A stretch of DNA of 45,249 bases from an uncultured Clostridia bacterium (lineage in GTDB: Bacteria; Bacillota; Clostridia; Christensenellales; Borkfalkiaceae): NCBI GenBank assembly GCA_944372515.1, contig CALVZM010000065.1, positions 1-45,249 of the forward strand, given 5' to 3'. Of this stretch, positions 1 to 45,249 are shown one piece after another (the stretch's first letter is position 1; each line of letters starts with the position of its first letter). The translations under genes and the position numbers were made by a program. The notes beneath the pieces are model-generated. The model did no database searches. It was not told the origin of the DNA and was given only the letters and a program-made list of their open reading frames with translations.

Positions 1-244
1 TGTTATAGATATATTCCGCCGCATAGTGGTTCTTGATGACCTTATCCTCGACCACGCCCATCCCCGTCTCTTCGACCGCCATTTTGGCGAGGGGAATGCG
101 CTGATTGTTGGCGGCGAGGGCGGCGGCGCGGAAAATTTCGTCCACCTGCTCCTGCGTGTAGGTGGCAAAGACCGCCTGCGCCGCGCGGACGCGGGCAATG
201 GCCTCTTCCAACCCTTCCATGCTGTCTACGATCTTTTCTTCCAT
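1..244 (-). CDS. adhE: Bifunctional aldehyde-alcohol dehydrogenase AdhE, N-terminal part (cut by window edge)
   Basis: Only the first 81 codons are present; the gene continues past the left edge. The translation closely follows the start of E. coli-type AdhE as I know it, including the segments FRAAALAANNQRIPLAKMAV, ETGMGVVEDKVIKNH and AAEYIYN. AdhE reduces acetyl-CoA to acetaldehyde and then ethanol, oxidising NADH in fermentation; the full protein has an N-terminal aldehyde dehydrogenase and a C-terminal iron alcohol dehydrogenase. The start at 244 is supported by an AAGGAG ribosome binding site about 10 bases upstream (near 255-262). A consensus promoter lies at 321-349. A single-function acetylating aldehyde dehydrogenase cannot be fully excluded from the N-terminus alone, but the match is specific to AdhE. 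Confidence 0.9.
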   Translation of the reverse strand, partial: MEEKIVDSMEGLEEAIARVRAAQAVFATYTQEQVDEIFRAAALAANNQRIPLAKMAVEETGMGVVEDKVIKNHYAAEYIYN

Positions 245-320
245 ATTTGTTATGCTCCTTCGGGGCGGCGCCCCTTGCTTGGTTTTTAAAAAATTTAATT
301 GATATTTTTTTACTGATATT

Positions 321-349
321 ATTTTATCCTTTTCATGCCGAAAAGTCAA
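321..349 (-). promoter_or_regulatory. Sigma-A-type promoter of adhE with a dyad in its spacer
   Basis: On the minus strand TTGACT (344-349) and TAAAAT (321-326) are separated by exactly 17 bp. The spacer holds the dyad CTTTTC-N5-GAAAAG (plus strand 329-345). Almost the same element occurs in the araC promoter at 35382-35410. The transcript would have a leader of about 70 bases before the AdhE start. Confidence 0.75.
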
Positions 350-379
350 TCAAATCGAGGACGAAAGAAAAAAAACATT

Positions 380-440
380 CAAAATGTAAAAATCAAACAT
401 TTTGTTATATTTTTCATACAACATTGTTGAAAAATCACAA
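380..440. promoter_or_regulatory. AT-rich inverted repeats upstream of the adhE promoter, possible operators
   Basis: Three dyads lie 30-90 bp upstream of the adhE -35. They are CAAAATGT (380-387) with ACATTTTG (397-404), a perfect 8-bp repeat; TTGT...ACAA spanning 402-421; and TTGT...ACAA spanning 424-440 (TTGTTGA / TCACAA). The last two resemble the TTGT-N-ACAA ends of Rex operators, and adhE is a known Rex target in Firmicutes. Their lengths (20 and 17 bp) and inner bases do not match the 18-bp Rex consensus well. Binding by Rex is a guess; the repeats themselves are seen. Confidence 0.35.
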
Positions 441-446
441 AACATC

Positions 447-560
447 GGAACGGCGGGCGGGAAAAGCGTTCGGGCGGCGGGAGGGCGGAAACAACGCTTT
501 TGGTACACGGCGGGAGAGTGGCGGGCAGGGAACGCCCCTCTCCGTGCAAACCGCCGTTCC
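447..560. other. Strongly folded GC-rich element, possible structured RNA
   Basis: Three nested pairings suggest a three-way junction. The closing stem is GGAACGGCGG (447-456) with CCGCCGTTCC (551-560), 10 bp perfect. Arm 1 is AAAAGCGTT (462-470) with AACGCTTTT (493-501), 9 bp perfect. Arm 2 is GGAGAG (513-518) with CTCTCC (538-543), extended by CAC/GTG (506-508 and 544-546) and an inner GGCG/CGCC pairing. No good ORF covers it. It lies outside the transcripts predicted from the flanking promoters, so strand and transcription are unknown. I do not recognise a known RNA class. Confidence 0.35.
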
Positions 561-600
561 TTTCCCGTTTACGACTTTTTTGCCTTGCGATGATATCCCC

Positions 601-629
601 TTGACAATTCCGAAAAAACGGAATATACT
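601..629 (+). promoter_or_regulatory. Consensus promoter for the asparaginase gene with operator-like dyad
   Basis: TTGACA (601-606) and TATACT (624-629) are exactly 17 bp apart. The spacer is almost entirely a perfect inverted repeat, ATTCCG (607-612), six A, then CGGAAT (619-624), which overlaps the first base of the -10. A repressor bound there would block RNA polymerase. The regulator is unknown. Confidence 0.8.
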
Positions 630-648
630 GATAATGGCTTTTGTGCCG

Positions 649-710
649 GGTACGTTGACGCAAGATGTACCACCCCGAGCCCTGCTTCACCGCCGGCTCG
701 GGATTTTTTA
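649..710 (+). terminator. Leader hairpins ending in an intrinsic terminator, before the asparaginase start
   Basis: Downstream of the 601-629 promoter a GGTAC...GTACC pairing (about 649-673) is followed by a hairpin CCCGAGCC (674-681) / GGCTCGGG (695-702) and ATTTTTTA. This is a textbook intrinsic terminator, ending about 50 bases before the start codon at 759. It is either an attenuator of the asparaginase gene or the end of a small RNA of about 75 nt starting near 636. Confidence 0.6.
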
Positions 711-758
711 TGACCGAATGTCTTTATCGCACAGTATTATAAATAAGGAGAAGAAAAA

Positions 759-1787
759 ATGAGGAAGATCTGCGTGATCCTGACGGGCGGGACGATCGGG
801 TCCGCCCGCCGCGGCGCTTTCCTGGACACGGACGAAAAAACAGGCGAAACGCTCCCGGAACGATACCGCCGAAAGTACGGAAAGGACACGGCGTTCGACG
901 TCTGCCGCCCGATCGACCGGCTCAGCGAAAACATGACGAAAAAAGACCTGACCACGCTTGCCGACCGCCTGCGGGAAAAGATCGGCGGCGGCTATGACGG
1001 CATCGTCATCACGCACGGCACGGACACTCTCTCCTTTACCGCCCCGCTCTTTTCCCTGCTCTTCTGCGACGTGCGCCTGCCCGTCGTGTTCGTGTCCGCG
1101 CTCTATCCCTTGGAGGACGAACGGAGCAACGGGCTCGACAATTTTGCGGCGGCGGTCGATTTCATCGGCGAAGGGCTGCCGGGCGTATACGTCGCCTTCC
1201 GCAACGCGGGCGATGTGCACGCCAAAATCCACCTTGCTTCCCGCCTCAGCGACTGTGCGCCCGTTTCGGGGGATTTTTCTTCCTTTGGCGGCGTGCCGCT
1301 GGGAGAGATGCGCGATCGCACCTTCCGCCCCTTTGCCGCCCCCTGCAATCCGACGCGGGAAGAACTGCGCCGCGCCCGTCCCGCGAGCGGACTGACGGCA
1401 AAAGGGCTGTGCACGGATATATTGACGATCAAGGCGCATTCCCTGACCGACTATTCCTTCTTCCGCTTTTTTGAACGGAAACCGCGCGCGGCGGTGCTCG
1501 AACTCTATCACAGCGGCACGGTATGCACCGTCGGAGAAAGGGAAAATGCCGCCGAATTTTTGCGTTACTGCCGTAGCGAAGGCGTTCCCGCCGTACTTTC
1601 CCCCGCGCGCCGCGGCGAAAGCGTGTATGCAAGCGCGGCAAAACTCGCTGCGCTTGCCGATATTTTTTACGACGAGAGTTTTCAGATCTCGCGCATCAAG
1701 ACCATGCTCGCATTGGGGCACGGCATGCCCTTGAAAGAGATATCGGAGCGCAATTTTTTCTTTGAAAAGATGCCGCCACGGCAATAA
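759..1787 (+). CDS. Asparaginase / asparaginase-like amidohydrolase
   Basis: A 342-residue protein of the bacterial type I/II asparaginase fold, expected to hydrolyse L-asparagine to aspartate and ammonia. The first active-site motif TGGTIGS carries the nucleophile candidate T12. The second, THGTDT (residues 85-90), supplies T88 and D89. A MT-containing stretch near residue 60 and a lysine in the HAKI segment fit the family. There is no signal peptide, so it should be cytoplasmic, and the length is normal. The start at 759 has an AAGGAG site about 10 bases upstream. It is monocistronic, with its own promoter (601-629), a leader terminator (about 674-710) and a convergent terminator downstream (1879-1917). 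The SALYPLEDERSNG segment differs from well-studied enzymes, so substrate preference is uncertain. Confidence 0.85.
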   Translation: MRKICVILTGGTIGSARRGAFLDTDEKTGETLPERYRRKYGKDTAFDVCRPIDRLSENMTKKDLTTLADRLREKIGGGYDGIVITHGTDTLSFTAPLFSLLFCDVRLPVVFVSALYPLEDERSNGLDNFAAAVDFIGEGLPGVYVAFRNAGDVHAKIHLASRLSDCAPVSGDFSSFGGVPLGEMRDRTFRPFAAPCNPTREELRRARPASGLTAKGLCTDILTIKAHSLTDYSFFRFFERKPRAAVLELYHSGTVCTVGERENAAEFLRYCRSEGVPAVLSPARRGESVYASAAKLAALADIFYDESFQISRIKTMLALGHGMPLKEISERNFFFEKMPPRQ

Positions 1788-1878
1788 AAATTTTTTTACT
1801 TTGTTTTTGCAGAAAAATACGGGCATGCCCCCGTTCTTTTCTGCGGTCTTTCAAAAAAATTTTCTCTTGAAAAATTGC

Positions 1879-1917
1879 AAAAGAGCGACGGGACGACCCG
1901 CCGCTCTTTTGATTTTT
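1879..1917. terminator. Bidirectional terminator between asparaginase and the propeller fragment
   Basis: AAAAGAGCG (1879-1887) pairs with CGCTCTTTT (1902-1910), followed by GATTTTTT on the plus side and an A-rich flank on the other. It separates two convergent genes. Confidence 0.75.
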
Positions 1918-1943
1918 TCGCTCCTTGACGAAAATCCAAACGA

Positions 1944-2780
1944 TCAGAACACGCTCAGATCCACGTCCATATTCCAAAGATAAAGCCCCGCGCCGCTCGA
2001 ACCGCTCCACGCGCAGAACGTCGCATACATCTTTCCGTTGTGGAAAAATACCGCCTGCACGTTATAGTTGCCGTTGTTTATTTTGAGACTGATGCCGTCC
2101 GGGGCGCCTTCGCCCACATACGCGCCGTCCCACGTGTAAATGTCGAAGGGCGCGCTGCCCTGCCCGTTCATGTTGTAAGCGACGTATATATACTTATCGT
2201 CGCCCGTTACCGACGCCGCTTTCATCCCGGAAGGTCCGCGCAATGCGATCCTGTCGCAGATCTTTTCGCCCGACGCATCGAGGATATACAGCCCCTTTGC
2301 GCCGTCGAGAACGGCATACCTGCCCGCCTGTTCGTTCCAACAGGCGCCCTTGACGGTGTTCCCGCCCTCGGTCGCCGCGTCGAAAGGAAGCGACGTTTCG
2401 CGGAGCACGCAGTCCTGCGCAAAGAGAGACAGATCGATCGAATAGACATGATTGCCGAAAACAAAGCAGTAGAGCACGTCATCTTGAATCATCAACTGCG
2501 AATTGTCGCCGCCGTTGCGCACTTCCGCCCCGCTGCCGTCGGTCGGGGAATGCGTGGAGAAGGCAGTGCTGCAAGCGACCACCTTGCACGTTTCGGGATC
2601 GATTTTATAGATCACCGTGCTCTGGTTGTTGCCGATGTTGACGTTGTTTTTGTCAAAGTCCTTGTTGGGATTGTACGCAATATATATGTATTTCCCGTCG
2701 CTGACACCGCCCATGGCATAGCCCTTGTTCACGCCGTCGACGAGCCCGGAAGCGCCCGAACCGGGAGCCGTTGCGCCGGA
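1944..2780 (-). pseudogene. 5'-truncated beta-propeller-like gene
   Basis: The frame is open from 2849 to 1944, but the first codons read through the terminator of the upstream gene (2825-2846) and a second hairpin (2790-2808). The convincing protein sequence starts only near 2780. It shows repeated propeller-like units (GKYIYIAYN, DKYIYVAYN, HNGKMYATF, each with aromatic strands), as in secreted proteins of Firmicutes that carry WD-like or NHL-like repeats. No ATG, GTG or TTG with a ribosome binding site precedes the homologous part, and there is no signal peptide. I read it as the 3' part of a longer exported protein gene whose 5' end was lost. The alternative is a short internal start at the ATG near 2714 giving an incomplete fold. 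Function unknown. Confidence 0.6.
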
Positions 2781-2789
2781 TATAACTAT

Positions 2790-2808
2790 CCGCGTGCATG
2801 GCACGCGG
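2790..2808. repeat. Perfect 8-bp hairpin at the truncation point
   Basis: CCGCGTGC (2790-2797), loop ATG, GCACGCGG (2801-2808). It sits exactly where the propeller fragment starts. It is not followed by a T run on the minus strand, so it is not a clear terminator. Confidence 0.6.
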
Positions 2809-2824
2809 GTTTCAGAACACGAAA

Positions 2825-2846
2825 AAAACGGGCAAGCGCCCGTTTT
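2825..2846 (-). terminator. Intrinsic terminator of the pyridoxal kinase-like gene
   Basis: AAAACGGGC (2825-2833), loop AAGC, GCCCGTTTT (2838-2846), with further A/T flanks. It lies 57 bases after the stop codon of the gene at 2903-3736. Confidence 0.75.
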
Positions 2847-2902
2847 CAAAAGAAAGTAGGATCGATGTATCGCCCCGCCTGCCCGCCGAGGGAAAAACGC
2901 CG

Positions 2903-3736
2903 TCAGCGCAGGCAGTCGGATGCAAAGTCCGCCAATTGCTTTTCAAACTGCACGCCGTATGTGTGCGTGCGGTCGTTGACGGAGATCGCCAGCGCGACGA
3001 ATTCCGCCGCCGCTTTGGCGGAAGAGAACATGTCCTTGCCCGCCAGATATGCCCCCGTGAACACGGAAGCAAAGATATCCCCCGTGCCGTGGAAACGCCC
3101 GTCGAGCAGGGGACGCAGATAGAATTCCGTTTTTCCCGTCGCGGGGTCGTAATGCGCAAAGCCGATCTTCCCCTCTTCTTCCACGCCCGTCAGAACGATG
3201 TGGTATTTTCCCCCCTTCGCCAGCGCGGAAAGCAGGGTGCAGACGCCCGCGCGATCCAAACGATCGGCATAGGGCATGCCCGCGAGGAAACACGCCTCGG
3301 TGATGTTGGGCAGAATGACGTCGGCATGGGAGACATATTCGCGCATGCCGTTTACGTATTCCTCGTCAAAGAGCGGATAGAGCCTGCCGTTGTCGCCGAA
3401 CGCGGGATCGATGATGACGGGCGCGCCCGCCTCAGAAAGTTCGCCGATCGCCCGTTCCACGATGCCGAAATGCTCCTTTTTGCCCAGATAGCCCGTATAG
3501 AACGCCGCAAAGCGGTGCCCGTCTTTTTTCCAACTTTCCAGGGTGTCTTCCATGTTCTGCGCCAGATCCAGAAAGGTGAAATTTTTGAACATGGTATGCT
3601 CGGACAGGATCGCCGTGGGCAGCACGCCCGTTTCCAGCCCGAACGCCGAAAGAATGGGCAGCGCCACCGTCAGCGAACATTGCCCCACGCAGGAGAGATC
3701 CTGCACCGTCAGGATTTTTTTTGCCGTTGTCTTCAT
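2903..3736 (-). CDS. Pyridoxal/pyridoxamine kinase-like protein (PdxY/PdxK type)
   Basis: A 277-residue ribokinase-fold kinase expected to phosphorylate pyridoxal or a related B6 vitamer with ATP in the cytoplasm. The signature GTGDIFAS near the C-terminus carries the catalytic aspartate D220. Other family segments are TVQDLSCVGQCSLTVALPIL at the N-terminus and ADVILPNITEACFL in the middle. The frame extends to 3814, but the start at 3736 is preferred: it has a GAGGAAA site just upstream and begins right before the conserved strand. A TATAAT-like -10 lies about 50 bases upstream. It has no operon partners and ends at the terminator 2825-2846. A role in B6 salvage is likely; hydroxymethylpyrimidine kinase activity is a less likely alternative. 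Confidence 0.85.
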   Translation of the reverse strand: MKTTAKKILTVQDLSCVGQCSLTVALPILSAFGLETGVLPTAILSEHTMFKNFTFLDLAQNMEDTLESWKKDGHRFAAFYTGYLGKKEHFGIVERAIGELSEAGAPVIIDPAFGDNGRLYPLFDEEYVNGMREYVSHADVILPNITEACFLAGMPYADRLDRAGVCTLLSALAKGGKYHIVLTGVEEEGKIGFAHYDPATGKTEFYLRPLLDGRFHGTGDIFASVFTGAYLAGKDMFSSAKAAAEFVALAISVNDRTHTYGVQFEKQLADFASDCLR

Positions 3737-3842
3737 TTTTGTTTCCTCTGCTTTTATAAAATTTGTTTTACATTGGTTATTATAACACTTTTTTGGCATG
3801 ATTAAAATAGCCAATTCAACAAAATTTTATAAGGTCAGATGA

Positions 3843-3881
3843 AAAGGGCGGTCCTCTCTTTTTTTGAGAAGTCCGCCCTTT
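3843..3881 (-). terminator. Terminator downstream of ktrA
   Basis: AAAGGGCGG (3843-3851) pairs with CCGCCCTTT (3873-3881), giving a minus-strand hairpin followed by TTTT. It ends the ktrB-ktrA unit. Confidence 0.75.
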
Positions 3882-3935
3882 GCTTGCGATTTTTCTGCTT
3901 TTTCGTTTTCCGTCCGCTCTTTTTCCCCGCCGACG

Positions 3936-4595
3936 TTATTCGCGGTTCACGTACAGTTCAAAGCGGCTGATCTTGTCGTTGTTGCCAATGACGAGCAGTT
4001 CATCCCCCGCGTGCACCGGTTCGGTGGCTTTGGGAATGTAAAATTCGCCGCCGCGGAAGATGCCGATGATGTTGACGTCGTATTTGTTGCGCGCGTCCAT
4101 GTCGACGAGCGTCTTGTCGGCAAACTTTTCCCCCACCTTCATGCGCACGATTCCGTAACGGGAGGCGATCTGATAGTAATCGGAGATGTTGCGCGACACG
4201 AGGCTGTGCGCGAGCGACACGCCGAAATCCTCTTCGGGAATGACCAGCCTGTCGGCGCCCAGGCGCTCGAAGATGGGCGCATAGGTCTTGTCGGAGAGGC
4301 GGACAATGATCCGCTCCACGCCCAATTCTTTGAGGTTCATGAGCGTCAGGATCGCCGCCTGCAAGTCGTTGCCGATGGCAATGATCCCGTCCGTCATGTT
4401 CTCGGCGCCCAACTCTTTGAGCGCCACCAGGGAAGTGGCGTCGCAGATGGCGCAGCGGGTTACGCTTTCGGAAACCTTGCGCACTTCCTCTTCGTCGACG
4501 TCCACAGCCAGGACTTCCCCTTTCAGCGATTCAATGGTCTTGGCGACCGACTGACCGAACCGCCCCAGACCGACCACGATAAAACTCTTTTTCAT
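3936..4595 (-). CDS. ktrA: Potassium uptake regulatory subunit KtrA (RCK protein)
   Basis: A 219-residue cytosolic protein with an N-terminal RCK_N Rossmann domain (about residues 1-120, nucleotide motif GLGRFGQ and acidic end of strand 2, AVDVDEE) and a C-terminal RCK_C domain (about 135-215). It gates the KtrB membrane channel by binding ATP/ADP and, in Firmicutes, often cyclic di-AMP at the RCK_C domain. Length and domain order are typical of KtrA/KtrC. The start has an AGAGGAA site upstream. It follows ktrB by 54 bases on the same strand, so the two form one transcription unit. Cyclic di-AMP control is family knowledge, not something the sequence proves here. Confidence 0.93.
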   Translation of the reverse strand: MKKSFIVVGLGRFGQSVAKTIESLKGEVLAVDVDEEEVRKVSESVTRCAICDATSLVALKELGAENMTDGIIAIGNDLQAAILTLMNLKELGVERIIVRLSDKTYAPIFERLGADRLVIPEEDFGVSLAHSLVSRNISDYYQIASRYGIVRMKVGEKFADKTLVDMDARNKYDVNIIGIFRGGEFYIPKATEPVHAGDELLVIGNNDKISRFELYVNRE

Positions 4596-4649
4596 GATAC
4601 CGTTCCTCTTTGATATTATCCCTTTTTTTCAAAAAAACTTTCCGATCGA

Positions 4650-5996
4650 TCATCCGACGACGATATTCTCTTCCACATAGCGCACGTCGTCCTCGGATTT
4701 CGAGAAGATCCAACTCTTGTTCATGGCGCTCAGGAAGGTCAGGATGCCCACGCGGCCGACATACATGGTAAAACACAAAATGAGTTTGGATGCGGCGGCG
4801 AGGTGGGGCGTGATGCCCAGAGAGAGCCCCGTCGTGGAGAACGCCGACACCACTTCAAACACGATGTCCGAAACGATGGCGTTTTCCCCTTCCACGCCGG
4901 AAATGGCGATGACGGCGACGAGGATATAGAAAATGCTGAAAATGATGAGCACGAACGCCTTCAAGATGGTCTGCTGGGAAATGCTCTTATAACTGAACGA
5001 GGGGCGCTTGCCGCGGATGAAGGCAAAGATGACGGCGAGGACGACGAAGAAAGTGGTCGTCTTGATGCCGCCGCCCGTCGAGGCGGGGGACGCGCCGACA
5101 TACATGGTGAAGATCAGAAGCGCCTGCACCGTGCCCGGCGTGTTCTCGTACAGCCCCACGTTGTCAAATCCCGCGGTACGCGAGGAGACGACGAGGAAGA
5201 AACATTCGATCAGGGGCACGTTCTGCCCGTCGATGAAATAGAAGAGTTTCAGAAGCAGTCCGCCGCCGAGGACGATGCCGCCCGTAACGATGAAGACGAT
5301 CTTGGAGGAAATCGACAGTTTTTTCCAACTCTTTTTCTTCCAGAGGTCGTCGAGGAAGATGACGCCGATACCGCCGATGACGATGAGCAGCATGGTGTTG
5401 ATCTTGAACACGGCGTTGAGCACGGGCGAGAGTTCGCGCGTAACGGTAACCAGATTGTCCCCCGTACCCAGAACGTCGAACCCCGCGTTGTTATAGGCGG
5501 AAACGGTGTGAAAGACGGCGGCGCGGATGGCAAAACCCGCGTCGTCGTAATGCAGCAGAAAGACGATGCTGTTGATGACCGCCCCGATGAACTGCACGAC
5601 GAAGGAAAAGATGATGATCTTGCGGATGAGGCTCTTGATGTCCGTCATGGTGTCGCGGTTGAGCATCTCCTGCATGATGGTCTGGGTGGAATAAGCCAAT
5701 TTCTTCTGCACGAACAGAATGAAGAAACAGGCGATGGTGAGGATGCTGACGCCGCCGATCTCGATGAGCACCGCCATGACCGCCTGCCCGAAAATGCTGA
5801 GCGTGGTGCCGACGTCGACGACGGAAAGCCCGGTTACGCAGATGGAAGACGTGGACAAAAACAGGGCGTCCACGAAGGAGAGCGTCTTGCCCGCCTGGTG
5901 AGAAACGGGCAGACAAAGCAAACCCGCCCCGATGAGGATCGGCGCGAGAAAACAAAGCATGATGACGATATAGGGTGATATCCTGAATTTTTTCAA
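4650..5996 (-). CDS. ktrB: Potassium channel/transporter subunit KtrB (TrkH family)
   Basis: A 448-residue integral membrane protein with four M1-P-M2 repeats. Filter-loop-like segments are visible as STSSICVTGLSV, SAYNNAGFDVLG, SSRTAGFDNVGL and SAFSTTGLSLG; the central glycine of each lines the K+ pathway. It carries out K+ uptake together with KtrA. Translation appears to start at a TTG (5994-5996) with AGGGGG about 10 bases upstream; no better in-frame start was seen. A consensus promoter lies at 6080-6108. The leader between them contains small hairpins (for example GCGGC/GCCGC and GCCGT/ACGGC) but does not match the cyclic di-AMP riboswitch. Confidence 0.93.
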   Translation of the reverse strand: MKKFRISPYIVIMLCFLAPILIGAGLLCLPVSHQAGKTLSFVDALFLSTSSICVTGLSVVDVGTTLSIFGQAVMAVLIEIGGVSILTIACFFILFVQKKLAYSTQTIMQEMLNRDTMTDIKSLIRKIIIFSFVVQFIGAVINSIVFLLHYDDAGFAIRAAVFHTVSAYNNAGFDVLGTGDNLVTVTRELSPVLNAVFKINTMLLIVIGGIGVIFLDDLWKKKSWKKLSISSKIVFIVTGGIVLGGGLLLKLFYFIDGQNVPLIECFFLVVSSRTAGFDNVGLYENTPGTVQALLIFTMYVGASPASTGGGIKTTTFFVVLAVIFAFIRGKRPSFSYKSISQQTILKAFVLIIFSIFYILVAVIAISGVEGENAIVSDIVFEVVSAFSTTGLSLGITPHLAAASKLILCFTMYVGRVGILTFLSAMNKSWIFSKSEDDVRYVEENIVVG

Positions 5997-6079
5997 ATTA
6001 TGTCTGCCCCCTGCCGTACAAACGGCGTGCGGCTCTTTTTTTGCCGCATCCGGAAATATTTTCCCGGGACCATGGATTT

Positions 6080-6108
6080 ACTATATCATGTTATCCGCCT
6101 TTTGTCAA
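6080..6108 (-). promoter_or_regulatory. Promoter of ktrB-ktrA
   Basis: On the minus strand TTGACA (6103-6108) and TATAGT (6080-6085) are 17 bp apart. This gives a leader of about 75 bases before the TTG start. The rest of 5997-6295 has no gene; a weak -10-like TATACT (about 6240-6245) may serve the plus-strand pair downstream. Confidence 0.75.
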
Positions 6109-6295
6109 CGAAATGAGCAAAAAAATTCGGCATAAAAATTCCGGGCGGAAAAGCCGCGCTTCCGCCGCGCCGATTTCAAAGGCGCAGCCCGGGGCAAAAA
6201 AACGGCACACGTCGGGCGGTTTTTTCCCCGCGCCGTGTTATACTGAACGTGAGCTCAAAAAAAACATCATGCGCATCGAAAAGGATCAATTTGAC

Positions 6296-6610
6296 ATGAA
6301 TACGACCATCATGCAAGGCACCACGCCCGTTTTTTCCTTTACCCTGCCCTTTGAAAGCGCACAGGTGGAAAGTTTTTTTCTCACCTTCCGCCAGGGGAAA
6401 GAAACGGTGATCGAAAAAAAACTGACCGACTGCGAAACAAAGGATTATGAACTGTCGGTAACCCTCTCCCAGGAGGACACTTTTCTTTTACAAAGCCAGA
6501 CGCCCGTGCTCATGCAGGTGCGGATGACGGACAAGAACGGGGCGGCGTTCGCCTCGCCCGTCTTCACGCTGCGGGCGGAACGGGCGCTCAAAGGAGGAAC
6601 CATCGTATGA
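6296..6610 (+). CDS. Small phage-tail-associated protein
   Basis: A 104-residue protein that resembles short proteins encoded just before tail-fibre or baseplate genes in Firmicutes prophages. It has an opening MxxGTTPVFSFTLPF, a beta-rich body, and the pattern L-S-V-T-L-SQEDTF in the middle. This resemblance is from memory, not a search. An earlier in-frame ATG at 6269 lacks a ribosome binding site. The ATG at 6296 has AAAAGGA about 10 bases upstream and is preferred. Its stop overlaps the start of the next gene (ATGA at 6607-6610), so the two are translationally coupled. No head, tail-tube, lysis or integrase genes are nearby. Function unknown; a structural adaptor for the following protein is the best guess. 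Confidence 0.6.
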   Translation: MNTTIMQGTTPVFSFTLPFESAQVESFFLTFRQGKETVIEKKLTDCETKDYELSVTLSQEDTFLLQSQTPVLMQVRMTDKNGAAFASPVFTLRAERALKGGTIV

Positions 6611-7974
6611 ACGAACAAAAACTTTGTCTGCATCCCGCCGCCTTCCGCTTCGACCTGCAACGCTGCCTCTCCCCCGTGCCCGTCCCTTTCAACGAAGTCA
6701 TCGAAGCGCGCACGCTCAACGGCAACACCTATCCTTCCCTGCAAAAGGCGATCGAAGGCGTCGCCCGAGAATTAGAAGGCATGTGCATCGGCGGCATGAC
6801 CTTCCGCGGCACCGTCGATTCCGCGGACGCACTCGCTTCCGCCTATGCGGGCGCCGTCGGCGATTTCTTCTACTGCACGGAAGACGGCATGTGCTACGCC
6901 TGGAACGGAAGCGCCTGGTCGGTGAGCGCGGACGCGAAAAAACTCCCCGACGGGTATGTCTCCCCGCAAAAGACTTCCTTCATCACGGGCAGGGGCTATC
7001 CCGACCTGATGGAGAACATCCGCATCCTGTCCGGCAAACTGCTCAACAACCTCGGGGGCACGGAAGACAACGCCGAATACGACACCACGCTCGACGGCAT
7101 TCCCGTCTCGCCCGGGCTGACCTACGTCTTTTCCGTCGACGGCGCGCCCGTTTCCGTCGATAAAGTCGTCTTTAAGACGGCGGACAACATCACCACCGAC
7201 GATTGGGAAGAGATGACGGGGACCTATCTTTCCAATCAGATCAACGTGGATACGCGCATCCAGGCGCCCGAAAACGCCAGATATATGTTCCTCTCCTGCC
7301 ACCGCGGGGAAAGCACCATCGCCGACCTCGTGGTGCAGCAGGCGGGCAACCCGCAGCCCACGGGGACCAATTATTCCCTCGAAAGTTATATCTCCGTGCC
7401 GCACTATGTGCGCTCCAACCTGTTCGGAAAGGTCATGATGACCCTCGGCGACAGCCTGTCCGAAGAGGGAAAATGGCAGGAACACGTGCAGCGCGCAACC
7501 GGATTGCAGGAGATCCGCAATCTCGCCGTCGGCGGCACGAAGATCAACGTCTTTGCCAACGCCGTCAACGCGCAGAACCTCGCGGATACGGACATCGTGT
7601 TCGTGATGGGGCTCTTCAACAGCGCCGCTTCCGCGCCCGGCACCCCGGACGACCCCGCAAGCAATGCCGAGACCGCTTCCGTCTGCGCGGGATATAAATA
7701 TATCGTGGAAAAACTCTATTCCCTCAATCCTTCCGTCCGCATCGTCCTGGCGTCCCCCCACCGTCCCGCCGCCGACGACGTCGGCGAAAAGGCGAAAGCC
7801 GTGGGCATGGTGGCGGCATATTACGGCATCCCCTTCATCGACGTATACAACGAGGCGGGCTTCAACGCCTTCACGGACGAAAAATTCCTGCGGGACGGCA
7901 TCCACAGCACCGACGAGGGCTATGCAAGGGAAGCCGAAGTCATCACGGGCGGGCTGCTGCGCTTTTTAGGCTGA
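6607..7974 (+). CDS. Phage-tail-like protein with C-terminal SGNH/GDSL esterase domain
   Basis: A 455-residue protein with three parts. The N-terminus (about 1-120) looks phage-structural, including a GDFFYCTEDGMCYAWNGSAW segment typical of tail or collar proteins. A beta-rich linker follows (about 120-270). A C-terminal SGNH hydrolase (about 275-455) has block I G281-D282-S283 with nucleophile S283, block III-like G335-L-F-N338 and block V D430-G-I-H433. Such domains on tail proteins remove acyl groups from host surface glycans; that role is inferred. No signal peptide is seen, unlike the operon esterase at 17474-18454. The start has a strong AAAGGAGG site. It ends at the shared terminator 8081-8123. 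It may be a domesticated phage receptor-binding or depolymerase module. Confidence 0.7.
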   Translation: MNEQKLCLHPAAFRFDLQRCLSPVPVPFNEVIEARTLNGNTYPSLQKAIEGVARELEGMCIGGMTFRGTVDSADALASAYAGAVGDFFYCTEDGMCYAWNGSAWSVSADAKKLPDGYVSPQKTSFITGRGYPDLMENIRILSGKLLNNLGGTEDNAEYDTTLDGIPVSPGLTYVFSVDGAPVSVDKVVFKTADNITTDDWEEMTGTYLSNQINVDTRIQAPENARYMFLSCHRGESTIADLVVQQAGNPQPTGTNYSLESYISVPHYVRSNLFGKVMMTLGDSLSEEGKWQEHVQRATGLQEIRNLAVGGTKINVFANAVNAQNLADTDIVFVMGLFNSAASAPGTPDDPASNAETASVCAGYKYIVEKLYSLNPSVRIVLASPHRPAADDVGEKAKAVGMVAAYYGIPFIDVYNEAGFNAFTDEKFLRDGIHSTDEGYAREAEVITGGLLRFLG

Positions 7975-8080
7975 AAAAAATACTCCTTTTATTTTCTCTG
8001 CATGAAAATATCCGTGCGGCAAAGACGGGGTGCGGACGCGCTCTTTCTGCCCGCACGGCTCCCTGCCCGCGGGAGAGTGA

Positions 8081-8123
8081 AAAAAAGCGGAGGTCCTCTC
8101 TTCGGAAGACTCTCCGCTTTTTT
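8081..8123. terminator. Strong bidirectional terminator
   Basis: AAAAAAGCGGAG (8081-8092) pairs perfectly with CTCCGCTTTTTT (8112-8123). It ends both the plus-strand esterase gene and the minus-strand polysaccharide operon. Confidence 0.85.
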
Positions 8124-8170
8124 CATTGTTTTCGGGCATGCCCCTCTTTTTGTCGTATAAAAAAGAGAAA

Positions 8171-9802
8171 TCATTCCTCTTTTTCGTCCCCGCCGCTTTC
8201 CTGTTGCGAAGCGGGCGGCTGTTCTTGCCCTTCCGCTGCGGGAGCGGGCGCTTTGTTCTTGCCGAAGAGGGAGGAGAGCGCATTCTTCCCCGTCTGCAAA
8301 AGCAACTTAAACTCCGCGGTGCGGTGATAGGCGAGCAGGAAGAGCAAGTTGGGCAAAAGGGTGCAGACGGCGATTTTCAGCAAGAACCACAGCACGCGCT
8401 GCCAGACTTCCCCGCCGGAGGGCACAAGGGCGCACACGCCGAACGTGGCGGCAGCCGCGGCTATGTTGACGAGGGTGTAGACGAGCAGCCGGATATAATA
8501 CGTCGCCACGCTCCTCTTGAAATAGTTTTTGAAGAGAACGTGCGCCGCCCAGGGCAGGTCGATGAACAGACAGCAGAGGATGGTCGAAAGGAGAATGCCG
8601 TACAGTCCGATGACCTGCACGAGCAGGATGTTGATGACGAGGTTGCACCCCGCCGAGATGAGCGGCCGCCAGCGGTCGGGCTCCCACATGCCCGCCGCGT
8701 CCTTGAATACCGTTACCGCGTCCTGAATCTTAAAGGTGTAGAAATAGACGACGAACAGGACGACGAGCCCCATGGGCAGAAGCATGCCTTCCCCCATCCA
8801 AAGCCCGATGAAGTCCTGATAGAGACACAGAAGGCAGACGGCGCAGAAGCCGCAGATCCAACTCTGCATGAGGAGCAGTTTTTTGAAGTTGGTGAAGTTG
8901 TGTTCGACCGATTCGACGACGATGCTGTTGCCCAATCCCGCCTGGATGGCGCCGTAATACATGAGCAGGAACGAAAAGAGCATCGTGATGATGTACTGAT
9001 AGTTGGTGAATGCGCCGAGAACCGACACGCCGAGAAACGCCCCGACGACAAGGTTATCGACGGACATGGAGAACACGTTGCCCACCTTGTAGACGAAGAG
9101 CGCCTTCACCTTGCCGAAAATGGCTTTGCGCAGTTCGGTATCGGGCTTGCCGAACGGACGATAGTCGGGATAGTGCTTTCCCGCGACGAAGGCGGTCAGA
9201 AGATTGCTCGCCAAAAACATGAAGGGCGTTACGATGCTGTACAGATAGTAATTCCTGAACGCAAAGAGCATGACCAATTGGAAGCCGTATTGCAGCGTGT
9301 TGACGAGCACGGCGATCTTGCTGGACAGGTCGGAACGCTGGTGCGCTTCAAGCAAGCAGCCCTTATAGGCGAACAAACTGTAAGAAATGACGGTGGAAGA
9401 GAGATTGATGAGATAGAGAACGTAAAGATTGATGTCGGCGGGCACGTCCGTCGAGACGAGAAAGGGCAAAAGCGGCAGGACGGCAAGCCCGAGCACCAGG
9501 ATGACCAGGGCAATGGTGTGATAGCACCGCCTATAAAAAGCGAGCAATGCGCAGATCTTTTCCTTGTCGTCCTCGACGATGGCGCGGTACATATGAAAGA
9601 CGAGCGCGCTCGTGATGCCGAGTTCGGCGAGGGAGAGCACGTTCAAAATGGACGTGAACCAACTGTTCAGCCCCAGATATTCTTCGCCCAGCACCCGCAC
9701 GAGCGTCGCGCGGATGACGAGTTGCGCCAGAATGACGATGATTTTGTTGCACGCGCCCCAGACCACGTTGCGGGTCGCGTTCTTGCTTCGTTCGAGTTTC
9801 AT
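8171..9802 (-). CDS. wzx: Wzx-type oligosaccharide flippase
   Basis: A 543-residue multi-pass membrane protein of the polysaccharide transporter (MOP/PST) family, with about 12-14 hydrophobic segments. It should flip undecaprenyl-linked repeat units to the outer face of the membrane. The N-terminus (RNVVWGACNKIIVILAQLV, then EYLGLNSWFTSILNVLSL) is typical of Firmicutes Wzx proteins. An unusual acidic, Ala/Pro/Gln-rich tail of about 35 residues follows the last helix and should be cytosolic. It is the last gene of the polysaccharide operon. The ATG at 9802 has no clear ribosome binding site, and a perfect hairpin (9823-9852) lies only 20 bases upstream, which may influence translation. Confidence 0.88.
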   Translation of the reverse strand: MKLERSKNATRNVVWGACNKIIVILAQLVIRATLVRVLGEEYLGLNSWFTSILNVLSLAELGITSALVFHMYRAIVEDDKEKICALLAFYRRCYHTIALVILVLGLAVLPLLPFLVSTDVPADINLYVLYLINLSSTVISYSLFAYKGCLLEAHQRSDLSSKIAVLVNTLQYGFQLVMLFAFRNYYLYSIVTPFMFLASNLLTAFVAGKHYPDYRPFGKPDTELRKAIFGKVKALFVYKVGNVFSMSVDNLVVGAFLGVSVLGAFTNYQYIITMLFSFLLMYYGAIQAGLGNSIVVESVEHNFTNFKKLLLMQSWICGFCAVCLLCLYQDFIGLWMGEGMLLPMGLVVLFVVYFYTFKIQDAVTVFKDAAGMWEPDRWRPLISAGCNLVINILLVQVIGLYGILLSTILCCLFIDLPWAAHVLFKNYFKRSVATYYIRLLVYTLVNIAAAAATFGVCALVPSGGEVWQRVLWFLLKIAVCTLLPNLLFLLAYHRTAEFKLLLQTGKNALSSLFGKNKAPAPAAEGQEQPPASQQESGGDEKEE

Positions 9803-9822
9803 GCCGTGAACATCCGAAATGT

Positions 9823-9857
9823 CCGCCGTCTGTCCGGATTTTCAGACGGCGGTTTTT
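9823..9857 (+). terminator. 10-bp hairpin just upstream of wzx
   Basis: CCGCCGTCTG (9823-9832) pairs with CAGACGGCGG (9843-9852), followed by TTTTT on the plus strand. On the operon (minus) strand the hairpin has no T run after it. It therefore looks like a terminator facing the wrong way, blocking antisense transcription or folding the wzx leader. Confidence 0.55.
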
Positions 9858-9938
9858 CCAACGAAATTTATGCGCCCGCTTTCTTTGATTTTTTCGGAAA
9901 AGAAACTTTTCGGGCGCATCATGTCCTGATTTTACCGA

Positions 9939-10382
9939 TCAAATGAGAATTTTAACGACGGCTTTTTTGACGTCGCAACTCTCCCCCGCGCAAACCTTGG
10001 GCATGTGCACGTCGTCGGGGAACACGACCACATAGTCGCCCGCGTTCAGTTCAAACTCCGTCCCCTTCTTATCGTCCTCAAAGAACACGACGTCCTTTTC
10101 CTCGGAATACGGCGCGCGCTCTTTGAGCCCCGCCTTGTCGGTAACCGCGATGATCTCCCTGCCCGCGATGATGTACTGAATATCGATGTAGCGGCGGTGC
10201 GCCTCATACTTGCACTCTTCCCGCGGCTTGGTGCGGTAACTTTGAATGCTGACATAGAGTTTGTCCCCGTCGAGGTGCACCTTTCCGTCCGGGAGGGACG
10301 CGCCGTTTTCGCGGACATAGGCAAGCGCCTTTTTGATTTCTTCCGTGCGGCAGATGCCGCTGCTTCTGTTGACATAGATCAT
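9939..10382 (-). CDS. YhcH/YjgK/YiaL family cupin protein (sugar anomerase type)
   Basis: A 147-residue single-domain cupin of the family that includes YhcH/NanQ and the EbgC beta subunit. Metal ligands are plausible in the EAHRRYIDIQYI segment and in the late FPDDVHMPKV motif. Members act as anomerases or mutarotases for free sugars such as sialic acid. The frame allows an ATG at 10391, but that lies one base from the AAGGAG site; the ATG at 10382 has correct spacing and is chosen. Placement between wzy and wzx, inside a polysaccharide operon, is unusual, since these genes normally sit with sugar catabolism. Its substrate here is unknown. Confidence 0.82.
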   Translation of the reverse strand: MIYVNRSSGICRTEEIKKALAYVRENGASLPDGKVHLDGDKLYVSIQSYRTKPREECKYEAHRRYIDIQYIIAGREIIAVTDKAGLKERAPYSEEKDVVFFEDDKKGTEFELNAGDYVVVFPDDVHMPKVCAGESCDVKKAVVKILI

Positions 10383-10452
10383 AAAACACATTCTCCTTTT
10401 ATGATAAATTTTTTATGTTCCGAGGCGGACGATGCCGCCTTTTGCATTTTGC

Positions 10453-12015
10453 TTACTCCTTTGCCGTGCCCGCGGCGTTCCCCGCTGGCGGATGCGCCTT
10501 CCCGACGGAATGCTGCTTTGCGCGCTTGTGCAAGCGGCGGCGCATCTCCCGCTCGACGTTCCGCTTGCGGCGGCGGAAAAAGCCGTTGACGACATACATG
10601 GCGTAAAAACTGACCACGAAGCCCGTTAGATAGGCAAAGGAACTGAGCAGGTCGCCGCGCATGAGGAAAAAGACGAAGGGCACGACGAAGGGATAGACAA
10701 AGCGGCTGAACTCCCCGCCGACCTTCCAGAACCTGCCGTCTGCCCAGCGGACGATCACGGCGAACACGATGGCGAAAAGAAGGATGCCGATGACGCCGAA
10801 ATTGACGTACCCTTCGGCGGGCAGCGGGCAGGACAGATTGGTGAACTCCCATTTGAAAAATTCCGCCGCCGTCTGACCGCTCCCCAGCGGCTTGTCCGGC
10901 CAGAGCACGCGCGGGACCCAGAACAGGACGACGCCCAGAAGTTGCGTGCCATCCGACGTTCCCATGTTGCCGACGTACCTTTGTATGAGCATGAACATCG
11001 TATACGCATCGTAATGCCCTTCGGTCAGATCGTCGACCAAAGACACGATGACTTCGGTGAACGCCCGTCCGATGTCGACCTGACCGATCGCCAGGGAACG
11101 GAAAACGTTCAAAAGCGGGAAGATGATGACCAGCCCGAACGCCATCATGAGAATGAACCACGGACCTTTTTTGAAAAAAGGACAGACGACGAGCGCGAGC
11201 CCGATGTAGATGACCGCCATCTGAAAGCGTGCCATGCCCAAAGGGAAACACACAATGAGTTGTGCACAGCATTGCACGGCAAAGAGCATCCAATCGAAAA
11301 ATTTCGCACGGGGGCGCAGGTTGAAAACCGACAGCGCGGTCGTGCCCGTAACGCACGCGGGGACGACCGAACTGACAATGAGCGAGAGAGAAGAGTTGGA
11401 AAACTGAAACGCCGTGTTGGTCGCGCGGGAAAAGAGCGACGTGCCGTATTTGGCGAACAGGACGCCCGCGATCAGCACGCTGATGAACACGCAGCAGACG
11501 AGGAAAAAGCGGTTGACCCGCAGTCTGCCGTAACCGCGCGGCACACCTTCCTCCCGCTTTTTTTCGCCCCTGCGGAAGAGTGAAGGCAGATACTGCACCG
11601 CCAGATAGACCCCCGCCCAGAGATCGAGCAGGAGATTGGTGGTGATGACCCTGCTGTCGGAGAAAAAGGTTTCCCAGCACCATTCCCCCCGCAAATACTG
11701 CACCATGGGGGCAATGAACATGAAGGAGAAGAGAAAGAACGCATGGATGAGATCGATGGAAAATGCCCGTTTTCCCAAAGCGAGAAGCATCATGGCATAG
11801 AACAGTGCACCGTTGAAAAGAAAGGACATGACCGTCTGCGCGCGGATGTTGTAATTGCCCTGCGCCACCGAATAGAAAAGCAACAGCAGCACCGTCCACA
11901 CCGCCACGGCAACGACGGCACGCACGACAAACGTCCGTACCTTTTTATCCGATACGGTAAAACCAAACGTGCGGCTTTGATATTTTCTGCTCTCTTCTGC
12001 CGATCCCACCAACAA
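10453..12015 (-). CDS. wzy: Wzy-type polysaccharide polymerase
   Basis: A 520-residue membrane protein with about 10-12 hydrophobic segments and a long extracellular loop after the middle. The loop contains VPRVLWPDKPLG followed by AEGYVNFGVIG, a pattern typical of O-antigen/capsule Wzy polymerases. It should join lipid-linked repeat units outside the membrane. The C-terminal tail is strongly basic (RRRKRNVEREMRRR). No ATG start was found: an in-frame stop lies at 12058-12060, and TTG at 12013-12015 with GGGAGA upstream is the likeliest start. The GTG two codons later is an alternative. It follows the glycosyltransferase gene by 45 bases. A small hairpin (10423-10440) follows the stop. Confidence 0.82.
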   Translation of the reverse strand: MLVGSAEESRKYQSRTFGFTVSDKKVRTFVVRAVVAVAVWTVLLLLFYSVAQGNYNIRAQTVMSFLFNGALFYAMMLLALGKRAFSIDLIHAFFLFSFMFIAPMVQYLRGEWCWETFFSDSRVITTNLLLDLWAGVYLAVQYLPSLFRRGEKKREEGVPRGYGRLRVNRFFLVCCVFISVLIAGVLFAKYGTSLFSRATNTAFQFSNSSLSLIVSSVVPACVTGTTALSVFNLRPRAKFFDWMLFAVQCCAQLIVCFPLGMARFQMAVIYIGLALVVCPFFKKGPWFILMMAFGLVIIFPLLNVFRSLAIGQVDIGRAFTEVIVSLVDDLTEGHYDAYTMFMLIQRYVGNMGTSDGTQLLGVVLFWVPRVLWPDKPLGSGQTAAEFFKWEFTNLSCPLPAEGYVNFGVIGILLFAIVFAVIVRWADGRFWKVGGEFSRFVYPFVVPFVFFLMRGDLLSSFAYLTGFVVSFYAMYVVNGFFRRRKRNVEREMRRRLHKRAKQHSVGKAHPPAGNAAGTAKE

Positions 12016-12060
12016 TTTACATCGATCTCCCGTTTTCTTTCGTTTACAGTCCTTTCTTTA

Positions 12061-13215
12061 TCAAGAATTTTCTTTCTTTGCCCTTTCCGCCGAAGAACCA
12101 TTCTCCCCCGCGAAGCGTTCCGCATGCACCAACGCCATGTTTTCAAAGGTATAGGGACGGATCTTTTGCAAACTCTCCGCACCCATGCCCTGCAAATCGC
12201 AGGCAAGCAGTTTTTCCAGCGCGGCGGCGAGGGGCGCCGCTTCCCCGGGCGGCACGAGAAAACCGTTCTTCCCGTCCTCCACGAGCGCCAGCCCCGCAAC
12301 GCAGGCGGTGGTCGTCAGCACGGGCAGACCGTGCGCCATCGCCTCGTTGATCACTAGACCCCAGATATCTTCGCGCGTCGGCAGGACGAACAGGTCTGCC
12401 GCCTTATAATATGCAGAGACCGTTTTACTGTTTTGGAAGGGCACGAAATGCACGCATATCCCCGACAGCGAAAGCCGCTCGGCTGCCTCGATATATTCGG
12501 GCACGGGTACGCCGCCGACCAGATATACGCCGATTTCTTCCTCCGTCCCGCGCATTGCCGAAAGCGCGTCCAAAAGCACGTCGAATCCCTTGCGGACAAT
12601 GAACTGCCCGACGCCCAGAATCACTTTCTTTTCGGGCATGCCCAGTGCCTGCCTGTATTCTTCTTTCTGTTCCCGCGTCAAAGGCACGGGCAGGATATCC
12701 CGCTCGGAGAGGGAAGTGAAGGGATAGCGGAAAATTCTCTCCCGCCATGCGCCGTAAAACGCCAGATAGTCATCCGACGAGGCGCTGGGGCTGAAATATC
12801 CCTTGGCGCCGGAGACGAGAAATTTTTTGAGCAGCCGCTTGAAAAAATTCTCCCCGCGGCGCACCATGCCGCCGTCCGTTTCCATGTAATAGGGAATGCC
12901 GTGCAGTTTCATGTAGACGATCGCCGCCATCTCGGTGCGGTAAGCATAGTTGGTGGCAACGATCTCGTCGTACATTCCCTTTTTCAGGTATTGAAAGATC
13001 CCCCTGTCCACGCGGTTTTCGATGATGTCCCCTTCACTGAGAAAGATTGCGCGGAAATTGCGGATGCTATCCAGATTCCAATCAAAATTGACGCCGTAGC
13101 GTTCGGCGGTCTTGCCCTCGAAGAGCACGGTCAGATCGACGTATTTGCCGAGTTCGTTGAAAAAACTGACCCGATAGGGCACGGGAATGTTGGTGATGAA
13201 GAGAACTTTTTTCAT
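12061..13215 (-). CDS. GT4 family glycosyltransferase
   Basis: A 384-residue GT-B fold enzyme. The N-terminal acceptor domain starts with KKVLFITNIPVPYRVSFF. The C-terminal donor domain carries the GT4 E-x7-E motif as EDIWGLVINE (about residues 281-290), followed by AMAHGLPVL. It should be a retaining transferase adding one sugar to the lipid-linked repeat unit at the cytoplasmic face. The start overlaps the end of the upstream glycosyltransferase gene by 4 bases (ATGA), indicating coupling. The N-terminal PVPYRVSFFNEL pattern is common in capsule transferases. Donor sugar cannot be told from sequence. Confidence 0.87.
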   Translation of the reverse strand: MKKVLFITNIPVPYRVSFFNELGKYVDLTVLFEGKTAERYGVNFDWNLDSIRNFRAIFLSEGDIIENRVDRGIFQYLKKGMYDEIVATNYAYRTEMAAIVYMKLHGIPYYMETDGGMVRRGENFFKRLLKKFLVSGAKGYFSPSASSDDYLAFYGAWRERIFRYPFTSLSERDILPVPLTREQKEEYRQALGMPEKKVILGVGQFIVRKGFDVLLDALSAMRGTEEEIGVYLVGGVPVPEYIEAAERLSLSGICVHFVPFQNSKTVSAYYKAADLFVLPTREDIWGLVINEAMAHGLPVLTTTACVAGLALVEDGKNGFLVPPGEAAPLAAALEKLLACDLQGMGAESLQKIRPYTFENMALVHAERFAGENGSSAERAKKENS

Positions 13216-14327
13216 GATTTTTTCTCCGCCGCGTCTGCCGCCGACAGGTAAAAATCCTGCAACTTGCGGCTCTCCGCGTCGATGTCGTAACCCGCCGCGC
13301 GCAAAAGGGCAAGGTTGTCCGCCCGTCCTTTGCCGCGCTCACAAGGCAGCGCCGCCGTCCACGCGGCGATCTCCTGCGGCAGGAACTGCACGCCGCTCTC
13401 TGCAACGCCCGCCTCGCGGGAGACGGACTGCGAAAAAAGACACGGCAACCCGTTTGCCTGCGCTTCCAGCGCCGCAACGCTCAATCCTTCAAACAAAGAG
13501 GGCTGAACAAACACGTCCATGGCGTTATAGAGCCGATCCATGTCCGCACGGATGCCCAAAAACAAGACACGGTCGGAAAGCCCGTATGCCGCGGCGCGGG
13601 CACGGATCTCCCCTTGCAGTTCTCCGTCGCCGACGAGGAGCAGTTTTGCCTGCGGCTCTTCCGCCGCAAAGGCGCAAAAGACTTCCAAAAGAAAGGCATG
13701 ATTTTTCTGCAAAGCGAACCTGCCGACGTGTCCGATGACGAAATCGGAGCCGTTCAGTCCGAGTTCGGATCGCACTTCTTCGCGCACGGAAGGGCGGAAG
13801 GCGAATTTATCGAGGGCGACGGCGTTGTGCACGACGGTGAAAGGCGCGGCGCCGAACAGCCACGCCCCCGCCGCCTGCGAACAGGCAAAGCGGTGGGTCG
13901 CATACAAATTGATATGCCGGCGCGCCCGCTCGTTCAGAAACAGTTTCAGCGGATTGCGGGTGAGGTGAGCGGTGTTGTGGCTGTGCGCGATGCGCACGGG
14001 CACGCCGCATTCTTTGGCGATCTTTAAGATCCAGCAACTCATGGCGTCCGCATGGGAATGCACGACCGTATATCCCCGCGCAAAGACCTTGCGCAGCGCC
14101 GCGGCATAGGTGAAGGGATGGCGGCTCTTGACGGGGACGTGATAAATTTGCCCGCCGAGATCCATGATCTCGTCGTCATACTCCCCCTTTCCCTCGCCGT
14201 GCACGACAAAATCGATCTGCAATGCCGAGCGGTCGAAGCGGCGGTAATAATTCATCATGAACGACTCTATTCCGCCGCGGTGCATGAGCCCGCCGTTGAC
14301 ATATAAGACCCGCAAAGGCTTTGCCAT
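13212..14327 (-). CDS. GT4 family glycosyltransferase
   Basis: A 371-residue GT-B enzyme. It has the N-terminal glycine-rich segment GGLMHRGGIESFMMNYYR, a HSHADAMSCW motif and the HNAVALDKF linker pattern common in EpsF-like transferases. The donor-domain motif is EGLSVAALE (from about residue 276). It should add a hexose or hexosamine to the growing repeat unit. An upstream in-frame ATG at 14375 lies inside the preceding gene; the ATG at 14327 has GGGAGG five bases upstream and is chosen. It is the third of four transferases in the operon. Confidence 0.87.
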   Translation of the reverse strand: MAKPLRVLYVNGGLMHRGGIESFMMNYYRRFDRSALQIDFVVHGEGKGEYDDEIMDLGGQIYHVPVKSRHPFTYAAALRKVFARGYTVVHSHADAMSCWILKIAKECGVPVRIAHSHNTAHLTRNPLKLFLNERARRHINLYATHRFACSQAAGAWLFGAAPFTVVHNAVALDKFAFRPSVREEVRSELGLNGSDFVIGHVGRFALQKNHAFLLEVFCAFAAEEPQAKLLLVGDGELQGEIRARAAAYGLSDRVLFLGIRADMDRLYNAMDVFVQPSLFEGLSVAALEAQANGLPCLFSQSVSREAGVAESGVQFLPQEIAAWTAALPCERGKGRADNLALLRAAGYDIDAESRKLQDFYLSAADAAEKKS

Positions 14328-14340
14328 TTTTCCCTCCCTT

Positions 14341-15435
14341 TCAGACATTCTGCAATATCTCCCGCAGCGCCGCAAGATATTTTTCCTCGGAATAGTGCTC
14401 CCTGACTTTTGCCGCGTTGGTCAAAGATATCCTTGCAAGCGCGGGCACAAGTGCGTTCATGCGCGCATAGAGCATAGCGGCGTCCTCTTCTTCCCCCGCG
14501 CGGCAGACCACGCCGTTTGCACCGTCTTCCACCATGTCGGCAATGGCAGCCTGGTCGGTGGTTACGACCGCCATGCCGTTGCCCATGGCTTCGAGAATGG
14601 AAACGGGCTGCCCCTCTTTGGGGTAACGGGTGAGGAGAATGAAGATGTCGCACTGCCGCAGCAATGCCGCCTTTTCATCGCCCTGCACGACGCCGTGAAA
14701 GACAATGAAATCTTCCAGCCCGTCCCCGCGGACGATGCCGAAAAATTTTTGTTCCTCTTCCTCGGAAAAGAACGCGCCCGCGAAATGAAAACTAAACCGC
14801 CGCGGCGCGCCGCCCGCGCAAAGTTCTTTTTCCCGCTTTGCCAGCGCAAGAACGCGCTCATATCCCTTTTCGGGATTGAAATTGCTCAGATACAGCACGT
14901 CGAGCACTTCTTTTTTCGCCCGCGCGGCGATCTTTTCCCGCAGCCCCTCTTCCGTTTCCAAAAAGGAATTTTGCACGCAATTGGGCACGACGAATATCCT
15001 TTCAGGCGGTACCATGCCCGCAAATATCGGGCGGAGCGACGGGCTCAGCACGATGGCGGCGTCCACGGCGGACATCGCCTTGAAATTGCTCTTTTTCTGC
15101 CGCGGGGACATCTCCTCTTCCACAAGGCGGCGGTAATATCCCCCGTGCAGGTGCACGACGCATTTCTTCTTTTTCAGCGCGATGAGGCGCAGGATCGCAA
15201 GGTCGCGCAGATTGCCGCCGCGGCTCTGTCCGATGGTGAGGTAAAAGACGTCCGCACGGCTTTTTGCGATCTTAAAAAGGTTACCGAGTATCTTTTTGTT
15301 GTCGGTGATGTCCGTCTTTTCAAAATCGAAATCGTCTTTCAGCCCGTCATAGAGGGTCTGCAAAGCGACGGACAGCCCGTGCACGGGCGGCGGGAACTGT
15401 CCGATCAGACAAATTTTTCTCTTTCCGCTCTCCAT
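14341..15435 (-). CDS. GT4 family glycosyltransferase
   Basis: A 364-residue GT-B enzyme. The N-terminus IGQFPPPVHGLSVALQTLY holds the conserved glycine loop. VVHLHGGYYRRLVEEE follows, and the donor-domain E-x7-E motif is in EGQPVSILEAMGNGMAVV (about residues 274-283). It resembles transferases of Firmicutes capsule clusters. It sits 13 bases before the next transferase and 19 bases after the acyltransferase on the same strand. Sugar specificity unknown. Confidence 0.86.
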   Translation of the reverse strand: MESGKRKICLIGQFPPPVHGLSVALQTLYDGLKDDFDFEKTDITDNKKILGNLFKIAKSRADVFYLTIGQSRGGNLRDLAILRLIALKKKKCVVHLHGGYYRRLVEEEMSPRQKKSNFKAMSAVDAAIVLSPSLRPIFAGMVPPERIFVVPNCVQNSFLETEEGLREKIAARAKKEVLDVLYLSNFNPEKGYERVLALAKREKELCAGGAPRRFSFHFAGAFFSEEEEQKFFGIVRGDGLEDFIVFHGVVQGDEKAALLRQCDIFILLTRYPKEGQPVSILEAMGNGMAVVTTDQAAIADMVEDGANGVVCRAGEEEDAAMLYARMNALVPALARISLTNAAKVREHYSEEKYLAALREILQNV

Positions 15436-15454
15436 CCTTTCCCCCCCTTTTCGT

Positions 15455-16051
15455 TCAGTCGGCGTTTTCCTCTTCTTCGTCCGCCGATGTCTTTATCTCC
15501 CCGTTGCCGCTGCGGATGATGCGGGCGGGATTGCCCGCAATGACGCTGCCCGCGGGAAAAGTGCCGCTGACCACGGCGCCCGCACCCACAATGCACCCGT
15601 CGCCAAGGCGGGTGCCCTTCAAGATCAAAGCGTTGCAGCCGATGAAACAGTTCTTGCCGATGACCACGGGTTTGCAGGCGATGCTCTCCTCTTCCCCGCG
15701 GTTGCGCGCCCCCTCGTCCAGGGGGTGAAAATCGTTGTCGAGGATCTTCGTGTTCCCGCCGATGAGCGTGTTCTCCCCCACGGTGATGCCGACGCGGGCA
15801 TAGAGCGTAACCCCCGACATGCCCACGTTATCGCCGATCTCGATCTTCGCGCCGACGCGGCGGGTCATGATGACGGAACGCTGATAGAGCCCCACCATGT
15901 TGGAAAGAAAGGAGGAATTGATGCGCACGTTATCCCCCATCGCGAGGGTCGCCCCGCGGCGGTTGAAGATGAAGGCGTTCCCCTTCAATTGCAGATTTTT
16001 GCCGTGCTTTACGCCCGTAAGCGCCATCATCAGGCGGGTGAAGATCGCCAT
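15455..16051 (-). CDS. Left-handed beta-helix acyltransferase (hexapeptide type)
   Basis: A 198-residue protein made of hexapeptide repeats (for example IEIGDNVGMSGVTLYARVGI, IGKNCFIGCNALILKG, IVGAGAVVSG). The DNDFHPLD segment supplies the likely catalytic histidine, and the repeats end with AGNPARII as in CatB/WcaF/NodL-type O-acetyltransferases. It probably O-acetylates a sugar of the repeat unit using acetyl-CoA, acting as a trimer in the cytoplasm. It lies between two transferase genes, 4 bases after the upstream one. The acyl group and the sugar are not known. Confidence 0.85.
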   Translation of the reverse strand: MAIFTRLMMALTGVKHGKNLQLKGNAFIFNRRGATLAMGDNVRINSSFLSNMVGLYQRSVIMTRRVGAKIEIGDNVGMSGVTLYARVGITVGENTLIGGNTKILDNDFHPLDEGARNRGEEESIACKPVVIGKNCFIGCNALILKGTRLGDGCIVGAGAVVSGTFPAGSVIAGNPARIIRSGNGEIKTSADEEEENAD

Positions 16052-16055
16052 TTTT

Positions 16056-17381
16056 TCAACACTCCTCTATGGTGCGGACATATTTTTCCATGGATACGTC
16101 CTTGGTGAGATTTTTTTCGAGATATGCCCGACCCGCGGCACCCATGCCCGCGCAATCGACCTGTTTGGAAATGAATTTTTCCAATATTTCCGCGACGGCG
16201 GCATAGTTCCCCGGCGCGGCGACCAGCCCGCAGCCCGTCTCTTCGATGATGAGCCGCGCCTCGCTCCCCTCTTCCAGCACGCCGAGGACGGGCTTGCCCG
16301 CCGCCATGACGCCGTAAAGTTTGGAAGGCACGGAAACGCCCTTGATGCCTTTGGCGTTGACCACCCAATGCACGTCCGCCGCGTTCAGGCTGTAAACGAG
16401 GTCTTCCTTTGCCTGATAGGGAATGAACACCACGTTGTCGAGATCCTCGGCGCGGGCATATTCTTTGAGTTCTTTCTCCACGGCGCCCTCGCCGACAAAG
16501 GCAAAGGCGACGTCCCGCCGTCCCCGATAGGGTTTGAGCAGGCGGATGAGCCCCGGCAGATCGTAATACAGTCCTAAATTGCCCGAATACATGACCACGA
16601 ATTTGCCGTCCAAACCGTATTTCGCGCGGAATGCCGCCACGCGCTCGTCGGAAGAAGGCAGGGGGCGGACCTTCTTTTCGTCCATCCAATTGTTGATGAC
16701 GCAATAGGAAGGGACGTCCTTGCCGCCGAAACGATTTTCCAGCGTCTTTGCCATGTCCCTGCCGACGATGATCACTTTATCCGCCTTGCGGCAGGAATTT
16801 TTGTCGATCTGCATCAGCAGCGACAAAAGCGGCTTCATGCCCGAATATCCCACCGCCATGATCTGCTCGGGATTGAAATCCTGAATGTTGTAAAGCAGTT
16901 TGGCTTTGCATTTTTTCTTGCCGTACACCCCCAGCATGCCGCCGAGTACGGGCGGCTGGGACACGGCATAGACATAATCCTGTTTCCCCGCGAGCAGCGT
17001 GGCTTTGCGCGCGCCGCGGTAATAGGCGAGAATGTTCTTCACGCGGCTGAGTTTGTTCTGTTTGGTGAATGCGGGGACGCGCACGCGGATGATCTTCACG
17101 CCGTTGAGCGTTTCAAAATAAAACGGTTTTTCCGTATAAGCGGGATCGACGCTGCCCGTGTAGGAGGGAACGGCGCAAATGACCGTTACCGCAAAGCGAT
17201 CCGCAATGCCTTCGGCGAGTTCCTGCAAGATCTGTCCCGTGGACGCCACGTCGGGGGCGTAATAATGGGCGTAGATCAACAACTTCTTTTTTGCAGGGGC
17301 TGCCGTCTGTCCGCCGCCCGACGGCGGTCCCTGCAAGGCGCCCCCCGTCCGCTCTCTTCCTGCTCCTTCTCTTCCTTCCAT
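16056..17381 (-). CDS. GT4 glycosyltransferase, WbuB/WcaI-like
   Basis: A 441-residue GT-B enzyme. The opening LLIYAHYYAPDVASTGQIL and the donor-domain segment GVSVPSKLYGVMAAGKPVLG are typical of WbuB/WcaI-like transferases, in which the usual E-x7-E is replaced by a PSK-based motif. Some relatives transfer fucose-type sugars, which would fit the GDP-fucose genes upstream; this is inference. A Gly/Arg-rich N-terminal extension of about 30 residues precedes the fold. The start at 17381 has AGGAG seven bases upstream; an earlier ATG at 17402 does not. It is the first transferase gene of the operon. Confidence 0.85.
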   Translation of the reverse strand: MEGREGAGRERTGGALQGPPSGGGQTAAPAKKKLLIYAHYYAPDVASTGQILQELAEGIADRFAVTVICAVPSYTGSVDPAYTEKPFYFETLNGVKIIRVRVPAFTKQNKLSRVKNILAYYRGARKATLLAGKQDYVYAVSQPPVLGGMLGVYGKKKCKAKLLYNIQDFNPEQIMAVGYSGMKPLLSLLMQIDKNSCRKADKVIIVGRDMAKTLENRFGGKDVPSYCVINNWMDEKKVRPLPSSDERVAAFRAKYGLDGKFVVMYSGNLGLYYDLPGLIRLLKPYRGRRDVAFAFVGEGAVEKELKEYARAEDLDNVVFIPYQAKEDLVYSLNAADVHWVVNAKGIKGVSVPSKLYGVMAAGKPVLGVLEEGSEARLIIEETGCGLVAAPGNYAAVAEILEKFISKQVDCAGMGAAGRAYLEKNLTKDVSMEKYVRTIEEC

Positions 17382-17473
17382 TGTTCTACTCCTGCGCGGC
17401 ATTTTGCTGCCGTTTTTTTCTTTTTCCCGTCTTTTGTTCCCTTTCCGTCTTTCCGCTCCGGTCTTCCGCGCGG

Positions 17474-18454
17474 CTACCGCGCCTGCCGCAAGGTTTCGAG
17501 AAACCCGAGGCGGGACAGGGCGTCATAGACGAAATTGCCGATGAGCCGATAACCCTTTGCGTTGAAATGCACCCCGTCCGAACGCAGGCAGGCGGGCACG
17601 ACGCCTTCCGCCATCTCCGCCAGGTCCTCCGCCGTCGGCGTGATGCCCGCATCCGCGGGACCCTGTCCCGCGAGATGGGCGCGCAGATTGAGGAACCTGT
17701 CCCCGAACGCCGCTTCGAGCGCGTTTTCCAACGCCGCCCGCGAGGATGCCGAACCGCTGGTCAGTCCCAGCACGAGGTATTCGCCCGCGGCGAGCGCGTC
17801 TTCCCCGATGAGGGCGCGCTGCTGCGCGATGAGTTCTTCCGCGTCCGCCCAGCCGCCGTTCTGCCCGATGAACACGATCGGAAAACAGCCGTCGAACGCC
17901 ATCGCCTGACGGGTGCGCATTTCCGTCCCCGCGGCAAAACGCTTTTCTTCCCGCAGCGACGCGGCGGGCTTGAAATAATAATGATACTCTTCGGCGGTAT
18001 AGGAGGACTGCTCGATGCGCAGTTCGCCTTCCACCCCGCCGAGAAAACAGGGATTGAGTTCGTCGAGCGAACACTGCCGCAGAACGGGATAGTTCAAAAA
18101 GACTTCCGTCTTTTCCCGTCCCGCGGGCAGCACGGCTTCTTCCGCAAGCGCCAAGGGGTCATACACCCCCGCCCGCGCACAGATGGTCGCCGAGGACTCC
18201 CCGCCGACGCCCGCATTGGCGACGAATATCTCTTTACTTACGTTCTTTTGCAATAAATCTTCCAGCACGCCCGGATAATTTGTCCAGCCGCCGCCCGTGC
18301 CCGCCGTGAGAGAATCTCCCCAGCAGACGATCGTATATTTCTTTTCCTTCGGCGCGCACGCCGCCGCAAACGCAAGACAGCAGACCGCGAAAAGCAGCAG
18401 CGCCGCCAGCCATGCCGCCGCGCGCCGACCGAACGACTTTCTTCCGCAAAGCAT
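17474..18454 (-). CDS. Exported SGNH/GDSL esterase of the polysaccharide operon
   Basis: A 326-residue protein that starts with a signal sequence: basic residues, then a long Leu/Ala/Val core ending in AFAAAC. This is a possible but imperfect lipobox, so it may be a lipoprotein. The SGNH hydrolase has block I CWGDSLTAG, a GQNGG block III and SDGVHFNAKG near the C-terminus as block V. It may trim O-acyl groups from the polysaccharide outside the cell, opposing the acyltransferase at 15455-16051. The start at 18454 has GGAG nine bases upstream and lies 4 bases from the fcl stop; an upstream in-frame ATG at 18499 lies inside fcl. A second SGNH enzyme is at 6607-7974. Confidence 0.82.
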   Translation of the reverse strand: MLCGRKSFGRRAAAWLAALLLFAVCCLAFAAACAPKEKKYTIVCWGDSLTAGTGGGWTNYPGVLEDLLQKNVSKEIFVANAGVGGESSATICARAGVYDPLALAEEAVLPAGREKTEVFLNYPVLRQCSLDELNPCFLGGVEGELRIEQSSYTAEEYHYYFKPAASLREEKRFAAGTEMRTRQAMAFDGCFPIVFIGQNGGWADAEELIAQQRALIGEDALAAGEYLVLGLTSGSASSRAALENALEAAFGDRFLNLRAHLAGQGPADAGITPTAEDLAEMAEGVVPACLRSDGVHFNAKGYRLIGNFVYDALSRLGFLETLRQAR

Positions 18455-18458
18455 ACCG

Positions 18459-19403
18459 TTACCGCTCCGCGCGCATCGGATTGTGCAGGAAATCGGCATA
18501 GGTCATGCGGATGCCCTCTTCAAGTTCCGTGCTGTATTTCCAGCCGAGTTTTTCCAATTTGGAGACGTCGAGCAGTTTCCGCGGCGTGCCGTCGGGCTTG
18601 GTGTCGTCCCATTCGATCTTTCCTTTATACCCCACGACCTTCGCCACCAATTCGGCGAGCGCGCGGATGGAGAGTTCCTTGCCCGTCCCCACGTTGACCG
18701 TTTCCGTGCCGCTGTATGTGTTCATGAGGAACACGCAGGCATCGGCAAGGTCGTCGACGTATAAAAATTCTCGCATGGGCGCACCCGTGCCCCAGCAGAC
18801 CACCTTTTCATCCCCGCGCTCCTTCGCCTCGTGAAAGCGGCGGATGAACGCCGGCAGGACGTGCGAATGCTCGGGATGGTAATTATCGTTCTTTCCGTAC
18901 AGATTGGTCGGCATGACCGAAATATAATCGGCGCCGTACTGCCTGTCCAGGTATTCGCAGTATTTGAGCCCGGAAATTTTGGCGAGGGCATATCCCTCGT
19001 TGGTCTGTTCGAGCGCGCCCGTCAACAGACAATTTTCGGGCATGGGTTGGGGCGCCATACGCGGATAGATGCAGGAAGAGCCCAAAAACATCAGTTTTTT
19101 AACGCCGTTTTCCCACGCCGCACGGATGGCATTCATTTCCAAAATCATGTTGTCATAGAGAAAGTCCGCGGGCTGCTTCGCGTTGCCCAGGATCCCGCCG
19201 ACCTTGGCGGCTGCCAGAAAGACGTATTCCGGCTTTTCTTCGGCAAAAAATGCCCGCGTCGCCGCCTGATCGCGCAGGTCGAGTTCCCGGCTCGAACGCA
19301 GGATCAGGTTTTGATACCCCTTCTCCTGCAATTTCCGCACGATGGCGGAACCCACCATGCCGCGATGCCCCGCGACGTAAATTTTTGCGTCCTTTTCCAT
19401 CAT
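18459..19403 (-). CDS. fcl: GDP-L-fucose synthase
   Basis: A 314-residue short-chain dehydrogenase/reductase family epimerase-reductase that turns GDP-4-keto-6-deoxy-D-mannose into GDP-L-fucose with NADPH. It shows the nucleotide loop [10 protein letters not shown], the LGSSCIYPR segment and the YALAK catalytic Tyr-Lys pair. [20 protein letters not shown] is diagnostic for Fcl/WcaG, and the length is normal. The start overlaps the gmd stop (ATGA at 19400-19403), so the last two steps of GDP-fucose synthesis are translationally coupled. A second ATG directly follows the first. Confidence 0.95.
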
Positions 19404-20455
19404 AAGCCCTTTTTCTCCTTCTCGGCAAGCGCTCTGTCGTGCTCCGCCATCCGCCGCACGAGTTCTTCATAAGACGTCTTTTGCGGATCCCAGCCGAGTT
19501 TGGTCTTTGCTTTGGTCGGATCGCCCAGAAGGTTGTCCACATCCGTCGGGCGGAAAAAGGCGGGCGACACGTCGACAAGCACCCTGCCCGTCGCACGGTC
19601 AATGCCCTTTTCGTCCGCACCATGCCCGCGCCATTCGAGTTCTATGCCGTTATAGCGGAAGGCAAGTTCCGTAAATTCCCTCACGGTGTGCTGCACGCCC
19701 GTGGCAATGACGTAATCTTCCGGCTCGTCCTGTTGCAGGATGAGCCACATGCACTCCACATAATCCTTTGCGTACCCCCAATCCCGCAGGGAATCGAGGT
19801 TGCCGAGGGACAACTTGTCCTGCAAGCCGCAGGCGATCCGCCCGGCGGCGAGGGTGATCTTCCTCGTTACGAAGGTCTCGCCGCGGCGCTCGGATTCATG
19901 ATTGAACAGAATGCCGCTGCAACAGAACATGCCGTATGCCTCGCGGTATTCCTTGACGATCCAGAACCCGTATTGCTTGGCGACGGCATAGGGAGAATAG
20001 GGATGGAAGGGCGTCTTTTCGCTCTGCGGGATCTCCTCCACTTTTCCGTACAATTCGGACGTGGACGCCTGATAGATGCGGCAGGTCTTTGCAAGCCCGC
20101 ACACGCGCACGGCTTCGAGCACGCGCAAAACGCCCGTCGCCACCACGTCGGCGGTGTATTCGGGCACTTCAAAACTGACCTGCACATGGCTCTGCGCCGC
20201 CAGATTGTAGATCTCGTCCGGGCGCACGGCGGCAATGATGCCGACCAGGGAGAGGGAATCCCCCAGATCGCCGTAGTGCAGATGGAAATTTTCCCTGCCT
20301 TCCAGATGGGCGATGCGCTCGTGATGATCCACCGAAGAACGGCGGATGACCCCGTGCACGTCATAGCCCTTTTCCAATAAAAATTCGGCGAGATAGGAAC
20401 CGTCCTGTCCCGTTACGCCCGTGATCAAAGCCGTCTTTGCCGTCCTGGTCGCCAT
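19400..20455 (-). CDS. gmd: GDP-mannose 4,6-dehydratase
   Basis: A 351-residue extended SDR enzyme converting GDP-D-mannose to GDP-4-keto-6-deoxy-D-mannose. The diagnostic segments are [20 protein letters not shown], the RRSS NADP-binding stretch, [13 protein letters not shown], and the YSPYAVAK catalytic Tyr-Lys pair with the threonine in [26 protein letters not shown] near the middle is also characteristic. It supplies Fcl. About 140 bases separate it from the fusion gene upstream; they contain a small hairpin (20554-20570) and no recognised promoter. Confidence 0.95.
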
Positions 20456-20595
20456 ATACCCTTCTTATCTCCTGTTTTTCTTATTTTGTCCGAAATCCTT
20501 CCGTTCCACTCTTCCGATGAAAAATCAAAACAAATGACCCATGCCCGCATTTTCGCCGTATTTTACGGCGCTCAGGATCTTCCCCTTCCGCACGA

Positions 20596-22857
20596 TCAGA
20601 GCGTTACCGCGATCAGCGAGATCCTGCCGCTGCCGCGGAAAACATATTTATGCGCGACGCCGAAGAAGGTTTCGCCGCGGCGGAAGGTCTTGACGCTGAC
20701 GCCGTCGCCCGCGACGACCTTGCCCTTGCCTTCCAGCACCACGAAGGCGCAGAAAGAACTGTAATCGACCGTGATAGAGATCTCTCCCTTGGCTTCATAT
20801 TTGGACGCCGAGAAATATTTGCAGTCGCCGAGCAACGTCCGCGTACCGTTGCCGTAGGGCTCCGAACGGTCCCGCTGCACGAATTCCCGCAGGGAGGATT
20901 TGTAATTGAGCACGTCAAGCGCCTTTTCGATGTGCAGTTCGCGCGGTTCCCCGCGGTCGTTTTTCCGGTCGTAATCATACAGACGGTAGGTAACGTTGGA
21001 ACTCTGCTGTATCTCGCAGATAATGCACCCGGCGCCGATGGCGTGTACCATGCCCGTATGCAGGAAATATGTCTGCCCCGCTTTGACGGGGATCTTCTGC
21101 AAGATCTCTTCCAGCGTTCCGTCCTGCGTGCGGCGCAGCACTTCGCTGCGGGTTACGTTGCGGTTGAAGCCCGCATAGATGTAGGCGCCCGGCTTGGCGT
21201 CCACGACATACCAAAGTTCGTTCTTGCCGTATTCGTTTTCATGCGGGAAGGCATATTCGTCGCTCGGATGCACCTGAATGGACAGACTGCGGTGCGCGTC
21301 GATGAACTTGATGAGCAGGGGAAACTCCGAAAACGCCTGGCATTTCCAGCCGAGTTTATCCTTGCCGATGATCTCGATGAACTGTTTTAAGGTCTTGCCT
21401 GCATATTTCCCGTCGTCCACGACGCTTTCGCCGCCGGGATGGGTGGAAAGTTCCCAACTTTCGCCGACGTGTTTTTTGCCGTATAATTTTTTCCCGAGCG
21501 CCTTGGAAAGATTGACGCCCCCCCAGATGCACTCCCGCAGCGCGGGACGCAGACGCACGAGCACTTCTTCCATGCTCCGCACGCCGTCGTCGGCGGCGAT
21601 CCCCTTGCCGAGGACGGTCTCGATGAGCGTGAGATTGATCTCCCTGCGGTTCTCCACGCGGTGTTTGCCGCCGATGGGGACATAGACGCTTTGGTTGAGG
21701 AAGGTCTCCTTTTCCACGCCGTTGACCGAGATGACCGCCGTGCCCGTTACCACCGAAAACGTGGCGGAATGCTGCGTGTGCGCGTGCGTGGGGATCTCCT
21801 TGTGCGGGTAGACGAGCACTTTGTTGACCTTATAGCCGCCCGTCTGGTAGAGGGTCTGCCGCATGCCCCAATTGTAATAGGCGATGTCGCAGCGGTCGAA
21901 AATGGCAGGATTTTTTCCGTAATTGAGCGAAGTGATCTGCTTGATGTCCGCCACGCTCTCTTTTTTGGAAATATAGAGCGCGTCGCGGGTGTTGACAACG
22001 ATCAGGTCCTCCACGTTGTTGAGCACGACCGCCTTCTCCTCTTCGGTATTGACCACGTCGGTGTTGCGGCAGAGCACTTTGAGTAAAAAGGAATCCTGTT
22101 CCCGCTTCCCCTTGTAATCACTGAATGTCTTCAAATCGACGATGCGGTGGAAACGGAAGTGCGCCCGCACGAGCGTCGCACAGTCGGGACGCAGCACTTG
22201 TCCGAGCGCCAACGAGGGCATGCCCGCGGAGACCTCCCGCGTGATGACGCCGCCGAACGACTCCATGCGGCGACGGCAGCGCGTCAGATAGCGGTCGTCC
22301 ATCGCGTCCAGAAGCACCTTCGCGCGCCCCGCGACGATGCCGCAGTCCCATACATAATATCCCGATTCCGGTTTGACCGAAGAAAAACCCGTAACCTCTT
22401 TCCCTTTGTAGGAAATAAAACTGTACCCCTCCCACTTGTTCATCGCCGCCGCGCCGACGACGCCCACGCGCCCCTGCGCGACGATGCGCTTCAAGTCCAT
22501 GACGGTCGCATTGTAATCGCCGTCCAAAATGGCGTCCGTGGAGACGATGAGGATCTCCTCTTCGGGTCGGCAGCGGAGCAGCGCCAAAGCGACGGGGAAC
22601 GCCGTTTTGACCGACTCCTCTTCAAAGAGGAAGGAACAGTTGAGCCGCTGGAAGGCGCGGAGTTGACCGCGCAGGATGTTCTCATGCCGGCGGTTCGCCA
22701 GGATCACATACTCGTCGCTGAAAGGAATGTTGCGCAGGATGGTCTCCTGGAACATCGAGCGGTGATCGCGTATTTCCATAAATTGTTTTGGATAGTTCTT
22801 GCGGGAAAGCGGCCACAGCCGGTCGCTGTTTCCTCCCGCGAGCACGAAACATTTCAT
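20596..22857 (-). CDS. Fusion of ManC-like, cupin and class I mannose-6-phosphate isomerase domains
   Basis: A 753-residue protein with three parts. Residues about 1-330 are a mannose-1-phosphate guanylyltransferase-like domain, but the nucleotide loop reads GGNSDRLWPLSR (residues 8-19) rather than the usual GGxGTRLWPLSR. About 330-430 is the cupin found at the end of ManC/AlgA proteins (PTHAHTQHSATFSVVTGTA). About 430-753 is a class I, ManA-type isomerase (CIWGGVNL, GESWELSTHPGGES, LSIQVHPSDEYA, ENEYGKNELWYV) with the zinc ligands expected in QVHPSD and HAIGAG. The isomerase part should make mannose-6-phosphate from fructose-6-phosphate. A canonical manC follows the same promoter (24804-25964), so the N-terminal domain may be inactive or regulatory. 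GAGAAGA precedes the ATG. Confidence 0.85.
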   Translation of the reverse strand: MKCFVLAGGNSDRLWPLSRKNYPKQFMEIRDHRSMFQETILRNIPFSDEYVILANRRHENILRGQLRAFQRLNCSFLFEEESVKTAFPVALALLRCRPEEEILIVSTDAILDGDYNATVMDLKRIVAQGRVGVVGAAAMNKWEGYSFISYKGKEVTGFSSVKPESGYYVWDCGIVAGRAKVLLDAMDDRYLTRCRRRMESFGGVITREVSAGMPSLALGQVLRPDCATLVRAHFRFHRIVDLKTFSDYKGKREQDSFLLKVLCRNTDVVNTEEEKAVVLNNVEDLIVVNTRDALYISKKESVADIKQITSLNYGKNPAIFDRCDIAYYNWGMRQTLYQTGGYKVNKVLVYPHKEIPTHAHTQHSATFSVVTGTAVISVNGVEKETFLNQSVYVPIGGKHRVENRREINLTLIETVLGKGIAADDGVRSMEEVLVRLRPALRECIWGGVNLSKALGKKLYGKKHVGESWELSTHPGGESVVDDGKYAGKTLKQFIEIIGKDKLGWKCQAFSEFPLLIKFIDAHRSLSIQVHPSDEYAFPHENEYGKNELWYVVDAKPGAYIYAGFNRNVTRSEVLRRTQDGTLEEILQKIPVKAGQTYFLHTGMVHAIGAGCIICEIQQSSNVTYRLYDYDRKNDRGEPRELHIEKALDVLNYKSSLREFVQRDRSEPYGNGTRTLLGDCKYFSASKYEAKGEISITVDYSSFCAFVVLEGKGKVVAGDGVSVKTFRRGETFFGVAHKYVFRGSGRISLIAVTL

Positions 22858-22994
22858 AACGTATTCTTCTCACCCGTTCGCCTCGGCGCGGCAGATTCCC
22901 GCCGCCCGCCGATTGAATTTCTTCCCTTCATATTCCCCTGCGAGCGGACGCAGAAACCGCCCGCTCTTCGCCGCAAGCGCGGCAGCGCCCTTTC

Positions 22995-24800
22995 TCAATC
23001 CCCCTCGGGCGCGTTCCCTTCCCCTTGCGCCTCTCCGCGCGCAAGGCGCAGCAGATCGGCGCGCATACTTTCGACCGCCGCGTCCGCCTCCCGTTCGTCG
23101 GCGCCCTTTGCACCGAAATAAAACTTGATCTTCGGCTCGGTGCCCGACGGACGCACGCAGCACCAGGCTCCCTTTTCGCACTCGAAATAGACGACGTTGC
23201 TTGCGGGCAAGGCAAGCGGCGTTTCCGCCCCCGTGGCAAGATCCCGCCGCACACCCGCGGCATAGTCCCGCACGGCGACGACCTTTGCCCCGCCGATGCA
23301 CGCGGGGGGCGACGACGAAAGACGCTGCGTGAGCGCCTGCGCGCCGCCGTCAAAGCCGTCTTCGAGGAGCACGCTTTCGAGCCCTTCCCGATAATAGCCG
23401 TATTTTTGATAGATGCGGCGCATCTGTTCGCAGAGGGTGATGCCCTGCTTTTTGTAATACGCCGCCGCTTCGCACAGCGCCGCCACCGCCGCAACGGCGT
23501 CCTTGTCCCGCGCGTATGTACCGATCAAACATCCGTAACTCTCTTCAAACCCGAAGAGAAATTCATAGGCGCCCTTTGTCCCGTCCGCCTTGCCGCCGTT
23601 CTTTTCTTTGGCTTCTTCAAACAGACGGATCTGTTCGCCGATGTATTTGAATCCCGTCAGAACTTCCCGCAGGGTGATCCCGTAAGCCGCCGCCATCTCC
23701 TTTGCCATGTCGGAAGAGACGATGGTCGTTACCATTGCGCCGTCGGACGCGGGCATGGGCAGTCTGTTCTTCTCTTTCAATTGCGAGAGGCGGTATTCCG
23801 CGATGAGCAGTCCGGACATGTTGCCCGTGAAGGACATATATTCCCCCGTGAGGGAATCCTTTGCAAAGACGCCCAGCCTGTCCGCGTCGGGATCGGTAGC
23901 AAGAACGATGTCCGCATCCCGCTTTCTCGCCAACTTCAACGCGAGCGAGAACGCCTTCGGATCCTCGGGATTGGGATATTCCACCGTGGAAAAATTGCCG
24001 TCGGGCAATTCCTGTTCGGGCACGACCCAGACCTGCGAAAAGCCCAGGTCGCGCAAGATCCGCCGCACGGGAATGTTGCCCGTGCCGTGCAGCGGGGTAT
24101 AGACGATGCGTATGTCCTTTGCCATCTCCCGTATGACTTCCGGATTGAGCGCGGTGCGGCGGATGGCGGCATAATATTCCTCATCCGTTTCCCTGCCGAT
24201 CATCTGCAAAAGCCCCGCCGCCAGGGCGTCCTCGCGGGACATCTTACGGACGGACGAAAAACTCGTCAGCGCGTTGACGCGGCGGATGATGGCGGCGTCC
24301 TGCGGCGGCACGATCTGTCCGCCGTCCTGCCAATATACTTTATAGCCGTTGTAAGCGGGGGGATTGTGGCTCGCCGTAACGACCACGCCCGCAATGCAGC
24401 CGAGCCGGCGCACCGCAAAGGAAAGTTCGGGCGTGGGGCGCAGGCTGTCAAAAAGGAAGGTCTTTATGCCGTTGGCACAGAACACGAGCGCGGCGCATTC
24501 GGCAAAATCAAAGGAATAACGGCGGCTGTCATAGGCGATGACGACCTGCTTTTCCCCTTTGCCCGCAACGGCGTTGATGTAGTCCGCCAATCCCTGCGTG
24601 GCTTTGCCGACGGTGTAGACGTTCATGCGGTTGGTGCCAGCGCCGATGAGTCCGCGCATTCCGCCCGTGCCGAAGGAAAGAGATCTGCCGAAACGGTCTT
24701 CGATCTCCCTCTCGTCGGTCAGTGCGCGCGCTTCCCGCCGCGTCTCTTCGTCAAATGTGGCAGAAATGCACCACCTTTGATGTTCCGCCCGATAATCCAT
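22995..24800 (-). CDS. Alpha-phosphohexomutase (phosphomannomutase/phosphoglucomutase)
   Basis: A 601-residue four-domain mutase of the PgcA-like group. It carries FGTGGMRG at the N-terminus, the phosphoserine loop TASHNPP (near residue 142), the metal loop DPDADR (near 302), and the phosphate-binding RPSGTEPK near 550. It interconverts hexose 6- and 1-phosphates. In this operon it most likely makes mannose-1-phosphate from mannose-6-phosphate, with glucose phosphates as a second substrate. The longer length, compared with about 450 for ManB/AlgC, is normal for the PgcA type. It starts 4 bases from the manC stop, with GGGAG upstream inside manC. Confidence 0.9.
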   Translation of the reverse strand: MDYRAEHQRWCISATFDEETRREARALTDEREIEDRFGRSLSFGTGGMRGLIGAGTNRMNVYTVGKATQGLADYINAVAGKGEKQVVIAYDSRRYSFDFAECAALVFCANGIKTFLFDSLRPTPELSFAVRRLGCIAGVVVTASHNPPAYNGYKVYWQDGGQIVPPQDAAIIRRVNALTSFSSVRKMSREDALAAGLLQMIGRETDEEYYAAIRRTALNPEVIREMAKDIRIVYTPLHGTGNIPVRRILRDLGFSQVWVVPEQELPDGNFSTVEYPNPEDPKAFSLALKLARKRDADIVLATDPDADRLGVFAKDSLTGEYMSFTGNMSGLLIAEYRLSQLKEKNRLPMPASDGAMVTTIVSSDMAKEMAAAYGITLREVLTGFKYIGEQIRLFEEAKEKNGGKADGTKGAYEFLFGFEESYGCLIGTYARDKDAVAAVAALCEAAAYYKKQGITLCEQMRRIYQKYGYYREGLESVLLEDGFDGGAQALTQRLSSSPPACIGGAKVVAVRDYAAGVRRDLATGAETPLALPASNVVYFECEKGAWCCVRPSGTEPKIKFYFGAKGADEREADAAVESMRADLLRLARGEAQGEGNAPEGD

Positions 24801-24803
24801 AAC

Positions 24804-25964
24804 TCACAACGCTCCCTTTTTTCCCGATTTCCTGAGATATTCCACCAACTTTTTCACATCCTGCGCGCGGTCTTTGGGGCATACCATGACCGCATCTTCC
24901 GTCTCCACGGCGATGATGTCCTTCATGCCGAACGCCGCCAGGAGCCTGTCCGAAGAGAAGAACACGCAGTTCTCGCAATCGGGCGCCGCCACGTCTCCGA
25001 CGAGCACGTTGCCCTGCGCATCTTTCCCGTAAACCGCGTCGAGCGCGTCCCAACTGCCGATGTCGCTCCAACCGAACGACCCCTTGACGGTCAGCGTGTC
25101 CGTCGTTCTCTCCATGATGCCGTAATCGACGGAGATGTTGCGCAGCGACGGATACACCTCCGCCGTTACCTTCTCTTCGTCGGGCGTGCCGAGCGCCGCC
25201 GCTATTTTTTCCAGCCCCGCGCGGATGTCGGGCAGGTATTGCCCGATCTTTTCCAGCACGAGGGAAATTTTCCAGACGAAAATACCGCAGTTCCAGAGAT
25301 ATTTCCCGCTCTCGAAATATTGCTCCGCGTCGGCTTCGCAGGGCTTTTCGGTAAAGCGGATGACTTTGCGCGCCGCCCCCAGCCGATCGCCGTAACGGAT
25401 GTATCCGTAACCCGTGGCGGCATACGTCGGCTGCACGCCGACGGTAACGGGACAATCGTACTTCTCCGCCGCTTCCGCCGCCGCCGAGAGGGTCTGCAAA
25501 TAGGCATCGGTGTCCCGGACATAGGCGTCGGACGGCGTAACGATCATGATGCCGTCGCCAAAGAGACGGCGCAGCCTGATCGCCGCATAACCGATGCAGG
25601 CAGCCGTCCCGCGCGCCGCCGGCTCAAAAAACACGTTGTCGGAGGGAATTTTTCCCGCCGTTGCCTGCAAGATCTGCGCCCTTTGCTGCGCGCTGGTAAC
25701 GACAAAAAGATTGCGTCCGCCCGTCAGGGCAGCCAATCTGTCCGCCGTTTCGTTGACCAGACAGTCCTTCCCCGTCAGGTTCAACAATTGTTTCGGTTTT
25801 TTCGCCCTGGAAAGGGGCCAGAAGCGCGTTCCGCCGCCGCCCGCCAGGATCACTGCGTATCTGTCCATTGCCGTTTGCGCCTTTTGCACTGCCGCATCCC
25901 GCGCGCCGCGATTTTTTCCGCCGCGGAAACGGAGAGCGTCCTTCATCCGCCCTTCTTTCGGCAT
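24804..25964 (-). CDS. manC: Mannose-1-phosphate guanylyltransferase
   Basis: A 386-residue nucleotidyltransferase making GDP-mannose from GTP and mannose-1-phosphate. The canonical loop ILAGGGGTRFWPLSR and the downstream FTEKP catalytic motif, with GKYLWNCGIFVW, are intact, unlike in the fusion protein at 20596-22857. There is no cupin isomerase tail. The frame starts at 25964 with a near-perfect AAGGA site, 21 bases from the promoter -10. This adds about 32 residues before the family's usual beginning (MDRYAVILAGG at 25868). The longer form is reported because of the ribosome binding site; the internal ATG remains possible. It is the first gene of the polysaccharide operon. Confidence 0.9.
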   Translation of the reverse strand: MPKEGRMKDALRFRGGKNRGARDAAVQKAQTAMDRYAVILAGGGGTRFWPLSRAKKPKQLLNLTGKDCLVNETADRLAALTGGRNLFVVTSAQQRAQILQATAGKIPSDNVFFEPAARGTAACIGYAAIRLRRLFGDGIMIVTPSDAYVRDTDAYLQTLSAAAEAAEKYDCPVTVGVQPTYAATGYGYIRYGDRLGAARKVIRFTEKPCEADAEQYFESGKYLWNCGIFVWKISLVLEKIGQYLPDIRAGLEKIAAALGTPDEEKVTAEVYPSLRNISVDYGIMERTTDTLTVKGSFGWSDIGSWDALDAVYGKDAQGNVLVGDVAAPDCENCVFFSSDRLLAAFGMKDIIAVETEDAVMVCPKDRAQDVKKLVEYLRKSGKKGAL

Positions 25965-25984
25965 GATATAATCCTTCTTATTTT

Positions 25985-26013
25985 ATCATACATCATTTTG
26001 CCCTTTCTGTCAA
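25985..26013 (-). promoter_or_regulatory. Promoter of the polysaccharide operon
   Basis: On the minus strand TTGACA (26008-26013) and TATGAT (25985-25990) are 17 bp apart. The leader before the manC ATG would be under 20 bases, with AAGGA correctly spaced. This is the only strong promoter seen for the 14 genes down to 8171. Confidence 0.8.
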
Positions 26014-26059
26014 GGAACTGATCCGTTTTTTAGCCTTTTCTCCCCGTTTATTTTTCTTC

Positions 26060-26171
26060 GTTCATTCCATGAACATTTTTTTCGGGTAAGTTTTTTAACG
26101 TATTCATTATAACACATTTCCGCGGAAAATGATACCGCCGAAAACTTACAAAAACCTTACAGTTTTGTAAG
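26060..26171. promoter_or_regulatory. Cluster of dyads upstream of the polysaccharide operon
   Basis: Between the operon promoter and the GH3 terminator lie several elements. There is GTTCAT-tcc-ATGAAC (26060-26074) and the 12-bp palindrome TTTCCGCGGAAA (26117-26128), which sits next to a TATAAT facing left (26106-26111). Two direct CTTACA repeats (26145-26150, 26156-26161) start 11 bp apart, and an inverted TGTAAG (26166-26171) follows. An 11-bp repeat of this type recalls PhoP boxes of Firmicutes. No ORF in this stretch is convincing. Regulators are unknown. Confidence 0.4.
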
Positions 26172-26217
26172 ATTCTGCTTGCGGCGGAAATCTTTTTGCC
26201 CGACGGAACGAAAAGCA

Positions 26218-26253
26218 AAAGAGGCGGATGCCGCAAAGCATCCGCCCCTCTTT
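26218..26253. terminator. Terminator downstream of the GH3 gene
   Basis: A 26218-26231 / 26238-26253 hairpin (GAGGCGGATGC with GCATCCGCCCCTC, one bulge) is flanked by A and T runs. It ends the leftward GH3 transcript. Confidence 0.75.
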
Positions 26254-26285
26254 GTCATATCACATTGTTTTTCGCTTTGAAAACG

Positions 26286-29200
26286 TCATGCCGTCTGTTC
26301 GCCCGAAGCGGCGGGCGCCGCCTTCTTGGGTTTGAGAAGGAAGAACGTCCAGACGCCGAAGCCTGCCACTACCAAGACGTCAAAGGTGATCAGAACGGGG
26401 ATCCACCAGGGGAAGACCGCCTCTTTCACCTGCGCGGAGAACCTGGAAGCGTTCCAGGTGTCGACCAGGGTGTAGAGGATGTTGTGCGCGGCTTTGCGCG
26501 CGCAGTAGATGTCTTCCGCATTGTTCTTGTTCAGCGGTCCGCCGATGCTGTCGTTGGGGTTGAGCCACAGGTCGTTGCCGGCGCGGATGCCCTGACGGGT
26601 GTACATGCCGCCCTCGCTGTCGCCGCTCGTCCAGTCGGTGATGACCGAACCTTCAAAGCCCCATTCTTCGCGCAGGATCTCGGTCAGGAGCGCATAATTT
26701 GCCCCCGCCCAGGTCGCGCCGATGCGGTTGAACGCCGACATTACGGCATTCGCGTCGCCTTCCTTGACGGCGATCTCGAAGGGTTTGAGATAATTTTCGC
26801 GCAGATTCTGCTCGGTGAGCCAGGTATTCCAATTCCTTGCGTTCGGACCGGATTCGCTGCAAGCAAAGTGCTTGATGTAACAATACAGCCCGTTGTCCCT
26901 GGCGCCCTTGATGAGGGGCGCCGCCAATTTGCCGCTCAGAACGCCGTCCTCGGAATAATATTCATAGTTGCGGGAGGTATAGTTCGTGCGGTGCAGGTTG
27001 ACGCCGGGGGCATACCAGCCGTTCAGGTTGGAATCCTGCGCCTCCTGTCCCATCAGTTCGCCCATGGTGTAGAGCAGTTCTTTGTCCCACGTACAGCCGA
27101 TGAGCGATTCGCTGGGATACGCCGTCCACATGGCGGCATCGACGGAGCCGCCGAAGTCGCCCGTGCGGGAGTTGGTGTTGAATCCTGCGGGGCCGTCATA
27201 ATCGTTGAAATAGGGCTTGCCGATGGATTCGATCGCCTCGGTGCGGAATCCGCCGCATTCGACCAGGATAGTCAGTTCGCCGACGGTCATCTGATCGAGG
27301 AGATAATCCCAATCGGGGGAATCGTAGTCGGCAAGGTCTTCCATCAGTTCCTCGTCAAAGGCAAAAAACTGTCCTTCTTCCAGCGATTCCTCCCCTCTCA
27401 ACTGCGCGAGCGTGGCGTCGGCATAGGCATATTTGGGATTGCCGTCGTCGTCCGTACCGCGCTCGATCGCGATCTGGGTGAGGCGCATGCCCGCCTCGAT
27501 GCCCGTCGCGGGCATCTGCACAACCTTGCCGCCGTTTTCATCGACGACCGGCTGATAATATTTCGCGGCACTGTCGATCTTCGCGCCGTCGGTGGGCAGC
27601 CCTGCCTTGTCGGAGGGGAAACTGCCCGAGAAGTTTGCACGGGAGAGATAGTTCTGATCCATGCCCACGGTGCTGCCGTCGACGGGCACGCCCGCATAGG
27701 CGCCCGCGCCGGTGAATCTCGTTTCGACCGCCGTGCCGGTAACGGGGTCTTCGGCATAGATCACGTCCGCGGGGAGTTCATAGGAAATTTCGGCATGCTC
27801 CACGGCGCCGCTTTGATTGACCTTGACGGTATGCGCGTCGGTGCGCAGGCTGATCGTATAGGTGCCCGCGTCCAATTCATAGGCGTACTTCTGATTGTCG
27901 TTATCGTCGTAAGCGTCGAAGGAAGCCATGTCATAGGGCGTGAAGGAGAGGGTTACCTGCTCTTCGCCGCCCGCGGGCAGCAACCCGGTCTTGGCGAAAT
28001 CCAGCAGGTTGACGGCGGATTTTTCGATCTCGCCTTTGTTGTATTGCGGGGTATAATAGAGTTGCACGACGTCCTGCCCGGGATAGTCGCCCGTGTTGGT
28101 AACTTTGACCGTAACGGTGATCTCCTCGTTCTTATTGGCGTCGGTGATCTGCCCGGAAGTGAAATCGGCATCGGCTTCGCCTGCGGTTACCGAGACCACT
28201 TCCCAATCGAACGTCGTATAGGAAAGCCCGAACCCGAACGGGAACTGCACGACGTCTTTATAGCCGTTTCGGATGCCGAACGTCGTTTCGGCATAGGTGC
28301 TGTTCCAGAACCCTTCCGCATCGGCGGTCTCATACCATTTGTATCCGAAATAGATGTCTTCGGCGTACTGAATGTTCGTGCCGACGGTGCCGCCCGCCGA
28401 AGAAGATTCCGCGTTGACGAAACTCGGATCGGCGGCGGGGACATAGGTATATGTGTCGGTAACCTTTCCGGACGGACTGAATTTTTCTTCCGTCTCCTGC
28501 CCGTCCTCGTCCTTCACGGTGCGGACGCCTTTGAGGGCTTCCACGACGCCGAACGCGCCCGACTGACCCGTCAGACCGATGTACATGGCGGCGTCCACGT
28601 TCTCGTCTTCCAGGAACCCGCAGTGCATGGTGTTGGAAGTGTTCAGAAGGACGATGACTTTGCCGAATCTTTCGGTAACTTCATCGAGCAGCGCCTGTTC
28701 GGCGTCCGTGATTTCCAGATAGGTCTTGTCCGCGTTGACAGAACCCTTGTTCTGCGTCTTGGGCTGTTCGCCGATGTTTTCGCCGCCCAGACGGCTGAAC
28801 ACGACGACGGCAATGTCCGAATAGTCATGCGCCGCGGCAAACTGCTCGTCCGTGATCTCCGGCTCGTCCAGCCAATAAGCGTTGTGATCGCTGTTGCCGG
28901 AAAAATAACGCCCGACGTCATAAGCGTCGTAGATCGCTTCCAGAGCGGGGTTATACTCGATGTCGTTTTCGGTCAGCGCATCCTGCAAGGTTACCATCTT
29001 GTCGTCGGCGATCGTGGAAGAGCCGCTGCCGATGCCCTTCATCAGGAAGCCGTCGAAATCGGCGGCGCTCGACGGGTCATAGGCGCTGAACCCGAAGAGG
29101 TTGACCTTGTTTTCGTCCTCTTCGAGGGGCAGGGCGGGTTCCTTGTCCGCATCCGTCTGATTTTTCAGCAAAACGGCGCCCTCTTCGCCCAACTGACGGC

Positions 29201-29375
29201 AGAGATCGTCCCCCGCCTGCAAGGTTTCTTCGCTTGCACCCGTGTCGCCCGTGCCCGCGAGAAACGCCGTGATCGGGTTGGCATAGATGAAGGCAAAGAC
29301 ATTGCCGACCGCCAGCGCGATGACCACGACTGCCATGACAGAGAAGCAAATGATTCTTTTTACCACTTTGTTCAT
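26286..29375 (-). CDS. Membrane-anchored GH3 glycosidase with permuted domain order
   Basis: A 1029-residue protein with the GH3 halves in reversed order. A hydrophobic N-terminal segment (about 8-30) is followed by the GH3 C-terminal-type domain (LFGFSAYD, SRLGGENIGEQP, LLNTSNTMHCGFL). A fibronectin-III-like domain (about 430-530, TVKVTNTGDYPGQDVVQLY) comes next. Then comes the catalytic barrel (about 650-960), in which VITDW carries the likely nucleophile D914. A second membrane segment (about 990-1015) and a short basic tail end the protein. It should act outside the cell on beta-linked oligosaccharides (beta-glucosidase or related). This permuted order is known in some clostridial GH3 enzymes. 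AAAGGAG lies 13 bases before the ATG. It is a single-gene unit; the 250 bases upstream have no clear promoter. Substrate unknown. Confidence 0.87.
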   Translation of the reverse strand: MNKVVKRIICFSVMAVVVIALAVGNVFAFIYANPITAFLAGTGDTGASEETLQAGDDLCRQLGEEGAVLLKNQTDADKEPALPLEEDENKVNLFGFSAYDPSSAADFDGFLMKGIGSGSSTIADDKMVTLQDALTENDIEYNPALEAIYDAYDVGRYFSGNSDHNAYWLDEPEITDEQFAAAHDYSDIAVVVFSRLGGENIGEQPKTQNKGSVNADKTYLEITDAEQALLDEVTERFGKVIVLLNTSNTMHCGFLEDENVDAAMYIGLTGQSGAFGVVEALKGVRTVKDEDGQETEEKFSPSGKVTDTYTYVPAADPSFVNAESSSAGGTVGTNIQYAEDIYFGYKWYETADAEGFWNSTYAETTFGIRNGYKDVVQFPFGFGLSYTTFDWEVVSVTAGEADADFTSGQITDANKNEEITVTVKVTNTGDYPGQDVVQLYYTPQYNKGEIEKSAVNLLDFAKTGLLPAGGEEQVTLSFTPYDMASFDAYDDNDNQKYAYELDAGTYTISLRTDAHTVKVNQSGAVEHAEISYELPADVIYAEDPVTGTAVETRFTGAGAYAGVPVDGSTVGMDQNYLSRANFSGSFPSDKAGLPTDGAKIDSAAKYYQPVVDENGGKVVQMPATGIEAGMRLTQIAIERGTDDDGNPKYAYADATLAQLRGEESLEEGQFFAFDEELMEDLADYDSPDWDYLLDQMTVGELTILVECGGFRTEAIESIGKPYFNDYDGPAGFNTNSRTGDFGGSVDAAMWTAYPSESLIGCTWDKELLYTMGELMGQEAQDSNLNGWYAPGVNLHRTNYTSRNYEYYSEDGVLSGKLAAPLIKGARDNGLYCYIKHFACSESGPNARNWNTWLTEQNLRENYLKPFEIAVKEGDANAVMSAFNRIGATWAGANYALLTEILREEWGFEGSVITDWTSGDSEGGMYTRQGIRAGNDLWLNPNDSIGGPLNKNNAEDIYCARKAAHNILYTLVDTWNASRFSAQVKEAVFPWWIPVLITFDVLVVAGFGVWTFFLLKPKKAAPAASGEQTA

Positions 29376-29556
29376 GAGAAATGCAACACTCCTTTCCTAT
29401 AAAATTTTTTACACACGAAAAGGGAGCACCGCTTCCCTTCCCGTGCGTCCGGATCATGCCGTATCCGCCCCCCGCGCGGCAGACCGCTCCGCGGGAGAAC
29501 CGTCTGTATTTTAGCATGTTCCGCCGCCCTTATTTACGGTTTTGTCATAATCCATG

Positions 29557-29597
29557 AAAAAACAGGCACAACTCAAAAGAGCCGTACCTGTTTTTTT
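29557..29597. terminator. Terminator downstream of phoU
   Basis: AAAAAACAGG (29557-29566) pairs with CCTGTTTTTT (29587-29596), with an inner CTC/GAG pairing. It closes the pst-phoU operon. Confidence 0.8.
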
Positions 29598-29624
29598 GTC
29601 GCCTGCACAAACGCTTTCACGCTT

Positions 29625-30320
29625 TTATTTTTCCGCCCCGCCGTCGCTTTCCCGTTCGGCGGGGTCGTTATAATCCTTATGCTCGCCCGTGATGGCATAG
29701 ATGACCCACTCGCCGATGTTGGTGGCATGGTCGCCGATGCGCTCGAAATATTTGGCGATCATGAGCATGTCGATCGCCTGACCGCTGAGCGTAACGTCGT
29801 GGCGGATGAGTTCGATGAGATCGCGGCGGGCGGCAAGGAAGAGTTCGTCCACCTCGTCGTCGGACGCGCAGACCTTTTTGGCAAGGTCGAGATCGGAGCG
29901 GATGAAGGCTTCGATGCTCTTTTTGACCATCTGGATGGTAACCTCCGCCATGCGGGAGATGTGCCCGTAATCCATGGCGATCTTGGTCTTGCCGATGTGC
30001 AGGATCAGGTCGCAGATGTCCGCCGCCTGGTCGCCGATGCGCTCCATGTCCGTGATCATCTTGATCGCCGCCGACACGTTGCGCAGGTCGTAGGCAACGG
30101 GCTGTTCCATGAGGAGCATCCGAAAACAGAGGGTCTCGATCTCCTTTTCCTGCCGGTTGACGAAGCGGTCGTTTTTGATGATCTCCCGCGCCTTGTCCAT
30201 GTCCTCGTTTGCCAGCGCGGCAACGCTCCCTTCGAGCGCTTGCTCGATCATGTCGCCCATGGTTTCGAGCATGCCGTGCAATTTGATCAATTCTTCGTTG
30301 AGTCTTGTTCTCATCATCAT
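29625..30320 (-). CDS. phoU: Phosphate transport regulator PhoU
   Basis: A 231-residue all-helical protein with two PhoU repeats; the metal-binding-type signatures are MITDMERIGDQAADI and AKYFERIGDHATNIGEW. PhoU couples the Pst transporter to the Pho sensor kinase and dampens phosphate uptake. The length is normal, with a short acidic tail. It starts right after the pstB stop with GGGAGG upstream and ends at terminator 29557-29597. No PhoR/PhoB pair is encoded in the window. Confidence 0.95.
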   Translation of the reverse strand: MMMRTRLNEELIKLHGMLETMGDMIEQALEGSVAALANEDMDKAREIIKNDRFVNRQEKEIETLCFRMLLMEQPVAYDLRNVSAAIKMITDMERIGDQAADICDLILHIGKTKIAMDYGHISRMAEVTIQMVKKSIEAFIRSDLDLAKKVCASDDEVDELFLAARRDLIELIRHDVTLSGQAIDMLMIAKYFERIGDHATNIGEWVIYAITGEHKDYNDPAERESDGGAEK

Positions 30321-30322
30321 AA

Positions 30323-31171
30323 TTAACCGAACCTCCCGGTGATGTAATCTTCGCAGCGTTTGTCCTTGGGGGCGGAGAAAACCTGCTCGGTGTCGCCGTA
30401 TTCCACCATTTCCCCCAAAAGGAAGAACGCCGTCCTGTCGGCGATACGCGCCGCCTGCTGCATGTTGTGGGTAACGATGACGATGGTAACGTCATCGCGG
30501 AGGGACAGGCAGAGTTCCTCGATCTTGCCCGTCGAGATGGGGTCGAGCGCCGACGTGGGTTCATCCATGAGGATGATCTCGGGCTGCACGGCGAGGGCGC
30601 GCGCGATGCAAAGGCGCTGCTGCTGCCCGCCCGAAAGCCCCAGCGCCGATTTGTTGAGGCGGTCTTTGAGTTCGTCCCACATCGCCGCCTGCTTCAAGGA
30701 GCGCTCCACGATCTCGTCGAGCGCGCCCTTGGCGCGGATGCCGAAGGTGCGGGGCGCATAGCAGATGTTGTCGTATACGCTCATGGGGAAAGGATTGGGT
30801 TTTTGGAATACCATGCCCACGTTTTTGCGCAGAGCGGAGAGGTCCATGTCCTTGGCATAGATGTCCTTTCCGCCGATGACGATCTCCCCTTCCACGCGGC
30901 AGCCTTCCACCAAATCGTTCATGCGGTTCAAGGTCTTCAAAAGGGTGGACTTGCCGCAGCCCGAAGGACCGATCATGGCGGTGATCTGATGTTTGGGGAT
31001 ATCCATGGAGATCTTCTTCAACGCCTGAAAATTCCCGTAATACAGATCGACGTCCCTGACGGAAATGGCGGTGTCGCCCGAAAAATCGAAGACGTCGAGC
31101 CCGTTGCCGCCCGCCTGTTTGTTCTGTTTTTCCCGGCTACGAAAAGCCTCTTTTTTCTTGAAATCAAACAT
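30323..31171 (-). CDS. pstB: Phosphate ABC transporter ATPase PstB
   Basis: A 282-residue ABC ATPase. It has Walker [10 protein letters not shown], signature LSGGQQQR, Walker [14 protein letters not shown] and the switch histidine in VTHNM. The [13 protein letters not shown] segment is diagnostic of PstB. It powers phosphate import through the fused permease encoded just upstream. A charged N-terminal extension of about 35 residues precedes the ABC domain. It lies 18 bases downstream of the permease gene in the same operon. Confidence 0.95.
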
Positions 31172-31189
31172 AATTTTTTATCCTTCCGT

Positions 31190-33013
31190 TTATCTTTTTT
31201 TCTTCACGCTCTTCTCAATGAAGAACACGATGAGGTTGAGCAGGAACGTGATGGCAAGCAGCACGACCGCCGTCGCATATGCCTCCTCAAAGCCGAGCCC
31301 CTCCGCAAAGAAGGAATACATGAAGACTGTGAGGGTACTGCCCGGGTTGACGGGATTTACCGCCCCCGCCACAGTCGACGTGCCGACGAGCACCATGCCT
31401 GCTGTGTAGACGAGCGCCGCCGATTCGCTGACAATGCGTCCGATGGCGAGCACCGATGCCGTGGCAATGCCCGGGAACGCCGAAGGTAGCACAACACGAA
31501 AAATGGTGCGCACCTTGCCAGCTCCCAGCCCGTAACTCGCCTCGCGCCACGTCATGGGTACGGCAATGAGACTCTCTTCCGTCGAACGGATGATGGTCGG
31601 CAACACCACGAGCACCATGGTGAAGGCGCCCGCGAGCACCGAATAGTGCCCGAACATGGGACGGAAGAAGAGATAACCGAAGAGCCCGAAGACGATGGAA
31701 GGAACGCCCGCCAGCGTGTCGGTGAACGTGCGCAAGACTTTGACGAACTTGCTGCCCGGCTTAGCGTATTCGACGAAGTAGATCGCCGCGCCGATGCCGA
31801 GGGGCAGAGCGATGATGAGCGTGAAGAGTATCATGTATCCCGTCGTGATGAAGGCGGGCACAAGAGAAGGCGGCTCCGTTCCGAACAGGAAAGCGGCGCT
31901 AAGATGCGGGATGCCGTTGATGAGGATGAACAAGATGACCGCCGCCAGCGCGAACACGACGAGCGCCGCGCACACCATGGCGAAATATTTGAGAATTTCG
32001 GGAATGAGCCCCTTCTTCTCAAAACGGATGACGGCTTCCTTGTCCCCTTTCAGCACCTTCTTTCCCCGTTTGCCCTTGAATTCCTTGGGCACGAGATTGA
32101 TGGAAAGGTTGATGATCAGAACGATGACGAGGAGCACAAGTCCCGTGGCGATGAGCGCCGATTCGTGCAGAGACCCGATTTGCACTTCTCCCATCTCCGC
32201 GACGATGTTGGTGGTGAGCGTACGGATGGGCACAAAGAGACCCGTAGGGAAATTTGCCGTGCCACCCGAAACCATCTGCACAGCCATGGTCTCGCCCACC
32301 GCCCTGCCGATGCCGAGGATGAGCGCCGAGATTATGCCCGAGCGCGCCGCGGGAACGAGCACGTTGAAGACCGACTGCGCCTTGGTGTTGCCCATGGCGA
32401 GCGACCCTTCGTAGTACTGCTCGGGCACGGCTTCCAGCGCATTTTTGGTGAGGGACGTAACCGTCGGGATGATCATAATGGCGAGCACAATGCAGGTTGA
32501 AAGCGCACCGTAACCGCGGTAATCGGGGTCGACGGTCGCAAGGTTGTGCACGATGATCTGCATGCCGAAATAACCGTAAATGACGGAGGGAATGCCGGCA
32601 AGCAGTTTGATGACCTGGTCAAAGATGGTGCGCAGATTGATTTTGTTGATCCATTCGACGCATTTCGCGAGGAATTTGACCTTCCCCTTATAACGCAAAT
32701 GAAATTTGTCGGGACACCAATAGACCATGAAAATTGCCGTAAACACGCCGACGACGCCGCCGAGGATGACCGCCATCACCGTAACAACGAGCGTGCTCAA
32801 TATCATCGGCAGGATGCCGTAAGTATCCGTGGGCATCGCCCAAACGTCGCCGAACAGGAATTCAAACACACCGACTTCGCGGAACGCGGGAATGGAACCA
32901 TACAGTATATAGCCGATGATGCCGAACACTGCGACGACCGACAGGCAGGCACACAGAATGAACAAATATTTGGCGGAAGTATCCTGCACCTTTGTCTTAT
33001 TGACTTTTATCAT
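31190..33013 (-). CDS. pstCA: Fused phosphate permease PstC-PstA
   Basis: A 607-residue membrane protein joining both permease subunits. The PstC half (about 1-325) has about six hydrophobic segments and the ATPase-contact loop EGSLAMGNTKAQSVFNVLVP. A charged linker (about 325-350, KGKRGKKVLKGDKEAVIRFEKKG) follows. The PstA half (about 350-607) has its own loop EASYGLGAGKVRTIFRVVLP. The usual arrangement is two genes of about 300 residues each. The upstream TTG at 33025 overlaps GGAG of the true ribosome binding site, so the ATG at 33013 is chosen. The frame is continuous, with no frameshift or stop at the junction. It imports phosphate with PstS and PstB. Confidence 0.93.
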   Translation of the reverse strand: MIKVNKTKVQDTSAKYLFILCACLSVVAVFGIIGYILYGSIPAFREVGVFEFLFGDVWAMPTDTYGILPMILSTLVVTVMAVILGGVVGVFTAIFMVYWCPDKFHLRYKGKVKFLAKCVEWINKINLRTIFDQVIKLLAGIPSVIYGYFGMQIIVHNLATVDPDYRGYGALSTCIVLAIMIIPTVTSLTKNALEAVPEQYYEGSLAMGNTKAQSVFNVLVPAARSGIISALILGIGRAVGETMAVQMVSGGTANFPTGLFVPIRTLTTNIVAEMGEVQIGSLHESALIATGLVLLVIVLIINLSINLVPKEFKGKRGKKVLKGDKEAVIRFEKKGLIPEILKYFAMVCAALVVFALAAVILFILINGIPHLSAAFLFGTEPPSLVPAFITTGYMILFTLIIALPLGIGAAIYFVEYAKPGSKFVKVLRTFTDTLAGVPSIVFGLFGYLFFRPMFGHYSVLAGAFTMVLVVLPTIIRSTEESLIAVPMTWREASYGLGAGKVRTIFRVVLPSAFPGIATASVLAIGRIVSESAALVYTAGMVLVGTSTVAGAVNPVNPGSTLTVFMYSFFAEGLGFEEAYATAVVLLAITFLLNLIVFFIEKSVKKKR

Positions 33014-33033
33014 AGGCTTCTCCAAAACAAAGA

Positions 33034-33065
33034 CGGCTCCGACGCAGATGGTTGCGACGGAACCG
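33034..33065 (-). promoter_or_regulatory. Intercistronic hairpin between pstS and pstCA
   Basis: On the minus strand CGGTTCCGTCGCA pairs with TGCGTCGGAGCCG (one wobble, one mismatch), followed by a T-rich stretch (TCTTTGTTTT). A leaky terminator or RNA-stabilising hairpin here would give more PstS than permease, as in other pst operons. Confidence 0.55.
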
Positions 33066-33082
33066 ACTCCGTTCTCAAAAAC

Positions 33083-33952
33083 TTACTTGCACTCGATCCT
33101 CGTGCCCTCGACATAGAGGTCGAAGAGTTGATCGAACGTTACGTTGGTCAGAGCAGAATCCTTGTGCACGATGACCGCGATGCCGTCGTCGGCGATTTTG
33201 ACATACTCACGCGTCTTCTCTTCTTCAGCCTTCAATGCTCTCGAAGCCATGCCGATGTCGAAACTTTCGCCCGCGCCGCTGACGCCCGTGCCCGAGCCGC
33301 CGCCCGTAACGGTAACGGTAACATTCTCATTGATTGCCATATAGGCTGCCGCGAGGTCCTCCATCAGAGGGCCGACAGAAGTGGACCCGCCGAGGGAAAC
33401 GGTAGCAGCAGAACCGGTATACTCGCTGTATTCCACGGGTTCACCGTAAGCAATATATTCCCCGTTGGTAATTTCCTGTCCCTGTTCGCTCTGAATGAAA
33501 GAGATGAAGTTTTTCGCCGCATCGGAGAGATTATCAAAATCAGGAGAGACCAGAATGAAAGGACGGGACAGCGCATATTCGCCGCTGACGACATTCTCCG
33601 TAGTAGCATCCACGCCGTTCACCTTCACCGCTTTGATTCTATTCGCGTTCGCCGCAACCGAACCGAGAGAGATGTAGCCGAGGAAAGCAGAGTTCTGACC
33701 GACCGACGTAACAACCTGACCGGTCGTTTCGGCGGTGAGAACCCAATCGCGGTCAGCCATGTGATCTTCCAACGCTTCGCCTTCGGAGTTCACGACCAAT
33801 TCATCGAACGCCGAGCGGGTACCCGAACCGGCGGTACGGGCAATCGCCGTCGTGATGTAGGGCGCGGCGGCGTTGTCCGCGCAGGAAGCCAGGGCGAACG
33901 TGCCGACGCCGAGGCAGAGTGCCAATGCCAACATTTTGACGAGTTTTTTCAT
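33083..33952 (-). CDS. pstS: Phosphate-binding lipoprotein PstS with circularly permuted halves
   Basis: A 289-residue exported lipoprotein: signal sequence, then lipobox LASC with the modified Cys24. The order of conserved blocks is reversed from classical PstS. First come AGSGTRSAFDEL, FLGYISLGS and YALSRPFILVS (normally the second half). Then come LGGSTSVGPLMEDLAAAYM, TGGGSGTGVSGAGESFDIGMASR and DGIAVIVHKDSALTNVTFDQL (normally the first half). All phosphate-binding loops (GSGTR, GSTS, DIGMASR) are present, so phosphate binding is still expected. AAGGAG lies 11 bases before the ATG. It is the first gene of the pst operon, behind the boxes at 34017-34069. Confidence 0.9.
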   Translation of the reverse strand: MKKLVKMLALALCLGVGTFALASCADNAAAPYITTAIARTAGSGTRSAFDELVVNSEGEALEDHMADRDWVLTAETTGQVVTSVGQNSAFLGYISLGSVAANANRIKAVKVNGVDATTENVVSGEYALSRPFILVSPDFDNLSDAAKNFISFIQSEQGQEITNGEYIAYGEPVEYSEYTGSAATVSLGGSTSVGPLMEDLAAAYMAINENVTVTVTGGGSGTGVSGAGESFDIGMASRALKAEEEKTREYVKIADDGIAVIVHKDSALTNVTFDQLFDLYVEGTRIECK

Positions 33953-34003
33953 AACAAAAACTTCTCCTTAAAAAAATTTTCTTGTTTTTCCTTTGACACG
34001 AAT

Positions 34004-34069
34004 ATCATACCGCAAACTTGTATACTTTCTTCGGAATTCTTGTATACAAGTTTTCACAAATTTGTAATA
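34004..34069 (-). promoter_or_regulatory. pst operon promoter with three YTTGTA boxes at 22-bp spacing (Pho-box candidate)
   Basis: The -10 is TATGAT on the minus strand (34004-34009), with no recognisable -35 (GAAGAA at 17 bp). Instead, plus-strand boxes CTTGTATAC (34017-34025), CTTGTATAC (34039-34047) and TTTGTAATA (34061-34069) start exactly 22 bp apart, two helical turns. The middle one is part of the palindrome CTTGTATACAAG. PhoB/PhoP boxes are built of 11-bp direct repeats that replace the -35, so an activator of that class is likely. Confidence 0.65.
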
Positions 34070-34170
34070 TTTTCGGAACTTTCCGTTTTTCTGCGCGTTC
34101 TTCCCCCTTCTCAGTGTTCCCCCTCTTGCTCCCCTTTTATGCGCGTGCCTCGCGCCTTATTTACGGTTTT

Positions 34171-34245
34171 GCGCACGCCCGCACGCCCGCGCGCCCGCTT
34201 GCACGCCCGCACACCTGCACGCATGCACACCTGCGCGCATGCGCC
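34171..34245. repeat. GC-rich alternating purine-pyrimidine repeat tract
   Basis: The tract is built of GCACGCCC-like units followed by two 16-bp tandem units GCACACCTGC[A/G]CGCAT (34209-34224, 34225-34240). Alternation of G/A with C/T could favour Z-DNA or slippage. It lies between the pst promoter and the araC terminator. No gene is seen in 34070-34300. Confidence 0.7.
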
Positions 34246-34253
34246 GTATCTAT

Positions 34254-34281
34254 AATGATTTCCCGCAAATGATTTCCCGCA
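34254..34281. repeat. Perfect tandem duplication of 14 bp
   Basis: AATGATTTCCCGCA occurs twice head to tail (34254-34267 and 34268-34281), just after the GC-rich tract. Confidence 0.85.
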
Positions 34282-34301
34282 TTGACGCTCCGTCCCGCAC
34301 A

Positions 34302-34333
34302 AAAAAAGAACGCCCCGCGGGAACGTTCCTTTT
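34302..34333 (-). terminator. Terminator of the araC-type gene
   Basis: GAACG (34308-34312) pairs with CGTTC (34324-34328) around a CCCGCGGG core, and seven T follow on the minus strand. It separates the regulator gene from the pst promoter. Confidence 0.7.
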
Positions 34334-34395
34334 CTCGTTTGTGCCGCGATGCGGCGTCATAAAAAATTGTCCTGCCGCCCTTTGGCGGCGCGCAT

Positions 34396-35286
34396 TCACG
34401 CAGTCGGATCCGCCTGCCCCTTCATGGCGCGGTATTCCTTGGGCGTCATGCCGTATACCTTACGGAATTGCAGATTGAAATAGGAAATATGGTTGAATCC
34501 GCACTCATAGGCGATGTCGAGGATCTTGTCCTTGCTGCTCAAAAGGCGTTCGGCGCACTCTTTGAGACGGTAGGAATTGACATATTCCACACAGGTATAG
34601 CCCGTCATTTTTTTGAACAGTTTCATCATGTACGTTTCGCTGTACCCGCAGGTCGCCGCGATGTCCGCCACGGTCAGCGGTTCGGAAAGGTGCTTCTGGA
34701 TGTAATCGAGCGCCGTTTTCAGCACGCCCGAATACTTCTCTTCGTCCTCCACCGTCTTGCGCCGCACCAGACCCTTGTTGTAGAAATGATAGAAAAGCCA
34801 CATGAGATTGGCTTTGACGGCAAGTTCATACCCCTCCTGCCTGTCGTTGCACGCCATCAAAAGCGTGGTCATGTTTTCGTTGAAGACGTTATAGTCGGGG
34901 TGCGCGGTGGAAATGATGCGCTCGCAAAGATGGGTACGGTTGATGAGCGGGGCAAGATATTTGACCGTGCAGGCGTCGGCAATGGAAGATTCCAGCATGC
35001 GCAGATTGAAGACCACCGATTCGATGGACATGACTTCCCCGTCCAGCCGCGCGACGGAATGCAGCAAATAGGGGTTGACGACGAGAATGTCCCCCTGCGA
35101 CACTTCCAGCCGCTTTCCGTCGATGAACACCAGCCCCCTGCCCGCCTGCACGCGGATGACTTCCATCTCCTCGTGCCAATGCATGGGATAGTTGGTGAGA
35201 TCGTCGTCGAACACCGTGCCGTATTTTGCAAACGGACGCATGGCGTTGCCGTGCTGTTTCTTTTCGAGAAGTTCCCTGCTCTCCAT
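34396..35286 (-). CDS. AraC family transcriptional regulator
   Basis: A 296-residue regulator. The N-terminal cupin-like sensor (about 20-110; MHWHEEMEVIRV, then GKRLEVSQGDILVVNPYLLHSV) probably binds a sugar or similar ligand. The C-terminal double helix-turn-helix (about 190-290) has TVADIAATCGYSETYMMKLFKKMTG as the first unit and ILDIAYECGFNHISYFNLQFRKVYGMTPKEYR as the second. The start has AAGGAG seven bases upstream. It is monocistronic, with the consensus promoter 35382-35410 and its own terminator. The spacer dyad of that promoter is nearly the same as in adhE. Targets unknown; carbohydrate use genes to its right are candidates. Confidence 0.88.
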   Translation of the reverse strand: MESRELLEKKQHGNAMRPFAKYGTVFDDDLTNYPMHWHEEMEVIRVQAGRGLVFIDGKRLEVSQGDILVVNPYLLHSVARLDGEVMSIESVVFNLRMLESSIADACTVKYLAPLINRTHLCERIISTAHPDYNVFNENMTTLLMACNDRQEGYELAVKANLMWLFYHFYNKGLVRRKTVEDEEKYSGVLKTALDYIQKHLSEPLTVADIAATCGYSETYMMKLFKKMTGYTCVEYVNSYRLKECAERLLSSKDKILDIAYECGFNHISYFNLQFRKVYGMTPKEYRAMKGQADPTA

Positions 35287-35381
35287 GTTCCCGCTCCTTG
35301 CGCCCCGACCGAAAGGATATAAAAATCAAATCGGAGATCGCAGAATTTTGTTAGTTTTGCCCGTCGTACTTGCTTGATTAC

Positions 35382-35410
35382 AGTATATCCTTTTCTATCC
35401 GAAAAGTCAA
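35382..35410 (-). promoter_or_regulatory. Promoter of the araC-type gene with a dyad in its spacer
   Basis: Minus-strand TTGACT (35405-35410) and TATACT (35382-35387) are 17 bp apart. The spacer dyad CTTTTC-N5-GAAAAG (35390-35406) and flanks match the adhE promoter at 21 of 24 positions. The rest of 35411-35560 has no gene. Confidence 0.75.
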
Positions 35411-35560
35411 GGTTTTTCTCAAAAAATGCCTCTTCACGGCAAAAGCGCGCCCGTTGCCGCCGCGGACAAGGCAAAAAAACCGCCGTCCGAAAAAATTTTT
35501 CAGGAAGGGAGAAAATTTTTCAATTTTCAGCGTAATCCGCCGCAGTATGTCAGAATATTT

Positions 35561-35583
35561 ATATTATTTAGGCTAAATAATAT
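35561..35583. promoter_or_regulatory. Perfect 11-bp inverted repeat, metalloregulator-like operator
   Basis: ATATTATTTAG (35561-35571), a central G, and CTAAATAATAT (35573-35583). The core TTTAGGCTAAA recalls DtxR/MntR-family operators (TTAGG half-sites); that assignment is a guess. It lies directly upstream of a -10-like TATAAT (35607-35612) with a weak -35 (TTAGAA, 35583-35588), serving the small ORF at 35663. Confidence 0.6.
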
Positions 35584-35662
35584 TAGAATTTTATTTTTAA
35601 TAATAATATAATGTTATTGTCAAGTGCAAAGAAAATCAATACACATCACGGAGGTAGCGATC

Positions 35663-35755
35663 ATGGTCAGTCTTTTTGCGAGAAAAGCATCGGGGTCCAT
35701 CTTCCCTATCAACAAGTTGGGAAGTTCGACCAAGAACACGCCGAAGAAGAAATAA
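35663..35755 (+). CDS. Small basic protein of 30 residues, unknown function
   Basis: The ORF encodes a 30-residue peptide with an N-terminal MVSLFARKASG, a central GSIFPINKLG and a lysine-rich end (NTPKKK). It has an excellent GGAGG ribosome binding site eight bases before the ATG, its own upstream operator and promoter elements, and a hairpin right after the stop (35763-35795). It has no cysteines or histidines and no membrane segment. I do not recognise the family. Alternatives are a small regulatory RNA with a chance ORF or a leader peptide, although no downstream plus-strand gene exists. Confidence 0.5.
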   Translation: MVSLFARKASGSIFPINKLGSSTKNTPKKK

Positions 35756-35762
35756 GCGGCGT

Positions 35763-35795
35763 CCGCGGGAACAGATGGTTTTGTTCGTCCCGCGG
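35763..35795 (+). terminator. Hairpin after the small ORF
   Basis: CCGCGGGA (35763-35770) pairs with TCCCGCGG (35788-35795), with extra inner pairs. A weakly T-rich stretch follows. A terminator of the small unit is plausible; the stronger one at 35853-35892 could also serve. Confidence 0.5.
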
Positions 35796-35852
35796 CAATC
35801 GTTTCAAATTTTTGCACTTTTATTTTGCTTGCACATTTTCCTACTTATAAAA

Positions 35853-35892
35853 ACGGAAGGCGCGGCGGAAATTTTTCCGCCGCGCCTTCCGT
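35853..35892. terminator. Very stable bidirectional terminator
   Basis: A 19-bp perfect stem (35853-35871 with 35874-35892, starting ACGGAAGGCGCGG) is flanked by A and T runs. It ends the leftward permease transcript and probably the rightward small unit. Confidence 0.85.
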
Positions 35893-35898
35893 CTTGTT

Positions 35899-36888
35899 TT
35901 ATTGTCCGTCCCCTTCCCCTTCGGGCGTTTCGCGGGGCGGCAGCGTTTCACCGTCCGCCGCGGCGGGCGGTCCGTCTTTGGCTGGCGATCCGTTTTCAGC
36001 AGACGGCGGCACGGCTTCCCCGCGGCGGCGCACGGACATATACCGATTGCCGACCGCGGCAAAGATGATGATGCCGTAGCCGAGAAAACTCCAACCGTCG
36101 GGGATCTCCCCGAGAAAAACAAACCCGAGGAAGGCGGTGAAAATGACAATGGAATAGTCATAGACGGAAATTTCCTTGGCGGGAGCGCGGGAATATGCCT
36201 TGGTGATGAAAATCTGTCCGACGGCGGCGGCAACGCCCGCAAGCAGCAGGAATCCCAACTGCATCCCGCTCACGGAATACGGTTCCAGAAAGAGAGAAGG
36301 GGCGGTGATGAGGCAGGTTACGACGGAAAACACGAAGATGATGAGGTTGCCGCTGACGCCCGCCCTGCCCATCTTATGCACGAAAGTGTAGGCGATGCCC
36401 GCGCCCAATCCGCCCGCAACGCCGAGAGCGGCGGGCAAGGCTTCCAAAGAGAAAGACGGCTTAACGACGAACAGCGCACCCGCAAAGGCGATCGCCACCG
36501 CCAGCCATTGGCTTTTCGCCGGCTTTTCCTTCAACAGCAGGAAAGAAAAAATAACGGCGAAAAAGGGAGAAAGTTTGTTGAGAATGGACGCATCGGCAAT
36601 GTTCATGTTGCTGATGGCATAAAAATTGCAAAGCACCCCGAGCGAACCGGCGACGGCGCGGATGATGAGATCGCCGACATGCCCCTTGCCCGTCTTGACC
36701 GCCGCGCGGTCTTTGAGCAGCATGAAAGACGCCATGACGAGCGCGATGACGTTGCGGAAAAACGCCTTCTGCAAAACGGGAACGTCCCCCGCCAGGCTGA
36801 CAAAGAGATTCATCAGCGCGAAAAAGAACGCCGAAAGAACGATATATACGATGCCCGAATGTCCGGGACTGATCTTGACGTGCAGCAT
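35899..36888 (-). CDS. DMT superfamily (EamA) permease
   Basis: A 329-residue protein with ten predicted membrane helices in two EamA repeats. The first starts GIVYIVLSAFFFALMNLFVSL with the ILNKLSPFFAVIFSFLLLKEK signature. The second has EISVYDYSIVIFTAFLGFVFLGEIPD. It resembles RhaT/YdcZ-like drug/metabolite exporters. A low-complexity Pro/Ala/Gly/Glu-rich cytosolic tail of about 45 residues follows. Ribosome binding is weak (GAGATAGAG upstream). It lies downstream of the amylase gene by 78 bases and may be the last gene of that operon. The substrate cannot be told. Confidence 0.85.
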   Translation of the reverse strand: MLHVKISPGHSGIVYIVLSAFFFALMNLFVSLAGDVPVLQKAFFRNVIALVMASFMLLKDRAAVKTGKGHVGDLIIRAVAGSLGVLCNFYAISNMNIADASILNKLSPFFAVIFSFLLLKEKPAKSQWLAVAIAFAGALFVVKPSFSLEALPAALGVAGGLGAGIAYTFVHKMGRAGVSGNLIIFVFSVVTCLITAPSLFLEPYSVSGMQLGFLLLAGVAAAVGQIFITKAYSRAPAKEISVYDYSIVIFTAFLGFVFLGEIPDGWSFLGYGIIIFAAVGNRYMSVRRRGEAVPPSAENGSPAKDGPPAAADGETLPPRETPEGEGDGQ

Positions 36889-36966
36889 ATTTACACTCTA
36901 TCTCTATTCCGCAAACGGAGCAAAAGGTGCCTTTGCAAAAGGCAAAGCGGCGAAGGGCAAAGCGCG

Positions 36967-38280
36967 TTACAGTTTTCGCAGGATGCGGCTGCCGCGGGCA
37001 GGCACTTCCACGCGGGACAAGTCCGTCCGCTCCCCCGTGAGAAGGTCTTCCGCCTCCCCGCTCCCCGCGCAAAGGGTCGCGGGCGCGCCGTCGATATTGA
37101 AACAGGGGAACAAAATCTCCCCTTCCGCTTCCCGCTTGAAGACAAGGCTCTTGTTTTGCAGCCATACTTTGGCATAACTGCCGCAGGCGAGCGCGCGGCT
37201 CTGCCTGCGGACGGCGCAAAGTTTTCCGATGTGCGCTTCCAGCGCGGGCAGTTTGTCTTTGTCCAGCGCGTCGATGCAGGGGCGCAGGCGGCGGTCAAAG
37301 TCCCCCTTTTCTCCTTCCGCGGCGTATTCCGCCCCGTAATACAGGCATGGTATGCCCGGAATGGTGAAAAGAAGGGTGTAGAGCGCAAAGATGTTTTCCT
37401 TGACTTTGAGGGCGGTGTACACCCGCGGCACATCGTGATTGTCGAGAAAGTTGAAAAGTTGCCTGCCCTTGTAGAGCGCCCAGGGCGTGTCGGCAAAGAG
37501 GCGGGAGAGAGAATGCTCGATCTCAAAGAGGTTATCGCTGTTAAACGCCGATACCATGCCCTTGAAACACTCATAATTGGTGATGGAATCCAACCGTGCG
37601 GGCGAGAGGTTGGAAGCAAAGTTGCCGATGTGGATGACCTCGCCCATCAGGAAGAAATCTTCCCGCTTTTCGCCCGCGGTGCGGCGCAGCAGTTCAAAAA
37701 ACCAGGGCGGCAAAAGATAACTCACGTCCAGCCGCAGTCCGTCGATGTCGAATTCATCCATCCAGAAACGCACGGCATCCATGAGATAGTGTTGCAGATC
37801 GACGTTTTCGAGCCGCAGGCGCACCAACTCGTTGTGCCCCTCCCAATTCTCATAGGAAAAGCCGTCGTTATAGTTGTTGTTCCCGCCGAAATTCACGTTG
37901 AACCAAAAGCGGTAGGGCGTGTTTTCGCCTTCCCTGCGCACCTGCACGAAGGGCGGGAACTCCCGTCCGACGTGATTGAACACCCCGTCAAGCACCACTT
38001 TTATGCCCGCCGCATGGAATTTTCGGACGAGTTCCTTGAATTCGTCGTTCGTGCCCAGACGGCGGTCCACTTTGTAAAAATCGACGGTGTCATAGCCGTG
38101 CGACACGCTCTCGAAAAGCGGATTGAAGAGCACCGCCGCGACGCCGAGGGAACGGATGTGCTCTATGTTCTCTTCGATCTTCCCGAAGCGGTGGCGGGTC
38201 TCGCCGAAATCGTTGTACGGCTCCGCGCCGCAATATCCCAGCGGATAGATCTGATAAAACGTCCCTTCATTGAACCACAT
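36967..38280 (-). CDS. GH13 family alpha-amylase-type glycosidase
   Basis: A 437-residue (beta/alpha)8-barrel enzyme without a signal peptide, so intracellular. Conserved regions are DGVFNHVG (region I), DGLRLDV with nucleophile D185, GEVIH with acid/base E214, and FLDNHD with the transition-state aspartate D283. A short C-terminal beta domain follows. It is compact compared with secreted amylases and probably breaks or rearranges maltodextrins; the exact subfamily is not clear. Its start is 3 bases from the stop of the epimerase gene, so both belong to one operon with the maltose acetyltransferase-type gene. Confidence 0.9.
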   Translation of the reverse strand: MWFNEGTFYQIYPLGYCGAEPYNDFGETRHRFGKIEENIEHIRSLGVAAVLFNPLFESVSHGYDTVDFYKVDRRLGTNDEFKELVRKFHAAGIKVVLDGVFNHVGREFPPFVQVRREGENTPYRFWFNVNFGGNNNYNDGFSYENWEGHNELVRLRLENVDLQHYLMDAVRFWMDEFDIDGLRLDVSYLLPPWFFELLRRTAGEKREDFFLMGEVIHIGNFASNLSPARLDSITNYECFKGMVSAFNSDNLFEIEHSLSRLFADTPWALYKGRQLFNFLDNHDVPRVYTALKVKENIFALYTLLFTIPGIPCLYYGAEYAAEGEKGDFDRRLRPCIDALDKDKLPALEAHIGKLCAVRRQSRALACGSYAKVWLQNKSLVFKREAEGEILFPCFNIDGAPATLCAGSGEAEDLLTGERTDLSRVEVPARGSRILRKL

Positions 38281-38283
38281 ATC

Positions 38284-39159
38284 TCAATCGATCTCCAACG
38301 TCCATGTGTTTTCATACGTCCCGCCGACGGGCAGATGGGTCATGTCCGGTTTGGTTTCAAAATCGTCCCGTCCCGCCGCCGAAGCGGGCAGCATGCTCCA
38401 CGGTTCCAAACAGATATACGGCGCGTTTTTGCCCGCCACCTGCCAGATGCCCATATATTTCATGTCCGGGTATTCCATGGCGACCCTGCGCGTGCCCTTA
38501 TCGCTCGCGATGACCGCCCGACCGCCCGTGTTCATGAGCACCAGCGCATCCACGGGAAAGAGGGAATGACGAAGATGCAATTTATCGCCGTCCAAGGAAT
38601 AGGGCGGGGTCATGCCCGAAAACAACACGTCATCCGTCATGACGCACTGCCGCAGGTCCTTCGCCCGCTCAAAGCGCACATAATAGTCCTCGAAAGCAAG
38701 CCCCTCTTCCATGGGAATGAAGAACCCGGGGTGCCCGCCCACGCCGAAATGAATGGTTTTGTTGTCGGTGTTGCGCACGGCGGTCGTTACCCGCAGAACG
38801 TTGTCTTGCAGGGAAAAGGTTACTTTATAGGCAAAGCGGAAGGGATAATGCCGCCGCGTCTCTGCATTGTCCGCATAGGAAAACGACACCCGCGCGTCCC
38901 CTTCCCGTGCCGCCTGCAAGGGAACTTTGCGCACCAGCCCGTGCAGCGGCATGTCATACGTCTTGCCGCGGTAGTCGTATTTTCCCCCGTTCATCCTGCC
39001 GATGACGGGAAAGAGGTTATACGCCCGCCCCGTCCAATAGGCGGGGTCGCCCTGCCAGAGGTATTCATGCCCGTCTTTCTTTGTCTGCACGGACATCAAC
39101 TGCCCGCCGATCTCGTCGACGGCGACCCGTAAAAACCGATTTTCAATGGTATACAGCAT
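38284..39159 (-). CDS. Aldose 1-epimerase-like protein (LacX type)
   Basis: A 291-residue beta-sandwich mutarotase of the LacX/YeaD-like branch. Catalytic candidates are the histidines in MPLHGLVR and VGGHPGFF and the glutamate in ICLEPWS. It would interconvert alpha and beta anomers of free hexoses released by the amylase encoded next to it. The start lies directly at the conserved N-terminus (MLYTIENRFLRVAVDEIGGQL). It follows the acetyltransferase gene by 66 bases. Activity on other sugars or on hexose phosphates is possible. Confidence 0.87.
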   Translation of the reverse strand: MLYTIENRFLRVAVDEIGGQLMSVQTKKDGHEYLWQGDPAYWTGRAYNLFPVIGRMNGGKYDYRGKTYDMPLHGLVRKVPLQAAREGDARVSFSYADNAETRRHYPFRFAYKVTFSLQDNVLRVTTAVRNTDNKTIHFGVGGHPGFFIPMEEGLAFEDYYVRFERAKDLRQCVMTDDVLFSGMTPPYSLDGDKLHLRHSLFPVDALVLMNTGGRAVIASDKGTRRVAMEYPDMKYMGIWQVAGKNAPYICLEPWSMLPASAAGRDDFETKPDMTHLPVGGTYENTWTLEID

Positions 39160-39225
39160 GGTTGTTCTCTTCTCCTTGTCCGAAGCGGTCTTATCCCCGA
39201 TCTGGCGATCGGCGTCCGCCCGTTC

Positions 39226-39807
39226 TTATTTTAATTTTTTGATCACGCGGCAGGGATTGCCCGCACAGAAAGTATAGGGCGGAACGTCCCGCGTTACGAC
39301 GCTGCCCGCCCCGATGACGGCGCCGTCGCCGATCGAAACGCCGCCGCAGACGATGACGCCCGATGCGATCCACACGTCGTTTCCCACCGTGATCGGCTTG
39401 GCGGATTCCAGGTCGTACCAGCGCCCGTCCGCCCGCTGACGCGCCCGACGCTTTTCGGCGTTCATCTCGTGCATGGGTGTAGCGAACGTAACGTTCGGTC
39501 CGACATAGACGTCCCGTCCGACCGTAACGGGCGCCACGTCCAGAACGGTGAGGTTGAAATTGGAAAAAAAGCGGTCGCCCACAACAGTATTGCACCCGTA
39601 ATCGAACCGCACGGGCGGGCAGATCTGCACGTTCTCCCCGCAGCCGCCCAACATCTCTTTGCAGAGCGCCGCCCGCCTTTCCCCCTCCCCTTCGCGGGTC
39701 AGGTTATAATCGTAAAACAAGTCGCGGATACGCCGCCGCATCTCTTCCAACTCGGAATCGGTGGGATCGTACCACGCCCCCGCCACCATCTTTTCTCTCT
39801 CCGTCAT
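39226..39807 (-). CDS. maa: Maltose/galactoside O-acetyltransferase family protein
   Basis: A 193-residue protein. A short helical N-terminus typical of Maa/LacA/NodL ([17 protein letters not shown], then [12 protein letters not shown]) is followed by the hexapeptide beta-helix ([47 protein letters not shown]) and [11 protein letters not shown]. The catalytic histidine is in [12 protein letters not shown]. It acetylates sugars such as maltose or glucose with acetyl-CoA, a detoxifying side reaction of sugar uptake. The frame is open further upstream, but the ATG at 39807 has AGGAG seven bases before it and starts the family motif. Confidence 0.9.
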
Positions 39808-39886
39808 ACTCTGTCTCCTTTTTTCAGATAACCATGAAGCGCGCTCCCGCCCGTGAAAACGGAGGCGCGTTCTCCCGTTTGAACGC

Positions 39887-41254
39887 TCACAGTCCCGAAT
39901 AATTGACGACGATGCAATGGGACGCGCCGTCGCTCTCCGCCATAAAATCGGACAGGAATGCCAGATGCACGCCCCGTTCGGCGGCAAGGCGGCGGACCTC
40001 TTCGTCCGGAAGATCGGTCTGCAACCGCACCAGAAAATGCAGTCCCGCATCCTCTTCCGTTATTTCCAGGGGATACCCGCTCTCCGCGAACAAACGGACT
40101 GCTTCGTCGCGCTTTTTGCGGTAAATGTTCCGCATCCGCCCGAGATGCCGTTCAAAATGCCCGTCCTCGATGAACTTTGCAAGCGTGAGTTGCTCGAACA
40201 CGGGCACGGCGCAGGCATAGAAGCCGAGTTTTTCGCGGAAGAGGCGCATCAGTTGTTCGGGCAGCACCATATAAGAGATGCGCATGGAAGGGGCGAGCGT
40301 GCGGGAAAAAGTGTTGACGTAGACGACCCTTCCTGCCGTGTCCAGCATCTGCATGGGCTGCACGGGCTTGCCCGACAGACGGAATTCGCTGTCATAATCG
40401 TCCTCGACGACATACCCCTGCCGCCGCACCGCCCAGGCGAGCAGTTCGCTGCGGCGGGTGAAGCCCGTTACAATGCCCGTCGGGTAGTGATGAGAGGGCG
40501 AAACGTGCAGCACGGTCGCCTGCGTTTTTTCCAATAAATCGGGGCGCACGCCCTGCCCGTCCAGCCGCACGGGCGCCACCCGCGCGCCGCTCGCACGGTA
40601 TACCTGCGCGATCTTGCGGTAAGCGGGGTCCTCCACGGCATAGATCCTTTCCCTGCCTAAAAGTTGCACGAGCAGGGCGTAAAGATACTCCGTGCCCGCG
40701 CCGACGACGATGCGATCGGGCGGCGCCGCAATGCCGCGGTTGCGCAGCAGATAGTCGGAAACGGCACGGCGGAGCGCCTCTTCCCCGTTGAAGGGCGAGG
40801 GGCGAAGCAATTCTTCGCCGCCGTAAGAGAGCACCTCGCGCATCAGCCGCGACCAGACGGAGAAGGGAAAATACCGGGGGTCGATCCGGTTGGACGCAAA
40901 GTCATATTTCCATGCCCTCTCTCTTTTCTCCCCCTCTCTTTCTTCCGCCGCAGAGCGCGGCAAAGCGCTCGGTGCGGACGAGGCAGGCGGGACGGGCGGA
41001 GCGGGCAGTTCCTCCGCCGCACAGACATAATAGCCGCTGCGCGGACGGGAGAGGACATACCCTTCCGAAACGAGTTGCGCATAGGCGTTTTCGACGGTCG
41101 CCACGCTGAGGGCAAGATGCTCCGCCAAGGCGCGCTTGGAAGGAAGGGGGCTGCCGCTTTTGAGCCGCCCCGCAAGAATGTCCGCCTGGATACAGCGGCA
41201 AAGATATTCATAGCGGGGAAGCCTTCCCCGCTTTTCCATGTCATAAGTCAGCAT
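39887..41254 (-). CDS. MocR/GabR-type regulator with Arg in place of the PLP lysine
   Basis: A 455-residue GntR-MocR protein. An N-terminal winged helix (about 10-75; [28 protein letters not shown]), a linker rich in Pro/Ser/Glu and a fold-type I aminotransferase domain (about 120-455) follow in order. [17 protein letters not shown] and [17 protein letters not shown] are conserved. In this last motif most relatives have FSKTL, where the lysine forms the Schiff base with PLP. Here R318 is encoded (CGC). The start at 41254 has AAGGG upstream and overlaps the end of the flavoprotein gene by 14 bases. Targets unknown; members often control B6 or aminosugar genes. Confidence 0.88.
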
Positions 41255-42140
41255 TTTTCCCTTGTTTGTCCCCTTCATGCAGGGAACGCAGATATTCCAC
41301 GGCGGAATGCGCGGCGACGTTGCCTTCACCCGCCGCCTTGGCGTACTGATAGGGTCTGCCCGTACAGTCGCCCGCGGCGAACAGCCCTCGGATGTTCGTG
41401 CGCATGTCCCGCGAAACGGCGACGTGCCCCCCTTCGACGGCAAGCCCTCCGACGAGCACGGCGGGCGGGGCGGCGCTTTTGAGGAAAAATATGCCGTCCA
41501 CCGCCAATTCCCGCTCCTTGAAAATCAGTTTTTCGACCCGCTTGCTTCCCTCGATTTTTAAGGGCATGCCCCCGACGTATTCCACATTCGGCGCGGAAAG
41601 AGAGGGAGATTTGTAGAGCGGCACGAAATACACTTTTGCGGCAAGGGAAGCAAGGTAAGCCGCTTCCCCTTCCTTCTCCTTGGACGTGCAGACGACGGCG
41701 ATGGTCTTGCCCTTGTACAAAAAACCGTCGCAGGTGGCGCAATAACTGACCCCCCGTCCCAAAAACTCTTCCTCGCCCTCGACGCTCTTCACGGATTCCA
41801 CGCCCGTGGCGAGGATGACCGAACGGCTTTCAAAGGCGTTCTTTTCCGTCAGAACGGAAAAACCGTTCCCCGTCGCATAGACCCCCGTCGCCGTTTCGGG
41901 CGTAACCGTCAGTCCGACTTCCGCCGCCTGGGCGCGCAGCAATGCGGCAAACGACGCGCCCGATACCGCGGCAACGCCGGGATAGTTTTTGATCTTTTCG
42001 GCTTTTTGTATCTTTTCGGAGAGTTGCGGCGTGCCCAGCCAAAGAATTTTCAGTTCATGCAGTTTTAAGGTGAGCGCGGCGGAAATCCCCGCCATGCCCG
42101 CACCGACGATGATCACGTCATATCTTTCCCTTTCTTCCAT
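41241..42140 (-). CDS. Thioredoxin reductase-like flavoprotein lacking the NADPH motif (FFTR-like)
   Basis: A 299-residue protein. It has the FAD loop VGAGMAGISAAL, the redox pair C134-A-T-C137 (YCATCDG) and the second FAD motif GLFAAGDCTG. At the place of the NADPH loop GGGxSAxEEA and its HRR helix it has CTSKEKEGEAAYL (about 152-164), then FVPLYKS. This loss is the hallmark of pyridine-nucleotide-independent reductases such as the clostridial ferredoxin-dependent FFTR, so the electron donor may be ferredoxin. A disulfide reductase role is otherwise expected. The ATG at 42140 has AAGGAG; an earlier ATG at 42161 has none. Confidence 0.85.
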   Translation of the reverse strand: MEERERYDVIIVGAGMAGISAALTLKLHELKILWLGTPQLSEKIQKAEKIKNYPGVAAVSGASFAALLRAQAAEVGLTVTPETATGVYATGNGFSVLTEKNAFESRSVILATGVESVKSVEGEEEFLGRGVSYCATCDGFLYKGKTIAVVCTSKEKEGEAAYLASLAAKVYFVPLYKSPSLSAPNVEYVGGMPLKIEGSKRVEKLIFKERELAVDGIFFLKSAAPPAVLVGGLAVEGGHVAVSRDMRTNIRGLFAAGDCTGRPYQYAKAAGEGNVAAHSAVEYLRSLHEGDKQGKNADL

Positions 42141-42168
42141 CTGCACTCTCCTTGTTCCCACTGTTTTC

Positions 42169-42178
42169 GGGCATGCCC
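42169..42178. repeat. Palindrome GGGCATGCCC upstream of the FFTR-like gene
   Basis: It is one of seven copies of this 10-bp palindrome in the window (others at 1821, 3272, 8134, 12634, 22216 and 41562). The copies at 8134 and here share the 17-base context TGTTTTCGGGCATGCCC and lie in spacers. Here it extends to CGGGCATGCCCG. Confidence 0.6.
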
Positions 42179-42206
42179 GCTTGATTTTTTCTTTGTTTAT
42201 GAAAAT

Positions 42207-44654
42207 TCACTGTAAAAATTTCAGCGAATAGACGGCGGAAACGCCCGCGGTCCTGCCTTTGAGTTTTCTGCCCTTTGCCGAAGAAATTTCAATGTTCACG
42301 TCCTCGGTGTCGCAGGAGACCATGTTGCCTTCGGGATCGGCGACGGCGAGGAAATAGGGCGTGGTTACATAATCGGCATAGATGATCTCGTCGTCCTTAT
42401 CGGTGAAGGTCGCGATGCGGCAGCCCTTGCGATAGCGCGGGGAAGGATCGATCTGACAGGAGATGACCCGTTTGAACCGCCCGCACTTGGTGGCAAGGAC
42501 GATCTCCCCTTCGCCGTTGATCTGTTTTGCAAAGACGGTGCGGTCGCCTTCGGCGAGCATGATGCCCTTGACGCCGCCCGAAATGCGCCCCTGCACGGGG
42601 ATGTCGTTCATCTGTGCGTTCAGACAGTTGCCGAGGCGGGTAACGAAGAACACCGTTTCCCCCTCTTCTCCGCTGCGGTATTTTTCCACCGTGAGGACGC
42701 GGTCGCCCTCGTTGAGGCGTATCGCCTGATAGACGGGTTTGTTGAGGGTATACTCCTCCCGCGCGGTGCGTTTGAGCATGCCGCCCTCCGTGATGAAGAG
42801 CAGATCGCCCGCAAGGTCGCCCCCTTCTTCCGCAAACCCGACGGGACGTTCATCCTCCGCCGCCTCGTCATAAAAATCGTTCAGGCGGAAGCCTTTGTCG
42901 GACAGTTTGCACGCCGCTTCTTCCATGTTGAGTTTATAGCAGTTGCCGCGGTCGGAAAACGCCAGCACCACTTTGTCGGAAAGCACGGGCAGATTGAAGG
43001 AGATGATGTTGTTTGCCGTCGTCTTGTTGTTGACGCCCTTATAGGAAAGATTGTAGTTCTTTTCCCCGACATATTTGACCGTTCCGTCCGCCATGGCGCA
43101 GAGCACGCCGGGCGTGGCGGGCGGTTTTTCGTCCTTGCGGACGAGTTTGATCTCCTTTTCGTCGGACACAAGTTCGCTGCGGCGGGGACGGCGGTATTTT
43201 TTGGCGATCTCGCCGAGTTCCTCCTTGACCACTTTGAATTGCAAACGGGTGCTGCCGACGATCTTGGTCAGTTTGTCGATGAGGATTTTCAACTGTTCGA
43301 GTTCCTGTTCGAGTTTGTATATCTCCAACTTGGTGAGCCGCGCGAGACGCAAGTCGAGAATCGCCTGTGCCTGCCGCTCGGAGAGGGAGAACCTGTCGCG
43401 CAGTTTCTGCCGCGCGTCCGCCGTGCTCTCCGATTTTTTAATGATGGCGACCACTTCGTCGATGTTGCGCACGGCAATGATCAGCCCTTCCAGAATGTGG
43501 CAGCGCTCCTTTGCCTGCGCAAGGTCGTAACGGGAGCGGCGCAGGATGACCTCCCTTTGATATTCGGCGTAATATTTTATGATCTGCATCAAGCCGAGTT
43601 GCTGAGGCTTGCCGTCGGCAATGGCGACCATGTTGATGCCGAAAGTAACTTCCAGATCGGTGTTTTTCCGCAGGAAGGCGAGCAGCACGTCGATGTCGGT
43701 GTCCCCCTTGACCTTGATGACGGCGCGCATGCCGGCGCGGTCGGATTCGTCGGTGATGTCCAGGACCTGTTCCATGACGGGGTGCTTCTTGTCCGAACGG
43801 AGATCGGCGATCTTGCGCAGGAGCGCCGCCTTGTTGACCTGATAAGGAATCTCCGTGATGACGATGAGTTTCTTGTCCCCGTCCGCCTCGACGTGCATGC
43901 GGGCGCGGATGGTGATGCGTCCCTTGCCCGTCTGATATGCCTGGTGCAGTTCCCCCGCAATGATATATCCCCCCGTGGGAAAATCGGGCGCAGGGATAAA
44001 CTTCATCATCTGTTCGAGTTTGATCTTGGGATCGTCGATGTAGGCAATGACCCCGTCGATGACTTCGCCGAGGTTGTGCGTGGGGATGTTGGTGGCAAGC
44101 CCGACGGCAATGCCGTATGCCCCGTTGACGAGCAGGTTGGGAATGCGCCCCGGGAGCAGCGCGGGTTCCTTTAAGGAATCGTCGAAATTGGGCTGCCAGG
44201 GCACGGTGTCCTTGTCGAGATCGCGCAGCATTTCGAGCGCGATGGGCGTCATGCGCGCCTCGGTATAACGCATGGCGGCGGCGGAATCGCCGTCCACCGA
44301 GCCGAAATTGCCGTGCCCGTCCACGAGCGTTTCGCCCATATTGAAATTCTGTGCCAGACGCACCATGGCGTCATAGACCGAACTGTCGCCGTGCGGATGA
44401 TATTTACCCATGCAGTCGCCGACGATGCGGGCGCACTTTCTGTGCGGCTTGTCGGGCGTCAGACCCATTTCGTTCATGGTGTAGAGAATGCGCCGCTGCA
44501 CGGGTTTGAGCCCGTCCTCCACGCGGGGCAGCGCACGGTCGAGAATGACGTATTCGGCATAGGGCAGCATGGAATTGTGCAGAACGTCTTCCAGCGTGGA
44601 AATGAAGAGTTCGCCCTTCGGCGCTTCTGCCGCCGCGCTCTGTTTTTTACTCAT
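42207..44654 (-). CDS. parC: Type IIA DNA topoisomerase subunit A (ParC-type)
   Basis: An 815-residue protein. It shows [19 protein letters not shown], the [13 protein letters not shown] region and the active-site tyrosine Y130 in AAMRYTEAR, which forms the covalent DNA link. A coiled-coil tower domain and a C-terminal beta-pinwheel (about 500-800) follow. I see no GyrA box (QRRGGKG-like) at the start of the pinwheel, which favours topoisomerase IV over gyrase. It starts overlapping the upstream subunit B gene by 8 bases. It decatenates chromosomes, with relaxation activity, together with ParE. Confidence 0.88.
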
Positions 44655-45249
44655 CGCTCTCCTCCTGTCCCTTTCTGGTCGGCATCCTGTCCATGAACGT
44701 GTCCACTTTGTTGAAGTTGGCGTACTGTGCGAGGAACTGCTTTCTCCCTTCCACTTTATCGCCCATGAGCGAGGATATCATGCGCTCCGCCTCGCGCGCG
44801 TTCTCGATGGTTACCTGCGTCAGGTTGCGCGTCGCGGGATTCATGGTCGTTTCCCAGAGTTGTTCGGCGCTCATCTCCCCCAATCCCTTATAGCGCTGGA
44901 TCTGATAGCCCCTGCCCACGATCTTGATCTTCTCTTCGAGTTCGGCATCGTCATAGGCATATTCTTCCACGTTGTTTTTATAGACCTTATACAGCGGGGG
45001 CATACCGATGTAGACATAGCCCCCCTTGACGAGATCCGCCATGTAGCGATAGAAAAAGGTGAGCAGGATGCAGCGGATGTGATAGCCGTCGGGGTCGGCG
45101 TCCGACAGGATGATGACCTTATGATAATTGATCTTTTCGATGTTGAAATCCCCGCCCATGCCGCCGCCGATGGCGGAGATCATGGTGCGGATCTCTTCGT
45201 TCTGCAAGATCTGATCGAGCCGTTTCTTTTCGACGTTGAGCGGCTTGCC
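44647..45249 (-). CDS. parE: Type IIA DNA topoisomerase subunit B (ParE-type), C-terminal part
   Basis: This is the last 200 codons of a gene that begins beyond the right edge. It has the TOPRIM motif [10 protein letters not shown], preceded by KVIILS, with [19 protein letters not shown] before it. [20 protein letters not shown] and the C-terminal [13 protein letters not shown] follow, as in GyrB/ParE. No large insert is present in the TOPRIM domain. [11 protein letters not shown] is more ParE-like. The ATP-binding domain is outside the window. The stop overlaps the parC start. Confidence 0.88.

Follow-up and report, generated by a model that had tools for sequence, protein, structure and literature searches.

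A ManC-cupin-ManA fusion protein in a GDP-L-fucose operon of Clostridia, with a probably non-catalytic pyrophosphorylase-like half

The fusion gene and its operon

The window (the whole 45,249-nucleotide stretch of DNA that was analysed, from an uncultured Clostridia bacterium) carries on its minus strand, on which all of its features described below lie unless noted, an open reading frame (20596..22857) which starts with ATG, has no internal stops in translation and encodes a protein of 753 aa. The ORF call, Pfam, NCBIfam and orthologues together define this protein as a fusion of a domain resembling GDP-mannose pyrophosphorylase (GMP), a cupin and a class I phosphomannose isomerase (PMI) of the ManA type. 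The GMP-like domain, a ManC-type nucleotidyltransferase (residues 1-262; 22072..22857), was delimited by Pfam, Foldseek and motif tables; it contains the phosphate-binding signature loop LAGGNSDRLWPLSRKNYPKQFM (residues 6-27; 22777..22842), which falls where conservation along the protein is highest in the window lineage, and F236-R238 (22144..22152), placed by motif alignment at the W-x-D position of active ManC. There follows a beta-helix-like segment (residues 263-312; 21922..22071), recognised by profile alignment to 2x5s and by a sub-threshold Pfam match to ManC_GMP_beta-helix (19.9 bits, cut-off 27), and then a ManC-type cupin (MannoseP_isomer, residues 326-427; 21577..21882) in which metal-site residues are partly lost, as seen from Pfam, motifs and dN/dS. 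A linker of low confidence and poor conservation (residues 421-432; 21562..21597; AlphaFold2 pLDDT 37 at block 421-430, identity 0.27-0.36) leads to the class I PMI (residues 433-753; 20599..21561), which by Pfam, NCBIfam and Foldseek is a ManA and keeps all of the expected catalytic residues.

The three-domain architecture had been claimed by the sequence-only reading and is present, with exact coordinates and on the minus strand, which that reading had not named, Pfam, NCBIfam and Foldseek being in agreement. The Pfam search returned NTP_transferase (4-180), MannoseP_isomer (326-427) and PMI_typeI_cat (from 433). Of the NCBIfam models, the fusion passes manA (TIGR00218; 128.2 bits, or 130.6 in the genome search, cut-off 116.2) and fails GMP_PMI (TIGR01479; 168.5 bits, cut-off 372.95), and when solved structures were searched by sequence, residues 431-740 matched B. 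subtilis ManA and the N-terminus matched bacterial GMPs. Structure prediction with AlphaFold2, based on a 43-sequence alignment, gave a mean pLDDT of 85.3 and a pTM of 0.76; Foldseek matched the ManA half to 1qwr (B. subtilis ManA; E 2e-32, TM 0.87-0.89 by target length) and the GMP-like domain to 2x5s (T. maritima GMP) and 2qh5. A sequencing error that merged two genes near residue 430, against which the earlier reading had itself warned, is ruled out because the same uninterrupted protein occurs in dozens of independent genomes.

Transcription on the minus strand runs in the order manC - phosphohexomutase - fusion - gmd - fcl. The first gene encodes a short ManC (24804..25964) comprised of GMP domain and beta-helix, without a cupin and with canonical motifs (Pfam, motif alignment), and is followed by a phosphohexomutase of the PGM/PMM family (22995..24800; Pfam, NCBIfam); downstream of the fusion are gmd (19400..20455; Pfam) and fcl, encoding a GDP-L-fucose synthase-like epimerase/reductase (18459..19403; Pfam). 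The intact manC that had been described two genes upstream was thus confirmed in the direction of transcription, with the phosphohexomutase between, and the operon is a gene set leading from GDP-mannose to GDP-L-fucose. The fusion is also the sole class I ManA of the window's genome (TIGR00218 genome search; genome 96.6% complete). As the short ManC has no cupin and no other class I ManA was found, the fusion must provide the isomerase of the pathway unless some unrelated enzyme does so. Fusion genes of the window genus and its close relatives stand beside or near manC and the mutase gene; at most Lachnospiraceae fusion loci these two genes were not seen within the fetched flank.

Several variations at such loci were also seen. 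One genome of the same genus (G001, locus L024) keeps the order manC-mutase-gmd-fcl with the fusion absent between mutase and gmd; no class I ManA that could supply mannose-6-phosphate was found in that genome. In another same-genus genome the manC adjoining the fusion is split across two overlapping frames (L028, 2889-4105), reflecting either an assembly frameshift or a broken gene. Within the window, two very long plus-strand ORFs (23025-26021, 998 aa; 26196-29402, 1068 aa) oppose manC/mutase and a glycoside-hydrolase-like gene; they are probably an effect of composition and not genes.

Distribution and relatives of the fusion

A survey of the same domain order, which had been proposed with the original observation, found the intact fusion in more than 40 Clostridia species, with 6/61 genomes positive in a relatives search and 4/243 in an even sample of Clostridia. 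Two of the carriers are cultured, [Clostridium] fimetarium DSM 9179 and Lactobacillus rogosae ATCC 27753. The fusion family is rare, conserved and real, and it is of single origin: the 47 fusion GMP domains tested group as a single clade, separated from 31 other ManC sequences by a branch with SH-aLRT 100. A separate ManC accompanies the fusion in 44 of the 45 fusion-holding genomes, and none was seen in the other (G085), a genome that may be incomplete. Another, non-fused class I ManA scored above the cut-off in only two of the fusion genomes (G091 and G097). In two Lachnospiraceae loci (L067, 7038-9071; L068, 2483-4429) the GMP-like domain is joined straight to ManA without a cupin; both adjoin manC and fcl, and L067 also gmd. 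A distant relative (L047, genome G081) passes the GMP_PMI (TIGR01479) cut-off. An open-access literature search found nothing relevant on a GMP-cupin-ManA three-domain fusion, though reports of one may exist elsewhere.

Type II PMIs are bifunctional GMP/PMI enzymes (PMC3204966). Their domain order, as in ManC, AlgA and WbpW (TIGR01479), is GMP, beta-helix and MannoseP_isomer cupin, which is that of the N-terminal 430 residues of the fusion; the window protein differs in having 3/9 GMP markers, in lacking the cupin Glu and in adding a whole class I ManA, and in its operon the GMP step falls to the separate ManC. Class I PMIs (ManA; B. subtilis 1qwr, TIGR00218), which residues 433-753 match in all catalytic and metal residues, are normally stand-alone proteins of ~320 aa, whereas in the fusion 430 ManC-like residues precede. 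On the Lactococcus plasmid pUCCL626B mutase, canonical ManC-cupin and ManA are three neighbouring genes beside glycosyltransferase genes, and both here and in genome G033 the domains of the fusion occur in the same order as two adjacent genes, manC-cupin and manA. Unlike the fusion, these genes are separate and their GMP motifs are canonical, and the ManC of G033 comes from another clade. Direct descent of the fusion from the adjacent manC-manA pairs of G033 and G017 is unsupported, as their ManC lie outside the fusion clade; the Lactococcus ManC, compared by its motifs, has canonical ones as does the ManC clade of G033 and G017.

Other large proteins containing these domains were encountered. 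Proteins of about 600-650 aa in which a ROK-family kinase domain comes after a class I ManA occur in other genera of the same family (L020, 5855-7729; L023, 4854-6671) and in a more distant Clostridia genome (L083, 2971-4923); the ROK domain was called by Pfam in L020 and L023 and judged by sequence in L083, and ORFs of similar length are present in L021 and L022. Such a protein plausibly combines mannokinase and isomerase for mannose use. A 770-residue frame in genome G128 (L084, 2033-4342) reads as GH1-like beta-glucosidase sequence followed by class I ManA, and G262 has a 770-residue frame with the same kind of match. Bifunctional ManC domains also lie within open frames of 976-1038 aa in genomes G178 and G201 (L078, 1-2430; L079, 1709-4822), possibly as part of another large ManC fusion.

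Residue conservation in the three domains

The eight residues K517, Q528, H530, K545, E547, H605, E615 and R625 of the ManA half, which are its metal-binding and catalytic residues, are invariant in 43 fusions. They presumably correspond to the residues mutated in Salmonella PMI structure entries, going by the entry titles and our own mapping. The C-terminal domain therefore looks like a working class I PMI, judged on its residues, and identity over its catalytic part is 0.72-0.73 in the window lineage (11 sequences).

The N-terminal half is less uniform. The plant GMP VTC1 depends critically on Glu195-Lys196, Asp111 and Asp219; its Asn173 touches mannose, while PPi or citrate is bound by Thr12, Arg13 or Lys23 (PMC9168903); W217/D219 of the same enzyme is the basis for the role given here to the W-x-D site (PMC9168903). 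Motif alignment shows that the window protein keeps the loop Arg (R13), the PKQ Lys (K24) and the first Asp (D108, VTC1 Asp111), with S/V replacing the Glu-Lys pair, R238 at VTC1 Asp219 and an Asp at VTC1 Asn173; of the GMP catalytic residues, the loop Arg and PxD Asp are thus kept and the Glu-Lys pair and WxD Asp lost. The W-x-D metal Asp is Arg or Lys in 11/11 sequences of the window lineage and has changed at least four times within the fusion family. As D108, D171 and D241 are all invariant in the window lineage, with Asp at 171 (N to D) and 241 fixed there and uncommon elsewhere, it is conceivable that they may form an alternative metal site.

Over nine GMP marker positions, canonical ManC has 9/9, one set of Lachnospiraceae fusions 8/9, most Lachnospira-like fusions 5-7/9 and the window lineage 3-5/9, the window protein itself being at the lower end. 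The suggestion that the N-terminal half is a pseudoenzyme therefore stands for the window lineage, where WxD Asp, Glu-Lys pair and cupin ligands are lost and this half is probably non-catalytic, and does not extend to the family as a whole: the loss is lineage-specific, as some Lachnospiraceae fusions keep nearly intact GMP residues. With 8/9 markers retained there, and one family member passing the GMP_PMI cut-off, part of the family may be live pyrophosphorylases. Two other features were not accepted as signs of inactivity. The altered loop GGNSDRLWP, previously read in that way, is not diagnostic since T. maritima GMP has GGSGERFWP, with Glu at the Thr position, and the loop Arg and PKQ Lys are kept. 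Absence of the SxDY Asp, seen in 47/47 fusions, was set aside as proof because eukaryotic GMPPB-type enzymes carry SIEK at this position and its loss is uninformative alone.

In the cupin the motif QxHxHRxEHW reads THAHTQHSATF in the window protein, the cupin Glu being lost and the second-motif His and later Glu retained. Most Lachnospiraceae fusions keep the HxH..R.EHW motif, whereas little or nothing of it is left in the window genus and nearest relatives, where 0-3/9 cupin markers are found. The protein had been said to hold two unrelated isomerase types; two folds are indeed present, but the statement goes too far for the window genus, whose cupin no longer has all of its ligand residues.

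Conservation is unevenly distributed along the fusion. Among the 11 sequences of the window lineage, residues 1-50 have a mean identity of 0.90-0.91, the highest in the protein, and residues 131-262 one of 0.47-0.48. In the control, active-looking ManC from mostly the same genomes, the pattern is reversed: the loop has an identity of 0.73 and the SVDY..GWSDIGSW stretch one of 0.77. Pairwise dN/dS within the genus (NG86), rough ratios because dS is ~1 and near saturation, was 0.08-0.19 for the GMP-like domain, indicating purifying selection, about 0.03-0.1 for the beta-helix segment, 0.12-0.51 for the cupin, which appears relaxed, and 0.04-0.09 for the ManA part.

Possible roles of the N-terminal half

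Within the operon the class I ManA domain would act as the PMI, converting fructose-6-phosphate to mannose-6-phosphate, which the phosphohexomutase and short ManC would take to GDP-mannose, and gmd and fcl would complete the route from GDP-mannose to GDP-fucose. The N-terminal 430 residues would derive from a ManC of the bifunctional kind, with pyrophosphorylase and cupin isomerase, which, in the window lineage, would no longer make GDP-mannose, the Glu-Lys pair being broken, the metal Asp replaced by a basic residue and the cupin eroding. We give an even chance to the reading of the fusion as a PMI joined to a pseudo-pyrophosphorylase that has been repurposed to bind a ligand. This ligand, most likely bound by the N-terminal half without turnover, would be pyrophosphate, a nucleotide sugar or a guanine nucleotide, since the phosphate-binding loop is almost frozen despite the loss of catalytic residues, and a basic residue at the metal-Asp position would suit Mg2+-independent binding. 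The ligand state would be relayed to the isomerase in the same chain or, through pairing, to ManC, the direction and target of any such regulation being speculative. Conservation of the loop could instead reflect a protein interface.

A parallel exists in GMPPA, which is non-catalytic, binds GDP-mannose and inhibits GMPPB (PMC11228364). The human GMPPA/GMPPB pair likewise sets a non-catalytic GMP paralogue beside an active one, and in the window lineage the fusion has lost catalytic residues while an active-looking paralogue coexists; the likeness would be one of working, by hypothesis, and no membership of the GMPPA family is claimed. GMPPA regulates GMPPB as a subunit of its own, whereas the pseudo-GMP of the window shares one polypeptide with the isomerase of the first pathway step and appears to come from the bacterial ManC branch. 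A PDB profile search with the fusion placed bacterial GMPs far above eukaryotic GMPPB/VTC1, with no GMPPA chain among the matches listed. Tentatively, and as something possible rather than probable, the fusion may be a cis-built bacterial counterpart of GMPPA, in which a retired pyrophosphorylase fused to the PMI, its metal Asp changed to Arg/Lys, senses guanine nucleotides or GDP-sugars (possibly GDP-fucose) and so places the first step of the pathway under end-product control. No literature was found on the control of GDP-sugar supply in gut Clostridia through this fusion protein.

Rather unlikely, in our view, is a purely structural role, with no sensing, in which the isomerase would be dimerised through the GMP-like fold and beta-helix, or docked by them on ManC and the mutase so that mannose-6-phosphate is channelled. 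T. maritima GMP and GMPPA/GMPPB dimerise through the beta-helix (PMC9168903), the segment is retained in the fusion at low dN/dS, and the gene stands close to manC and the mutase gene in the window genus and its close relatives; however, the neighbourhood was not recovered within the fetched flank at most Lachnospiraceae loci, and such a role leaves unexplained why the phosphate-binding loop, rather than the beta-helix, is best conserved. Around the pocket three Asp are invariant, two of which arose in the lineage; together with the fixed basic residue 238 they suggest concerted change rather than random decay, and would fit a re-tooled enzyme with a changed but real activity (on another nucleotide or sugar phosphate, or as a hydrolase) through D108, D171 and D241. 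This we regard as doubtful, as the protein lacks the Glu-Lys pair and WxD Asp, conservation of residues 131-262 is poor and the operon has no pathway gap needing another nucleotidyltransferase.

An enzyme that still worked in three ways, as GMP, type II PMI and type I PMI, and offered back-up GMP activity would be in keeping with those Lachnospiraceae fusions that keep 8/9 GMP markers and the cupin HxH..R.EHW, but is very improbable given the marker count and missing cupin Glu of the window protein, the near-universal separate ManC and the two fusions wholly without a cupin. Hardly credible at all is a passive remnant on its way out: the erosion of the cupin, with its few markers and dN/dS of up to 0.51, and its absence from L067 and L068 would agree with this, yet the first 50 residues are the best conserved of the fusion and purifying selection acts on the GMP-like domain.

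For the ligand-binding pseudo-pyrophosphorylase, the fusion family offers a graded series, from a near-intact GMP in some Lachnospiraceae, through partial loss in the relatives of Lachnospira, to the remodelled pocket of the window lineage, with the two genomes without a cupin at its end. Annotation of these proteins calls for caution, as the fusions invite guanylyltransferase or bifunctional PMI labels whilst the likely activity is that of ManA. If the sensor role is true, the family would show how a redundant enzyme can take on built-in control of the pathway to which it belongs.
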